Assembly (NCBI RefSeq): GCF_016900775.1
Contig: NZ_JACJKN010000020.1
Location: 1 to 46,988 of the forward strand
Length of the DNA: 46,988 nucleotides
Origin: Olsenella uli
GTDB taxonomy: Bacteria; Actinomycetota; Coriobacteriia; Coriobacteriales; Atopobiaceae
Direction of reading: 5' to 3'
In this document: positions 1 to 46,988 of the stretch, in pieces
Layout: every line of letters starts with the position of its first letter
How positions within the stretch are numbered: the stretch's first letter is position 1
The notes under the pieces: generated by a model
Database searches by the model: none
What the model saw: the letters and a program-made list of their open reading frames with translations, nothing else
What the model was told of the DNA's origin: nothing
Made by a program: the position numbers and the translations under genes

Positions 1-1
1 A

Positions 2-178
2 CCTACGGTTGGGCTTCTCATCTGCAAAGGCAAAGACAATGTGCTGGCACAGTACGCAGTGGAGGGCTCCAGCCAACCGATCGGCATATCCGAGTACGAG
101 CTTTCCAGGTTGATGCCGAAAGAGCTGCGCGGCTCTCTGCCTACCATTGAGGAGATTGAGGCGGAGCTGCGCGGATGA
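2..178 (+). CDS. YhcG/DUF1016 family PDDEXK nuclease, 3' end only
   Basis: The window opens inside a gene whose last 58 codons are readable, ending with TGA at 176-178. The fragment contains GLLICKGKDNVLAQYA, then a P-I-G-I-S-E-Y-E-L stretch and an ending LPTIEEIEAELRG. This is the typical C-terminus of the DUF1016/YhcG family, predicted nucleases of the PD-(D/E)XK fold that often sit in restriction or defence neighbourhoods. The segment belongs to the nuclease-like C-terminal domain; the N-terminal domain lies outside the window. Family assignment is from recognised motif text. The start and full length cannot be seen. Confidence 0.75.
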   Translation, partial: PTVGLLICKGKDNVLAQYAVEGSSQPIGISEYELSRLMPKELRGSLPTIEEIEAELRG

Positions 179-228
179 GTTGTCTCGTTTGACGTAATGT
201 TTGAGGTGCCGTTTTGAGAGGGGCAACC

Positions 229-1005
229 ATGCCAACACTTCGTGATTGCGTCTACGGCCAGGCGGTGGCCGACGCGCTGGGCGTGCCGTACGAGTTTCGC
301 CCGCGGGACTCGTTCCGCTGCACGGGCATGGTCGGCCACGGTAGCCACAACAAGCCGGCGGGCACGTGGAGCGACGACACTTCCATGACGCTCGCGATCT
401 GCGACAGCTACCGTGAGCTGGGGCGCATTGACGTCGATGACATCCGGGGGCGCTTTGTGCGGTGGTATCGCGAGGGCGCCTACACGGTCGACGGGCTCTT
501 CGACATCGGCAACGCCACGCGCGAGGCGCTCGAGTGCGGGCACGGCCTTGCGGGGGAGTGGGACAACGGCAACGGTTCGCTCATGCGTACGGTCCCGCTC
601 GCGTTCACCGACGCCACCGACGACGAGGTGCGCGCTGTCTCCGCGATCACGCACGCGCACCCGACCTCGACGGAGGCGTGCGTTGCCATGGTGCACATTG
701 CGCGGGACCTTATCGCCGGCGCGAGCCCGGTGGACGTGGCGGGTGACGTCGCCGCGCGACCTGTGGACGAGATCGGCTCCACCGGCTTCGTGCGCCACAC
801 CTTCGACGCCGCGCTCTGGTGTCTCGTCAACACATCGAGCTACGCCGAGTGCGCGCTCGCCGCGGTGAACCTCGGGGACGATACGGACACCACGGCCGCC
901 GTCGCCGGCGCGCTCGCCGGCATCGTCTACGGCATCGAGAGAATCCCGCTCGAGTGGCTAAACAAGCTGCGGGGCAAGGCCCTCATCGAGAGCTGCCTGT
1001 TCTGA
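229..1005 (+). CDS. ADP-ribosylglycohydrolase family protein (copy 1)
   Basis: 258 residues. The family (DraG/ARH fold) removes ADP-ribose from proteins or other substrates using two Mg ions. Metal-binding signatures are present: TWSDDTSM near residue 48, DNGNGSLMR near residue 112, and the C-terminal GDDTDTTAA. ATG 229 is preferred over an upstream in-frame TTG (214) because GAGAGGGG lies 5 bases before it and because the paralogue at 11903 begins with the same MPTLRD. The two copies are alike over their whole length, by eye roughly two thirds identical. In this copy the usual GLAVGDALG reads GQAVADALG, so a normally invariant glycine has become alanine; activity could be altered. The substrate is unknown. 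Confidence 0.88.
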   Translation: MPTLRDCVYGQAVADALGVPYEFRPRDSFRCTGMVGHGSHNKPAGTWSDDTSMTLAICDSYRELGRIDVDDIRGRFVRWYREGAYTVDGLFDIGNATREALECGHGLAGEWDNGNGSLMRTVPLAFTDATDDEVRAVSAITHAHPTSTEACVAMVHIARDLIAGASPVDVAGDVAARPVDEIGSTGFVRHTFDAALWCLVNTSSYAECALAAVNLGDDTDTTAAVAGALAGIVYGIERIPLEWLNKLRGKALIESCLF

Positions 1006-1051
1006 GGCGTGCTTGCTTTATTTCTCGACATGCTCGAGTTTGCTCGGTTGT

Positions 1052-1102
1052 TTTGCTCAGAAAAGTTGAGTCAAAAGTTTTGAGTCAACTTTTCTGAGCA
1101 AA
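1052..1102. terminator. Near-perfect 22-base inverted repeat after the first glycohydrolase gene
   Basis: The arms at 1052-1073 and 1081-1102 begin TTTGCTCAGAAAAGTTGA and are complementary with one mismatch, around a short A/T loop. It lies between the glycohydrolase stop and the toxin-antitoxin promoter, so it may end transcription in both directions. It resembles the other long paired-arm elements of this window rather than a classical GC-stem plus U-tract terminator. Confidence 0.6.
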
Positions 1103-1126
1103 GGTCATCGCATGTCAGATTATTCT

Positions 1127-1142
1127 TGCTATACTGCTATAC
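1127..1142 (+). promoter_or_regulatory. Tandem TGCTATAC repeat at the toxin-antitoxin promoter
   Basis: TGCTATAC occurs twice head to tail at 1127-1134 and 1135-1142, 18 bases before the likely antitoxin start. TATACT at 1130-1135 looks like a -10 box inside the first copy. Autoregulating antitoxins usually bind repeats that overlap their own promoter, so this is a plausible operator; binding is inferred. Confidence 0.45.
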
Positions 1143-1160
1143 AAAGTCGAGGTGATGAGT

Positions 1161-1538
1161 ATGCCAGGAACAACCGCGGCGCCGCAGGTTCGGCAGACGC
1201 AGATGAATACGCGCATAGACATGGCCCTCAAAGAAGCCGGGGACGCCGTGCTCACGCGGCTTGGCTACTCGCCGTCGGCGGCGGTGCGCGGGCTCTGGCA
1301 GTTTGTGGTGGACCACCAGGATGACGCGGCATCTGTGCGCAAGGTCATCGAGCCCGGTGTGGCTTCTGCGCTCTCTGACGAGTCGGCTCGGAAGGCATCC
1401 GCGATTACCAGCTTGCGCTCCCTGTACGCACAGACGGCCCGCGAGCTCGGCATCCCCGGAAACGACGGGACGGACATCCCATCCTGGGACGACCTCCGCG
1501 AGGACTGGTATGACGAGCGCCTGGACAGGGAGGCGTAG
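1161..1538 (+). CDS. RelB/DinJ-like ribbon-helix-helix antitoxin
   Basis: About 125 residues. The N-terminal part, QMNTRIDMALKEAGDAVL then LGYSPSAAVRGLWQFV, follows the beta-strand, helix, helix pattern of RelB/DinJ-type antitoxins (R-I-D strand, then a helix with L-x(4)-A-V). The C-terminus is acidic and polar (DDLREDWYDERLD), suited to wrapping a toxin. ATG 1161 is chosen because GAGG at 1149-1152 is 8 bases upstream; ATG 1155 and GTG 1152 are alternatives. The stop abuts the start of the PIN gene with no spacing, so the pair is translationally coupled. It should neutralise the downstream toxin and repress the shared promoter. Membership is inferred from pattern and context. Confidence 0.7.
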   Translation: MPGTTAAPQVRQTQMNTRIDMALKEAGDAVLTRLGYSPSAAVRGLWQFVVDHQDDAASVRKVIEPGVASALSDESARKASAITSLRSLYAQTARELGIPGNDGTDIPSWDDLREDWYDERLDREA

Positions 1539-2024
1539 ATGTCACAGCCTTCGCGCGTTCTTCTCGATACCAACGTCTGGCTCGACGCGTTCGACGGGGC
1601 ACGTCCGCGCTCTCGCGAGGCAAGCGAGCTGATCGACGTTTGCGTGCGCAAGGGGATTGATCTGCTCTACGCGGTCGGCACGTCGAAGGACGTGTTCTAC
1701 CTCGTGGGCGCCTCGCTTAAGCGTCAGGCACGGACAGCGGGTACGGCGCTCTCCGAGGGCCAGGCCCGCGCCATAGCCACCTACGCCGCGGCTTGCGTCA
1801 CCAACATGGACGAGATCGCGACGGCTGTGGGCGCCGATTCCTCGGACGTTTGGCTTGCACGAAAGTACCAGCGCATCCACGCGGACTTCGAGGACTGTAT
1901 GGTGTTGGCGGCAGCCCAGCGTGCGAAGGCCGACTATCTCGTGACCAGCGACGAGGCACTCCTGCGTCACGCTCCTGTGGCGGCGCTCTCGGTGGACGAC
2001 TTTCTTGCGCTGGTGGGGGAGTAG
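1539..2024 (+). CDS. PIN-domain ribonuclease toxin
   Basis: 161 residues. PIN proteins are Mg-dependent ribonucleases, usually VapC-like toxins. The first acidic residue sits in VLLDTNVWLDAF (D10 and D16), and later acids occur in DFEDCMVLAAAQ near residue 117 and in YLVTSDEALL near residue 138, the normal PIN spacing. The gene starts on the base after the antitoxin stop codon. Pairing a RelB/DinJ-type antitoxin with a PIN toxin is a known mixed arrangement in actinobacteria and clostridia. No gene for another partner is visible. Confidence 0.82.
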   Translation: MSQPSRVLLDTNVWLDAFDGARPRSREASELIDVCVRKGIDLLYAVGTSKDVFYLVGASLKRQARTAGTALSEGQARAIATYAAACVTNMDEIATAVGADSSDVWLARKYQRIHADFEDCMVLAAAQRAKADYLVTSDEALLRHAPVAALSVDDFLALVGE

Positions 2025-2047
2025 GCGCGTTCGGAAAGGCTGTGGAG

Positions 2048-2791
2048 ATGAGTAGGGGACAAGAGCGGTCGAGCCAGCGTCTGGCAAAGATCATCGAGCC
2101 GACCGACGATGAGAAGGCCGCGGCAAAGGCCGCCCAGACGTTCGGGCGCTCCTACGCGCACGACAGCACGGCGCTCGGGGTGGCCGCCTTCGCCCTGGTC
2201 TTCCTCATCGTCTTCGCTATCGTCATCGTGACGCTCGTCGATGGCGTCTTGCGCGGCGAGTTCGGTGATCAGGACATTGCGTGGCTCGTCGCGATTGGCG
2301 CCGCCGTGTTCGTCGTGTTTGCCGTGCTAGTGGTCGTGTCGGTTCTTGTCGCGCGCCACCATTACCTGCATCCGGTCAAGAGCGACGTGTTCGCTGCCGG
2401 CGGGCGCCTGTTCCATACCTCGTTCATGCCGGACAAGGAGAAGAACGGGGACGGCCGCGGAATCGTCCGCATCAACGTCGTCGACATCGCGGAGTGCGTC
2501 GGGTTCCACAACCGGAAGGACAGGACGGTCTGGATCCTCCCGAGTCCTGACGCGCGCATCCATGACGTGTGGCGGCGCGGCAAGCGATGGGAGGACGAGC
2601 GCGAGCTGTGCCTCGCCCTCCTGGAGAAGGGGATCCCGAGCGGCGCGGACACGGACCCGTTCTTTGGCGTGGACGAGCAGTACCGGGGCTTCCTCGAGCG
2701 GATCGGCGTGCGGATAGAGGAGACGACCGAGCCCGTCGACTTCCTGGCCGGGACGTGGTTGCCGGCGAAAGACGACTTTCATGATTGGTAG
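2048..2791 (+). CDS. Two-TM membrane protein of unknown function
   Basis: 247 residues from ATG 2048, with a modest GGAG upstream. An approximately 55-residue charged N-terminus rich in Lys and Ala is followed by two hydrophobic helices (about residues 43-69 and 78-101) and a soluble C-terminal domain of about 145 residues. That domain has a beta-rich look (GGRLFHTSFMPDKEKNGDG, then IVRINVVDIAECVG), somewhat like a membrane-anchored PH-type domain. I do not recognise the family. It starts 24 bases after the toxin gene and could be read from the same promoter. Confidence 0.6.
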   Translation: MSRGQERSSQRLAKIIEPTDDEKAAAKAAQTFGRSYAHDSTALGVAAFALVFLIVFAIVIVTLVDGVLRGEFGDQDIAWLVAIGAAVFVVFAVLVVVSVLVARHHYLHPVKSDVFAAGGRLFHTSFMPDKEKNGDGRGIVRINVVDIAECVGFHNRKDRTVWILPSPDARIHDVWRRGKRWEDERELCLALLEKGIPSGADTDPFFGVDEQYRGFLERIGVRIEETTEPVDFLAGTWLPAKDDFHDW

Positions 2792-2890
2792 TCGCGCGGT
2801 AGCGCTGGACTTCACGGGCCCGGGAGTTGCTTTCGGGACCGTTTTGTATTGAGGACGGGCGTTTTTCGGTCGCGTCCAGTGAGCCGCATT

Positions 2891-3011
2891 TCTCGAATAA
2901 AAAAACGAGAAAAAATAAAATAACGAAAACGGATAAAACCACGATTTCGGTTATGGGGGAGCTTCTGGCTGGGAATCGCAAGGCGTTGCTCGCGGCGAGG
3001 GGCCGAGGTGT
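2891..3011 (+). pseudogene. Deletion remnant of a second AAA-ATPase locus
   Basis: Bases 2891-2944 copy the A-rich element that lies before the intact ATPase gene (5239-5292) with few differences. Directly after, 2953-2994 matches the last part of that gene (6384 onward): ATGGGGGAGCTTCTGG against ATGAGGGAGTACCTGA, then AATCGC and GCGTTGCT shared. I count 33 of 42 bases identical. Read in frame, it gives M-G-E-L-L-A-G-N-R-K-A-L-L-A where the intact protein has M-R-E-Y-L-I-E-N-R-E-A-L-L-A. The upstream element and the gene's 3' end are thus joined, with about 1.1 kb missing between them. No functional product is expected. Confidence 0.65.
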
Positions 3012-3025
3012 GACAGCCGATTTTT

Positions 3026-3135
3026 CGGTATTGAGCGAGATTTTTCGGTATAGATAACGGTATTATTAGCCAAATTACGGTATCGAAAGTAAAATAACGG
3101 TATAGAGATACGGTTTTACGGTATATTTACGGTAC
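3026..3135 (+). promoter_or_regulatory. Phased CGGTAT iterons upstream of the AlbA_2 gene
   Basis: CGGTAT occurs at 3026, 3046, 3058, 3078, 3098 and 3119, with variants CGGTTT at 3111 and CGGTAC at 3130. The main series 3026-3046-3078-3098-3119 is spaced at about 20 or 32 bases, near whole helical turns. The stretch is AT-rich and ends just before the start of the AlbA_2 gene. It looks like an array of direct binding sites, possibly for autoregulation. It also accounts for most of the 2792-3151 gap. Confidence 0.65.
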
Positions 3136-3166
3136 CGAGAAATAACCAACCTTGGCGGTGGTCACT

Positions 3167-4588
3167 ATGCCGGAGTCCCTTCACCAACTAATCCAAAACG
3201 TCCTCTCGATGCGCTGCGAGACTCAGACCATTGAGGTGAAGGCGGCCGCGCAGGGCGCCCCGCGCATCTACGACACGCTCTCGTCATTCTCGAACCAGGA
3301 GGAGGGCGGTGCCATTGTCTTTGGCATCGACGAGACGAATGGCTTTGAGCCGTGCGGCGTCTACGACGCCCAGACGCTGCAGAAGAGCATCGTCGAGCAG
3401 TGTCGGGAGATGGAGCCGCAGATTCACCCGTTCATTCAGACTGGTGAGCTGGAGGGTAAGACGATCGTTGTTGCCCATATCCGCGGCCTCATGATGGGGG
3501 AGCGCCCTGCGTATAGGCGCACGTCAGGCATGCTCAAGGGGTCCTACGTGCGCGTTGGCGATGCCGACGAGCGCATGACCGATGCCGAGCTGTATGAGAT
3601 CGACGCTTTCAAGAAGGGCGTCTCCGACGACGTCTCGGTGCACCCCGACGCCTCGCGCGGCATGCTCGATGCCGACTCCATGGCCCGATACATTCTCGAC
3701 GCCCGAAGGGATCGCCCCCGCCTCGAGAGTCGTAGCGACGAGGACGTGCTCCGCCTCACGGGGGTTCTGCGCGATGATGCCCCGACGCTTGCCGGAATGA
3801 TGACGCTTGGCGATTACCCCCAGAGGCTCTACCGGAACTGCTGCATAACCGCGGTCGCTGTGGCGGGGGAGCATATGGGTACCGGCGAGGAGGGCCAGCG
3901 CTTCCTGGATAACCGGACCATCGAGGGCACCATCCCGCAGATGCTGGAGGACGCGTGGGCATTCGTTGCTCGCAACGTTCGCGTCTCATCTGTCGTGAAG
4001 GGACTCAAGCGCGATAACGTCCCGGAGTATCCGGAGGTCGCTGTGAGGGAGATGATCGCGAACGCCCTCGTCCACAGGGGCTATGGTCCCTATGCGATAG
4101 GCACCCCCGTCCGCCTGGTTGTGTACTCAAACAGGATTGAGTGCGTCAATCCCGGTGGCATCTTCGGCGGAAACACCGTGGAAGCGCTGGGTCGGGAGAG
4201 CCTTCCAACGAGAAACCCCACGCTCATCTCCCTGCTTGAGATAACTCACGACGTGGAGAACCGACGCTCGGGGATTCCCGCGATGCGCGACGCGATGCGC
4301 GCCGCGGGACTCAGGGAGCCGGAGTTCGCAGAACGTAGGGGTACGTTCATGTGCACGCTCTACGGTGGGCGTGCCGAGAAGAACGACGGGGTCGTTGCCG
4401 ACGAGGAGCGAATCCTCGAGTTCTGTCGCGAGCCCCGCTCCAGGGAGGAGATCGCGGAGGAGCTTGGGCTTCAGGTCGAGACCGCTCGACGCACGCGCAT
4501 CCTCCCGCTGGTGCGCGCGGGGAAGTTGGCACTCACCATGCCGGACGTCCCGAGGAGCAAGTTCCAGCGGTATGTGAGGGTGGGGTAG
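3167..4588 (+). CDS. AlbA_2 DNA-binding / HATPase regulator (COG2865-like)
   Basis: 473 residues from ATG 3167 (TTG 3152 is possible). The N-terminal third (E-T-Q-T-I-E-V-K-A-A then SFSNQEEGGAIVFGIDE) is the Schlafen/AlbA_2 fold. The middle has VREMIANALVHRGYG with a following R-L-V-V-Y-S-N-R-I-E and GNTVEALGRESLPTRNP, the degenerate HATPase_c_4 domain typical of proteins once misnamed RecG-like. The C-terminus (RILEFCREPRSREEIAEELG) is a winged helix. Such proteins are predicted transcription regulators or defence-associated factors. The CGGTAT array before it suggests that it binds its own promoter; this is inference. Confidence 0.82.
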   Translation: MPESLHQLIQNVLSMRCETQTIEVKAAAQGAPRIYDTLSSFSNQEEGGAIVFGIDETNGFEPCGVYDAQTLQKSIVEQCREMEPQIHPFIQTGELEGKTIVVAHIRGLMMGERPAYRRTSGMLKGSYVRVGDADERMTDAELYEIDAFKKGVSDDVSVHPDASRGMLDADSMARYILDARRDRPRLESRSDEDVLRLTGVLRDDAPTLAGMMTLGDYPQRLYRNCCITAVAVAGEHMGTGEEGQRFLDNRTIEGTIPQMLEDAWAFVARNVRVSSVVKGLKRDNVPEYPEVAVREMIANALVHRGYGPYAIGTPVRLVVYSNRIECVNPGGIFGGNTVEALGRESLPTRNPTLISLLEITHDVENRRSGIPAMRDAMRAAGLREPEFAERRGTFMCTLYGGRAEKNDGVVADEERILEFCREPRSREEIAEELGLQVETARRTRILPLVRAGKLALTMPDVPRSKFQRYVRVG

Positions 4589-4664
4589 GCTCCTCTGCGA
4601 TGTTTTAGGACAGCATAAGCTGGCTCATGGGCAAACGAGTCCGTCATAGCAAGGGGAGGAAGAA

Positions 4665-4955
4665 GTGAAGGTCTATCTCGTCCGACATGAATCCGGCTGC
4701 TATAGCGACCACCTGAGCTACGTTGAGCGCGTCTACTCCACGCGCGAGGCTGCGATTGCCTATGTCGAATCAATCGAGTGGGAATACGAGCGATGCATTG
4801 ATGAGAACAGGTTCGAGGAGGACGACGCGTGGGAAACCGTAGCCGAGTGCCCGACTATGCACCCGTTCCGCCACGGGGACTGCTGGTTCGTCGACGGGGA
4901 CCCCGACTCAGACCGACCGTGCTGGTTCATCGACGAGTTCGAGGTGATGGAGTGA
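4665..4955 (+). CDS. Small acidic hypothetical protein
   Basis: 96 residues from GTG 4665, with a strong GGGGAGGA 5-12 bases upstream that decides the start. The sequence begins MKVYLVRHESGCYSDH, is rich in acidic and aromatic residues, and has WY/CW pairs (GDCWFVDGD, RPCWFIDEFEV). It has no signal peptide or membrane segment. I do not recognise a family; the N-terminus is only superficially like phosphoglycerate-mutase RHG motifs and lacks the rest of that fold. Confidence 0.6.
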   Translation: MKVYLVRHESGCYSDHLSYVERVYSTREAAIAYVESIEWEYERCIDENRFEEDDAWETVAECPTMHPFRHGDCWFVDGDPDSDRPCWFIDEFEVME

Positions 4956-5011
4956 CCGCCACGGTTCGGGGCGGCGGCAGCCTGACTGACAATCAAGTCT
5001 GACGCTATTGT

Positions 5012-5140
5012 GAGGAGCTTGGCAAGATCATCGACACCAACACCAAGGGCGTGCTCAGCGCCTTCGTCTGCCTGGCGAGCGACCTCGCGTCCTATGTGAC
5101 GGGCGAGGTCCTGGCCGTCGACGGCGGCATGACGGCGTAG
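5012..5140 (+). pseudogene. Internally deleted SDR (FabG-like) remnant
   Basis: One open frame of 42 codons ending at TAG 5138. It reads IIDTNTKGVL, the mid-protein segment of short-chain dehydrogenases, then runs straight into LASDLASYVTGEVLAVDGGM, the C-terminal signature of FabG-type enzymes. The roughly 100 or more residues that normally separate these, including the YxxxK catalytic site, are missing, as is the N-terminal Rossmann half. There is no start codon or ribosome site. This is a fossil of a gene deleted from both ends inward. Confidence 0.75.
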
Positions 5141-5238
5141 GTGCTGACTGTTGGCGCGTGTGGGCCCGGGAGCTGAGGGCGGCTCCCGGGCCTATTTGTT
5201 GTGGTCACGGGTCCGCAGCTGCGCTCGACGTCCTCCCA

Positions 5239-5298
5239 TCTCAAATAGAAAAACGAGAAAAAATAAAAAAACGAAAACGGATAAAATAACGAAAACGG
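5239..5298 (+). repeat. A-rich AAATAACGAAAACGG element before the ATPase gene
   Basis: A strongly A-rich tract with repeats of ACGAAAACGGATAAAA, ending 24 bases before the ATPase start. It is near identical to 2891-2944. In this high-GC setting two conserved copies of an A-tract suggest a promoter-linked binding or bending site, or part of a duplicated mobile unit. Together with the SDR remnant it fills the gap 4956-5321. Confidence 0.6.
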
Positions 5299-5321
5299 AG
5301 CCCTCGACGCGAGGAGGCGCC

Positions 5322-6446
5322 ATGAGGAAGGTCAACCCGTTCAAGCCGACTGCGGGTGCGGAGCCCCCAGTCCTGGCAGGTCGCGATGCGGTTCTCGACG
5401 ACTTTGAGATTGGGCTTGAGGAGGGCGTCGGCGCCCCCGGCAGGCTTATGCGCATTACCGGTCCGCGAGGTTCGGGCAAGACCGTTCTTCTCACTGAGCT
5501 GGGCGATATTGCCCGTCAGCGCGGGTGGCGCGTTGTGGACGTGACGGCGGCGGAGCACCTTCCCCAATTGATTTGTCGACGTCTCGAGAAGACGGACAGC
5601 GTTGACTACTCGGTAGAGCTTGATCTCATGGTCGTAAAGGCGAAGGCTCAGAAGGACGAGCCTCACAGGCCCGAGGATATCTATGAAGCCTTGGACCGCG
5701 TCGCCGGCAAGCTGACCGAGAAGGGCAAAGGCCTACTCGTGACAATTGACGAGATTCAGGACGCTAGCGTTGGGGACGTTCGCGATATTGCCGTAGCGAT
5801 TCAACATCTCATCCGGGAGCGTCGCAACATTGCCTTTGTCTTTGCTGGGCTGACTGCGGGAGTGATGAATCTGCTGGGGGAGGACGGGCCCACGTTCTTG
5901 AGGCGTGCGTACCCGGAAGAGCTGGACACCATTCCAGTAGACGAGGTCAAGACAGCGCTCAGGGCAACATTCGAGAAGAACGGCGTCCGGATTGACGAGG
6001 GCGCGCTTTCCTCTGCTGCTGATTCGACCGCAGGATACGCTTATCTCATTCAGTTGGTGGGCTACAACGTCTGGCGTGCCGCACAGGTTCGTGGCGGCGG
6101 GGAATTCGATGCCATTTCAGTTGAGGATGTCGAGAAGGGCGTTGTCGCCGCGCGGCGGGAGTTCGAGCGGACGGTGCTCGAGACGGCGATCGCTTATCTT
6201 CCCAAGACGGCGATGGAGTATTTGGTTGCGATGGCTGAGGACGCGCTGGCATCTTCAACGGGGGAAATTGCCAGCCGTCTGGGCGTTCCCGCCTCGTCCC
6301 TTTCTACCACACGAAAGCTGCTCGTCTCTCGTCAGGTCATTGAGCCGACGGCCCGTGGTTACGTGGGCTTCTCGATTCCGTTCATGAGGGAGTACCTGAT
6401 TGAGAATCGCGAGGCGTTGCTGGCGCGGTATGGGGTTGAGGGGTAA
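5322..6446 (+). CDS. AAA-type ATPase with C-terminal winged helix
   Basis: 374 residues from ATG 5322, fixed by GAGGAGG at 5311-5317; the open frame upstream only translates the A-rich element. Walker A is GPRGSGKT (residues 47-54) and Walker B is GLLVTIDEIQD near residue 140, followed by a sensor-like FVFAGLTAG. The last 90 residues (IASRLGVPASSLSTTRKLL) form a winged helix. This matches the archaeal-type ATPase family (ATPase_2/COG1672-like), whose cellular roles are mostly unknown and which is common on islands. It stands alone, with its own A-rich upstream region. A remnant of a paralogue lies at 2891-3011. Confidence 0.8.
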   Translation: MRKVNPFKPTAGAEPPVLAGRDAVLDDFEIGLEEGVGAPGRLMRITGPRGSGKTVLLTELGDIARQRGWRVVDVTAAEHLPQLICRRLEKTDSVDYSVELDLMVVKAKAQKDEPHRPEDIYEALDRVAGKLTEKGKGLLVTIDEIQDASVGDVRDIAVAIQHLIRERRNIAFVFAGLTAGVMNLLGEDGPTFLRRAYPEELDTIPVDEVKTALRATFEKNGVRIDEGALSSAADSTAGYAYLIQLVGYNVWRAAQVRGGGEFDAISVEDVEKGVVAARREFERTVLETAIAYLPKTAMEYLVAMAEDALASSTGEIASRLGVPASSLSTTRKLLVSRQVIEPTARGYVGFSIPFMREYLIENREALLARYGVEG

Positions 6447-6469
6447 ACGTCCTCCGCGTGCCCTAGGAG

Positions 6470-6485
6470 GAATTATTGTCCGGTC
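6470..6485 (+). promoter_or_regulatory. 16-base sequence shared with the HIRAN gene leader
   Basis: GAATTATTGTCCGGTC occurs here, 47 bases before the exonuclease start, and again at 10454-10469 before the HIRAN gene. A possible -10 (TATGGT, 6493) follows at a fitting distance. A perfect 16-mer in two unrelated leaders suggests a common promoter or operator. Confidence 0.4.
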
Positions 6486-6532
6486 CGGTTGCTATGGTCT
6501 AGACACTTGAAACCATCGCGAACGGAGGCGCA

Positions 6533-7117
6533 ATGAGACTGTGGTACAGAACGGGGGACATTACCGCTCTGCGCGAAATCTCGTGCGATAGGGTCGTGTG
6601 CCTTGACGTTGAGAGCACAGGACTCGACCCGCGTTCCGATGAAGTACTGCAGATTGCTCTTGTTCGTGGCGATGGAGAGGTCTCGCTGTCTCGCTACGTA
6701 CGACCCGAGCATCACTCAAGCTGGCCTTTGGCGCAGCGCACCCACGGCATCTCTCCTTCGATGGTGACAGGCTGTCCGTCTTTGGTGTTGCTGAAGCCGG
6801 AGATTGAGGAGTTCTTCGAGGGCACAGATCTTATCGTTGGCTATAACGTCGCCTTTGACCTCCTGTTTCTTCAGACGGCAGGCATCTCCTTCGGCAACGC
6901 GTCGGTCTTTGACGTAATGCGAGAGTTCGCACCCGTTGCAGGGCGATGGGATGCTGATCGCCAGAGATATCCAACAAGGGGGCTCGGGGAACTACAAGGA
7001 TACATTGCCCCGTGCTCCCGCCGCCCCCTGGGCCCGCGCCTCCTGCACAGGCGGGAGTTGCGCTGTCTCATCTTGTCTCGCTCGCGTCGCGCATCAGTCG
7101 CACATGTTGGCAGATAG
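6533..7117 (+). pseudogene. Truncated DnaQ-like 3'-5' exonuclease
   Basis: The first about 145 residues are a normal DEDD exonuclease: Exo I is VCLDVESTGLDP (near residue 24) and Exo II is IVGYNVAFDLLFLQT (near residue 104). After GLGELQGYI the sequence turns into Arg-rich, low-complexity residues that are a frame shadow of the next gene fragment. The Exo III motif (HxAxxD), which supplies the last catalytic acid, is absent. The true gene therefore seems cut at about 7005 by fusion to a DUF4268 fragment. The ATG at 6533 follows GGAGG. Activity is unlikely. Confidence 0.7.
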
Positions 7118-7659
7118 CCGACAGGCTAGGCTGCTCCATCGACCTTGCGGTCGGCCGCGAGGACATCGGCGCGCCGGAGCCCGAGGTCTTCCGCTCCCGG
7201 CTCGTGGGCGAGACGGGCCCGCTTCTCGTCGGCGTGCGCGTGCAATACCTGATGGATGCCGAGCGAGCTGAGGAAATTGACCCCAAGATCTTTCGTACGG
7301 CGTTCTGGGACGGGCTCTTCAACTACTGCTCCGACCGCCCGGACTTTGTGGAAGCGTACGGGGATCAGTCGAATCGGTATGAGAACTCCGGCTGGAATAT
7401 CTCGTTCAGCCTGGGCCTTCGAGGTGCCAACGCCCTTGCGTATTACTCGCGTCGGGACGCTTGGGTTGGCGCGAGCATCTGGATTGCGGACTTCTCGCTG
7501 TACGAGCGGCTCCTGGAGCGGAAGGACGAGATTGACGAGCTTCTTGGTCGCGACGGGGGAGAGGTTGTCTGGAACGACGCAAACGAGAAGTCCCGAGAGC
7601 TGCTTGTGAAGCTGCCGGCTGACTTGGCGCCCGACCACTGGGACGAGCTCTATCCGTGA
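7012..7659 (+). pseudogene. DUF4268-like fragment, probably 5'-truncated
   Basis: An open frame without a credible ribosome site. The second half resembles DUF4268, a domain linked to predicted nucleases and helicases: FRTAFWDGLFNYCSDRP, then WNISFSLGLRGANALAYY, then VGASIWIADFSLYERLLERK and a trailing VVWNDA. The domain normally continues past DHWDELY, where this frame stops. The first 40 residues are Pro/Ala-rich and may not be protein at all. It begins inside the broken exonuclease gene in another frame, so the junction near 7005-7020 looks like a deletion fusion of two genes. Confidence 0.5.
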
Positions 7660-7824
7660 ATCGCTGACAGGCTGCTGGGTATCCGCAAGATCGCGGGGTG
7701 GCTGCGGTAGTACGTGAAAATGGAAGGTGACGTGCAACCATCAATTTATCCGAAAGTTTACTATTTAGTTATTACGTCTCACCTGCTAACGTTTGCCTTG
7801 TTCAATTCAAACGAGGAGGCATTC

Positions 7825-8184
7825 ATGTCAGCAATACCTGAAGCTCAGATTTGTGCCTGCTACGAAGCTGCCGGGAGGGTGCTGCGCAATGGGGAACCAA
7901 AGCCCAAGCTAGCGGATTACGTATCAAGATCAACCGGAATGGACGCGGGCTCCGCAAGAATCTATATCGATGCCGTTGTTTCTCTAGTACAGAGAGGAAC
8001 GCTTGGTCGTGACATAAGTACTTTCGCCCGGCGCAGCTTTCTGGACTGGATAGCTCGAGACTATGGAGCAGATGCTCTCGCTAGGGCGCTGTGTGCCTAT
8101 CGAAAGAGAGACGAGTGGCTGAAACTGCACGGCCACTCATACGGCACTTACACGAAGATTGCGGACGAGTACTCCCAGTCGTAG
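7825..8184 (+). CDS. Small protein resembling the N-terminal module of HNH nucleases
   Basis: 119 residues from ATG 7825; GAGGAGG at 7811-7817 fixes the start and rules out the longer frame. The pattern YEAAGRVL, then LADYVSRSTGMDAGSARIYI, and later FLDWIARDYGADALARAL resembles a helical module found before HNH domains in phage and restriction proteins. No HNH domain follows, so it would act alone or with the next gene. The 80 bases upstream are AT-rich and probably hold its promoter. Assignment is tentative. Confidence 0.5.
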   Translation: MSAIPEAQICACYEAAGRVLRNGEPKPKLADYVSRSTGMDAGSARIYIDAVVSLVQRGTLGRDISTFARRSFLDWIARDYGADALARALCAYRKRDEWLKLHGHSYGTYTKIADEYSQS

Positions 8185-8308
8185 TAGGGGATTGGAAACT
8201 GCCCGTAAGATCTGTTAACCGATTTTGTGACTGAAAGGTGAGGTTTCTGCCTGGGTCTCGCCATGCGGTCGTGATGCATACGTTAAAGCGAATAAAGGGT
8301 GTGGGGCA

Positions 8309-9166
8309 ATGAACGAGTGGAAGCTTCGTGACGCGCTCTTGGAGAAGAACGATCCTCTCAGGGAGAAGAACGATCCTCTCAGCGACAAGGCAATTCGGAC
8401 GTGTCTGAGCAGAGCCCGCAGGGTAGAGCGCATTTTGAGAGAAGACCTTGACGTGGTTGTGGCAAATGATGACCGAGTCTACGCCGCGCTGCTTACGCTC
8501 AAGTCGTGTCCGGAGGAGCGTAATGGCGGACTTCAGAATGCGTTGCGCTGGTACTACCGTGCCGTCAACAGGAGAGACTTTCCAAAGCTGAGCGAGTATT
8601 GTCCCAAAGAGCAATTCTCGTATGAGGTTTCCGCAAAAGCAGATGTGGGACTGCATGAACAGTCCCATTCAGAGGGCGCGGCCGCCTCCGCTTCCACAAA
8701 TGAGTCCAGTGAGCCCATAGGCTCCCTTTGGCGCGAGTTCTGCTCAGTGAAGAACCGCATCTCATCTGCTCTTGGTAGGTCAAATAACGTTGTTGGAGAG
8801 CTTGCTGAGCGGATCGTTGCCGAGTATCACGGTACGGTTCCTCTTGCTGTCTCACATCCCTCTGCCGATGTCGCGCTTAAGGATGGAACGCTCATTCAGG
8901 TGAAGGCTCGCATGCTAACGGACGTAAGGACAACGCCACTCTCCGCCTTTCGATCCTGGAACTTTGACGTGCTCTCTGTCGTGCTCTTTGAGCCAGATGG
9001 CGATATTGCCTTTGGCGGAGAAATTCCCTGCTCTATAGCGCGGCGTTACGCGAGGGAGGTTTCGCACGTCAACGGCTGGCAGATTTCGACGACGCATGAT
9101 TTTCTCTCCCATCCGGCATTTACCGATTTGACCGATGCTTATCGCCGTACGCTCGAGAACCTCTAA
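8309..9166 (+). CDS. PD-(D/E)XK-like protein (DUF6998-like C-terminus)
   Basis: 285 residues. The C-terminal half shows a restriction-endonuclease-like core: an early Glu in VVGELAERIVAEYHG (about residue 165), then SADVALKDGTLIQVKARML (about 185-203), matching E...D-x(n)-(E/Q)xK. In this family Q-V-K often replaces E-x-K. The remaining N-terminal half is helical and charged and carries a perfect duplication, E-K-N-D-P-L twice at residues 12-24, encoded by a 21-base tandem repeat. A middle linker is Ser/Ala-rich. It lies between the 119-residue protein and an Abi_2 gene, so a nucleic-acid-cleaving defence role is plausible but not shown. Confidence 0.55.
   Translation: MNEWKLRDALLEKNDPLREKNDPLSDKAIRTCLSRARRVERILREDLDVVVANDDRVYAALLTLKSCPEERNGGLQNALRWYYRAVNRRDFPKLSEYCPKEQFSYEVSAKADVGLHEQSHSEGAAASASTNESSEPIGSLWREFCSVKNRISSALGRSNNVVGELAERIVAEYHGTVPLAVSHPSADVALKDGTLIQVKARMLTDVRTTPLSAFRSWNFDVLSVVLFEPDGDIAFGGEIPCSIARRYAREVSHVNGWQISTTHDFLSHPAFTDLTDAYRRTLENL
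8342..8383 (+). repeat. 21-base perfect tandem duplication in coding sequence
   Basis: The unit starting GAGAAGAACGATCCTCTC occurs at 8342-8362 and again at 8363-8383. It adds seven residues in frame. Each unit begins with the GAGAAGAAC word that is dispersed through the window. Confidence 0.85.
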
Positions 9167-9331
9167 GTTCTGTGGACGCTGATAATAATTCGACAGTTCG
9201 CGTCATATGAGAGGGTGGTTAGGAGATATCCCGCGGCATATGCGGCTCTGTGCGTTTGTCATCAGGGGGGGGTTACGGCCTTAATATATTGCCCAATAGG
9301 TGATATCCATTCTCGGTCGGAAGAAGGGTGT

Positions 9332-10315
9332 ATGTCAGGACGAGAGAAGCCTTGGCTTACGCCACGCGAACAAGTCGAGCACTTGATTTCCAAAGGCGTC
9401 AAGTTTGAGCTGTGGCCTGAAGATGAGGCGGAAGATTATCTGAGGAAGAACAACTCGTACTTCCGCCTCAGGTCCTATCGTTCCAACTTCGCAAAACGAG
9501 TTGGGGGAGAGCAAGACGGGCAGTACATCGGTCTTGACTTCGCCATGCTAGTCGACCTCTCCATAATCGATATGTATCTGAGGAACGAGCTTCTTCCTCT
9601 GACGCTTGACATTGAGCATTTTTCCAAAATGAACCTCCTTGGGGTGATTGAGCAGAACGGCGAAGATGGCTACGCAATCGTTCGGGACTTTCTTAGGGGC
9701 TACACACGAGATGATGGAACAAACTCGGCAATTGACGAGATAAACCGCGGACGCACAAGCCCGTACACGATGGGGCTTATCGAGAGGCATCCAGATGCTG
9801 GCTATCCGGTATGGGAGTTCTTTGAGGTCATCCCCTTTGGGCGTTTTGCCCACTTTGTCAAATTCTGTGCTGACAGGTTTTCGGATAAGGAAATGCGGGA
9901 CCGCTTTTATCTGCTGCAAAGCGTGAAGGGACTACGAAATGCGTGTGCTCATAACAGCTGCATAATCAACGACATGGGGACGGGAAGCTCAACTCATGAG
10001 GCTCGACGTGTCGTGATGAGGGCTCTTGCTCAAATTGGGATTGGCAAAGACGCAAGAAAAACGAAGATGGGAAATGAAAGATTCCAGCAGATTGCTACGA
10101 CACTCTATCTGCATAGCCGCATTGCCTCAGAAGGGGTTATTCGGCATAGGTCGGAGCGGCTGGAGGAGCTCGTGAATAGAATGGCGAGACACAGCGACTA
10201 TTATGCCTCGGGCAGCCTTGTGTCTACTGGCTTTGCCTTTATTGGGGCCATGGTTAGTGGATGGTATTTTGGGGTGAGCGGCGAAAAGAAAGAGGCTATT
10301 GTTGCCGATTCCTAA
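9332..10315 (+). CDS. Abi_2 (AbiD/AbiF) family abortive-infection protein
   Basis: 327 residues from ATG 9332 (GAAGAAGGG upstream; the frame extends further but without initiation signals). It begins with the family pattern PWLTPREQVEHLISKGVKF, followed by NNSYFRLRSYR, and has a HEPN active site RNACAH at residues 202-207, the R-x4-H signature of HEPN ribonucleases. Abi_2 proteins cause growth arrest on phage infection by RNA cleavage. Unusually, the C-terminus adds a hydrophobic helix (LVSTGFAFIGAMVSGW, about residues 298-317) that could anchor it to the membrane. Base composition is lower in GC than the flanks, suggesting transfer. Confidence 0.85.
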   Translation: MSGREKPWLTPREQVEHLISKGVKFELWPEDEAEDYLRKNNSYFRLRSYRSNFAKRVGGEQDGQYIGLDFAMLVDLSIIDMYLRNELLPLTLDIEHFSKMNLLGVIEQNGEDGYAIVRDFLRGYTRDDGTNSAIDEINRGRTSPYTMGLIERHPDAGYPVWEFFEVIPFGRFAHFVKFCADRFSDKEMRDRFYLLQSVKGLRNACAHNSCIINDMGTGSSTHEARRVVMRALAQIGIGKDARKTKMGNERFQQIATTLYLHSRIASEGVIRHRSERLEELVNRMARHSDYYASGSLVSTGFAFIGAMVSGWYFGVSGEKKEAIVADS

Positions 10316-10340
10316 ATCGGGTATATTTTCTACACTATGA

Positions 10341-10358
10341 AAAACGGCATGCCGTTTT
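10341..10358. terminator. Palindrome AAAACGGCATGCCGTTTT after the Abi gene
   Basis: A perfect 18-base palindrome 25 bases downstream of the Abi stop codon, ending in TTTT. It fits a short bidirectional terminator. Confidence 0.55.
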
Positions 10359-10453
10359 AGGGGAGGGCTTCTAGAGGCAGCTTTAGGAGTGCTCCCTATT
10401 TTGTGTCTTTATTATCATGTTGGAAAGAGTCGCATATAGTCGACGCTCTCCTT

Positions 10454-10469
10454 GAATTATTGTCCGGTC
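10454..10469 (+). promoter_or_regulatory. Second copy of GAATTATTGTCCGGTC, HIRAN gene leader
   Basis: Identical to 6470-6485. It is followed by TACACT at 10477, a possible -10. The HIRAN start is 41 bases downstream. Confidence 0.4.
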
Positions 10470-10510
10470 GCCCTTGTACACTCCCCTCAAGTCGAGAGAG
10501 GGGAGCCAAC

Positions 10511-10837
10511 ATGTACGAGCCGTCACGTCAGCTGATGTCGTTCAACGTCGCGGGGTTCCAGTTCTGGGATGGTGCGCTGGTGCTCGGGGAGCTCAAGGCG
10601 GGCACGCTACTCAAGCTTGTCCCGGAGCCGGACAACCCGCACGATCCCGAGGCAGTTGCGCTGCGCTACCATGGGACCAAGCTCGGTTACGTTCCATCGG
10701 ACGAGAACGCCGTGCTCTCGGTGATGTGCTTCTACGGGCACGCCGCGGCGTTCGAGGCGCGCGTGCTGCAGGTGGACCCGGAGGCTGCGCCTTGGAAGCA
10801 GGTGCGCGTCGGCGTCTTCGTGACGGACGCTCGCTGA
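10511..10837 (+). CDS. HIRAN-domain protein
   Basis: 108 residues from ATG 10511, with GAGAGGGGAG upstream. The whole protein is a HIRAN domain: FNVAGFQFWDG, then a core L-V-P-E-P-D-N-P-H-D-P-E-A-V-A-L, then KLGYVPSDENAVL. HIRAN domains bind 3' ends of single-stranded DNA and occur fused to SWI2/SNF2 helicases or, as here, free-standing in bacteria. Free-standing copies are thought to recognise damaged or stalled DNA. No helicase partner is adjacent. A strong family match; function inferred. Confidence 0.85.
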   Translation: MYEPSRQLMSFNVAGFQFWDGALVLGELKAGTLLKLVPEPDNPHDPEAVALRYHGTKLGYVPSDENAVLSVMCFYGHAAAFEARVLQVDPEAAPWKQVRVGVFVTDAR

Positions 10838-10886
10838 GACCCGGTCGGCGTACGGCTGGGAAGGTGAGAAGAACGGGAGGAGAACC

Positions 10887-11114
10887 ATGGACACCGGCTT
10901 TCGCAGCGTGATCAGGTCCGATGGCACGACGCACCTCGAGCATCAGATCGGCACCATGCGCTTTGACCTCGCGACGGGGCGGATGACGCAGATCCTTCCC
11001 TCGCCCGGTGGCATGCAAAGCGTCATCCGGCCCGACGGCTCGTTCGGTCTTGAGCAGACCGTCGGCAACATGAGGTTCAACATCGACCAGGGAAGCTACG
11101 ACCTGCTTCTTTAG
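10887..11114 (+). CDS. 75-residue protein made of two repeats
   Basis: ATG 10887 follows GGGAGGAGAACC. The sequence is two copies of a roughly 30-residue unit: F-R-S-V-I-R-S-D-G-T then LEHQIGTMRFDLATG, and M-Q-S-V-I-R-P-D-G-S then LEQTVGNMRFNIDQG. The alternating polar and hydrophobic residues suggest a small all-beta protein, each unit a beta-hairpin pair, with the duplication completing a barrel or dimer-like fold. No family recognised. It is 49 bases after the HIRAN gene on the same strand and may be co-transcribed. Confidence 0.65.
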   Translation: MDTGFRSVIRSDGTTHLEHQIGTMRFDLATGRMTQILPSPGGMQSVIRPDGSFGLEQTVGNMRFNIDQGSYDLLL

Positions 11115-11163
11115 GGCCGTCCCGGGGTTTCTGCCACTTCGGGCAAGTACGCAAGGAGGCGCC

Positions 11164-11919
11164 ATGCCGCTCGTTCGCCTGTCGGAGCGCATATCCTATC
11201 TCCCGCACGTCGAGGAGCTTGACCGTCCCGTGCTGGCGCTCGTGCGTGGGGACCGCCTCGCGCTCGCCGTCGACGCGGGCTACTCGCCGCGCCACGTCGC
11301 GGACCTCTACCACGGGCTCGTCTCGGCGGGCCTCCCGCTGCCCGACCTCACCGCGCTCACGCACTGGCACTGGGACCACAGCTTTGGCATGAGCGCCGTC
11401 GCTGGCCTCACGGTCGCCCGGAAAGAGACGAACGAGCACCTGCTCGAGGCGCGCGGAATCCTCTCGGACCCGGATGACCCGCGCCGCGCGGACATCCGCT
11501 CGGCCCAGGGCTTTGCCGAGGAGTTCCCACCCGGGGAGGACCCCGTCGTCGTGACCGCCGACATAGAGTTTGAGGGCGAGCTCTCGATCGACCTCGGCGG
11601 CGTGACGGCCCGCCTGATCGCCACGGACGCGCCCCACACCAACGACTCTACGCTCGTCTACGTTCCCGAGGAGCGCACTCTCTTCGTGGGCGACTGCTTC
11701 TGCGAGGACTACGACTCCGGCGACGACCCGTCCGTCTGCCACCTCGACCCCGCGCGGCTGCGCGCACTTCTCGCCACGATTGAGGGCCTGGACCCGGCAC
11801 CGGAGACCTTCGTCATCGGCCACTGCCCGCCTGAGGGCCCGGGCGAGTTCGTCGGATACCTGAACGAGCTGCTGAAGGCGGCCCCGGGGGAGGGAGGCAA
11901 ACATGCCAACGCTTCGTGA
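11164..11919 (+). CDS. Metallo-beta-lactamase-fold hydrolase
   Basis: 251 residues; GGAGG lies 4 bases before ATG 11164. The zinc-binding signature is THWHWDHSFG (H67, H69, D71, H72), with later ligands in APHTNDSTLVYV and FVGDCFCEDYD and the final His in FVIGHCPPEG. This is the generic two-metal hydrolase fold (glyoxalase II-like subgroup). Its last 17 bases overlap the start of the second ADP-ribosylglycohydrolase, so the two are translated together and may act on related ADP-ribose or nucleotide substrates. Substrate unknown. Confidence 0.85.
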   Translation: MPLVRLSERISYLPHVEELDRPVLALVRGDRLALAVDAGYSPRHVADLYHGLVSAGLPLPDLTALTHWHWDHSFGMSAVAGLTVARKETNEHLLEARGILSDPDDPRRADIRSAQGFAEEFPPGEDPVVVTADIEFEGELSIDLGGVTARLIATDAPHTNDSTLVYVPEERTLFVGDCFCEDYDSGDDPSVCHLDPARLRALLATIEGLDPAPETFVIGHCPPEGPGEFVGYLNELLKAAPGEGGKHANAS

Positions 11920-12691
11920 CGCGATCTTTGGCCTGGCCGTGGGTGACGCGCTCGGAGTGCCGTACGAGTTCCGCCCGCGCGGGAGCTTCACCTGCACGGG
12001 GATGGTCGGCTACGGCACGCACGACCAGCCGGCGGGCACCTGGTCGGACGACACGAGCATGACGCTCGCCACCTGCGACAGCATCCGCGCGTGCGGGTGC
12101 GTGGACACGGCGGACATGCTCGAGCGGTTCCGCGCGTGGATCGACGGCGGTGCCTACGCCATCGACGGCGTGGTCTTTGACTACGGCAACACCACGGCCC
12201 GCGCGCTCGCCGCCGGCACGGGCTGCGCGGGCGAGCGCGACAACGGCAACGGCTCGCTCATGCGCATCGCGCCGCTCGCCTTCACGGACGCCACCGACGA
12301 CGAGGTCCGCGCGGTCTCGGCCATCACGCACGCGCACCCCGTCTCAGCCGAGACCTGCGTGGAGATGGTGCGCGTGATGCGCGCGCTCGCGGCCGGCGCC
12401 TCGCCGGCGGAGGCGGTCCCGGACTACGAGGTCCTTCTCGCCGCCAGCGAGAAGGACCTGGGCTCGGGCGGATTTGTGCGAGATACCTACTGCGCCGCGC
12501 TCTGGTGCCTTGTGGTCTCGGGGTCCTACGAGGAATGCGTGCTGCGCGCGGTCAACCTCGGGGACGACACGGACACCACGGCCGCCGTGGCCGGGGCGCT
12601 CGCGGGCATCGCGTACGGGGCGGACGCCATCCCGGCCACATGGATGGAGGTGCTGCGCGGCAGGGACATCATCGAGCGCTGCCTCTTCTGA
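11903..12691 (+). CDS. ADP-ribosylglycohydrolase family protein (copy 2)
   Basis: 262 residues starting inside the end of the metallohydrolase gene, with GGGAGG 4-9 bases upstream. It keeps the canonical GLAVGDALG, TWSDDTSM, DNGNGSLMR and GDDTDTTAA metal-site segments, so it looks fully functional, unlike copy 1 where one glycine is replaced. Copy 2 has a short extra segment near residue 175 (LLAASEKDLG). Its codon use fits the high-GC core, so this may be the resident gene, with copy 1 as the duplicate or transferred relative. Confidence 0.9.
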   Translation: MPTLRDAIFGLAVGDALGVPYEFRPRGSFTCTGMVGYGTHDQPAGTWSDDTSMTLATCDSIRACGCVDTADMLERFRAWIDGGAYAIDGVVFDYGNTTARALAAGTGCAGERDNGNGSLMRIAPLAFTDATDDEVRAVSAITHAHPVSAETCVEMVRVMRALAAGASPAEAVPDYEVLLAASEKDLGSGGFVRDTYCAALWCLVVSGSYEECVLRAVNLGDDTDTTAAVAGALAGIAYGADAIPATWMEVLRGRDIIERCLF

Positions 12692-13234
12692 TGTTTCTCT
12701 GGTAGAACACTTCAAGCCAAGTCCTGCGATCCGTTCCCGGTGGCCATTTCAGACGCCGCGCGAGGCGCAGCGTGTTCCGAGGTGGAGGCAAGCCAGCCTA
12801 CGCTCTCTCCAGCTTTCCGCCCAACTCTCTTGGGGAACAACGCAGCGGGCCCCGCCCGACTTTCTTGCTAGACCAGCCTCGGCCACACGCTCTTCTCACC
12901 CACGGGGAGACCCCTCTCGCCATGACGCTGGACATCAAACACGTGGCAGTCGACATCGGTGGAATGTCCATGCACTCCAGCTGCACTGCGACGCCCTGCG
13001 CTTCGAGAGCTCCGCCACACCCACACTTGCACGACTTTGGCTACGTTCGGCGCTACGAGCGTGGCATCCGCCGCGGTCAGCGCCGCTGGCGTGCCGAGCA
13101 CCTAGACGTTCATGTGCTTGATCGTCCACAGCACGTGTCTCACTACCAGCAACGAGGCGCCGGCCGTCACTCCACCCGCCCTTCTCGTAAGATGGAAAAC
13201 AGGGGGCGCACGCCAACGAGGCGGGGGAGGGCAC
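12692..13234. other. 543-base stretch without a convincing gene
   Basis: I see no frame with a ribosome site and family-like content on either strand. Composition is less GC-rich at third positions in any frame. Short open frames such as the minus-strand one ending near 13102 (V-T-A-G-A-S-L-L-V-V-R-H-V-L-W) are not supported by start signals. It may be a decayed gene. The final 40 bases carry the promoter and GGGGGAGGG ribosome site of the SUKH gene. Confidence 0.5.
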
Positions 13235-13714
13235 ATGGAGAGCGACTTCGCGGGCTGGGTCGAGCGGGAGTTCCGCCATCCCGTGCCCATCGAGTACAGG
13301 GACTTCCTCTTCCGGTACGCGGCGGCCGCGCACGCCGAACCCGTCATGCCTTCGCGGGCGTATCTCGTCACGGGCGACGGCGACGAGTACGAGGTCTCCG
13401 AGTGGTTTTCCGCCGAGCGCATACCCGACATCTATCGATGCTGCTGCGCGGAGGGGCTGATAGCGGAGCATCTGCTGCCGATCTTCGACAGCTGCGGCTG
13501 CGTTGTGGCGCTCGACTGCGACGAGCGCTCGAGCACGTACGGCAGCGTTCTCCTGCAGGCTCCTGAGGGCTACTTTGACGACGCCCGTCAGGAGAACGTC
13601 TACGAGGAGCCGGTCCTTCTCGCACGGAGCTTCTCGGACGTGCTGGCAGCCCTAGAGGGCACCCAGGACGTCACCAAGGCCAGCCGGCGGGACGGCACGC
13701 ATGAGGGTCGCTGA
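13235..13714 (+). CDS. SMI1/KNR4 (SUKH) family protein
   Basis: 159 residues from ATG 13235, preceded by GGGGGAGGG. The SUKH pattern is visible: an N-terminal helix VEREFRHPVPIEYRDFL, the central LPIFDSCGCVVALDCDE and the late FSDVLAALEG. SUKH proteins are commonly immunity proteins for nuclease or deaminase toxins in contact-dependent systems, but also occur as housekeeping relatives. No toxin gene is adjacent; the following gene overlaps by 14 bases and encodes a membrane protein, so any immunity role is unproven. Confidence 0.72.
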   Translation: MESDFAGWVEREFRHPVPIEYRDFLFRYAAAAHAEPVMPSRAYLVTGDGDEYEVSEWFSAERIPDIYRCCCAEGLIAEHLLPIFDSCGCVVALDCDERSSTYGSVLLQAPEGYFDDARQENVYEEPVLLARSFSDVLAALEGTQDVTKASRRDGTHEGR

Positions 13715-14459
13715 GCTCACAGACGCCCGTCTCGTCGTCGAGCTCTCCGAGTGGGACCTCGGGGAGCTGGAGCGCTCGTTTGGCGTGCGCCTGCCAGGCG
13801 GCACATGGCTCGTCCCCGGGCACATGACCGCAGAGGACGGGTTCTGCGCGCATGCGGACGAGATGCGGTTTCTGGGCGCGGACGGGGCCTTCACCGCCGC
13901 CGGGCTCGACGGCGCCCGGCGGCTCGCCGTCGCCGAGGCGGTCTGCTCGCTGTGGCCGTGGGTCTGCGACAGCTTTGACGTCCGCTTCGTCAGCGAGGAC
14001 GGGAAGCTGTGGTGCCAAGGGGGCCACCACCTCCAGGTCGAGGTCCGCGCTCCGCGGTCGAGCGCGGCGCTCTGGACGCTCCTGGTGGCGCTGGTCGCCG
14101 CCGCCGAGCTGGCCCTCTCCCTCGTGATGGGCTCCCTCGAGGGGGTCTACGGCGCGGTGCTCATCAACGTCCTTCTCGCGCCCCTCTCCCTGCTCTGCGC
14201 GGCGCTCGCCCTGCGCTCGTGGCGCTTTGGGGTGACGGCGGACCTGGGCGGGATGAGGGTGCGGCCGACGCTCGGCCCCGAGCGCGCGTTCGCATTCTCC
14301 GAGGTCACGGGCGTCGATCGCGTGGTCGCCCCGGACGGGTCGGGGGCGCTGCGCAGGCTCGTGGTCCGCACGGCTGACGCGCGCGTCTCCCTGCCCTCGT
14401 CGCTTGAGGGGGTCGAGGCGCTGGACGCCCTCGTCGCCGAGCGCGTCCACCTGTCCTAG
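13701..14459 (+). CDS. Membrane protein with two TM helices, coupled to the SUKH gene
   Basis: 252 residues from ATG 13701, overlapping the SUKH gene. About 115 soluble N-terminal residues are followed by two hydrophobic helices (TLLVALVAAAELALSLVMG and AVLINVLLAPLSLLCAAL, roughly residues 118-170) and a beta-rich C-terminus with FGVTADLGGMRVRPTLG and RRLVVRTADARVSLP, which resembles a PH-like membrane domain. The overlap suggests that the two products work together. Family not recognised. Confidence 0.6.
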   Translation: MRVAELTDARLVVELSEWDLGELERSFGVRLPGGTWLVPGHMTAEDGFCAHADEMRFLGADGAFTAAGLDGARRLAVAEAVCSLWPWVCDSFDVRFVSEDGKLWCQGGHHLQVEVRAPRSSAALWTLLVALVAAAELALSLVMGSLEGVYGAVLINVLLAPLSLLCAALALRSWRFGVTADLGGMRVRPTLGPERAFAFSEVTGVDRVVAPDGSGALRRLVVRTADARVSLPSSLEGVEALDALVAERVHLS

Positions 14460-14653
14460 CCGCCGCGGCGTGCGAGCGGCCCTGTCCCCCGCTCTTTCTG
14501 GCGGCGGCGGGCTGGGGGCGGCTCTCTCGCGTCGAGCGGTCGGCCGCCCCGCCAAGAAGAACGAACGTCGCGTGTGCTGGTCATGAAGTGGTTCTTTCTG
14601 GCATGCCGTTCGCAGCCGCAAACGTACCGTCTGCGACACCGCAAAATTTCCTC

Positions 14654-14718
14654 TTGAAACACGCTTGAAAAGTGGGAATATATGGGCTAACAAACATTTT
14701 GTTTGGATACCAGACAAA
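14654..14718 (+). promoter_or_regulatory. Promoter and palindromic operator before dpaL
   Basis: TTGAAA at 14654 and AATATA at 14677, 17 bases apart, make a plausible sigma-70 promoter; a second TTGAAA lies at 14665. Downstream, 14698-14718 is a near-palindrome, TTTGTTTGG-ATA-CCAGACAAA with one mismatch, and half sites CAAAC, GTTTG and CAGAC recur at 14691, 14701 and 14711, exactly 10 bases apart. The same core (GTTTGG-N3-CCAAAC) precedes the yjiM-like gene at 24592. The leader then runs 66 bases to the TTG start. The remainder of the gap 14460-14653 is GC-rich with weak inverted repeats. Confidence 0.55.
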
Positions 14719-14784
14719 AAGTTGGCAAGCACGGCAAGCGCGAGAGCGCAGGCGGGAAAGCCGCCAGAGCACAAGGAGGAAGCG

Positions 14785-15999
14785 TTGAGCGAGAAGATCA
14801 AGTGGGTCGCCAACAAGATGCCTAAGAGCGACGATCGCCACCTCGGCATCATGTCCCTCGAGAACGTGGAGGCGGCGCGCAGCTTCCACAAGAGCTTCCC
14901 GCAGTACGACGTCACCCCGCTCGCCAAGCTGGATCAGCTGGCGGGCGAGCTCGGACTTGCGAACCTGGCCGTGAAGGACGAGTCCTACCGCTTTGGCCTC
15001 AACGCCTTCAAGGTGCTCGGCGGCTCCTTCGCCATGGCCAACTACATCGCGGGCAAGATCGGCCGCCCGGTCTCCGAGATGACCTACGACTACCTCACGA
15101 GCGACGAGCTGGCGCGCGACTTCGGCCAGGCCACCTTCTTCACCGCCACCGACGGCAACCACGGCCGCGGCGTCGCCTGGGCCGCCAACAAGCTGGGCCA
15201 GAGGGCCGTCGTGCACATGCCCAAGGGCAGCGTGAAGAGCCGCTTCGACAACATCGCCGCCGAGGGTGCCGAGGTCACGATCGAGGACGTCAACTACGAC
15301 GAGTGCGTCCGCATGGCGGCCGCCGAGGCCGAGGCCTGCGAGAACGGCGTCATCGTGCAGGACACCGCCTGGGACGGCTACGAGGAGATCCCGTCCTGGA
15401 TCATGGAGGGCTACGGCACCATGGCCTCCGAGGCGGCCGAGCAGTACGCGGCGGCCGGCGTGGAGCGACCGACGCACGTCTTCGTGCAGGCCGGCGTGGG
15501 CAGCCTGGCCGGCGGCGTGGTGGGCTACTTCACCAACCTCTTCCCCGACAACCTGCCCACCTTCGTGGTGATGGAGGCCGACACCGCGGCCTGCCTCTAC
15601 AAGGGCGCCCTTGCCGGCGACGGCGACCCGCGCATCGTGGACGGCGACATGCCCACGATCATGGCGGGCCTGGCCTGCGGCGAGCCCAACACGCTGGGCT
15701 GGGACATCCTGCGCAACCACGTGTCCGTGTTCGTGAGCTGCCCCAACTGGGTGGCCGCCAAGGGCATGCGCGTGCTCGGCGCCCCCAAGAAGGGCGACCC
15801 GCGCGTCATCTCCGGCGAGTCCGGCGCCGTGGGCGCGGGCCTCGTCACGACCCTCATGGAGTCCGACGAGTACGCCGAGCTTCGCGAGGCCATCGGCCTC
15901 GACGAGACGAGCTCCGTGCTGCTCTTCTCGACCGAGGGCGACACGGACCCGGTGAACTACCGCAAGGTCGTGTGGGACGGCGCGTACCCCGCCGAGTAG
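14785..15999 (+). CDS. dpaL: 2,3-diaminopropionate ammonia-lyase
   Basis: 404 residues from TTG 14785, fixed by AAGGAGGA 4-11 bases upstream. A PLP fold-type II enzyme that converts 2,3-diaminopropionate to pyruvate and two ammonia. The PLP lysine is in FGLNAFKVLGG (K76), the second catalytic acid in TATDGNHGRGVAW, and the phosphate loop in QAGVGSLAGGVVGY. Length and motifs match E. coli YgeX. It is the first gene of the ygeX-ygeY-ygeW-type cluster, in which diaminopropionate is thought to be the last carbon-nitrogen product of anaerobic purine/urate breakdown. Confidence 0.95.
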   Translation: MSEKIKWVANKMPKSDDRHLGIMSLENVEAARSFHKSFPQYDVTPLAKLDQLAGELGLANLAVKDESYRFGLNAFKVLGGSFAMANYIAGKIGRPVSEMTYDYLTSDELARDFGQATFFTATDGNHGRGVAWAANKLGQRAVVHMPKGSVKSRFDNIAAEGAEVTIEDVNYDECVRMAAAEAEACENGVIVQDTAWDGYEEIPSWIMEGYGTMASEAAEQYAAAGVERPTHVFVQAGVGSLAGGVVGYFTNLFPDNLPTFVVMEADTAACLYKGALAGDGDPRIVDGDMPTIMAGLACGEPNTLGWDILRNHVSVFVSCPNWVAAKGMRVLGAPKKGDPRVISGESGAVGAGLVTTLMESDEYAELREAIGLDETSSVLLFSTEGDTDPVNYRKVVWDGAYPAE

Positions 16000-16007
16000 G
16001 GAAGGGC

Positions 16008-16027
16008 GAGAAGAACGTGTTCTTCTC
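16008..16027. repeat. Perfect palindrome made of two inverted GAGAAGAAC words
   Basis: GAGAAGAACGTGTTCTTCTC lies in the gap between dpaL and ygeY. It is the dispersed 9-mer of this window in head-to-head orientation and can form a 9-bp hairpin in the mRNA. It is not followed by a T-tract, so it is more likely a stability or processing element than a terminator. Confidence 0.75.
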
Positions 16028-16071
16028 GGCAGAAGACTGGTAACGAGGGCGTCAGAAAGGACGTAAGCAAA

Positions 16072-17478
16072 ATGGCCAAGGAACTGAACTTCGACGAGAT
16101 CAAGCGCGCCGCGGAGGGCTACGGCAAGGACATGACCGCCTTCCTGCGCGCCATGATCTCCCACCCGAGCGAGTCCTGCGAGGAGGGCGAGGTCGTGGCC
16201 TGCATCAAGGCCGAGATGGAGAAGCTCGGCTTTGACAAGGTCGAGGTCGACGGCCTGGGCAACGTGATCGGCTGGATGGGCGAGGGCGACAAGATCATCG
16301 CCATCGACTCCCACATCGACACCGTGGGCATCGGCAACCGCGACAACTGGGAGGCCGACCCCTACGAGGGCTACGAGACCGACGAGCTCATCTACGGCCG
16401 CGGCGGCTCCGACCAGGAGGGCGGCATGGCGTCCGCCACGTACGCCGCGAAGATGATGAAGGACCTGGGCCTCATCCCCGAGGGCTACAAGATCATGGTC
16501 GTGGGCTCCGTCCAGGAGGAGGACTGCGACGGCATGTGCTGGCAGTACATCGTCAACAAGTACTTCGACGGCCCCGAGGACGCCCGCGAGAAGATCGAGT
16601 TCGTGATCTCCACCGAGCCCACCGACGGCGGCATCTACCGAGGGCATCGCGGCCGCATGGAGATCCGCGTTGACGTGCACGGCGTCTCCTGCCACGGCTC
16701 CGCGCCCGACCGCGGCGACAACGCCATCTACAAGATGGCCGACATCATCGCCGACGTCCGCGCCCTCAACAACAACGGCTGCGACGAGTCCACCGACATC
16801 AAGGGCCTCGTCAAGATGCTCGACCCCAAGTACAACCCCGAGCACTTCGAGGACGCGCGCTTTCTGGGCCGCGGCACCTGCACCGTTTCCCAGATCTTCT
16901 ACACCTCGCCCAGCCGCTGCGCCGTGGCCGACTCCTGCGCGATCTCCATCGACCGCCGCATGACCGCTGGCGAGACCTGGGACTCCTGCCTCCAGGAGAT
17001 CCGCGACCTGCCCGCCGTCAAGAAGTACGGCGACGACGTCAAGGTCTCCATGTACATGTACGACCGCCCGAGCTGGAAGGGCACCGTCTACGAGACCGAG
17101 GCCTACTTCCCCACGTGGATTAACGCCGAGAGCGCCGCTCACGTCCAGGCTCTCGTTGACGCGCACCACGCGCTCTACGGCGAGGAGCGCATTGGCTGCG
17201 AGCCGTCCATGGACAAGCGCGCCGGCCGTCCGCTGACCGACAAGTGGACCTTCTCGACCAACTGCGTGTCCATCCAGGGCCGCTACGGCATCCCGTGCGT
17301 GGGCTTTGGCCCCGGCGCCGAGAGCCAGGCGCACGCGCCCAACGAGGTCACCTACAAGCAGGACCTCGTGACCTGCGCCGCGCTCTACACCGCCGCGCTC
17401 AACCTCTACGACCCGTCCAAGAAGACCGGCGACGTCACCGTCTTCCGCGCCGGCGCCACCGATAACGACATCAAGTAG
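16072..17478 (+). CDS. ygeY: YgeY family M20 zinc peptidase-like hydrolase
   Basis: 468 residues; AGAAAGGA precedes ATG 16072. M20-family zinc ligands are visible: [10 protein letters not shown], then the bridging Asp in [10 protein letters not shown], the catalytic Glu in [10 protein letters not shown], and the last His in [11 protein letters not shown]. YgeY proteins are named for their link to selenium metabolism and co-occur with ygeX and ygeW; the substrate is believed to be an amide or ureido intermediate that yields diaminopropionate. The coding strand has almost no rare codons, which produces a long artefactual open frame on the other strand. Confidence 0.93.
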
Positions 17479-17489
17479 CGATGCGTGGG

Positions 17490-17572
17490 GCGTGCAAAAG
17501 GGACAGTCACTTTTGCACGCCCCCGGAACCGAAGAACAGGACCGTGCAAAAGTGACTGTCCCTTTTGCACGC
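17490..17572. repeat. Paired REP-like inverted repeat between ygeY and ygeW
   Basis: The arms at 17492-17518 and 17544-17570 start GTGCAAAAGGGACAGTCA and are perfect reverse complements over 27 bases. Each arm is itself imperfectly palindromic (GTGCAAAAG...CTTTTGCAC). The arrangement of two small palindromes head to head is typical of REP/BIME units. Further single copies lie at 19849 and, inside a gene, at 25987. Confidence 0.85.
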
Positions 17573-17587
17573 AGAAAGGAAACGACC

Positions 17588-18790
17588 ATGGCCAAGGACT
17601 TCTCCGCGCTTCTCGACGAGCTCAAGGGCTACGACTTCTCCGGCATGTACAACGCCGACTTCCTGCACACCTGGGACAAGACCACCGATGAGCTGCGCGC
17701 GCTCTACGCCGTGGCCGCCGCCCTGCGCAACCTCCGCGAGCGCAACATCTCGCCGCGAATCTTCGACTCCGGCCTCGCCGTCTCGCTCTTCCGTGACAAC
17801 TCCACCCGCACGCGCTTCTCGTTCTCCAAGGCCACGAACCTGCTGGGCCTCCAGCTCCAGGACCTCGACGAGGGCAAGTCCCAGATCGCCCACGGCGAGA
17901 CCGTCCGCGAGACGGCCACGATGATCTCCTTCATGGCAGACGTCATCGGCATCCGCGACGACATGTACATCGGCAAGGGCGACGCCTACATGGCCGAGGT
18001 CGCCGAGTCCGTCGACGAGGCCTACAAGGACGGCGTGCTCGACCACCGCCCGACCCTCATCTCCCTGCAGTCCGACTCCGACCACCCCACCCAGTCCTCC
18101 GCCGACATGCTCTACCTCATCGAGGAGTTTGGCGGCCTGGAGAACCTCCGTGGCAAGAAGGTTGCCGTGACCTGGGCGTACTCCCCGAGCTACGGCAAGC
18201 CGCTCTCCTGCCCGCAGTCGCTCATCTCGCTGCTCCCGCGCTTCGGCATGGACGTCACGCTGGCCCACCCCGAGGGCTACGACCTCATGGGCGACCGCGT
18301 GGAGGCCGCCAAGACCTACGCCGCCGAGTCCGGCTGCACCTTCAAGCAGGTGAACACCATGGCCGAGGCCTTCGAGGGCGCCGACATCGTCATCCCCAAG
18401 AGCTGGGCGCCCTATGCCGCCATGGAGAAGCGCACCAACCTCTACGCCGAGGGCGACGACGCCGGCATCAAGGCCCTGGAGAAGGAGCTGCTCGCCCAGA
18501 ACGCCACGCACATGGACTGGTGCTCCACGCGCGAGCTCATGGCCAAGACCGCTCACGGCGATGAGACGATCTACATGCACCCGCTGCCCGCCGACATCTC
18601 CGGCGTCTCCTGCGAGCACGGCGAGGTCATGGCCGACGTCTTTGACATGCACCGCGTGGGCATGTACAAGGAGGCCAGCTACAAGCCGTACGCCATCGCC
18701 GCGATGATCTTCCTGCAGAAGGTCAAGGACCCCGTCGCCACGCTCGCGGCGCTCGAGGCCGCGGCCAAGCCCCGCTGGAACCAGGCGTAG
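17588..18790 (+). CDS. ygeW: Knotted carbamoyltransferase YgeW
   Basis: 400 residues from ATG 17588 with GAAAGGA upstream. A carbamoyltransferase of the ATCase/OTCase superfamily: the carbamoyl-phosphate loop is FRDNSTRTRFSF (STRTR at 72-76), and the second-domain motifs HPTQSSADM and YMHPLPADISG are present. YgeW enzymes have a knotted C-terminal domain and are linked to anaerobic purine catabolism, working in the phosphorolytic direction to give carbamoyl phosphate. The following carbamate kinase would then make ATP, so the pair is an energy-yielding step. Confidence 0.95.
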   Translation: MAKDFSALLDELKGYDFSGMYNADFLHTWDKTTDELRALYAVAAALRNLRERNISPRIFDSGLAVSLFRDNSTRTRFSFSKATNLLGLQLQDLDEGKSQIAHGETVRETATMISFMADVIGIRDDMYIGKGDAYMAEVAESVDEAYKDGVLDHRPTLISLQSDSDHPTQSSADMLYLIEEFGGLENLRGKKVAVTWAYSPSYGKPLSCPQSLISLLPRFGMDVTLAHPEGYDLMGDRVEAAKTYAAESGCTFKQVNTMAEAFEGADIVIPKSWAPYAAMEKRTNLYAEGDDAGIKALEKELLAQNATHMDWCSTRELMAKTAHGDETIYMHPLPADISGVSCEHGEVMADVFDMHRVGMYKEASYKPYAIAAMIFLQKVKDPVATLAALEAAAKPRWNQA

Positions 18791-18812
18791 GAACAATCGC
18801 TCGTCCGGGTGA

Positions 18813-18880
18813 GGGCCGCCCATAAGTCGTTCGCTCGCTGCGCTCCGCGCAGAAGTCGCTCACTGACTTATGGGCGGCCC
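18813..18880. repeat. Long imperfect hairpin between ygeW and the carbamate kinase gene
   Basis: GGGCCGCCCATAAGTC at 18813-18828 pairs perfectly with 18865-18880. The interior (TCGCTCGCTGCGC with GCGCAGAAGTCGCTCA) pairs in part. There is no T-tract, and the kinase starts 26 bases later, so read-through is likely. Confidence 0.75.
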
Positions 18881-18905
18881 CGTCCTTACGTTGAGAGGGC
18901 ATCAA

Positions 18906-19847
18906 ATGTCTAATAGAATCGTCATCGCCCTCGGCGGGAACGCCCTGGGCAACAACCTGCCCGAGCAGATGCAGGCCGTCAAGCACACGGCGCGCGCGAT
19001 CGTGGACCTCATCGAGCAGGGCAACGAGGTCGTGGTGGCCCACGGCAACGGGCCGCAGGTGGGCATGATCCAGGAGGCCATGACGCAGCTCACGCGCTCC
19101 GACCCCGAGAAGTACATCCCGTGCCCGCTGTCGGTCTGCGTGGCCATGAGCCAGGGCTACATCGGATACGACCTGCAGAACGCGCTGCGCGAGGAGATGC
19201 TCGACCGCGGGATAGACGTGGGCGCGGCCACCGTGCTCACGCAGGTCGAGGTGGACCCCAACGACCCCGCCTTCGCCAACCCCACCAAGCCGATCGGCTC
19301 CTTCATGACGCGCGAGGAGGCCGAGCGCATGATAGCCGAGCGCGGCTACGACGTGGTGGAGGACGCCGGGCGCGGGTATCGCCGCGTGGTGGCCTCGCCC
19401 AAGCCCGCGGGCATCGTGGAGCTTGACACCATCCGCTCGCTCGTCGAGACCAATCACGTGGTCATCGCCTGTGGCGGCGGCGGCATCCCCGTGTTCAGGA
19501 CCGAGGGCAACCACCTCAAGGGCGCTGCGGCCGTCATCGACAAGGACTTCGCGGCGGCGCGCCTGGCCGAGCAGCTGGACGCCGACTTCCTGGTGATCCT
19601 CACGGCCGTGGAGAAGGTTGCCGTGAACTTTGGCAAGCCCGACCAGCAGTGGCTGGACGAGCTCACGCCCGAGACCGCCGCGCGCTACATCGAGGAGGGC
19701 CAGTTCGCGCCGGGCTCGATGCTGCCCAAGGTCCAGGCCGCGCTCGCGTTCGCGCAGTCCGGCGAGGGCCGCTCTTCGCTGATCACGCTCCTCGAGCGCG
19801 CGGCGGACGGCATCGCCGGCAAGACGGGTACCATCGTACGTGGTTAG
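18906..19847 (+). CDS. arcC: Carbamate kinase
   Basis: 313 residues from ATG 18906 (GAGAGGG upstream). Carries out carbamoyl phosphate + ADP to carbamate + ATP. Family signatures are VIALGGNALG at the N-terminus, VVAHGNGPQVG, the PTKPIGSF segment, VIACGGGGIPV, and VIDKDFAAARLAEQLDAD. Length is normal. It is placed directly after ygeW, equivalent to yqeA of the E. coli cluster, and provides the ATP step of the pathway. Confidence 0.96.
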   Translation: MSNRIVIALGGNALGNNLPEQMQAVKHTARAIVDLIEQGNEVVVAHGNGPQVGMIQEAMTQLTRSDPEKYIPCPLSVCVAMSQGYIGYDLQNALREEMLDRGIDVGAATVLTQVEVDPNDPAFANPTKPIGSFMTREEAERMIAERGYDVVEDAGRGYRRVVASPKPAGIVELDTIRSLVETNHVVIACGGGGIPVFRTEGNHLKGAAAVIDKDFAAARLAEQLDADFLVILTAVEKVAVNFGKPDQQWLDELTPETAARYIEEGQFAPGSMLPKVQAALAFAQSGEGRSSLITLLERAADGIAGKTGTIVRG

Positions 19848-19848
19848 T

Positions 19849-19875
19849 GTGCAAAAGGGACAGTCACTTTTGCAC
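19849..19875. repeat. Single REP-like palindrome after arcC
   Basis: Identical to the left arm at 17492-17518 over 27 bases, and starts two bases after the arcC stop codon. A second hairpin follows at about 19894-19922 (GCCCTTCTCG with CGAGAAGGGC), so the gap to the next gene is nearly all inverted repeats. Confidence 0.85.
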
Positions 19876-19953
19876 GAGGGCCGCAGGCCCCGGGCCCTTC
19901 TCGTCGGCTCGGCGAGAAGGGCGGCTCGGCGAGAAGGACGGTGAATCGCGGGC

Positions 19954-20898
19954 ATGAGACCCGACCTCAGGGCATATCTTCTGGATGACGACGGACGCCG
20001 GGTCTTCGGGCCCGGCCCCGTCGACCTGCTGGAGCGCGTGGGCGAGCTGGGCAGCCTGCGCGCCGCCGCGATTGACATGGGGATGGCCTACACCAAGGCC
20101 ACGCGCCTCGTGCACGACGCCGAGCGCGCCTTCGGCTTTGCGCTCACCGAGCGGACCGTGGGCGGAACCGGGGGAGGCGGGTCCCAGCTCACGCCCGAGG
20201 CGCGCGAGCTGATCGGGCGCTACCGCGCCTTCGAGCGCGCGAGCCGCCGGGCGCTCTCCGCCGCCTACGAGACGTGCTTCTCGGGCTTTGCCGACGTGGC
20301 GCGTCTGGGCTGCGTGGTCATGGCGGCGGGCGAGGGCGCGCGCTTTGGCGGCGCGCCGGGCGAGAAGCTCGTCTCGCCGCTCGCCGGCGTGCCCGTGCTC
20401 GAGCGCACGCTCGCCGTACTGCCCGCGGACCTCCTGGACGTCGTGGTGGTGACGCGCTGGGACGCCGTCGAGGTGCTGTGCGCGCGGCTCGGCGTGCGCT
20501 GCGTGCGCGCGGCGGGCCCGCTCAAGAGCGACACGATGCGCGCCGGCCTGGAGGCGCTGGGGCATCGCGCCGGCTGCCTCTTCGTGACCGGCGACCAGCC
20601 GCTTCTTGGCGAGAGGAGCGTGCGCTCGATGGTGGCCGCCCTCACGCGGGAGCCCTCCGCCATCGTGCGCCTGGCCTGGCATGGGCGGGCCGCGAACCCG
20701 GTGCTCTGGCCGGCGGACACACTCGATGCCCTGGCGAGGCTGGAGGGCGACGCCGGGGGGCGCGTCCTTCTCGCCGGGCATGCCGAGCTCACGGACCGCG
20801 TGCGCCTGGTGGAGGCCGAGAGCGAGTGGGAGCTTACGGACGTGGACACGCCCGAGGACCTCGCGCGCCTCGAGGGCGCGCTGGCCGACAGGACCTGA
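19954..20898 (+). CDS. ModE-like HTH fused to MocA-type molybdenum cofactor nucleotidyltransferase
   Basis: 314 residues. Residues 1-105 are a ModE/LysR-type winged helix (LLERVGELGSLRAAAIDMGMAY then ATRLVHDAERAFG). Residues 113-310 are a MobA/MocA-like NTP transferase: VVMAAGEGARFGG loop, then KSDTMRAGLEAL, VTGDQPLLG and a closing ELTDVDTPEDLARLEG. MocA enzymes add cytidine to the molybdenum cofactor for xanthine-dehydrogenase-type hydroxylases. The fusion suggests that the protein senses or binds DNA as well as making the cofactor. Ribosome site is weak (GAGAAGGA is far upstream). It serves the Se/Mo hydroxylase system whose maturation genes lie downstream. Confidence 0.88.
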   Translation: MRPDLRAYLLDDDGRRVFGPGPVDLLERVGELGSLRAAAIDMGMAYTKATRLVHDAERAFGFALTERTVGGTGGGGSQLTPEARELIGRYRAFERASRRALSAAYETCFSGFADVARLGCVVMAAGEGARFGGAPGEKLVSPLAGVPVLERTLAVLPADLLDVVVVTRWDAVEVLCARLGVRCVRAAGPLKSDTMRAGLEALGHRAGCLFVTGDQPLLGERSVRSMVAALTREPSAIVRLAWHGRAANPVLWPADTLDALARLEGDAGGRVLLAGHAELTDRVRLVEAESEWELTDVDTPEDLARLEGALADRT

Positions 20899-20964
20899 CA
20901 AAGGTGACAGGGCAGTTTGTCAGGAAACCTAATCCTGACAAACTGCCCTGTCACCTTTGTCAGG
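20894..20964. repeat. Perfect 31-base inverted repeat between mocA and hyuA
   Basis: Arms 20894-20924 and 20934-20964 (beginning CCTGACAAAGGTGACAGG) are exact reverse complements around a 9-base loop. The mocA-like stop codon TGA (20896-20898) lies inside the left arm. Same architecture as the other paired elements, but with a different sequence. Confidence 0.9.
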
Positions 20965-20986
20965 TAACGAGAGAGGAGGGATTGCG

Positions 20987-22372
20987 GTGAGGAGGATTCT
21001 GGCCGGGGGCACGCTGGTCACGCCGGAGGGCCTGCGGCGCGGCGACCTCGCGCTGGAGGGCGAGAAGATCGTGGCCCTGGCGGCGCGCGTCGAGCCTGCG
21101 CCCGGAGACGAGGTGGTGGACGTCTCCGGCTGCTGGGTCTTCCCCGGCTTCATCGACGCGCACACCCACCTGCAGTGCTGGACCGGCATGGACTGGACGG
21201 CGGACAGCTTTGAGACCGGCACGCGCGCCGCTGCCTGCGGCGGCACCACCTGCATCGTGGACTACGCCACGGCCGACCGGAGCGTCACGATGGACGAGGC
21301 GCTGACCGAGTGGCAGGCGCGCGCGACGTCGGGTGCCGGCTGCACGGCCAACTACGGCTTCCACATGGCCATCGCCGAGTGGGGCGAGGACTCGCCGGCG
21401 CAGATGCGCCGCATGCGCGAGGCGGGCGTCTCGAGCTTCAAGACCTACCTCGCCTACGATCACCTGCGCCTTACGGACGCCGAGACGCTGCGCTGCCTGG
21501 AGACGGTGCGGGACCTGGACGCCGTGCTCTGCGTGCACTGCGAGAACGGTGACGTGGTGAACGAGCTGCAGCGTCAGGTGCTGGCCGAGGGCATCACGGG
21601 CCCGGAGGGGCACCCCTTGAGCCGCCCGGCCGAGGCCGAGGCGGACGCCGTCTCCCGCCTGCTCTACCTGGCGCAGGTCGCGGGTGCCAAGGTGAACGTG
21701 GTGCACCTCTCCACGGAGCTCGGCCTTCTCGCCGTGCGCGCCGCCCGCGCCCGCGGACAGAGGGGCGTCTACGTGGAGACCTGCCCGCAGTATCTCACGC
21801 TGGACGACATGCGCTACCTCGAGGCCGGCGATGACGGCTTCGCGGGCGCCAAGTACGTGATGAGCCCGCCGCTGCGCAAGCCGGCGGACGTGCGCGCCCT
21901 GCGCGAGGCGGTGCTCTCAGGCGAGGTGGACTCCATCGCGACGGACCACTGCTCGTTCAACCTGCGCGGCCAGAAGGACCGCGGACGGCCGGAGCTCGGC
22001 GGCGACTTCACCAAGATTCCCAACGGCGGGCCCGGCATCGAGCACCGCCCGGCCGTGATGGCCACGACCTTCGGGGGCGAGCTCGGCCCCATGGAGCTCT
22101 GCCGCCTGCTGGCGGAGGGCCCGGCGCGCACCTTTGGCCTCTGGCCGGAGCGCGGACGGCTTGCCGTGGGCGCGGCGGCGGACGTCTGCGTGTGGGACCC
22201 GTCTGCGCGCTGGACCATCAGCGCGGCGACCCAGCACCAGGCCGTGGACTACACGCCGTGGGAGGGCTTCGAGGCGCACGGACGGGCGCACCTCGTCTAC
22301 GTGGGCGGCGAGCTCGTGGCGCAAGACGGCGAGCCCACCGGCGCCACGCCCGGCCGCTACGTGGCAAGATAG
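20987..22372 (+). CDS. hyuA: D-hydantoinase/dihydropyrimidinase-type amidohydrolase (HyuA-like)
   Basis: 461 residues from GTG 20987, set by GAGAGGAGGG 6 bases upstream. A binuclear zinc cyclic amidohydrolase that opens a hydantoin or dihydropyrimidine ring. Metal sites are FIDAHTHLQ (H59, H61), the carboxylated lysine in SSFKTYLAYDHL (K152), CVHCENGD, NVVHLSTELG and IATDHCSFN. The length is standard. In the E. coli-type purine cluster hyuA opens a ring intermediate upstream of ygeY/ygeX, which fits the position here between mocA and ridA. Confidence 0.92.
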   Translation: MRRILAGGTLVTPEGLRRGDLALEGEKIVALAARVEPAPGDEVVDVSGCWVFPGFIDAHTHLQCWTGMDWTADSFETGTRAAACGGTTCIVDYATADRSVTMDEALTEWQARATSGAGCTANYGFHMAIAEWGEDSPAQMRRMREAGVSSFKTYLAYDHLRLTDAETLRCLETVRDLDAVLCVHCENGDVVNELQRQVLAEGITGPEGHPLSRPAEAEADAVSRLLYLAQVAGAKVNVVHLSTELGLLAVRAARARGQRGVYVETCPQYLTLDDMRYLEAGDDGFAGAKYVMSPPLRKPADVRALREAVLSGEVDSIATDHCSFNLRGQKDRGRPELGGDFTKIPNGGPGIEHRPAVMATTFGGELGPMELCRLLAEGPARTFGLWPERGRLAVGAAADVCVWDPSARWTISAATQHQAVDYTPWEGFEAHGRAHLVYVGGELVAQDGEPTGATPGRYVAR

Positions 22373-22378
22373 TCGTTG

Positions 22379-22454
22379 GTGAGACAAGGGGGATAGGCTC
22401 CTTTGTCTCATGAGAAAAGAAATGAGACAAAGGAGCCTATCCCCCTTGTCTCAC
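22379..22454. repeat. Perfect 33-base inverted repeat between hyuA and ridA
   Basis: Arms 22379-22411 and 22422-22454 (beginning GTGAGACAAGGGGGATAGGC) are exact complements with a 10-base A-rich loop. The ridA ribosome site follows at once. No T-tract, so probably not a simple terminator. Confidence 0.9.
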
Positions 22455-22471
22455 GGAAGAAGGAGAAGAAC

Positions 22472-22858
22472 ATGGCACTCGAGGCAATCGTCACCGACAA
22501 GGCGCCCGCGGCGCTCGGCCCCTACTCCGCGGCCGTGGCGGCCCCGGCCACCAAGGCCATCCACGTGTCCGGCCAGCTGCCGATCGACCCGGCCACCGGC
22601 GAGTTCGCGGGCGACGACATCCAGGCCCAGACGCGCCAGAGCCTCACCAACGTCAAGAACATCCTCGAGGCCGCCGGCGCCTCCATGGCCGACGTCGCCG
22701 AGGTCACCGTCCTCCTGGACGACATCGCCGACTTCGCGGCCATGAACGAGGTCTACGGCGAGTTCTTTGAGGCGCCCTACCCCAGCCGCGCCGCCTTCGA
22801 GGTGGCCGCGCTGCCCAAGGCCGCCAAGGTCGAGATCAAGGCCGTGGCCTACCTGTAG
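22472..22858 (+). CDS. ridA: RidA family enamine/imine deaminase
   Basis: 128 residues from ATG 22472 with AGGAGAAGAA upstream. RidA hydrolyses reactive enamines such as 2-aminoacrylate. The conserved arginine is in YPSRAAFEVAALPK (R106), with GPYSAAV and the late VEIKAVAYL also typical. DpaL makes 2-aminoacrylate as an intermediate, so a RidA at the end of the same operon is sensible: it would detoxify the leaked enamine. Last gene of the forward catabolic run. Confidence 0.95.
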   Translation: MALEAIVTDKAPAALGPYSAAVAAPATKAIHVSGQLPIDPATGEFAGDDIQAQTRQSLTNVKNILEAAGASMADVAEVTVLLDDIADFAAMNEVYGEFFEAPYPSRAAFEVAALPKAAKVEIKAVAYL

Positions 22859-23210
22859 GCAGGGTCTCGCCGGTGATGGAGCGCCGGGCGATTTCCACGC
22901 GGAAGTGCTCTTCGAGAAGCTCCCGCTTGGGAAGTCGCCCGGCGCTCGCCGTTTCGGGTCCTCAGGTGCCGAGAGGTGTGGGGTGTTGCCCGTGTCAGTT
23001 GCTCGCACTTGTCGTTAAAGCCTCACGTGGGAGCCCGCACTTGTTGCCCGCACTTGGGAGTGCGGGCTTGGAGGCGGTCGGATGGGGCACTCGATGGGAT
23101 TCGTCGGGTGGGTGACCGCACTTGTTGTGTTGAGACGCGCTGACTGCCCGCACTCCCAAGTGCGGGCGAGAAGTGCGTCCCTCCCTGCGCGCCGCGTCGG
23201 ACCTTCTCGC
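22859..23210. repeat. Gap filled by two inverted repeat elements after ridA
   Basis: No gene is seen. GCGCCGGGCGATTTCC at 22881-22896 pairs with 22930-22945 with one mismatch. GCCCGCACTTGGGAGTGCGG at 23046 onward (22 bases in all) pairs perfectly with 23146-23167, and further GCCCGCACTT copies lie between. The ridA operon and the minus-strand XRE gene converge here, so these probably end transcription from both sides. Confidence 0.75.
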
Positions 23211-23576
23211 CTAGGCCTCCACCTCGCGCAGGAGGTCGGCGGGGTCGACGCCGTAGAGGCGGGCGACCTTCACGAGGTTGGTGGTGCTGGGCTCCGACGC
23301 GCCGGACTCCCACTTCGAGACGGCCTGGCGGCTCACGCCGATCTTCTCGGCGACGAACTCCTGCGTCATCTTGCAGCGCTCTCGGTGGGAGCGCAGCACC
23401 TCGGCGAGCGAGCGGCGCACCGCCACCGACTCCGGGTCCTTGCGCGGGCGGTCCTGCCGGACGAACCAGCGGATGGCGAGGACGCACACCACGGTGAAGA
23501 GGATCCAGGGGAGTGCCTGGAACAGGCAGAAGACGAGTACCATGACCATCTCGGTGGGCCCAAATCCTAGAATCAT
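23211..23576 (-). CDS. XRE-family regulator with an N-terminal membrane helix
   Basis: 121 residues. ATG at 23576 follows GGAGAGGAGCGGAA and is preferred to the longer frame. Residues 1-40 include one long hydrophobic segment (MVMVLVFCLFQALPWILFTV). After a charged linker comes a C-terminal HTH_3 domain (about residues 62-118): TQEFVAEKIGVSRQAVSKWE then PSTTNLVKVARLYGVDP. The usual order in such proteins is HTH first and TM last; here it is reversed. A membrane-tethered repressor is possible. It lies between ridA and yqeC and is a candidate local regulator. Confidence 0.82.
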   Translation of the reverse strand: MILGFGPTEMVMVLVFCLFQALPWILFTVVCVLAIRWFVRQDRPRKDPESVAVRRSLAEVLRSHRERCKMTQEFVAEKIGVSRQAVSKWESGASEPSTTNLVKVARLYGVDPADLLREVEA

Positions 23577-23836
23577 TTCCGCTCCTCTCCCCGTAACGTT
23601 GAGCCAAATGTAGCGCTGCCGCCCGGTTGCGGACAGCACCTATCGCGCAACGTGCGGTTGCGCTTCGGTTGCGGCGCGCCGAAGGGCGGGTGCTCCGAGT
23701 GGCAACGAGAAATAATCCGCATTTGACGACATGTCGATGGCTGCCGACTGCGATTCTGCTGCCTTCGATGAACCACGTGCGGATAAATAGCCTGGGCAAC
23801 GATAGGGACCGCCCTTCATCCCAGCTCGCCCGGGGC
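23577..23836 (-). promoter_or_regulatory. Upstream region of the XRE gene with two inverted repeats
   Basis: No gene. GCGCAAC-gtgcg-GTTGCGC at 23645-23663 is a perfect 7-bp inverted repeat, and ATCCGCA near 23717 pairs with TGCGGAT near 23779. These could be operator sites for the XRE product. The yqeC stop is at 23837. Confidence 0.4.
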
Positions 23837-24520
23837 TCAGCCACAAAGCTCCACAAGCCGCCCGGCGCGCAGGCTGCCCGCGACCGCGGGGACGTCAAGC
23901 CGCCGTGCGAGCTCGCGTGCGCGGGCGAGAAGTTCGTCGGTGTCCGCCTGGTTTACCAGCACGCGCGTGGCCAGGCCCTCGGCGGCGATCACGCACGCCA
24001 CGAGCTCGGGCGCGGCGACGTCGCCCGGTGCGCACCCGGCGAGCTCGCAGAACCGCTCGGGGCGGTGCGCCGCCTCGCGCACGGGCCGGCCGAAGCCGCT
24101 CGCCCCAACGACGAGAATCGTCTGCGAGGACCCCGCCGGCACCACCGGCTCCCACGGCGCGTGCGCCTTGAGAGGCAGCCCGCGCGAGCCGTCGGCCTCC
24201 ACGAGCACGTAGTCCGCGAGCTCCGCCAGCTCCGCGGGCCCCAGCGCTCCTGCCGCGAGCTTGTCGGCGGCGCGGTCCTTCTCGCCGCCCGGCGAGCCGA
24301 TGCAGACGACGCGCTCTCGCTCGAGCGTGGCCGCAACCGCGCCCGCGTCGCCCCCGTCGAGCGTCGTCACGCCCGCAAACGGCCGCACGTGCGTCGTGGT
24401 GGTGAGCACGACCGTGCCCGGCAGCTCACGGGCCAGCGCCGCCAGCAGCGACGTCTTGCCGCCGCTGCCTATCACCGACGTCACGCCGCGCTCCACGCGC
24501 AGCAGCCTGGCAAGTTCCAT
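23837..24520 (-). CDS. yqeC: Selenium-dependent hydroxylase accessory protein YqeC
   Basis: 227 residues; ATG 24520 is preceded by GAGGAGGT, an excellent ribosome site. YqeC proteins are found only with selenium-dependent molybdenum hydroxylases and are presumed ATP-dependent maturation factors. A P-loop-like VIGSGGKTSLL lies at residues 16-26, then TTTTHVRPF, VLVEADGSRGLPLKAHAPWE and the closing ARELARRLDVPAVAG. It is divergent from the yjiM-like gene and shares a 123-base control region with it. Confidence 0.92.
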   Translation of the reverse strand: MELARLLRVERGVTSVIGSGGKTSLLAALARELPGTVVLTTTTHVRPFAGVTTLDGGDAGAVAATLERERVVCIGSPGGEKDRAADKLAAGALGPAELAELADYVLVEADGSRGLPLKAHAPWEPVVPAGSSQTILVVGASGFGRPVREAAHRPERFCELAGCAPGDVAAPELVACVIAAEGLATRVLVNQADTDELLARARELARRLDVPAVAGSLRAGRLVELCG

Positions 24521-24591
24521 GGCGCACCTCCTCGAAGCAATCCTACCGCTCGGGGTCATTGGAGTTCCAAAACTACAACGAGAGATTACTC

Positions 24592-24612
24592 TTTGTTTGG
24601 TGACCAAACTCG
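24592..24612. promoter_or_regulatory. GTTTGG-TGA-CCAAAC operator in the yqeC/yjiM divergent region
   Basis: TTTGTTTGGTGACCAAACTC contains a perfect 6-bp inverted repeat around TGA, half-site centres 10 bases apart. The first 9 bases and the CCA-AC half match the element before dpaL at 14698-14718. A CCAAAC half site with GTTTGG 24 bases upstream also occurs before yqeB-xdhC (28900-28928). Probably bound by one regulator that controls both the purine and the Se/Mo genes. Confidence 0.55.
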
Positions 24613-24643
24613 CTGGATGGACCACGGACCGACAGGAGGACCC

Positions 24644-25810
24644 ATGACCGCCCCCACTGCAGCCCTCGAGCTCCCGCGCACCTTCGAGGAGTTCAACGAG
24701 CAGCGCCGCCAGAGCTTCCTCAAGGTCAAGGACTTCAAGCAGGCGGGCGGCCGCCTGGTGGGCTACCTCTGCAGCTATACGCCGCTCGAGGTGATTGACG
24801 CCGCGGGCGCCTCGGGCGTGGGGCTCTGCGGCACCTCCGACGAGGTCATCCCCGCTGCCGAGGAGGTCCTTCCGGCCAACCTCTGCCCGCTCGTCAAGTC
24901 GACCTATGGCTTCGCGTACTCGCAGAAGTGCCCGTTCACGCACTTCAGCGACCTCATCGTGGGCGAGACCACCTGCGACGGCAAGAAGAAGATGTACGAG
25001 CTGCTGGACGAGCTCAAGCCCACCTACGTGCTGCACCTGCCGCAGGGCCGCTCGCGCGAGCACGAGCGCGAGGGCTGGTACCGGGAGGTCGTTGGCCTCA
25101 AGGAGACGCTCGGGCGGCTCTACGGCATCCAGATTACCGACGACGCCCTGCGCGATGCCGCGCGCCTGCGCAACCGCCTGCGTCGAGCGATCCTGGCCCT
25201 CTACGACCTGCAGCAGAGCGTGCCGCCGGCGATGAGCGGCGTGGAGCTCATGAGCACGATGTTCGCGGGCACGTTCAACTTCGACGTGCGCGCGTACGTG
25301 GAGAGCCTCGAGCGCCTGTGCGCGCAGCGTCGGGCGGAGGCCGAGGCGGGCGGCAGCCCCATCAGCGTGGGGGCCAAGCGCATCCTCATCACCGGCTGTC
25401 CCGTGGGCGGCGTCATCAACAAGGTGGGCGCCACGATAGAGAAGAACGGCGGCGTGGTGGTCTGCGAGGACGACTGCTCCGGGGAGCGAACCAACCGCTT
25501 CATGGTGGACGAGGATGCGCCGGACATCCTGCGCGCGATCGCCGAGCGCTACCTCAAGATCAACTGCTCGGTCATGACCCCCAATGAGGGCCGCTTCGTC
25601 GCCACGCGCGAGATGATCGAGAAGTACCGCGTGGACGGAGTCATCGAGTGCGTGCTCACGGCCTGCCACACCTTCAACGTGGAGGCGGCGCGGATGGAGC
25701 GCGCCGTGGAGGCGGCCTGCGTGCCGTACATGAAGATCGAGACCGACTACTCCTCCGGCGACCTCGGCCAGCTCGGGACGCGCATCGCCGCCTTCATTGA
25801 GACGCTCTAG
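24644..25810 (+). CDS. yjiM: Double-cubane-cluster anaerobic reductase, YjiM-like (2-hydroxyacyl-CoA dehydratase family)
   Basis: 388 residues from ATG 24644 after ACAGGAGGA. Characteristic segments are ANLCPLVKSTYGFAYSQKCP, then FSDLIVGETTCDGKKKMYEL, ITGCPVGG, VCEDDCSGER and the C-terminal ACHTFNVEA, IETDYSSGDLGQLGTRI. The Cys residues in these segments fit the ligands of the [Fe8S9]-type double-cubane cluster of this subfamily. These enzymes use ATP-driven electrons from an activase to reduce small or hard substrates; the physiological substrate is unknown. The activase follows 6 bases downstream. Its placement inside the selenium/molybdenum set is notable. Confidence 0.88.
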   Translation: MTAPTAALELPRTFEEFNEQRRQSFLKVKDFKQAGGRLVGYLCSYTPLEVIDAAGASGVGLCGTSDEVIPAAEEVLPANLCPLVKSTYGFAYSQKCPFTHFSDLIVGETTCDGKKKMYELLDELKPTYVLHLPQGRSREHEREGWYREVVGLKETLGRLYGIQITDDALRDAARLRNRLRRAILALYDLQQSVPPAMSGVELMSTMFAGTFNFDVRAYVESLERLCAQRRAEAEAGGSPISVGAKRILITGCPVGGVINKVGATIEKNGGVVVCEDDCSGERTNRFMVDEDAPDILRAIAERYLKINCSVMTPNEGRFVATREMIEKYRVDGVIECVLTACHTFNVEAARMERAVEAACVPYMKIETDYSSGDLGQLGTRIAAFIETL

Positions 25811-25816
25811 GGGGTC

Positions 25817-26614
25817 GTGGTGGTGTGCGAGAAGGACGCGCCGCCCGGGCGCATGGGCATAGGCGTCGACATCGGCTCCACGGCAACGAAGGTCGCCGTG
25901 GTCGATGCCGCCGGCGAACTCGTGCGCACCGAGCTCATGCCCACGGGCTTCTCCAGCGTGGACGCCGCCGAGCGCGCCCGCGAGGCGTGGAAAGGGGACA
26001 GTCACTTTTGCACGCTCGGCGCGCGCGTGGTGGCGACGGGCTACGGGCGCGTGGCGGTGCCGTATGCGGACAAGGTCGTGACCGAGATCACGTGTCACGG
26101 GCGCGGCGCCGCGCGCCTCTTTGGGCCTGACGGCACCGTGATTGACGTGGGAGGACAGGACACCAAGGTCATCCGTCTGCGCGGCGGCCGCGTGTTCAAG
26201 TTCGTGATGAACGAGAAGTGCGCGGCGGGCACGGGTCGCTTCTTGGAGGTTATGGCGGACCGGCTGGGCGTGAGGCACGACGAGCTGTCTGCGCTGGCGC
26301 GCGACGGCGAGCCGACGCAGATCTCAAGCATGTGCACCGTGTTCGCGGAAAGCGAGGTCATCAGTCTCGTGGGCCGCGGCGAGCCGCGCGAGAACATCGC
26401 GCGCGGCGTGATCGAGAGCGTGGTGGGACGCGTGGCCGCGCTCGTGGGCTCCGCGGGAGGCGCGGGGCCGTACTATCTTACGGGCGGGCTCTGCGACAAC
26501 GACTACGTGGTGGGGCTGTTGGGAGAGCGGATCGGCGCTCCCGTGACAACGTGCCCGGAGGCGCGCTACGCCGGCGCCCTCGGCGCGGCGCTCATGGCGC
26601 TGGAGCTGGAGTAG
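25817..26614 (+). CDS. yjiL: Dehydratase/reductase activase, YjiL-like (BadF/HgdC ATPase)
   Basis: 265 residues from GTG 25817 (GTG 25820 also possible). An ASKHA-fold ATPase that injects electrons into its partner reductase. Seen are the phosphate-1 loop GVDIGSTATKVAVV, VVATGYGRVAVPYADK, VIDVGGQDTKVI, and the two cysteines that hold one [4Fe-4S] across the dimer: NEKCAAGTGRFLE (C135) and SSMCTVFAESEV (C173). Residues 57-66 (W-K-G-D-S-H-F-C-T) are encoded by a REP-like repeat and replace a helix that in relatives leads into the VVATGYG segment. The frame is intact, so the protein may still fold. Confidence 0.88.
   Translation: MVVCEKDAPPGRMGIGVDIGSTATKVAVVDAAGELVRTELMPTGFSSVDAAERAREAWKGDSHFCTLGARVVATGYGRVAVPYADKVVTEITCHGRGAARLFGPDGTVIDVGGQDTKVIRLRGGRVFKFVMNEKCAAGTGRFLEVMADRLGVRHDELSALARDGEPTQISSMCTVFAESEVISLVGRGEPRENIARGVIESVVGRVAALVGSAGGAGPYYLTGGLCDNDYVVGLLGERIGAPVTTCPEARYAGALGAALMALELE
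25987..26014. repeat. REP-like element inside the activase gene
   Basis: GTGGAAAGGGGACAGTCACT and the following TTTGCAC match the intergenic repeat at 17492 and 19849, with differences only in the first half (GTGGAAAGGGG against GTGCAAAAGGG). It reads through in frame and adds about nine residues. Confidence 0.8.
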
Positions 26615-26688
26615 GCTGTATGAGGCGCAGGCCGAGGTCCTTCTCGTCCGCGCTTGACGGGCCCCGGGAGGGGCCGAGAGGAGAGAAC

Positions 26689-27339
26689 ATGGCAGAGACG
26701 ACCCTCACGATCGACGCGCGGGGCGAGGCGTGCCCCATCCCCGTGGTGCGGACCCTCAAGGCGCTCGCGGTGCTGGCGGGCCCGGGCAGCGTGGAGACGC
26801 TCGTGGACAACGAGATCGCGGTGCAGAACCTCACGCGCATGGGCGAGGGCAAGGGCTGCGCGGTGGCGAGCGAGCGCCTGGGCGAGAAGGAGTGGCGCGT
26901 CACCGTGTCCACGTCCGTCGCGCTGGGTGTGAGCGACGCGGAGGCCGAGTCGGCGACGTGCGAGGTGCCGGCGCCGGGCGCGCCGTCCGCGGCGGCCTCT
27001 CCGCGCCGCGTGGTCGTGGCGATCACCTCCGAGTGCATGGGCACCGGGGACGACGTGCTGGGAAAGAAGCTCATGGGGAGCTTCGTCTACTCGCTCACGC
27101 AGCTCGACGAGCTGCCCGCGACCGTGCTGCTCTACAACGGCGGCGCGCACCTCAGCTGCGAGGGCTCGGCGGCGCTCGAGGACCTGCGGGGCCTTGCGGC
27201 CTCCGGCGTGGAGGTGCTCACCTGCGGCACCTGCCTCGACCACTACGGCATCGCGGACACGCTCGCCGTGGGTGAGGTCACCAACATGTACGTGATCGCG
27301 CAGCGGCTCACGCAGGCGAGCCTCGTGGTGCGGCCGTAG
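26689..27339 (+). CDS. yedF: Sulfurtransferase-like selenium metabolism protein YedF
   Basis: 216 residues from ATG 26689 with GAGAGGAGAG upstream. The N-terminal TusA-like domain has the catalytic-type Cys in DARGEACPIPVVRTLKAL (C15). A Pro/Ala-rich linker (residues 92-105) leads to a DsrE-like C-terminal domain with VVVAITSECMGTGDD and LTCGTCLDHYG. This fused form is a marker of selenium-dependent molybdenum hydroxylase clusters and may carry selenium as a persulfide-like selenide. The gap before it contains one copy of the dispersed 9-mer (26637). Confidence 0.93.
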   Translation: MAETTLTIDARGEACPIPVVRTLKALAVLAGPGSVETLVDNEIAVQNLTRMGEGKGCAVASERLGEKEWRVTVSTSVALGVSDAEAESATCEVPAPGAPSAAASPRRVVVAITSECMGTGDDVLGKKLMGSFVYSLTQLDELPATVLLYNGGAHLSCEGSAALEDLRGLAASGVEVLTCGTCLDHYGIADTLAVGEVTNMYVIAQRLTQASLVVRP

Positions 27340-27348
27340 GGGCCGGCG

Positions 27349-27600
27349 GTGGCGCGCGTGCGCGAGCCGTCCCTGGTGGTGACGTTTCCCACCACGGCGG
27401 CGGCGCTGTCATGCGAGGAGTGCTGCCAGCGGGGCGGCCTCGGCGGGCGGATGATTCCGGTGCCGGGGCAGATCTCGGCCGGGTGCGGCCTGGCGTGGAA
27501 GACCGCACCCGAGGCCCGTGACGAGCTGGCCGCGGCGCTGGCCGCCGACGGTGTGCCCGTGGAGGCGATGACGGTAATCGAGCTGCTTGAGTTCCGATGA
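27349..27600 (+). CDS. DUF3343 protein
   Basis: 83 residues from GTG 27349, 9 bases after yedF. The sequence begins with L-V-V-T-F-P-T-T-A-A-A-L, continues GGLGGRMIPVPGQISAGCG and ends with VEAMTVIELLEF, which matches DUF3343 (putative Se/S carrier-like proteins). It has Cys pairs in CEECC and one in the SAGCG motif, suited to carrying S or Se. It occurs next to yedF and a class V aminotransferase in other selenium loci. Ribosome site is weak, so coupling to yedF is likely. Confidence 0.85.
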   Translation: MARVREPSLVVTFPTTAAALSCEECCQRGGLGGRMIPVPGQISAGCGLAWKTAPEARDELAAALAADGVPVEAMTVIELLEFR

Positions 27601-27602
27601 GC

Positions 27603-27653
27603 AAAAGGGGACTGTCCCCTTTTAGGCAAGTGCAAAAGGGGACTGTCCCCTTT
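27603..27653. repeat. Two AAAAGGGGACTGTCCCCTTT palindromes in tandem
   Basis: Perfect palindromes lie at 27603-27623 and 27634-27653, separated by TAGGCAAGTGC. Same family as 32752 and 40373. Confidence 0.9.
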
Positions 27654-27682
27654 GACTCATGGGCGAGAAGGACGTGGGGCCG

Positions 27683-28828
27683 ATGATCTACCTGGACAAC
27701 GCCGCGACGACGATACGCAAGCCGCGGGAGGTCGCAGACGCCGTCGTGGCCGCGATGGGCTCGCTCGGCAACGCCGGCCGCGGGGCGTCCGCGGGCGCGC
27801 TCGACGCCGGTCGCGCGGTGCTGCGCTGCCGCGAGGCCATGGCGGCGCTCCTGGGCTGCCCGCGCGCGGACCACGTGTGCTTCTCGGCCAACTCGACGGC
27901 GGCGCTGAACGCCGCGATTTCGGGCCTGGTGGGGCCGGGCGACCGCGTGGTCACGACGGTGCTGGAGCACAACTCCGTGCTGCGCCCGCTCGCGCGGCTG
28001 GCGGACGAGCGGGGCGTCGAGGTGGCGTATGCCGGCTGCGACGAGCACGGGCTTCTCGACCTGGCTGACCTTGAGCGGCTGGTCGCGCCGGGCACGCGCC
28101 TCGTGGCGGTGACGCACGCGTCCAACGTGACGGGCAACCTCGTGGACGTGGCCCGCGTGGCGAAGATCGCGCACGCGGTGGGGGCGCTCTGCCTGGTGGA
28201 CGCGTCGCAGACGGCGGGTGCGGTGCCGCTGGACATGGCCGCCATGGGCATCGACGTGGTGTGCTTTACCGGGCACAAGGGCCTCATGGGTCCGCAGGGC
28301 ACGGGCGGCATGGCGGTGGCGGAGGGCGTGGACGTGCGGCCGTGGGCCGAGGGCGGCTCCGGCGTGCGCTCCTTCGAGCGACGGCACCCGCTCGAGTGGC
28401 CCACGCGGATGGAGGCGGGGACGCTCAACGCGCACGGGCTGGCCGGCCTTGCGGCGGGCGTCGCGTTCATCCAGGGGAACGGCGGGCCCGCGGCGGTGGG
28501 CGCGCGCGAGCACGGGCTGGCGCGGCGGCTCTACGAGGGCGTGGCCGGCGTGCCGGGCGTCGTTGTGTACGGCGGCTGGCCTGTGGCGCCGGAGCGCTGC
28601 GGCTCGATCGTGGCGCTCAACGTGGAGGGGCTGGACTCGGCGGAGACGGCCGACGCGCTGGCCTCGGGCTGGGGGATAGCGTGCCGCGCAGGCGCCCACT
28701 GCGCGCCGCTCATGCATCGCGCCCTGGGGACCGAGCGGCAGGGCATCGTGCGCCTGAGCTGCGGCTGGTTCACCACGAAGGACGAGGTGGACGCCGCCGT
28801 CTCCGCATTGCGAGAGCTCTCTGCATAA
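27683..28828 (+). CDS. Class V aminotransferase, cysteine desulfurase/selenocysteine lyase-like
   Basis: 381 residues from ATG 27683; an in-frame ATG at 27659 would add eight residues encoded by a GAGAAGGAC word. A PLP enzyme of the SufS/CsdA type. The start MIYLDNAATTIRKP, the PLP lysine in CFTGHKGLMGPQG (K199) and the active-site Cys region GIACRAGAHCAPLMH are clear. In Se/Mo clusters this paralogue is thought to mobilise selenium or sulfur for hydroxylase maturation, with YedF and DUF3343 as likely acceptors. Preference for Se over S cannot be read from sequence. Confidence 0.9.
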   Translation: MIYLDNAATTIRKPREVADAVVAAMGSLGNAGRGASAGALDAGRAVLRCREAMAALLGCPRADHVCFSANSTAALNAAISGLVGPGDRVVTTVLEHNSVLRPLARLADERGVEVAYAGCDEHGLLDLADLERLVAPGTRLVAVTHASNVTGNLVDVARVAKIAHAVGALCLVDASQTAGAVPLDMAAMGIDVVCFTGHKGLMGPQGTGGMAVAEGVDVRPWAEGGSGVRSFERRHPLEWPTRMEAGTLNAHGLAGLAAGVAFIQGNGGPAAVGAREHGLARRLYEGVAGVPGVVVYGGWPVAPERCGSIVALNVEGLDSAETADALASGWGIACRAGAHCAPLMHRALGTERQGIVRLSCGWFTTKDEVDAAVSALRELSA

Positions 28829-28872
28829 TGGGGACGGGTTAAAAAGAGCAGCACGCTTTAACCCATTCCCAT
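28828..28872. terminator. Inverted repeat after the class V aminotransferase gene
   Basis: ATGGGGACGGGTTAAA at 28828-28843 pairs with 28857-28872 with two mismatches. The first base is the last base of the stop codon. A promoter for yqeB-xdhC should lie in the remaining 150 bases, which include GTTTGG at 28900 and CCAAAC at 28923. Confidence 0.65.
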
Positions 28873-29021
28873 TTTGCCGTCCGGCAGGGATACGGTGCCG
28901 TTTGGCCGGGTGTCGTGACTGACCAAACTATTTGTGAGCTAGACTAACTAGTTGGAATCGGATGGCCGTAGCCATCGTTATGCTTTTAAAAAAATAACGC
29001 TGACGAGGAGGTTGGCGATTC

Positions 29022-30872
29022 ATGTTGGTCGTGATTCGCGGGGCGGGGGATATCGCGTCGGGCATTGCGCTGCGCCTCTTCCGCGCGGGCATGCAAGTCG
29101 TGATGTGCGACCTCGCGGTGTCCACGTCCATCCGGCGCACCGTGTGCTTCTCAGAGGCCATCCGCCTGGGCGAGACGCGCGTGGAGGGCGTGCGCGGCGT
29201 GCTGTGCGCGGACGCTGCCGCGGCGCGCGCGGCCGTGGCGGCCGGAGACGTGGCCGTGCTCGTGGACCCCGAGGCCGCGTGCGTCCGCGACCTCGCGCCC
29301 GACGCGCTGGTGGACGCCATTCTCGCCAAGCGCAACCTCGGCACCACGCGCGACCTGGCGCCCGTCGTCATTGGCGTGGGCCCCGGCTTCACCGCGCGCG
29401 AGGATTGCGACGCCGCGGTGGAGACCATGCGCGGCCACTACCTGGGGCGCGTCTACTACGAGGGCTCGCCGATCCCCAACACGGCGGTGCCCGGGCTCAT
29501 CGGCGGCTACGCGGGCGAGCGTGTGATGCGGGCTCCCGCGGACGGCACCTTCGAGCCCCGCGTGGAGATCGGTGCCGAGGTGGCGGCCGGCGACGTCTGC
29601 GCGACGGTGGCCGGCGAGCCCATGCGCGCGACGATCGACGGCGTGGTGCGGGGGCTCCTGCAGGCGGGCGTGCCCGTGCACGAGGGCATGAAGTGCGGCG
29701 ACGTGGACCCGCGCTGCCGCCCGGAGTACATCCGCACGGCGTCGGACAAGGCGCTGGCCGTGGGCGGGGGCGTGCTCGAGGCGATTCTCGCGCTCTCGGG
29801 CGCAGCGGGCGATAAGAACGCGTCGGGTGAGAAGAACGCGTCGGGTGAGAAGAACGTGCCGACCGAGAAGAACGCTCGCCCCGTCAACGGCTCGCTCTCC
29901 GACGAGGGCTTCGTCTCCGCGCTCGCGGCGGAGCTTGCGGCCGGGCGGCGCGTGGGGCTGGCGAGCCTGCTCGCCACGAGCGGCTCGATGCCGCGCCACG
30001 AGGGCGCGCGCCTGGCCGTCCTCGCAAGCGGCGCGCTCATCGGGACCGTCGGCGGCGGCGCCATCGAGCAGCTCGCCATCGGGCGCGCCCGTGCGGCGCA
30101 GACGGGCGGCGCGCCGAGCCTCGAGTGGTACCACACCGGCGACGCCATGGCCTGCGGCGGCGACGCGCTGCTCGCCGTGCGTGCGCTCACGGCCGATGAC
30201 CTGCCCGTTCTTCTCGCCGTGCGTGACGCGCTCCTGCGCGACGAGCCCGCCTGCGTGACGGAGCGCTGGGCGGACGCCGCCGCGCCCACGATCGAGGCCG
30301 GCCCCGCCGCGCGTCTCTCCGCCCCGACCTGGGATGACGAGCGCGCCACCTACCGCGAGCCCGTCGTCGCCCCGAGCCGCCTGCACGTCTTCGGCGCTGG
30401 GCACGTGGGCGCCGCGCTCGTGGGGCTGGCGGCGCAGGCGGGCTTTGAGGTCCACGTCTACGATGACCGCCCGGAGCTCGCCACGCGCGAGAACCTGCCG
30501 CACGCAACCACCGTGACCTGCGGCGCGTTCGGCGACCTGGCCAGGGACGCCGCCATCGGGCCGCGCGACTCGGTCGTGGCGCTCACGCACGGGCACGCCC
30601 ACGACGAGGCGGTTCTTCTCGCCGTGCTCTCGCGCGAGCCCCAGCCCGCCTTCGTGGGCTGCATCGGCAGCGCCCGCAAGGCCACCCTCGCGCGCGAGCA
30701 TCTCGCCGCCGCCGGCCTGCCGGCCGAGCGCGTCGAGGCCGTGGCCATGCCCATAGGCCTTGCCATCGGCGCCGTCACGCCCGCCGAGATCGCGCTCGCC
30801 ATCGTGGCGCAGCTCGTCCGGCGCCGCGCCGAGCGTCGCGGCGAGGGCCCGGGGAAGGGCGAGCGCGCATGA
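29022..30872 (+). CDS. YqeB (EF2563-type) fused to XdhC, Se/Mo hydroxylase maturation
   Basis: 616 residues; GAGGAGG precedes ATG 29022. Residues 1-265 are YqeB: VVIRGAGDIASGIALRLF, KRNLGTTRDLAPVVIGVGPG, MRGHYLGRVYYEG. Residues 291-605 are XdhC: LLATSGSMPRHEGARLAV, TVGGGAIEQLA, then a Rossmann domain LHVFGAGHVGAALVGLA with GCIGSARKATL. XdhC proteins insert the sulfurated (here probably selenated) cofactor. The joining linker, residues 266-290, is GDKNAS, GEKNAS, GEKNVP, TEKNAR, four near repeats encoded by copies of the dispersed 9-mer. The two domains are usually separate genes. Confidence 0.92.
   Translation: MLVVIRGAGDIASGIALRLFRAGMQVVMCDLAVSTSIRRTVCFSEAIRLGETRVEGVRGVLCADAAAARAAVAAGDVAVLVDPEAACVRDLAPDALVDAILAKRNLGTTRDLAPVVIGVGPGFTAREDCDAAVETMRGHYLGRVYYEGSPIPNTAVPGLIGGYAGERVMRAPADGTFEPRVEIGAEVAAGDVCATVAGEPMRATIDGVVRGLLQAGVPVHEGMKCGDVDPRCRPEYIRTASDKALAVGGGVLEAILALSGAAGDKNASGEKNASGEKNVPTEKNARPVNGSLSDEGFVSALAAELAAGRRVGLASLLATSGSMPRHEGARLAVLASGALIGTVGGGAIEQLAIGRARAAQTGGAPSLEWYHTGDAMACGGDALLAVRALTADDLPVLLAVRDALLRDEPACVTERWADAAAPTIEAGPAARLSAPTWDDERATYREPVVAPSRLHVFGAGHVGAALVGLAAQAGFEVHVYDDRPELATRENLPHATTVTCGAFGDLARDAAIGPRDSVVALTHGHAHDEAVLLAVLSREPQPAFVGCIGSARKATLAREHLAAAGLPAERVEAVAMPIGLAIGAVTPAEIALAIVAQLVRRRAERRGEGPGKGERA
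29829..29873 (+). repeat. Three GAGAAGAAC words at 18-base spacing in the YqeB-XdhC linker
   Basis: GAGAAGAAC begins at 29829, 29847 and 29865, with a GATAAGAAC variant at 29811. The 18-base unit (GGTGAGAAGAACGCGTCG) is a short coding tandem repeat. Confidence 0.85.
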
Positions 30873-31909
30873 GCGCCCCCGCCCACAGCCCCGTCCGCAC
30901 GCTCGCCCGCAGGCACCCCGGGCGCATCATCGTCCTTCTCGGCGTGCTGCTCGTGGCTGCGGTGACGGCCTCGCTCGCGCTCGGCCGCTACCCCATCGGC
31001 CCGGCGGACGCGCTCGAGCTCCTGCTCTCCCGCGTGGCGCCCGGCCTCGGCGACTTCTCCGCGCAGCAGGAGACGCTCTTCTTCAACGTCCGCCTGCCGC
31101 GCATCCTGCTCGTGATCCTCGTGGGCGCGAGCCTCTCGGCCGCCGGCACCGCGTTCCAGGGCATCTTCCAGAACCCCCTGGTCTCGCCGGACTTCCTCGG
31201 CGCGTCGCAGGGGGCGGCCTTCGGCGCGTGCCTGGCCATCCTCGCGGGCGCCGGCTCGCTCGCGATCTCCGGCTCCGCCTTTGTCGTCTCGCTCGCCGCG
31301 GTGGGGATCGTGCTGCTGGTGAGCGGACGTGCGCGCGGCAACCGGATCCTTGTCACCGTGCTCGCCGGCATCATGGTGAAGTCGCTCTTCGAGGCCGGCG
31401 TCTCCTACACCAAGCTCGTGGCCGACCCGTCCAACCAGCTGCAGGCCATCACGTTCTGGCTGCTCGGGTCGTTCACCGGCGCCAAGACGGCCGACCTCGC
31501 GCTGGCGGCGGGCCCCATCGCCGTGGGCCTTGCCGGCCTCATGGCCATGCGCTGGCGCCTCAACGTCCTCACGATGTCCGACGACGAGGCGCTCTCCATG
31601 GGCGTGAACGCCCCGCGCGTGCGCGCCGTGGCCGTGCTCTTCTCGGCGCTCGTGACCGCGGCGAGCGTGGCGGTCTCCGGGCTCATCGGCTGGGTGGGGC
31701 TCGTGGTGCCGCACCTCGCGCGCGGCCTCGTGGGCAGCGACTACCGGCGCCTCCTGCCGGCCAGCATGCTCGCGGGCGCCACGTTTCTCCTGGTGGTGGA
31801 TGACATCGCGCGCCTTGCGCTCACGTCGGAGATCCCCATTGGCATCCTCACGTCCGTGGTGGGCGCGCCGTTCTTCCTGTGGCTCATCGTGAAGCGGGGG
31901 CGCGGCTGA
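30869..31909 (+). CDS. FecCD-family ABC transporter permease
   Basis: 346 residues, start overlapping the XdhC stop (ATGA), so it is coupled to the maturation gene. About nine to ten hydrophobic helices; family marks are LPRILLVILVGASLSAAG, then FQNPLVSPDFLG and the late GLVVPHLARGLVGSDYR. FecCD permeases carry iron-siderophores, heme, cobalamin, or molybdate/tungstate (MolB type). Coupling to xdhC makes molybdate or tungstate import an attractive inference here, but sequence alone does not decide. Confidence 0.9.
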   Translation: MSAPAHSPVRTLARRHPGRIIVLLGVLLVAAVTASLALGRYPIGPADALELLLSRVAPGLGDFSAQQETLFFNVRLPRILLVILVGASLSAAGTAFQGIFQNPLVSPDFLGASQGAAFGACLAILAGAGSLAISGSAFVVSLAAVGIVLLVSGRARGNRILVTVLAGIMVKSLFEAGVSYTKLVADPSNQLQAITFWLLGSFTGAKTADLALAAGPIAVGLAGLMAMRWRLNVLTMSDDEALSMGVNAPRVRAVAVLFSALVTAASVAVSGLIGWVGLVVPHLARGLVGSDYRRLLPASMLAGATFLLVVDDIARLALTSEIPIGILTSVVGAPFFLWLIVKRGRG

Positions 31910-31969
31910 TGCGGGCGAGAAGAACCTGGCGCCCCGGCTCCGCGGCGGGCGAGAGGGGGCGCGGCTGAC

Positions 31970-32749
31970 ATGAGCTTTGAGATCTCCGGCCTCAGCTTCT
32001 CCTACGGCGACCACGCGGTCCTCGAGGGCGTGGACCTCTCCGTCGCGGACGGCGAGCTCGCGTGCGTGCTCGGGCCCAACGGCGTGGGCAAGACCACGCT
32101 CTTCCGCTGCATCCTGGGCCTCGAGCGCCCGCGCGCGGGGACCATCCTCGTGAACGGCCGGCCGCTCGACGAGCTCTCCGTTGCCGAGCGCGCCCGCGAG
32201 ATGGCCTTTGTCCCGCAGAGCCACGCGCAGGTCTTTGACTACGAGGTCATCGACGTGGTGCTCATGAGCGCGGCATCGCGCCTGGGGCCGCTGCGCGCGC
32301 CGGGCGCGGCCGAGCGCGCCCGCGCCGAGGAGGCGCTCGAGCGCGTGGGCATGGCGCACCTCGCGCACCGGAGCTTCATGCAGGTCTCAGGGGGTGAGCG
32401 ACAGCTCGTCCTTATCGCCCGCGCCATCGCACAGGACGCGCGCTCGATTGTGATGGACGAGCCCACGAGCGCGCTCGACTTTGGCAACACGGCGCGCGTG
32501 ATGGCGGTGGTGCGTAGGCTCGCGCGCGAGGGACTCTCGGTGATCGCGTCCACGCACGCACCCGACCTGGCCTATCTCTACGCGGACACGGTGCTCGCGC
32601 TCGACGGCGGGCGCGTCCGCGCGTGCGGGCCGCCGGCCGAGGTCATCACCGGGCCGCTCCTGAGCGAGCTCTACGGCCTGCCCGTGGAGGTGAGCTCGCT
32701 CCACGGAGACCGGGCGCGCGCCTGCGTGCCCCTGGACATGACGAAGTGA
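31970..32749 (+). CDS. ABC transporter ATP-binding protein of the FecCD importer
   Basis: 259 residues. Walker A GPNGVGKTT (about residues 36-44), Q-loop FVPQSHAQVFDYEV, signature VSGGERQLVLI and Walker B SIVMDEPTSALD are all intact, followed by a switch His in ASTHAPDLAY. FepC-type importer ATPase. It follows the permease after a 60-base gap that holds one GAGAAGAAC word (31917). It drives uptake together with the neighbouring permease and lipoprotein. Confidence 0.93.
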   Translation: MSFEISGLSFSYGDHAVLEGVDLSVADGELACVLGPNGVGKTTLFRCILGLERPRAGTILVNGRPLDELSVAERAREMAFVPQSHAQVFDYEVIDVVLMSAASRLGPLRAPGAAERARAEEALERVGMAHLAHRSFMQVSGGERQLVLIARAIAQDARSIVMDEPTSALDFGNTARVMAVVRRLAREGLSVIASTHAPDLAYLYADTVLALDGGRVRACGPPAEVITGPLLSELYGLPVEVSSLHGDRARACVPLDMTK

Positions 32750-32751
32750 TC

Positions 32752-32772
32752 AAAAGGGGCCTGTCCCCTTTT
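32752..32772. repeat. AAAAGGGGCCTGTCCCCTTT palindrome between ATPase and binding-protein genes
   Basis: A 21-base near-palindrome of the same family as 27603, followed by two TTTTAGGCA copies. It starts two bases after the ATPase stop codon. Confidence 0.8.
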
Positions 32773-32805
32773 AGGCACCTTTTAGGCATCGGGAAGGGAG
32801 AAGAA

Positions 32806-33915
32806 GTGAAGAGAAGGACGTTCCTATCGGCAGTTGCGGCGCTTGCGGTGGCGGTGTCGCTTGGGGCATGCGCCGGTGCGCCTGCGGAGGATTCCGGTCA
32901 GCAGCCCGACGGTCAGCAGCCTGCGGCGGAGCAGGCCGCCACGCGCACGGTCACGGACTCGCTCGGGCGCGAGGTGGAGATCCCGGCCGAGGTCGAGCGC
33001 ATCGCGGCGTCCGGTCCCGTGGCGCAGCAGGTGCTCCTGAGCGTGGCGCCCGAGAGGATGGTCGGCCTTGCCACCGAGCTCACGCCCGAGCAGCTCGCCT
33101 ATCTCGGCGAGGACCTCGCCGACCTGCCCGTGTTCGGCCAGATCTACGGCGGCAAGGGCGACTTCAACAAGGAGGCCGTGGCCGCCGCCGCGCCGCAGCT
33201 GATCGTCGACGTCGGGGAGCCCAAGGACGCGCTCGCCGAGGAGCTGGACGCGCTGCAGGAGCAGATCGGCATCCCGTGCGTGCACCTCGACTCCACCACG
33301 CTCGACTCCTACGCCCCCCTCTACGAGCAGCTCGCGGACATCCTGGGCTCGGAGCGCGCCGCCGAGCTCGCGGACTACTGCCGCAGCGCCGTGGCCGAGG
33401 TCGAGGGCGTCCTGGCGGAGGTCCCCGCGGACGAGCGCCCCACGGCCGCGTACCTGCTCGGCGAGACGGGCACCAACGCCATGCCGAACGGCGGGTTCCA
33501 GTCCGGCGTCATCGACCTGTGCTCCGAGAACGTGGCCGTGGTGGACAACCCGTCCTCCAGCGGCAAGGGCAGCGAGGTCAGCCTCGAGCAGATCGCGCTC
33601 TGGGACCCCGAGCTCATCGTCTTCTCCGCCGACTCAATCTATGACACCGTGGGCGACGACCCCGCCTGGGCGGAGCTCGCGGCGATCAAGTCCGGCAACT
33701 ACTACCGGGTGCCGAGCGTGCCGTACAACTGGGTGTCCTCCCCGGTCGGGGTGAACCAGGTCCTCGGGGTCCAGTGGTACGCGCGCCTGTGCTACCCGGG
33801 CCGCTTCGACGACGACCTGCGCGACGTGGTGGGGGAGTACTACCGGCTCTTCTACGGCCACGACCTCACGGACGAGGAGTACGACACGCTGACGGAGGGT
33901 GCCGTGCGGAAGTAG
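32806..33915 (+). CDS. Periplasmic-binding-protein-like lipoprotein of the FecCD importer
   Basis: 369 residues from GTG 32806 with AGGGAGAAGAA upstream. N-terminal signal with lipobox: K-R-R-T-F-L-S-A-V then SLGACAG, lipidated Cys at about 22. A Gln/Ala-rich spacer follows. The mature part is a class III (BtuF/FecB/TroA-like) binding protein: RTVTDSLGREVEIPAEVERI, then FGQIYGGKGDFNKEAVAAAA and LWDPELIVFSADS. The ligand pocket cannot be assigned; Fe-chelate, cobalamin or molybdate/tungstate are options, with genome context favouring the last. Confidence 0.92.
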   Translation: MKRRTFLSAVAALAVAVSLGACAGAPAEDSGQQPDGQQPAAEQAATRTVTDSLGREVEIPAEVERIAASGPVAQQVLLSVAPERMVGLATELTPEQLAYLGEDLADLPVFGQIYGGKGDFNKEAVAAAAPQLIVDVGEPKDALAEELDALQEQIGIPCVHLDSTTLDSYAPLYEQLADILGSERAAELADYCRSAVAEVEGVLAEVPADERPTAAYLLGETGTNAMPNGGFQSGVIDLCSENVAVVDNPSSSGKGSEVSLEQIALWDPELIVFSADSIYDTVGDDPAWAELAAIKSGNYYRVPSVPYNWVSSPVGVNQVLGVQWYARLCYPGRFDDDLRDVVGEYYRLFYGHDLTDEEYDTLTEGAVRK

Positions 33916-33935
33916 CGGGCGTCTGGGCGCGGCAC

Positions 33936-34019
33936 AAAATTAATCCGCCCTCTGAGTCCCTTTGGAAAAGTTCAACTGGGAAAACGCTCGCAGAGAGCGC
34001 CAGGGGGCGGATTAATTTT
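33936..34019. terminator. Inverted repeat AAAATTAATCCGCCC between convergent genes
   Basis: AAAATTAATCCGCCCTCTG at 33936-33954 pairs with 34001-34019 with one mismatch. It lies between the binding-protein gene and the converging NTPase gene; the minus-strand NTPase stop (34012-34014) lies in the right arm. Likely a bidirectional terminator built from a REP-like unit. Confidence 0.7.
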
Positions 34020-34587
34020 GGCGCGGCTGCCGAGACATCGCAAGGAGGGGCTCGCGCAGCCGCCGCGCGTCGGCCTCGTTGGGGCTGAGAAGCGCGGGCT
34101 CGCCCCAGACGGGGCTGAGGCGCGCGGCCACCTCGTCGGCCAGCGCCGCGCGCACGACCACGAGCGCATGCGGCCAGGCGGGCCCGGGGCCGGCGGCGAG
34201 CAGCTCGAGCGCCGCGGTGAGCCCTGCGCCGCGGCGCAGCTCGAGCGGGCCGACCTCGTCAATGACGAGGAGCCCGGCGCGCGCGTCCTTCTCGCCTCCC
34301 GCGACGGCCAGCCTGGCGAGGTGCGCGTTCACGCGCGCGAGCGCCGCCGGGTCGAAGTCCCAGCCCAGGCCGAGGGAGGACGGTCCCGCCTCGGTCGGCG
34401 TGGCGAGAAGGACCCGCTCGCGCGAGGGCAGAAGCACGTTCTCTATCCCGAGCTTCTCGCCGCCGCGCCACACGCCGGGCGCGAGCACGCCGCGCACGGG
34501 CACGCCCGCCGCCTCGAGCTCGCGCACGCGCGCCGCAAGCCACGTGGTCTTGCCCGTCCGGATGCCGCCGGTGAGAATGAACAGCAT
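34012..34587 (-). CDS. P-loop nucleoside-triphosphatase (THEP1-like)
   Basis: 191 residues; ATG 34587 follows GGGAGGGCGGC. N-terminal P-loop MLFILTGGIRTGKTTWL, Walker-B-like LLVIDEVGPLEL near residue 120, and a SPVWGEPALLSPNEADARR ending. This agrees with NTPase_1/THEP1-type proteins, which hydrolyse several NTPs; relatives beside molybdenum loci have been proposed to take part in cofactor metabolism. The C-terminal residues R-Q-P-R-Q-N are encoded within the inverted repeat, so the normal end may have been replaced. Confidence 0.78.
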   Translation of the reverse strand: MLFILTGGIRTGKTTWLAARVRELEAAGVPVRGVLAPGVWRGGEKLGIENVLLPSRERVLLATPTEAGPSSLGLGWDFDPAALARVNAHLARLAVAGGEKDARAGLLVIDEVGPLELRRGAGLTAALELLAAGPGPAWPHALVVVRAALADEVAARLSPVWGEPALLSPNEADARRLREPLLAMSRQPRQN

Positions 34588-34623
34588 GCCGCCCTCCCAT
34601 GAGTGTCCTGGAGGACATGATGA

Positions 34624-34674
34624 CAGATGGGGACGGGTTATTTGTCTCTGAGACAAATAACCCGTCCCCATCTG
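34624..34674. terminator. Perfect 25-base inverted repeat between two minus-strand genes
   Basis: Arms 34624-34648 and 34650-34674 (beginning CAGATGGGGACGGGTTATTT) are exact complements around a single T. It lies 6 bases after the stop codon of the membrane protein gene at 34681 and should end its transcription. Confidence 0.8.
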
Positions 34675-34680
34675 GTTGCC

Positions 34681-35802
34681 TCACGACATGCTTCTGGCGA
34701 GGTCCCCCACCTTCTTGATGAGAAGCCATGCGGGGGAGAGGTCCTCGCGCATCGACGACGTCTCGATGTAGGTGCGCCGGGCGCAGAACCGCACCGCCGA
34801 CGCCGCGCCGGGTGCATCGTCACGCCTCTCGTACCCGTCCCGAGCGAGTTGGTCGGCCAGGTCGGAGGCAGCCGCGGGGCATCCCATGGCGAGAAGTACG
34901 GCGAGAAGCCCCGCCGTGTCGGTGGGCGCGAGGTCACGGGCAGGATCGAAGTCCCCGCGAGCCGCGCCCTCCGCCCAGCGCACGTTGGCGTTTGCCTGGC
35001 CGAGGAACTGGGCGCCGGTCGGCGTGAGCCGGGGACCCAGGTCGACGAGGACGGCGCGGCAGACCATGATGGCAAGCATGAGGGCGCAGGCGGTGGGGGC
35101 AAACGCGGGCGACGGCTGCAGGCCCGCCGCCGCCGACCCGAAGAGGCACCAGAGGACCGAGAGGACGGTGACGGGGCCGCTGAACACGATCTGGCTGAGT
35201 ATGCTGGGGCTTCGCGCAAGCCCCGCGGCAAACAGGTCGCCAGAGAACCGTCCGAGGAACCTCTGGAGCGGGCGATAGCTGTCCCCGGAGTCGATGCGGC
35301 CGCACAGCTCCGCGATGCTCGCGCTCCTGGCGCCCTCCGGCATCATGAGCTCGACCGCCTCGCGGTCGTAGGGGGCCAGCTCCCGCGTGCGCACGTCAAC
35401 CCAGAGACCCGCCCCGAAGGCGCTGGACTGCTGGTCGGTCGAGCGGCGCGTGCGCTCCCGGCGAGACCGACCGCCCGTGGCGACCGGCCCGTCCTCCTCG
35501 TCCGCCTTGTTATCCGCGGCCGCTCTCTCCTCGAACGTGACGCTACCGCGTCCCATCAGGCTGACGAGCCCTGCGAGCGCGACCTGGCAGGCCCTTCGCT
35601 CGCTTCTGATGTCCATCTCTCGGTGATACCGAAGCGCGCCGAGTAGCACGGGGTGGAGGTCGGGCACCTTGGCCGTCGGTGCAAGGTCGTCGGGGACGTG
35701 CTGCGCCCGTCGTGCGCTTATGAGCTTCGTGATGATGCACAGGGCGAGGTATCCCACGGGGACGCCCCAGGCCATGAGCAGCTGGGAAAGCGAGGGCGGC
35801 AT
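34681..35802 (-). CDS. Membrane protein of unknown function (distantly DUF2207-like)
   Basis: 373 residues; ATG 35802 follows AAGGAG. One hydrophobic helix at the N-terminus (WGVPVGYLALCIITKLIS), a charged cytoplasmic domain of about 165 residues with a Glu/Asp/Arg-rich linker, then two central helices (about residues 210-255: IVFSGPVTVLSVLWCLFG and AFAPTACALMLAIMVCRAV), and a soluble C-terminus. The layout is like the C-terminal part of DUF2207 (YciQ-like) proteins, but no sequence hallmark is certain. It stands alone on its strand, bounded by inverted repeats on both sides. Confidence 0.6.
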   Translation of the reverse strand: MPPSLSQLLMAWGVPVGYLALCIITKLISARRAQHVPDDLAPTAKVPDLHPVLLGALRYHREMDIRSERRACQVALAGLVSLMGRGSVTFEERAAADNKADEEDGPVATGGRSRRERTRRSTDQQSSAFGAGLWVDVRTRELAPYDREAVELMMPEGARSASIAELCGRIDSGDSYRPLQRFLGRFSGDLFAAGLARSPSILSQIVFSGPVTVLSVLWCLFGSAAAGLQPSPAFAPTACALMLAIMVCRAVLVDLGPRLTPTGAQFLGQANANVRWAEGAARGDFDPARDLAPTDTAGLLAVLLAMGCPAAASDLADQLARDGYERRDDAPGAASAVRFCARRTYIETSSMREDLSPAWLLIKKVGDLARSMS

Positions 35803-35917
35803 GTGGTCCGACTCCTTTCTGACGGGCCTGAGATGCCCCCAGTCTATGTCCCCCCTCCATTATCTGAAGGGTTGCCGGCATGGCCCTTACAAAGCCCGTA
35901 CCTTGGGGGCTGCGAGT

Positions 35918-36010
35918 GGGGACGGGTTATTTCCCTCAGAGAAAAAGGGACAGGCCCCGGGGCGCCCCCGAGACCTGTCCCAAATTCTCTGAGAGAAATG
36001 ACCCGTCCCC
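35918..36010. terminator. Nested inverted repeat downstream of the ABC permease gene
   Basis: GGGGACGGGTTATTTCCCTC from 35918 pairs with the segment ending 36010, and an inner GGGACAGG pairs with CCTGTCCC (35947-35980). It carries the same GGGGACGGGTTATTT word as 34628. It lies 3 bases beyond the permease stop codon (36014). Confidence 0.75.
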
Positions 36011-36013
36011 TCT

Positions 36014-36739
36014 TTACAGCTCGCGCTTCTCGTAGAGCTTCAGGGAGGCCGCGGCAGAGATTGCCAGCGCCGCCGCGGCCAGCGCCACGCACGCCGCCAC
36101 GCCGCAGACCATGCCCTCCGGCGTCTCCAGCGCGGTGAGCAGGTCGGAGAGCAGGTCCTGCCCCGGGATTCCGCCGTCGAGCATGCCGCTGTTGCCCAGC
36201 ACCGCCACCGGCACCACGAAGAGCAGCACGATCACCGTGGGCAGGATCTGCGTGGCGCGCGTCTGGCCCAGGCGGAAGTAGAGCGGCGTCACGACGCTTG
36301 CCACCACGGAGCCGATGAGCAGGGTGAAGCTCGTCACGAAGAGCATCGGCCCCATGAGCTCCGCGTCAAACGAAAACGCCTCGCCTACCTCCCCACCGAT
36401 TCCCAGTGCGCTCATCACGCCCATGGAGACCAGCGCGCCTGCGACGCCCACGACCATGCCCATGAGCCCCAGCGTCACGATGGCGCCGTAGCGGCCGAGC
36501 ACCACGTCGCGCCGGGAGAGCGGGAGCGTCAGGCGGAAGAGCCCCCAGTGGTTGAGCTCGTCGTAGGCAGCCAGGCCCATCGAGCCCATCATGAAGAACA
36601 TGCAGGTGAGGGTGGCCGGCATCGCAAGCGGCGTCTGCATGCCCAGCCCGATGCACAGGCTCACGAAAAAACCCAGTCCTACGAGCTGCTTTGCGTAGTC
36701 GCGAAAGATGGTCATCTCAATGAGGTATGCGCGCTTCAT
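36014..36739 (-). CDS. ABC-2 type permease
   Basis: 241 residues, six hydrophobic helices, beginning with the cytoplasmic M-K-R-A-Y-L-I-E-M-T. The segment LFRLTLPLSRRDVVLGRYGAI is the coupling helix region common to this ABC_2 (YhcI/BcrB-like) group. Its start overlaps the ATPase stop by one base. Together with the ATPase and the GntR gene upstream it forms a typical GntR-ABC export operon, commonly induced by cell-wall-active compounds. Substrate unknown. Confidence 0.82.
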   Translation of the reverse strand: MKRAYLIEMTIFRDYAKQLVGLGFFVSLCIGLGMQTPLAMPATLTCMFFMMGSMGLAAYDELNHWGLFRLTLPLSRRDVVLGRYGAIVTLGLMGMVVGVAGALVSMGVMSALGIGGEVGEAFSFDAELMGPMLFVTSFTLLIGSVVASVVTPLYFRLGQTRATQILPTVIVLLFVVPVAVLGNSGMLDGGIPGQDLLSDLLTALETPEGMVCGVAACVALAAAALAISAAASLKLYEKREL

Positions 36740-37644
36740 TATCGGACACCGCCCTTCAGGGTGAGCGTGAGGTAGTCGTCTATGGTCATGCGGTCCACCG
36801 GAATCTCCGGGAAGCTCTCGGCAAAGGCAAAGCGGTCGGGAACGAGCAGGTCGATGCCGTAGTCGTGCCGCAGGTAGCGCAGGTCGCGCTCCGGGATGAC
36901 GCCGCTCGCCGCCACGCGCTCGAGGTCGGTCACGCGGCAGCGCGCGATGCCCATCTCGTCGGTTATGGCGTCCTTGGGCAGGTCAAAGACGATGCGCCCG
37001 GCGTCGATGCACACGATCCGGTCCGCGATGCGCTCGAGGTCGCTCGTGATGTGGCTGCTCATGAGGACGGCGCGGCCCGGCTCGGCCACGAAGTCGCGCA
37101 GGCGGTCGAGCACCTCGTCGCGCGCCATCGGGTCGAGGCCCGCCGTGGCCTCGTCCAGGATGAGCAGGCGCGCGTCGTGGGCAAACGCGCAGGCCAGGCT
37201 GAGCTTCATGCCCATGCCGCGTGAGAGCTCCTTGACGGTCTTCTTCGCGTCCAGGCCGAGCTCGGCGGTCAGGCGAGAGAAGCGGTGAGCGTCCCAGGTG
37301 GCAAAGGCACGAGCGTAGATGCGGCCCACGTCGGCCACGCGCAGGTGCTCTGGGAGCGAGATGGCGTCAAAGACCACGCCGACCTGCTCCTTGGTGGCGG
37401 CACCGGAGGGACGGGAGAGCTCGGCGCTCGGGGTGCCGAGCACCTGCGCCTCGCCGCCGTCCACGGGGAAGAGGCCGAGAAGGGCCTTGATGGTGGTGGA
37501 CTTGCCGGCGCCGTTCTGGCCGACGAACCCCACGACCTCGCCCTCGCCCACGGTGAGGTCCACGCCCTCGAGGGAGAAGCCGTCGTAGTGCTTGGTGAGC
37601 CCGCGGGCCTCGATGAGGGTGCCGCCGGCGATGTCTGCGCTCAT
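36739..37644 (-). CDS. ABC exporter ATP-binding protein
   Basis: 301 residues; CAGAAAGGACG precedes ATG 37644. Walker A GQNGAGKST (about residue 43), signature LSRGMGMKLSLACA, Walker B LLILDEATAGLD, and a switch His in SSHITSDLERI. The C-terminal 80 residues form the extra domain seen in bacitracin/lantibiotic-type exporters. It lies between the GntR regulator and its permease on the same strand and would power that permease. Confidence 0.92.
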   Translation of the reverse strand: MSADIAGGTLIEARGLTKHYDGFSLEGVDLTVGEGEVVGFVGQNGAGKSTTIKALLGLFPVDGGEAQVLGTPSAELSRPSGAATKEQVGVVFDAISLPEHLRVADVGRIYARAFATWDAHRFSRLTAELGLDAKKTVKELSRGMGMKLSLACAFAHDARLLILDEATAGLDPMARDEVLDRLRDFVAEPGRAVLMSSHITSDLERIADRIVCIDAGRIVFDLPKDAITDEMGIARCRVTDLERVAASGVIPERDLRYLRHDYGIDLLVPDRFAFAESFPEIPVDRMTIDDYLTLTLKGGVR

Positions 37645-37678
37645 GCTGACGTCCTTTCTGCGCGAGGTTCTTCTCGCG

Positions 37679-38047
37679 CTACTCCAGTACCAGGGTGAGC
37701 ATCTCGGAGAGCTCGTCGTTCGTGAGGCCCATCGCGCGCCCCCGCTCCACGGCGCGGGCGAGAAGCTCCTCGACCTCCCGCAGCTGCTCCTCGCGGATGA
37801 GCTCGGCGTTGCCGCCGGCGACGAAGCTCCCCTTGCCCTGCACGGTCTCGATGAGCCCTGTGGCCTCCAGGTCCGCGTAGGCGCGCTTGGTGGTGATCGC
37901 GCTCACGCGCAGGCTGTTGGCGAGGGCCCGGATGCTGGGGAGCTGCTCGCCCTCCTTGAGCTGGCCCGTCACGATCGCGGCCTTGATCTGGTCCGTGATC
38001 TGCTCGTAGATGGGCTTGCCGCTCGAGTTTGAGATGATGATGTCCAA
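37679..38047 (-). CDS. GntR-family regulator (YtrA type)
   Basis: 122 residues from TTG 38047, with GGAAGGACACGAC upstream. N-terminal winged helix: G-K-P-I-Y-E-Q-I-T-D-Q-I-K, then GEQLPSIRALANSLRVSAIT and KRAYADLEATGLIETVQGKG. The short C-terminal helix domain is typical of YtrA members, which repress the ABC genes behind them. The upstream region has TATA-rich palindromes (38158-38192) that fit its operator. One GTTCTTCTC word sits in the gap after it. Confidence 0.92.
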   Translation of the reverse strand: MDIIISNSSGKPIYEQITDQIKAAIVTGQLKEGEQLPSIRALANSLRVSAITTKRAYADLEATGLIETVQGKGSFVAGGNAELIREEQLREVEELLARAVERGRAMGLTNDELSEMLTLVLE

Positions 38048-38157
38048 GTCGTGTCCTTCCTTCTCGCCCCGCGGGCGTCCCCTCGGGGGTCTGCCGCTCC
38101 GGGGCGCCCCCCTCGGCGGCCGGGGAGCCGCGGACGTCTTCGCTTCTCCCCTCCGGA

Positions 38158-38192
38158 TATACCGTGTATACCCGATAAATACAGTATATACT
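38158..38192 (-). promoter_or_regulatory. Palindromes TATACCGTGTATA and AGTATATACT before the GntR operon
   Basis: TATACCGTGTATA (38158-38170) and AGTATATACT (38183-38192) lie in a short AT-rich patch 111 bases upstream of the regulator start, followed by TATATACAC near 38196. They look like YtrA-type operators overlapping a promoter. The remaining GC-rich leader to 38047 shows nothing else. Confidence 0.5.
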
Positions 38193-38328
38193 CACATATA
38201 CACAGTGCAAGAGGGATTTGGAAAAAGGTCCGGAAAGGGCCGCACGCCGCCGCCGTCCCTGCGGGCGCGTCACGACGAGCCGGGCAGCCTGCGACGCCGG
38301 TGTGGGGGAAGGCCCGCGACCGGCTTCC

Positions 38329-38679
38329 CTAGCCGCGCAGCACCTTTTCCAGCGCCTTGCCGCGGGCGAGCTCGTCCACGAGCTTGTCCAGGTAGCGCGC
38401 GTTCTGCTCCACCGGGTCCTCGATGGTGGCCACGTCCACGCCGCAGACCTTGCCGGTGATGAGCGTGCGGCGGGGGTTCATGGCCGGCGCCTCGTCGAAG
38501 AACTCCCGGTACGTGAGCTCGCGCCCGAGCTGCCGGGCGAGCCCCGCCTCGTCATAGCCCGTGAGCCAGCAGCAGACGGCGTCCACCTCCGCGCGCGTGC
38601 GGCCCTTGCGCTCGGCCTTCTGCACCAGCAGCGGGTAGACCTGCGAGAACGAGAGCTCGGCGATTGACCTGCGCGCCAT
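38329..38679 (-). CDS. DUF2200 protein
   Basis: 116 residues from ATG 38679 with GGAGGCACC upstream. The family pattern is complete: YPLLVQKAERKGRTRAEVDA, VCCWLTGYDEAGL, RRTLITGKVCGVDVATIEDP and RYLDKLVDELARGKALEKVL. DUF2200 proteins are small cytosolic proteins of unknown function that share a helix-turn-helix-like core. It is a separate transcription unit between the GntR operon and the DUF1648 gene, both also on this strand. Confidence 0.9.
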   Translation of the reverse strand: MARRSIAELSFSQVYPLLVQKAERKGRTRAEVDAVCCWLTGYDEAGLARQLGRELTYREFFDEAPAMNPRRTLITGKVCGVDVATIEDPVEQNARYLDKLVDELARGKALEKVLRG

Positions 38680-38734
38680 GGTGCCTCCTCCGGCCGGCTT
38701 GCATCTGCTCGGGGCCATTATGAGGCAGCGGGCA

Positions 38735-39874
38735 CTAGGCGAGAAGGGCCTCCAGCCCCACCACAAACGCCGCGACCGCCGCCACGAAGAGCGCGACGAG
38801 CCCCCACGTGCGCGGGTTGCCCCAGTTCATGGCCCAGCCCACGCCAAAGCGCCGGGGCACCACGAGGGAGGGGTCCTCGCGGTTGACGTAGAAGACGCCG
38901 AGGCGCCAGTGCGCGTCGTCGTCGAAGTCCAGCTCGCCGGCGGCGCTCATGCGGCGTAGGAGCCTGGAGCCCGCCTGCCCGTAGACGAGCGAGATGCCCA
39001 CGTTGGGGACAATCGCCGCCACGCAGACCACGAGCAGCGCCACCAGGGACTGCGCGGACGTCACCACGCCCGCAAAGGAGAGCGGCATGAGGGCGATGGA
39101 CGCCACGATCACAAGGCCTGTGACCAGCAGCGCAACGCTCTGCGCGCGGGCGAACATCCCATAGGCCAGCGCGGAGGCCGTCGGGTTCTCCGGCGCGGCG
39201 GGCCGGCGGCTGCGGAGCACCTGCCAGTGGGCCGCGGTGAGCGAGAGGGCGAGAAACGCCTGCACGGCCAGCGGCATGGCGATGACCTGCCAGCCCTTGG
39301 CCATATAGTCGTCCGCCACGCCCGCCGCGTCAAAGTGCACGGGCACCGGGTCCGGCATGCCGGGGTAGAGCGCCACGGTCATGGCCAGCGTGGCCAGGAT
39401 GACGGGCAGGTAGAGGAGGTCCCAGGTGAGGGGGAGCGGCCGGGGCGCGTTCTTCTCGGCCGCGCCCGCCACGGCGGCGGCGCGCATGCCGCGGGCCTCC
39501 CAGCCCTCGGTACGCTTGATGGCCTGCACGCGGGAGCGGAAGAAGAGCATGAGGAGAAAGCCCGCGAGCACGGGCGCGCAGACCACGGCGGAGAAGACGA
39601 GCGGGTCGGCGGAGCGGACGAGCAGATAGGCGGCCACCGCCGAGGCCACCGAAACGGCGAGAAGAACCACGAGGTAGATGCGCCGCATGCGTGCGATGCG
39701 CGGGTCTTTCTGCGCGGTCTCGGGCACGGTCACGGCAAAGGCCTCGCGTCGGCGTCCGAGCCAGGGGACGGCGGCCAGGAGTGCCCCCGCGAGCAGGGTG
39801 AGAAGCGCCATCGCGATGCCCGTGACCTGGGCGGTGAGCTCGGCGGACATGCCGAAGGCAGCGTCAGCGGGCAT
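38735..39874 (-). CDS. DUF1648/DUF5808 membrane protein
   Basis: 379 residues with about seven hydrophobic helices. The DUF1648 signature MPDPVPVHFDAAGVADDYM lies near residue 172 and the DUF5808 segment DDAHWRLGVFYVNREDPSLV near residue 320. Such SdpI-like proteins are often immunity or signalling proteins paired with a small GntR or ArsR repressor. Here a GntR gene overlaps its start by 11 bases (ATG 39874 lies inside the regulator's last codons), so the two are coupled. Confidence 0.88.
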   Translation of the reverse strand: MPADAAFGMSAELTAQVTGIAMALLTLLAGALLAAVPWLGRRREAFAVTVPETAQKDPRIARMRRIYLVVLLAVSVASAVAAYLLVRSADPLVFSAVVCAPVLAGFLLMLFFRSRVQAIKRTEGWEARGMRAAAVAGAAEKNAPRPLPLTWDLLYLPVILATLAMTVALYPGMPDPVPVHFDAAGVADDYMAKGWQVIAMPLAVQAFLALSLTAAHWQVLRSRRPAAPENPTASALAYGMFARAQSVALLVTGLVIVASIALMPLSFAGVVTSAQSLVALLVVCVAAIVPNVGISLVYGQAGSRLLRRMSAAGELDFDDDAHWRLGVFYVNREDPSLVVPRRFGVGWAMNWGNPRTWGLVALFVAAVAAFVVGLEALLA

Positions 39875-40256
39875 GGCTCTCTCCCTCCGGCAGGCCTGCC
39901 GCGGCGCGGGTCGCGGCGGCGAGGAACGCGCCGCGCGTGCCGCCGGAGGCCTTGAACTCGGTGGCGAGCTTGGCGAGCGCGGCCGTCAGCGCGGTGGCGT
40001 CGAGGCCGGCGGCCGGGTCGGCGGGGGCGTCCGCCACGTAGGCGCCGCGGCGGCCGAGCATGATGACGTAGCCCTCGTCGCGCAGCGTCGCGTAGGCCTT
40101 GTTGACGGTGTGCAGGTTGATGCCCAGATCCTCGGCGAGCGAGCGCACGGAGGGCAGGGCGTCGCCGGGGCGAAGCTCACCGGCGGCGATGCCGGCTATG
40201 ACGGCATCGCGCAGCTGCAGGTAGAGCGGCGTCTCGGAGAGCTTGTCGACCGTGAT
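39864..40256 (-). CDS. GntR-family regulator with a non-standard start
   Basis: About 130 residues. The frame I-T-V-D-K-L-S-E-T-P-L-Y-L, then PGDALPSVRSLAEDLGINLH and NKAYATLRDEGYVIMLG is a clear GntR winged helix with a short helical tail. In this frame there is no ATG, GTG or TTG upstream of the conserved region; relatives begin M-I-T-V or M-T-I-T-V. ATC at 40256 is used here as the provisional start, preceded by GAAAGGCGGG. An internal GTG (40148) would remove half of the DNA-binding domain. Either a rare start is used, or the start codon is mutated or misread. Confidence 0.75.
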   Translation of the reverse strand: MTVDKLSETPLYLQLRDAVIAGIAAGELRPGDALPSVRSLAEDLGINLHTVNKAYATLRDEGYVIMLGRRGAYVADAPADPAAGLDATALTAALAKLATEFKASGGTRGAFLAAATRAAAGLPEGESHAR

Positions 40257-40299
40257 GACCGTGGGCGCCCGCCTTTCACGTGAAGGAATTGTGTTCTAT

Positions 40300-40403
40300 C
40301 CGAACTATAGCAGAGCGCGCGCCAAAGGGGTATAGTACCCGCCATCTGTTATAGATCAGATATAGCAGAAATTGCCTAAAAGGGGACTGCCCCCTTTTAG
40401 GCA
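40300..40403. promoter_or_regulatory. Divergent control region with ATAG repeats and a TAAAAGGGGACTG palindrome
   Basis: TATAGCAG occurs at about 40304 and 40360, with GGTATAGTACC (40329-40339) and CTGTTATAGATCAGATATAG between; these fit GntR operators and promoters for both directions. TGCCTAAAAGGGGACTGCCC at 40373 starts a 31-base near-palindrome of the REP-like family, ending 40403, just before the ABC ribosome site. Confidence 0.55.
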
Positions 40404-40422
40404 ACGGTGCGAAGGAGGAGAC

Positions 40423-41178
40423 ATGGAACGCGTGCTCGAGGTCAGCCACTTCCGGAAGGAGTACCGGGGCAAGGTCGCCGTGCGCGACCTCTCGCTCGCG
40501 GTGGCGCCCGGCGAGATCTGCGGCTTCATCGGCCACAACGGAGCCGGCAAGACCACGCTCATCCGCTCGGTCGTGGGCGCGCAGCCGCCCACGTCAGGCA
40601 CCGTGCGCGTCTGCGGCATGGACGTCTGGGCCGATCCCGTGGCCGCCAAGCGCCAGATGGCCTACGTGCCGGACAACCCGGACGTCTACGACTTCCTCAC
40701 CGGCATGCAGCACCTGGACCTGATCGCGGACGTCTTTGGCGTCTCGGGCCCCGAGCGCCGCCGGCGCGTGGGCGAGCTCGCGGGGCGCCTGGAGCTCGAG
40801 GGCGCCCTCGGCGACCCGGTCTCCGCCTACTCCCACGGCATGCGCCAGAAGCTCGTGCTCACAGGGGCGCTCCTGCACGACCCCGCGCTCCTCGTGCTGG
40901 ACGAGCCCTTCGTGGGCCTGGACCCCTCGGCCTCCCACGAGCTCAAGGCCATCCTGCGCGAGCGCGCGGACGCCGGGGGCGCGGTGTTCTTCTCGTCCCA
41001 CGTGCTCGAGGTGGTGGAGCGGCTCTGCGACACCGTGGCCGTGATCCGCGCGGGCGAGCTCGTGGCCTCGGGCCCCACCGACGAGGTGCGCGGCTCGGAC
41101 TCGCTCGAAGACGTGTTCCTCGAGCTCGTGGACGGCCAGAGCGCTGCCGTGGCCACGCCGACGAGAAGGACGAGGTGA
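40423..41178 (+). CDS. ABC exporter ATP-binding protein
   Basis: 251 residues from ATG 40423, with GAAGGAGGAG upstream. Walker A GHNGAGKTT, Q-loop YVPDNPDVYDFL, signature YSHGMRQKLVLTG, Walker B LLVLDEPFVGLD, switch His in SSHVLEVVE. A typical CcmA-type exporter ATPase. It overlaps the large permease by four bases (GTGA), so both subunits are made together. Its promoter faces the GntR-DUF1648 operon, so the regulator at 39864-40256 may control both sides. Confidence 0.93.
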   Translation: MERVLEVSHFRKEYRGKVAVRDLSLAVAPGEICGFIGHNGAGKTTLIRSVVGAQPPTSGTVRVCGMDVWADPVAAKRQMAYVPDNPDVYDFLTGMQHLDLIADVFGVSGPERRRRVGELAGRLELEGALGDPVSAYSHGMRQKLVLTGALLHDPALLVLDEPFVGLDPSASHELKAILRERADAGGAVFFSSHVLEVVERLCDTVAVIRAGELVASGPTDEVRGSDSLEDVFLELVDGQSAAVATPTRRTR

Positions 41179-42860
41179 GCGCCGTGACGCCCAGGACCTC
41201 CTCCTCCGCCGGCCGCTCGCTCGGCCCGCTGCTCTCCCTGCAGGTGCGCGCCCTGCTCTACGGCCTTGGCGTCCGGCGCGGCTCGGGCTGGGCGCGCGCC
41301 GCCCTCGCGGCGACGCTCGTTGCCCTCATCGCCGGGGTGGCCGTGCTCTACCTGGGGGCGCTCGGCTTTGGCATGGTCGCCGCCGGCGCCGCGGGGGCCA
41401 TTCCCGCGCTCGCGGCGCTCGCGGGCTCGCTCGCCTCGGTGGCGCTCGTCTTTGTGAAGGCGCCCGGCACGGTCTTCGGCTGCCGTGACTACGACCTCGT
41501 GGCGGCGCTGCCGGTGAGCGTGCGCACGGTGGTGCTCGCGCGGACGGCGCCGCTCTACGGGTTTGGCGTCGCGCTCTCCGCGCTGCTGGCGGCGCCCCTC
41601 TACGCGGCGTACTTCTCGGCGGTCACGCCGACGCCGGCGGCCGCTGCCGCCGCGCTGCTCTGCGCGCTGCTGGCGCCTCTTGCGCCGGCGGCCGTGGCCA
41701 CGCTGGCCTCGCTCGCCCTCACGGCGCTGTCCGTGCGGTTCCGGCATGCGGGGGTGGTGCAGCTCGTGCTCTCGGTGCTGCTGGTGGCGGGCGTGGTGGC
41801 GGGCTCTCTTGCGCTCGGCGGGGCGTTTGGCGAGAAGGACGACGCGGCTGCCCTCATGGCGATGGGTGACGTTGCGGCCGCGCTCTCTGCCGCCGTGGCG
41901 TCCACGTACCCGCCGGCCGCCTGGGTCGCGGCGGCGGTGGGGGAGGGCTCGGTCGCGGGGCTCGCCGCCTTCGCGGCGCTCTCGCTCGCGCTGCCGGCCG
42001 TCGTGACCGCGGGGCTTGCGGCCTGCTACCCGTCCGCGAACGCCGTGGCCACGTCCGGGCCGCGCCGCCCCGCTCGCCGGGCCGTCGAGGCCGGGTCCGC
42101 CGCGACCCCGCTTGCCGCCCTCACGGCCAAGGAGCTGCGGCGCATCGGCTCCATGCCCTTCTACGCGATGAACTGCTGCGTGGGGATGATCCTCATGGTC
42201 GTGGCCGCGGTCGCGGTGGCGGCCCTCGGGGTGGACGCGCTGCTCGCGTCCGGCGTGGTCAACGGGGTGCGGCTCGACGCGCAGACGCTCGCGGCGATGC
42301 GCGGGCAGATCGACGCGGCGCTGCCCTGGGCCTTCGGGCTCTGCGGCGCCATGTCGCTCACGGCGGGGCCCTCGGTTTCGCTCGAGGGCCGCGCGTCCTG
42401 GCTCATGCTCACGGCGCCGGTGGGCGCGGGGACCGTGCTGGCGTCCAAGCTGCTCGCCAACCTCGTTCTGGGCGGGGCGGCCGTGGCGGTCTCCGCCGTG
42501 GCGCTGCTTGTGGGCGGCATGGCGCCGCTGCTGGTGCTTCAGTGCGCCGTGGCCGCGCTCGGCCTGCTCACGGGCCTCGCTGCGGTCGCGCTCTCCCTCG
42601 ACGCGGCGCGCCCCAACCTCGCCTGGACCGCGCCGGCCGAGGTCGTCAAGCGCGGCCTGCCCATGACGGCGGGCGTCTTCGGCGGCATCGCCGTCGCGCT
42701 GGTCTGCGGCTTTCTCTCCGTGACGGCGTGCGGGGCGTGTGGCGCGTGGGCTTCCGTGGCGGTGAACCTTGCGGTCCCGATCGCCGTGGCCGCGGCGGGC
42801 CTGGCGCTGCTCCGCGCCGTCGCACGGCGGGGGCTCCCGGCCCCCGGCTGGGAGGCGTGA
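41175..42860 (+). CDS. Large ABC exporter permease
   Basis: 561 residues from GTG 41175 (GTG 41184 is an alternative). About twelve hydrophobic, Ala/Val/Leu-rich helices, with a cytoplasmic stretch around residues 293-318 (SGPRRPARRAVE then ALTAKELRRIG). The length and the two-half layout resemble the fused ABC-2 permeases found in actinobacteria and Firmicutes (YthQ/EcsB-like). Substrate unknown. One GAGAAGGAC word is read in frame as E-K-D in an otherwise hydrophobic loop. Confidence 0.85.
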   Translation: MSAVTPRTSSSAGRSLGPLLSLQVRALLYGLGVRRGSGWARAALAATLVALIAGVAVLYLGALGFGMVAAGAAGAIPALAALAGSLASVALVFVKAPGTVFGCRDYDLVAALPVSVRTVVLARTAPLYGFGVALSALLAAPLYAAYFSAVTPTPAAAAAALLCALLAPLAPAAVATLASLALTALSVRFRHAGVVQLVLSVLLVAGVVAGSLALGGAFGEKDDAAALMAMGDVAAALSAAVASTYPPAAWVAAAVGEGSVAGLAAFAALSLALPAVVTAGLAACYPSANAVATSGPRRPARRAVEAGSAATPLAALTAKELRRIGSMPFYAMNCCVGMILMVVAAVAVAALGVDALLASGVVNGVRLDAQTLAAMRGQIDAALPWAFGLCGAMSLTAGPSVSLEGRASWLMLTAPVGAGTVLASKLLANLVLGGAAVAVSAVALLVGGMAPLLVLQCAVAALGLLTGLAAVALSLDAARPNLAWTAPAEVVKRGLPMTAGVFGGIAVALVCGFLSVTACGACGAWASVAVNLAVPIAVAAAGLALLRAVARRGLPAPGWEA

Positions 42861-42895
42861 GCTGGGCCGAGGTCCTTCTCGCCCGCACTTCTCGC

Positions 42896-42977
42896 ATCAA
42901 ATCTGGCCGCGGCCTTTTGGCCATTTGGGGTACTCCAGGAGGCCCGAAACTGCCAAAAGGCCGCGGCCAGATTTGAT
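42896..42977. terminator. Perfect 26-base inverted repeat between convergent ABC operons
   Basis: ATCAAATCTGGCCGCGGCCT starts the left arm (42896-42921), which pairs exactly with 42952-42977. Each arm contains the smaller palindrome GGCCGCGGCC. It lies between two convergent transcription units and probably serves both. Confidence 0.8.
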
Positions 42978-43082
42978 ATTCGCCCGTGCCGGTGGGATAC
43001 CGGCGAGGCGCGGGGCGCCGGAACGAGGAAGTGGCCGCCGCGCGGGGCCGTGGGCACCAGCGCGCCCCGGCGCCGGGCGCCC

Positions 43083-43844
43083 CTAGTTGTCCCGCGCGAG
43101 CCTGCGGTAGAGCGCGGCGAAGACCGCCGCCCCGGCGACGACCCACGCGAGCGTCACGGCCAGCGGCGCGAGCGCGTCCGCCGTGAGGAGGCGCCCGCCC
43201 GCGGCGAGGCCGAGCAGGTCCCAGACGCCCCCGAGCGGGCTCAGCGCGGCCGCGGCCTCGACGGCCTCGCTCACCATCCCGAAGGTGGGCACGAGGGCCA
43301 GAAGCAGCACGGGCACGCTGTAGAAGCCGGCCGTCATCTGGTCGCGCGAGGCCAGCCCCAGCACGAGCGAGACCAGCACCACGGGCACGGCTCCCAGCGC
43401 GGTGAGCGCGAGGTACGCCGGCAGGAGCCCCGGCTCGCCTCCCGCCACGGCGAAGCATGCCGCGCCCACGGCCACCACCGCCGCCAGCGCCACGCCGCCC
43501 TTGGAGGCCGCGACCTCGCCCGCGCTCACGTTGGCGAGCATGAGGGTGCGCAGGGTGTGCCGCTCCTTCTCCTCGGCGATGCCGTAGATGAGCGTCATCG
43601 AGGCGACCATGCCCACGCTCATGCAGAGCCCGGAGCCCAGCAGGAACGTCCCGATCTGTCCCTCGGCGAGGGCGAGCTCGGCGCCCGTGAGCCCCGCGTC
43701 GGCGGCGGTGTCCCCGATGACGAGGCGGAACAGCAGCATGAAGCCGATGGGCATGAGCAGCACCACGAGCATCGTGGGGTTCTTGAAGAGGTCGGCGAGG
43801 TCCTTGCCGGCAAGGGCGCCCACCTTGCGAAGCGTCGCGTTCAT
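43083..43844 (-). CDS. ABC-2/NatB-like permease
   Basis: 253 residues, six hydrophobic helices. The segment MTLIYGIAEEKERHTLRTLML, followed by SAGEVAASKGG, is the classical ABC2_membrane signature (I-x-x-E-K-E-R-G-T) of NatB/YhaP-like permeases. ATG 43844 follows the ATPase stop codon with no base between them, so translation is coupled. With the ATPase and the two small proteins upstream it forms a four-gene minus-strand unit. Confidence 0.87.
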   Translation of the reverse strand: MNATLRKVGALAGKDLADLFKNPTMLVVLLMPIGFMLLFRLVIGDTAADAGLTGAELALAEGQIGTFLLGSGLCMSVGMVASMTLIYGIAEEKERHTLRTLMLANVSAGEVAASKGGVALAAVVAVGAACFAVAGGEPGLLPAYLALTALGAVPVVLVSLVLGLASRDQMTAGFYSVPVLLLALVPTFGMVSEAVEAAAALSPLGGVWDLLGLAAGGRLLTADALAPLAVTLAWVVAGAAVFAALYRRLARDN

Positions 43845-44699
43845 CTAGAGCTCCCTTCCGGTCAGCTCGAGGAAGACCTCCTCGAGGTCGGGCTCGTCGG
43901 AGTGGATGGAGGCCACCTCGCCGGCGGCGAAGAGGTCGCGCACGGCGTCGGTCGCGGCGGCGTCCTTCGTGAGCTCGACGGTGCCGCGCGTGCGCGTGAC
44001 CACCACGACGCGGTTGCGCGCGTGCTCCATGGTAAGCGATGCTGGGGCGCCCGTTGCCACGATGCGCCCCTCGTTGAGGATTGCCAGGCGGTCGCAGCAG
44101 GCCTCGGCCTCCGCCATGTCGTGCGTGGTGAGAAAGACCGTGGTCCCGGCGCGGCGAAGCTCCGCGAGCATTCGGTGCACCTCGGCGCGGGCCGCCGGGT
44201 CCAGGCCGCTCGTCGGCTCGTCCAGGAAGACGAGCTCCGGGCTGTGGACGAGCGCGGCGAGAAGGGCCGCCCGCTGGCGCATGCCCTTGGAGCAGTTCTT
44301 CACGAGCGTCGCGCGGTCCCGCGCGAGCCCCACGCGCTCGAGGAGCGCCGGGATGCCGCGCTCGCCCCGGCCGCGCAGGCGCGCGTAGAGCCTGAGGTTC
44401 TCCTCTATGGAGAGCCGCTCGTAGAGCGCGCTCGTGTCCGAGAGGATGCCGATGCGGTCGTAGTCCGCGCCCGATGCGTTCTCGATGGGCCTGCCAAACA
44501 GCGTGATGCGCCCGGTGTCCGCGGCGAGCTGGCGCGTGAGGAGCTTGATCGTGGTGGTCTTGCCGGCGCCCGAGGGGCCGAGAAAGCCGAAGCACTCGCC
44601 GCGGGCCACGGCGAAGGTGAGCCCGTCGAGCACGCGCCTGGCGCCGAAGGAGAGGCAGACGCCCTCCATCGTGAGCACGGGGCTATGCGTCGCGGCCAT
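43845..44699 (-). CDS. ABC transporter ATP-binding protein (NatA-like)
   Basis: 284 residues; ATG 44699 follows GGAAGGAGGG. Walker A GPSGAGKTTTIK, signature CSKGMRQRAALLA, Walker B LVFLDEPTSGLD, switch His TTHDMAEAEA. The C-terminal part (IHSDEPDLEEVFLELTG) is the standard end of this group. Its first 17 bases overlap the preceding small gene. Longer frames upstream only translate that gene in another frame. Confidence 0.93.
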   Translation of the reverse strand: MAATHSPVLTMEGVCLSFGARRVLDGLTFAVARGECFGFLGPSGAGKTTTIKLLTRQLAADTGRITLFGRPIENASGADYDRIGILSDTSALYERLSIEENLRLYARLRGRGERGIPALLERVGLARDRATLVKNCSKGMRQRAALLAALVHSPELVFLDEPTSGLDPAARAEVHRMLAELRRAGTTVFLTTHDMAEAEACCDRLAILNEGRIVATGAPASLTMEHARNRVVVVTRTRGTVELTKDAAATDAVRDLFAAGEVASIHSDEPDLEEVFLELTGREL

Positions 44700-44832
44700 C
44701 GTCGCCCTCCTTCCGGGGAGCCTTCGCGCTCCCGTCCTTCTCGCCCTTCCCCCTCTTGCGCCTGCCGGTCTCAAAGACGCCGGCGACAAAGCAGCACGCG
44801 ATGACGATCGCGCCGAAGAGCGCGGGCTCCAC
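44683..44832 (-). CDS. 49-residue single-TM protein
   Basis: GTG at 44832 follows directly on the TAG (44835-44833) of the upstream gene. The product starts MEPALFGAIVIACCFVAGVF, a hydrophobic helix, and ends in a highly charged Lys/Glu/Gly tail (G-R-R-K-R-G-K-G-E-K-D). Its end overlaps the ATPase start by 17 bases. This unbroken stop-start and overlap chain in an operon supports a real small membrane protein, possibly an accessory of the ABC pair. No family known. Confidence 0.6.
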   Translation of the reverse strand: MEPALFGAIVIACCFVAGVFETGRRKRGKGEKDGSAKAPRKEGDDGRDA

Positions 44833-45048
44833 CTACATCGCCCCCTTTGCGGCGCCGTCGCGGCCGAGCGCGGCCTCGAGGGCGCTGATGCGCCGCTCGA
44901 CGCGGGCGATCTGGTAGCCCATGCCCATGGCGAGAAGCACCGTGGCGATGGCGAGGACCATGAGGAGCACGGAGAGCTGCTCCAGCGTGAGCGGGGCGTT
45001 GGGCCCCAGGGCCTTGGTGACGAGCTCGGCGATCTGCTGTTCGGTCAT
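44833..45048 (-). CDS. 71-residue small membrane protein, first gene of the ABC operon
   Basis: ATG 45048 with GAAAGGACG upstream. An amphipathic N-terminus (MTEQQIAELVTKALG) is followed by one TM helix (LSVLLMVLAIATVLLAMGMG) and a coiled-coil-like charged tail (ARVERRISALEAALG). It resembles a short phage-lysis or YvrJ-like accessory in shape only. It begins the four-gene unit that reads away from thiC. Confidence 0.68.
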   Translation of the reverse strand: MTEQQIAELVTKALGPNAPLTLEQLSVLLMVLAIATVLLAMGMGYQIARVERRISALEAALGRDGAAKGAM

Positions 45049-45315
45049 GGCGCGTCCTTTCGTCTCTCCCGGCGTGCGCGGCCGGACGCCGGGTGCCTGG
45101 CTGACGGCCCCATCCTCTCCCGCACGGGGCGGCGCCACAAGCGGATTTGACCATCAGGAGCTGCGGAGACGACGAAAGGAGCATAGGGGGCCACGAGAGG
45201 AGCGCCGCCGCGCCGCCCGCCCGCGCCCGGCCGCCGAGAATTGTCGCCGCGCGCCCACGCCCGGCGCGCTATACTGCCCGCAGGCGGACGATTTGCCGCC
45301 GGACAATCGCATAGC

Positions 45316-45401
45316 GCGGGGAGCTTGCAGGACGGCAGGCTGAGAGGGGGCGCGCCCGCCCCGACCCGAGGAACCTGACATGGGTAATGCCAACGGAGGG
45401 A
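45316..45401 (+). ncRNA. TPP riboswitch (THI element)
   Basis: The conserved blocks are all present: GCGGGGAGC, then GGCTGAGAGGG at 45338, and ACCCGAGGAACCTGACATGG with GGTAATGCCAACGGAGGGA to 45401. These form the P1-P5 core that binds thiamine pyrophosphate. The terminal GGAGGG (45395-45400) also serves as the thiC ribosome site 10 bases before ATG 45411, so ligand binding should block translation directly. No separate U-rich terminator is seen. Confidence 0.95.
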
Positions 45402-45410
45402 GTCTTGCGC

Positions 45411-46772
45411 ATGAGCACAGCTGTAGAGAAATCGAGCGGGCAGGCACCGCGCGGCGAGAAGGACCTCGTCACGCAGATCGACTACGCCCGCGCCGGGCAG
45501 GTTACGCCCGAGATGCGCGCCGTGGCCGAGGCCGAGCGGCGCGACCCGGATCTCATCCGCGCGGGCGTGGCGGCGGGGCGCATCGCCATCCCGGCCAACG
45601 TCCGCCACCTCGAGCGCGGCCTCGTGCCGCGTGGCGTGGGCGAGGGCCTCTCCACCAAGGTCAACGTCAACCTGGGCATCTCCGGGGACGTGGCGGACGC
45701 CGGCATGGAGTGGGAGAAGGTCCGCACGGCCGAGAAGTACGGCGCGGACGCCATCATGGACCTCTCCAACTCCGGCAAGACGCGCTTCTTCCGCCAGGAG
45801 CTCGTCGCGCGCACGCCGCTCATGGTGGGCACCGTCCCCATGTACGACGCCATCGGCTACATGGAGAAGCCGCTCGTGGAGCTCACCGCCGAGGACCTTC
45901 TCGCCACGGTGTGCGCCCACGCGGAGGACGGCGTGGACTTCCTCACCATCCACTGCGGCATCAACCGCCGCGTGATCGAGACCTTCAAGGAGACCGGCCG
46001 CCTCATGAACATCGTCTCCCGCGGCGGGAGCCTCCTCTTTGGCTGGATGGAGGTCACGGGCAACGAGAACCCCTTCTTTGAGCACTACGACGAGGTGCTC
46101 AAGATCTGCCACGAGTACGACGTGACCATCTCTCTGGGCGACTCGTGCCGCTCGGGCTGCCTCTTCGACGCCAACGACGCGGCGGAGACGGCAGAGATGA
46201 TCGAGCTCGGCAAGCTTGCCCGCCGCGCCTGGGACGCGGGCGTGCAGGTGATGATCGAGGGCCCGGGCCACATGGCCATGGGCGAGATCGCGGCCAACGT
46301 GGTGATGGAGAAGCGCCTCTGCCACGGCGCGCCCTACTACGTGCTGGGGCCGCTCGTGACGGACGTGGGCGTGGGCTACGACCACATCACGGCGGCCATC
46401 GGCGGGGCCATCTCGGCGAGCGCCGGGGCGGACTTCCTCTGCTACGTGACGCCGGCCGAGCACCTGTGCCTGCCGGACGCCAAGGACGTGCGCGACGGCC
46501 TCATCGCCACCAGGATCGCGGCGCATGCGGCCGACATCGCCAAGGGCGTGCCCGGCGCGCGCGAGGCGGACGACCGCATGGCAGACGCCCGTCGCCGCCT
46601 GGCCTGGGACGAGATGTGGGCCTACGCGCTCGACCCGGACACGGCCCGCGCGCGCTACGAGGCCTCGCCGGCCTCGACGGAGGGGACCTGCACCATGTGC
46701 GGCAAGATGTGCGCCGTCCGCACGGTGAACAAGGTCTTCGAGGGCACCACGATCGACCTCGACCTGGAATAG
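45411..46772 (+). CDS. thiC: Phosphomethylpyrimidine synthase ThiC
   Basis: 453 residues from ATG 45411. A radical-SAM enzyme that rearranges aminoimidazole ribotide to hydroxymethylpyrimidine phosphate. Seen are KVNVNLGISGD, SNSGKTRFFR, YDAIGYMEKP, HCGINRR, IVSRGGSLLFGWM, GDSCRSGC, VMIEGPGHMAMGEI and DVGVGYDHITAAIGGA. The C-terminal cluster motif is CTMCGKMC, which I count as C-x2-C-x3-C. The textbook form is C-x2-C-x4-C; a shorter spacing may be usual in the short anaerobic clade, but I cannot confirm this. A GAGAAGGAC word lies in the variable N-terminus. Controlled by the TPP riboswitch. Confidence 0.97.
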   Translation: MSTAVEKSSGQAPRGEKDLVTQIDYARAGQVTPEMRAVAEAERRDPDLIRAGVAAGRIAIPANVRHLERGLVPRGVGEGLSTKVNVNLGISGDVADAGMEWEKVRTAEKYGADAIMDLSNSGKTRFFRQELVARTPLMVGTVPMYDAIGYMEKPLVELTAEDLLATVCAHAEDGVDFLTIHCGINRRVIETFKETGRLMNIVSRGGSLLFGWMEVTGNENPFFEHYDEVLKICHEYDVTISLGDSCRSGCLFDANDAAETAEMIELGKLARRAWDAGVQVMIEGPGHMAMGEIAANVVMEKRLCHGAPYYVLGPLVTDVGVGYDHITAAIGGAISASAGADFLCYVTPAEHLCLPDAKDVRDGLIATRIAAHAADIAKGVPGAREADDRMADARRRLAWDEMWAYALDPDTARARYEASPASTEGTCTMCGKMCAVRTVNKVFEGTTIDLDLE

Positions 46773-46781
46773 GGGACTGCC

Positions 46782-46979
46782 ATGGCACAGATAAACGGCA
46801 GGACCGCGCCCGAGGCCGACGGCCGGACCGTCGCCGAGCTGCTCGAGCAGATGGGATACGAGCGCGCCCGCGTGGCGTGCGAGCTCAACGGGGAGATCCT
46901 TCCCCGTGCCGAGTTCGACGCCCGCCGGCTGACGGCCGAGGATGCGCTCGAGGTCGTCCGCTTTGTGGGGGGCGGCTGA
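46782..46979 (+). CDS. thiS: Sulfur carrier protein ThiS
   Basis: 65 residues, 9 bases after thiC. A ubiquitin-like fold: T-V-A-E-L-L-E-Q-M-G-Y, then VACELNGEILPRAEF and LEVVRFVGGG. The C-terminal Gly-Gly is thiocarboxylated and donates sulfur for the thiazole ring. It has a short N-terminal extension with an extra Gly/Glu stretch (NGRTAPEADG). Confidence 0.93.
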   Translation: MAQINGRTAPEADGRTVAELLEQMGYERARVACELNGEILPRAEFDARRLTAEDALEVVRFVGGG

Positions 46980-46988
46980 TGGCGGGGG
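46979..46988 (+). CDS. Start of the next thiamine gene (cut by window end)
   Basis: ATG at 46979-46981 overlaps the thiS stop (TGATG). Only M-A-G is visible. By operon custom it could be thiG or thiF; this cannot be decided. Confidence 0.4.

Follow-up and report, generated by a model that had tools for sequence, protein, structure and literature searches.

What is the purpose of the row of short direct repeats that stands in front of the gene for P0001, an SLFN_AlbA_2/HATPase_c_4 protein of Olsenella uli, and which protein reads them? We analyzed the whole stretch of DNA around this locus, 46,988 nucleotides of contig NZ_JACJKN010000020.1, which is called the window here. The initial annotation of this DNA had proposed that the repeats form an autoregulatory array for the gene that follows. 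Relatives of P0001 were found in 203 of the 297 genomes searched in the order, about two thirds (E<=0.001, some of them partial). Among the matches listed in the open-licence literature, none describes a DNA target of this family or reports operator or autoregulation work on it. The features discussed below are as follows.

2894..2944, + strand: second repeat array, ATAAAATAACGAAAACGG type, a different word, upstream of the CGGTAT array
3026..3135, + strand: array of eight CGGTAT-type sites (letters of the window; conserved in orthologues)
3122..3127, + strand: candidate -10 element TATATT overlapping site 7 (inferred from sequence)
3167..4588, + strand: gene for the SLFN_AlbA_2/HATPase_c_4/winged-helix protein P0001, 473 amino acids (ORF, Pfam)
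3218..3580, + strand: SLFN_AlbA_2 domain, residues 18-138 (PF04326, 52.1 bits, cut-off 25.3)
4100..4360, + strand: HATPase_c_4 domain, residues 312-398 (PF13749, 71 bits, cut-off 26)
4385..4585, + strand: predicted winged-helix domain, residues 407-473, proposed DNA reader (model, structural superposition)

The CGGTAT array, its phasing and its conservation

Exact copies of CGGTAT start at 3026, 3046, 3058, 3078, 3098 and 3119 on the + strand, and the variants CGGTTT and CGGTAC start at 3111 and 3130. The eight sites thus lie at offsets of 0, 20, 32, 52, 72, 85, 93 and 104 from the first one, and the start codon of the 3167-4588 gene is found 32 to 141 bases downstream of them. These positions, together with shuffles, confirm the six CGGTAT copies and two variants over about 110 bases that had been reported before: only 4 of 5000 dinucleotide shuffles of 3017-3140 contained any hexamer with six copies. 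A stretch of 115 bp holds seven CGGTA in the array and at most two elsewhere in the window, on either strand. The word CGGTAT is not enriched in the window as a whole (13 copies against 8.8 expected, a number reached by 9 of 100 shuffles), therefore only its clustering at 3026-3135 is special. A search of the genome for ACGGTAT followed by ACGGTA within 30 bases gave four matches, all of them within the array, while the same paired pattern read backwards as a control gave one.

The intervals between the sites are unequal (20, 12, 20, 20, 13, 8 and 11 bp) yet in phase. The seven CGGTA sites fit a period of 10.35 bp with R=0.951 (P=0.003, random placement, period free), and the six exact CGGTAT sites do so with R=0.950 (P=0.006). 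The fit of all eight sites is weaker (R=0.882, P=0.018) because the site at 3111 is about 0.17 turn off. The main copies therefore do face one side of the helix, as had been claimed from their spacing; the five copies listed for this claim stand, but the one at 3058 had been left out although it is exact and in phase. Two marks of an autoregulatory array are present in the window: several sites of the same word clustered beyond chance, and helical phasing.

A -10-like hexamer at 3122-3127 was examined as part of a candidate promoter. It reads TATATT, TAGAAT, TATATT and TAAAAT in the window and the three orthologues described below, and neither a promoter scan nor inspection of the sequence found a convincing -35 hexamer before it. 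Sites 7 and 8 of the array overlap and follow this candidate -10, and the other six sites are located upstream, mostly in phase. The sole hit of the promoter scan, at 3067-3095, was dropped; its -10 is not kept in the orthologues.

Proteins 95-96% identical to P0001 are encoded in Thermophilibacter provencensis (L035), Olsenella sp. SW781 (L036) and an uncultured Collinsella bin (L037); three further loci (L006, L007 and L152) read identically over the stretches compared. The initial annotation had suggested aligning such upstream regions, and had named loss of the phasing in close relatives, or homologues with no CGGTAT arrays, as findings that would speak against its proposal. The alignment showed that the array is present in all three orthologues with its cores conserved. 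In T. provencensis and SW781, 37/40 and 38/40 bases of the CGGTA cores and 70/80 and 74/80 of the other array bases are identical to the window, so both are too similar to it to be informative for footprinting. The most diverged sequence, the Collinsella bin, retains 38/40 core bases but only 46/80 of the other array bases, showing that the sites are conserved while the spacers drift. Outside the array, its identity to the window is 18/76 upstream (2941-3016), 22/30 in the leader and 31/39 at the start of the coding sequence. All seven site intervals are the same as in the window in SW781, and six of seven are in both T. provencensis and the Collinsella bin, where a deletion of 2 bp and 1 bp, respectively, lies between sites 3 and 4. 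Phasing is thus kept in close relatives except for one shortened interval.

A blastn comparison of the window with the Collinsella bin around the gene gave a match that spans 3040-4577, the array and the gene with the flanks excluded, and site 1 at 3026 is also kept in the alignment. Since the match comprises array and gene only, both seem to travel as one unit, and CGGTAT array and AlbA_2 gene seem from these alignments to be inherited together. The bin has a single further match, which falls on the end of the ATPase gene in the window.

Repeat arrays before more distant homologues

Upstream regions were collected from two sets of homologues. For the discovery set, 127 homologue ORFs yielded 115 with usable N-terminus and upstream region, and 75 of these were non-redundant: 73 from the family or genus and two from Bifidobacterium (L038 and L039), which is outside the order. 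Controls came from the same loci (413 raw, 382 kept, 353 after removal of 29 that overlapped homologue upstreams). Since visual inspection of about 35 upstreams had given rise to the hypothesis, the discovery results are partly post hoc. The replication set comes from further families within the order, and the thresholds of discovery were applied to it unchanged; here 82 ORFs minus three without N-terminus, three too near to discovery and seven redundant ones left 69. Its 60 stretches were hand-picked among the matches listed with their upstreams unseen, except for eight kept loci that had been seen earlier.

Beyond the orthologues of at least 95% identity, homologues are literally without CGGTAT arrays, and many have other words in a similar layout. 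At least three CGGTA in 200 bp (both strands) were present in none of the other 74 discovery homologues and in one of 69 replication homologues (L154, which is 51% identical and has the related word TATCGGTA). Repeats of any word were scored as exact 7-mers against shuffles preserving the dinucleotides of each single sequence. Direct repeats (P<=0.01) were found in 25/75 homologue but only 24/353 control upstreams of the discovery set (odds ratio 6.9, P=7.5e-9), inverted repeats in 29/75 and 33/353, and either type in 35/75 and 45/353. Without the two Bifidobacterium loci the homologue counts are 24/73 for direct repeats and 34/73 in total, and with all 382 controls the comparison for direct repeats is 25/75 versus 30/382. 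The replication set gave 30/69 versus 15/214 for direct repeats and 39/69 versus 27/214 for direct or inverted ones; when the eight previously seen loci were removed, 25/61 and 34/61 remained, with controls at 15/214 and 27/214. Where the upstream gap is at least 120 bp, direct repeats occur in 22/43 homologues versus 17/198 controls (discovery) and 23/47 versus 13/125 (replication); the GC content of these gap-filtered upstreams is 0.50 and 0.46 in homologues versus 0.58 and 0.56 in controls (discovery and replication). A motif search allowing one mismatch gave a weaker contrast than exact 7-mers: 15/75 versus 17/353 for direct repeats, 25/75 versus 25/353 for both strands and 27/75 versus 36/353 for either.

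Significant direct repeats are absent from 50/75 discovery and 39/69 replication homologues, and about half of the homologues have no array by these repeat tests. When upstreams were drawn from across the phylum, 24 were usable and 7 of them scored positive: 5/9 in the same order, where eight of the nine loci also belong to the replication set, and 2/15 elsewhere. The latter is the control rate, so the array habit is shown for this order only. A scan of viral_contigs yielded 52 stretches, with no relative among them.

The words differ from locus to locus. The motif search found GGTTAG words at 0, 9, 20, 29 and 40 before L092 (P 0.01), four TCAGTCCA-like words in 21-bp steps before L041 (P 0.03), TTCAGTGA-like words at 0, 11, 31, 63 and 74 before L050 (P 0.01), and TCGCAGAA-like words in both orientations and 11-bp steps before L060 (P 0.01). 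The genome of the window itself encodes a paralogue, L119, whose array differs in being of the GCGCAAAA type and for the most part inverted (P 0.005 for inverted and 0.07 for direct repeats), and a third HATPase_c_4 match, L122, is below threshold. Among the upstreams with near-perfect short tandem repeats are those of L169 and L221 (gggaactctacta..., caggtagaat...); repeats of this kind may have arisen when an operator unit expanded recently.

Helical phasing recurs in the two sets of homologues. With each locus counted once per distance, spacings of 20 and 21 bp between repeats were seen 28 times in the discovery homologues other than the window's own (74 loci), where shuffles predict 5.3. 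For the ratio of in-phase to out-of-phase distances, multiples of 3 were left out because coding sequence inflates such distances. This ratio is 1.52 (0.96-2.34) in the discovery set and 2.73 (1.81-4.39) in the replication set, or 2.55 (1.69-4.13) there without the eight previously seen loci. Pooled and with the window excluded, 143 homologues have a ratio of 2.07 (1.56-2.85) and 567 controls one of 0.99 (0.80-1.22). When all distances are used the controls are not flat (1.40, 1.23-1.64, versus 2.40, 1.87-3.12, in homologues), which is ascribed to coding 3-periodicity. With the gap filter, the ratios are 1.85 (1.33-2.62) and 1.22 (0.92-1.62) for homologues and controls, and these intervals overlap.

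Domains of P0001 and the proposed DNA reader

P0001 belongs to the proteins with SLFN_AlbA_2 and HATPase_c_4 domains, which we take to be COG2865. Its sequence matches two solved structures, 3LMM (DIP2311 of Corynebacterium diphtheriae, deposited as uncharacterised) and 2KYY. The AlphaFold2 model of P0001 is poor overall (mean pLDDT 53.6, 6 sequences), and its top structural match, again 3LMM, has a Z of 14.3 over 261 residues at an rmsd of 13.6 A on this poor model; our claims are therefore limited to the C-terminal domain. From residue 409 the model shows a helix-helix-helix-strand-strand order with local pLDDT of about 75-87 (10-residue block means). Residues 407-473 superpose on the C-terminal part of the Fic protein 4RGL (Z 9.5, 66 residues, 2.2 A) and also on ArsR, MarR-type and Zalpha winged-helix structures; in Pfam, a Fic-like_C match at the C-terminus reaches 21.7 bits, under the cut-off of 27. 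Because of these superpositions the C-terminal winged helix is the likely DNA reader.

The adjoining gene had been annotated as a DNA-binding AlbA_2 protein. The AlbA_2 domain is there (PF04326), but the model makes the winged helix at 407-473 the likelier reader of the DNA, not AlbA_2. Passages in two papers describe AlbA_2 as DNA-binding (PMC6299218, PMC5445408), and according to passages in two others Schlafen RNases share this domain class (PMC5862951, PMC10567574). P0001 resembles such RNases, of which SLFN13 is one (PMC5862951), in having the SLFN/AlbA_2 domain class, PF04326. Within residues 18-55 (3218-3331), E or D stands at 18 and 23 in 74/75 homologues and K25 is present in 75/75. 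Schlafen-type nucleases have three acidic active-site residues; the candidate third acidic position of the P0001 family, column 55, is variable, with D in only 25/75 homologues. E295 and N299 of the HATPase_c_4 protein are invariant (75/75). PADLOC also matched P0001 with its pAgo and Aga models; these matches probably reflect shared domains and were set aside.

We also compared the words with the proteins. In the 254 homologue pairs that share 40% identity or more, conservation is lowest in the winged helix (median 0.31, versus 0.54 for AlbA_2, 0.49 for the linker and 0.55 for HATPase_c_4), as would be expected for a specificity domain. Operator and protein similarity do not correlate over all pairs (Spearman 0.009, P=0.65). 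For the 104 pairs of 50-85% identity the correlation is weak (AlbA_2 0.20, HATPase 0.23, winged helix 0.24), and that of the linker is not significant (0.11). In the 74 pairs that bear arrays, operator similarity is predicted least well by the winged helix (0.15, P=0.20, versus 0.26-0.31), so the assignment of this domain as DNA reader rests on fold and variability. Judged by these sequence comparisons, the array words diverge too fast to be traced across homologues.

Probable autoregulation, its alternatives and the surroundings of the gene

The CGGTAT array is probably the operator through which the gene behind it regulates itself, whether negatively or positively. This explains the locus best because a co-inherited, conserved and phased array precedes a winged-helix protein, and many relatives have private arrays. 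The proposal of the initial annotation thus gains support from array-gene co-inheritance, from core conservation and from arrays before many relatives in the order. The C-terminal winged helix of P0001 would read each CGGTAT-type site, and several molecules would sit side by side on one helix face, spaced by about one or two turns. Such binding would be cooperative and would give a steep response to the concentration of P0001 itself. Most likely, full occupancy would shut the promoter, with the upstream sites setting the threshold of repression, and the HATPase_c_4 domain could gate binding by ATP or a ligand.

Bound sites that overlap and follow a -10 usually block polymerase. Repression is favored because sites 7 and 8 lie in this way, and the larger part of the probability that we give to autoregulation, by a clear margin, goes to autorepression. 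The remainder goes to positive autoregulation, in which the bound protein would recruit RNA polymerase to a promoter without -35. It is a possible but less favored form of the same reading: the conserved -10 has no good -35 and six of the eight sites are upstream of it, mostly in phase, but the positions of sites 7 and 8 argue against it.

Cooperative autoregulator arrays at toxin-antitoxin promoters are short, helically spaced sites over the promoter of the binder itself. The array in the window is similar in having several short, helically spaced sites before its own gene. It differs in its eight direct sites over 110 bp and its large HATPase/winged-helix protein, and the words of the P0001 family, unlike those promoters, change from homologue to homologue. 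Each SLFN_AlbA_2/HATPase_c_4 protein with such a row may switch its own gene via a private set of sites. If members do read private arrays beside their own genes, genome sequence could directly reveal the targets of many paralogues, and these targets would provide a natural data set for specificity change in winged helices and for avoidance of cross-talk between paralogues in one cell. More speculatively, the family might consist of mutually insulated self-switches, HATPase-gated cooperative rows on private phased arrays, in which the word evolves fast with the winged helix and the layout stays; the array-gene cassette would move between genomes, perhaps keeping an effector domain of the Schlafen type silent until it is called for.

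An unlikely alternative to autoregulation is that the array is the operator of some other DNA-binding protein in the cell, for example a neighboring antitoxin or a global regulator, with the AlbA_2 gene as a mere target. Sequence cannot tell binding partners apart, and the region just upstream contains a RelB/DinJ-like match, though a weak one, and the gene for a PIN protein. However, the exact paired pattern occurs in one place only in the genome, the Collinsella bin shares array and gene without the flanking genes, and many relatives have unrelated words at this position, a pattern that a regulator common to them would leave unexplained. It is less probable still that the array is a neutral tandem repeat made by slippage. 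Although 24/353 control upstreams also pass the direct-repeat test, identity is still 38/40 in the cores but down to 46/80 in the other array bases, and the spacings are unequal but in phase. Least probable of all are replication or partition iterons: direct repeats 20-21 bp apart resemble those of plasmids, but no Rep gene was found among the 29 contig ORFs scanned with Pfam (nine at E<=0.001, 20 at E<=1e-10 only), as had been noted before, the contig is chromosome-like and metabolic (OTCase, ThiC, PALP, XdhC and FecCD genes), and many homologues in other genomes have private arrays of different words.

Of the 20 ORFs scanned at E<=1e-10, five have no family at that threshold. A toxin-antitoxin-like pair is located at 1152-2024 (the RelB/DinJ-like match, below cut-off, then the PIN-domain protein). 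Two ADP-ribosylglycohydrolases and an Abi_2 protein are encoded near the array (214-1005, 9215-10315 and 11903-12691), so the first 13 kb of the contig look variable and defence-like. The match to SW781 jumps from 4580 to 6462, and the stretch with DUF7336 and an AAA ATPase (4581-6461) is unmatched there; in the Collinsella bin, the end of this ATPase is found upstream of the AlbA_2 gene. Modules around the AlbA_2 gene seem from these matches to shuffle.

A link between the second array, at 2894-2944, and the P0001 gene was considered and set aside; its word is different and it is also found before the ATPase gene. Arrays of this ATAAAATAACGAAAACGG type occur twice, at 2891-2938 and 5239-5286 with 45/48 bases alike, and extend to about 2944 and 5302; the second copy directly precedes the AAA ATPase gene 5322-6446. 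ATPases related to that of L100 (L100, L084, L059, L087 and other loci) have upstream arrays in 6/10 cases of the control set by either test and in 4/10 by direct repeats alone. Relatives of the window's own ATPase have them in 0/2, but in L035 the start position taken for the gene is probably wrong. These ATPases may form another family whose members carry private arrays.
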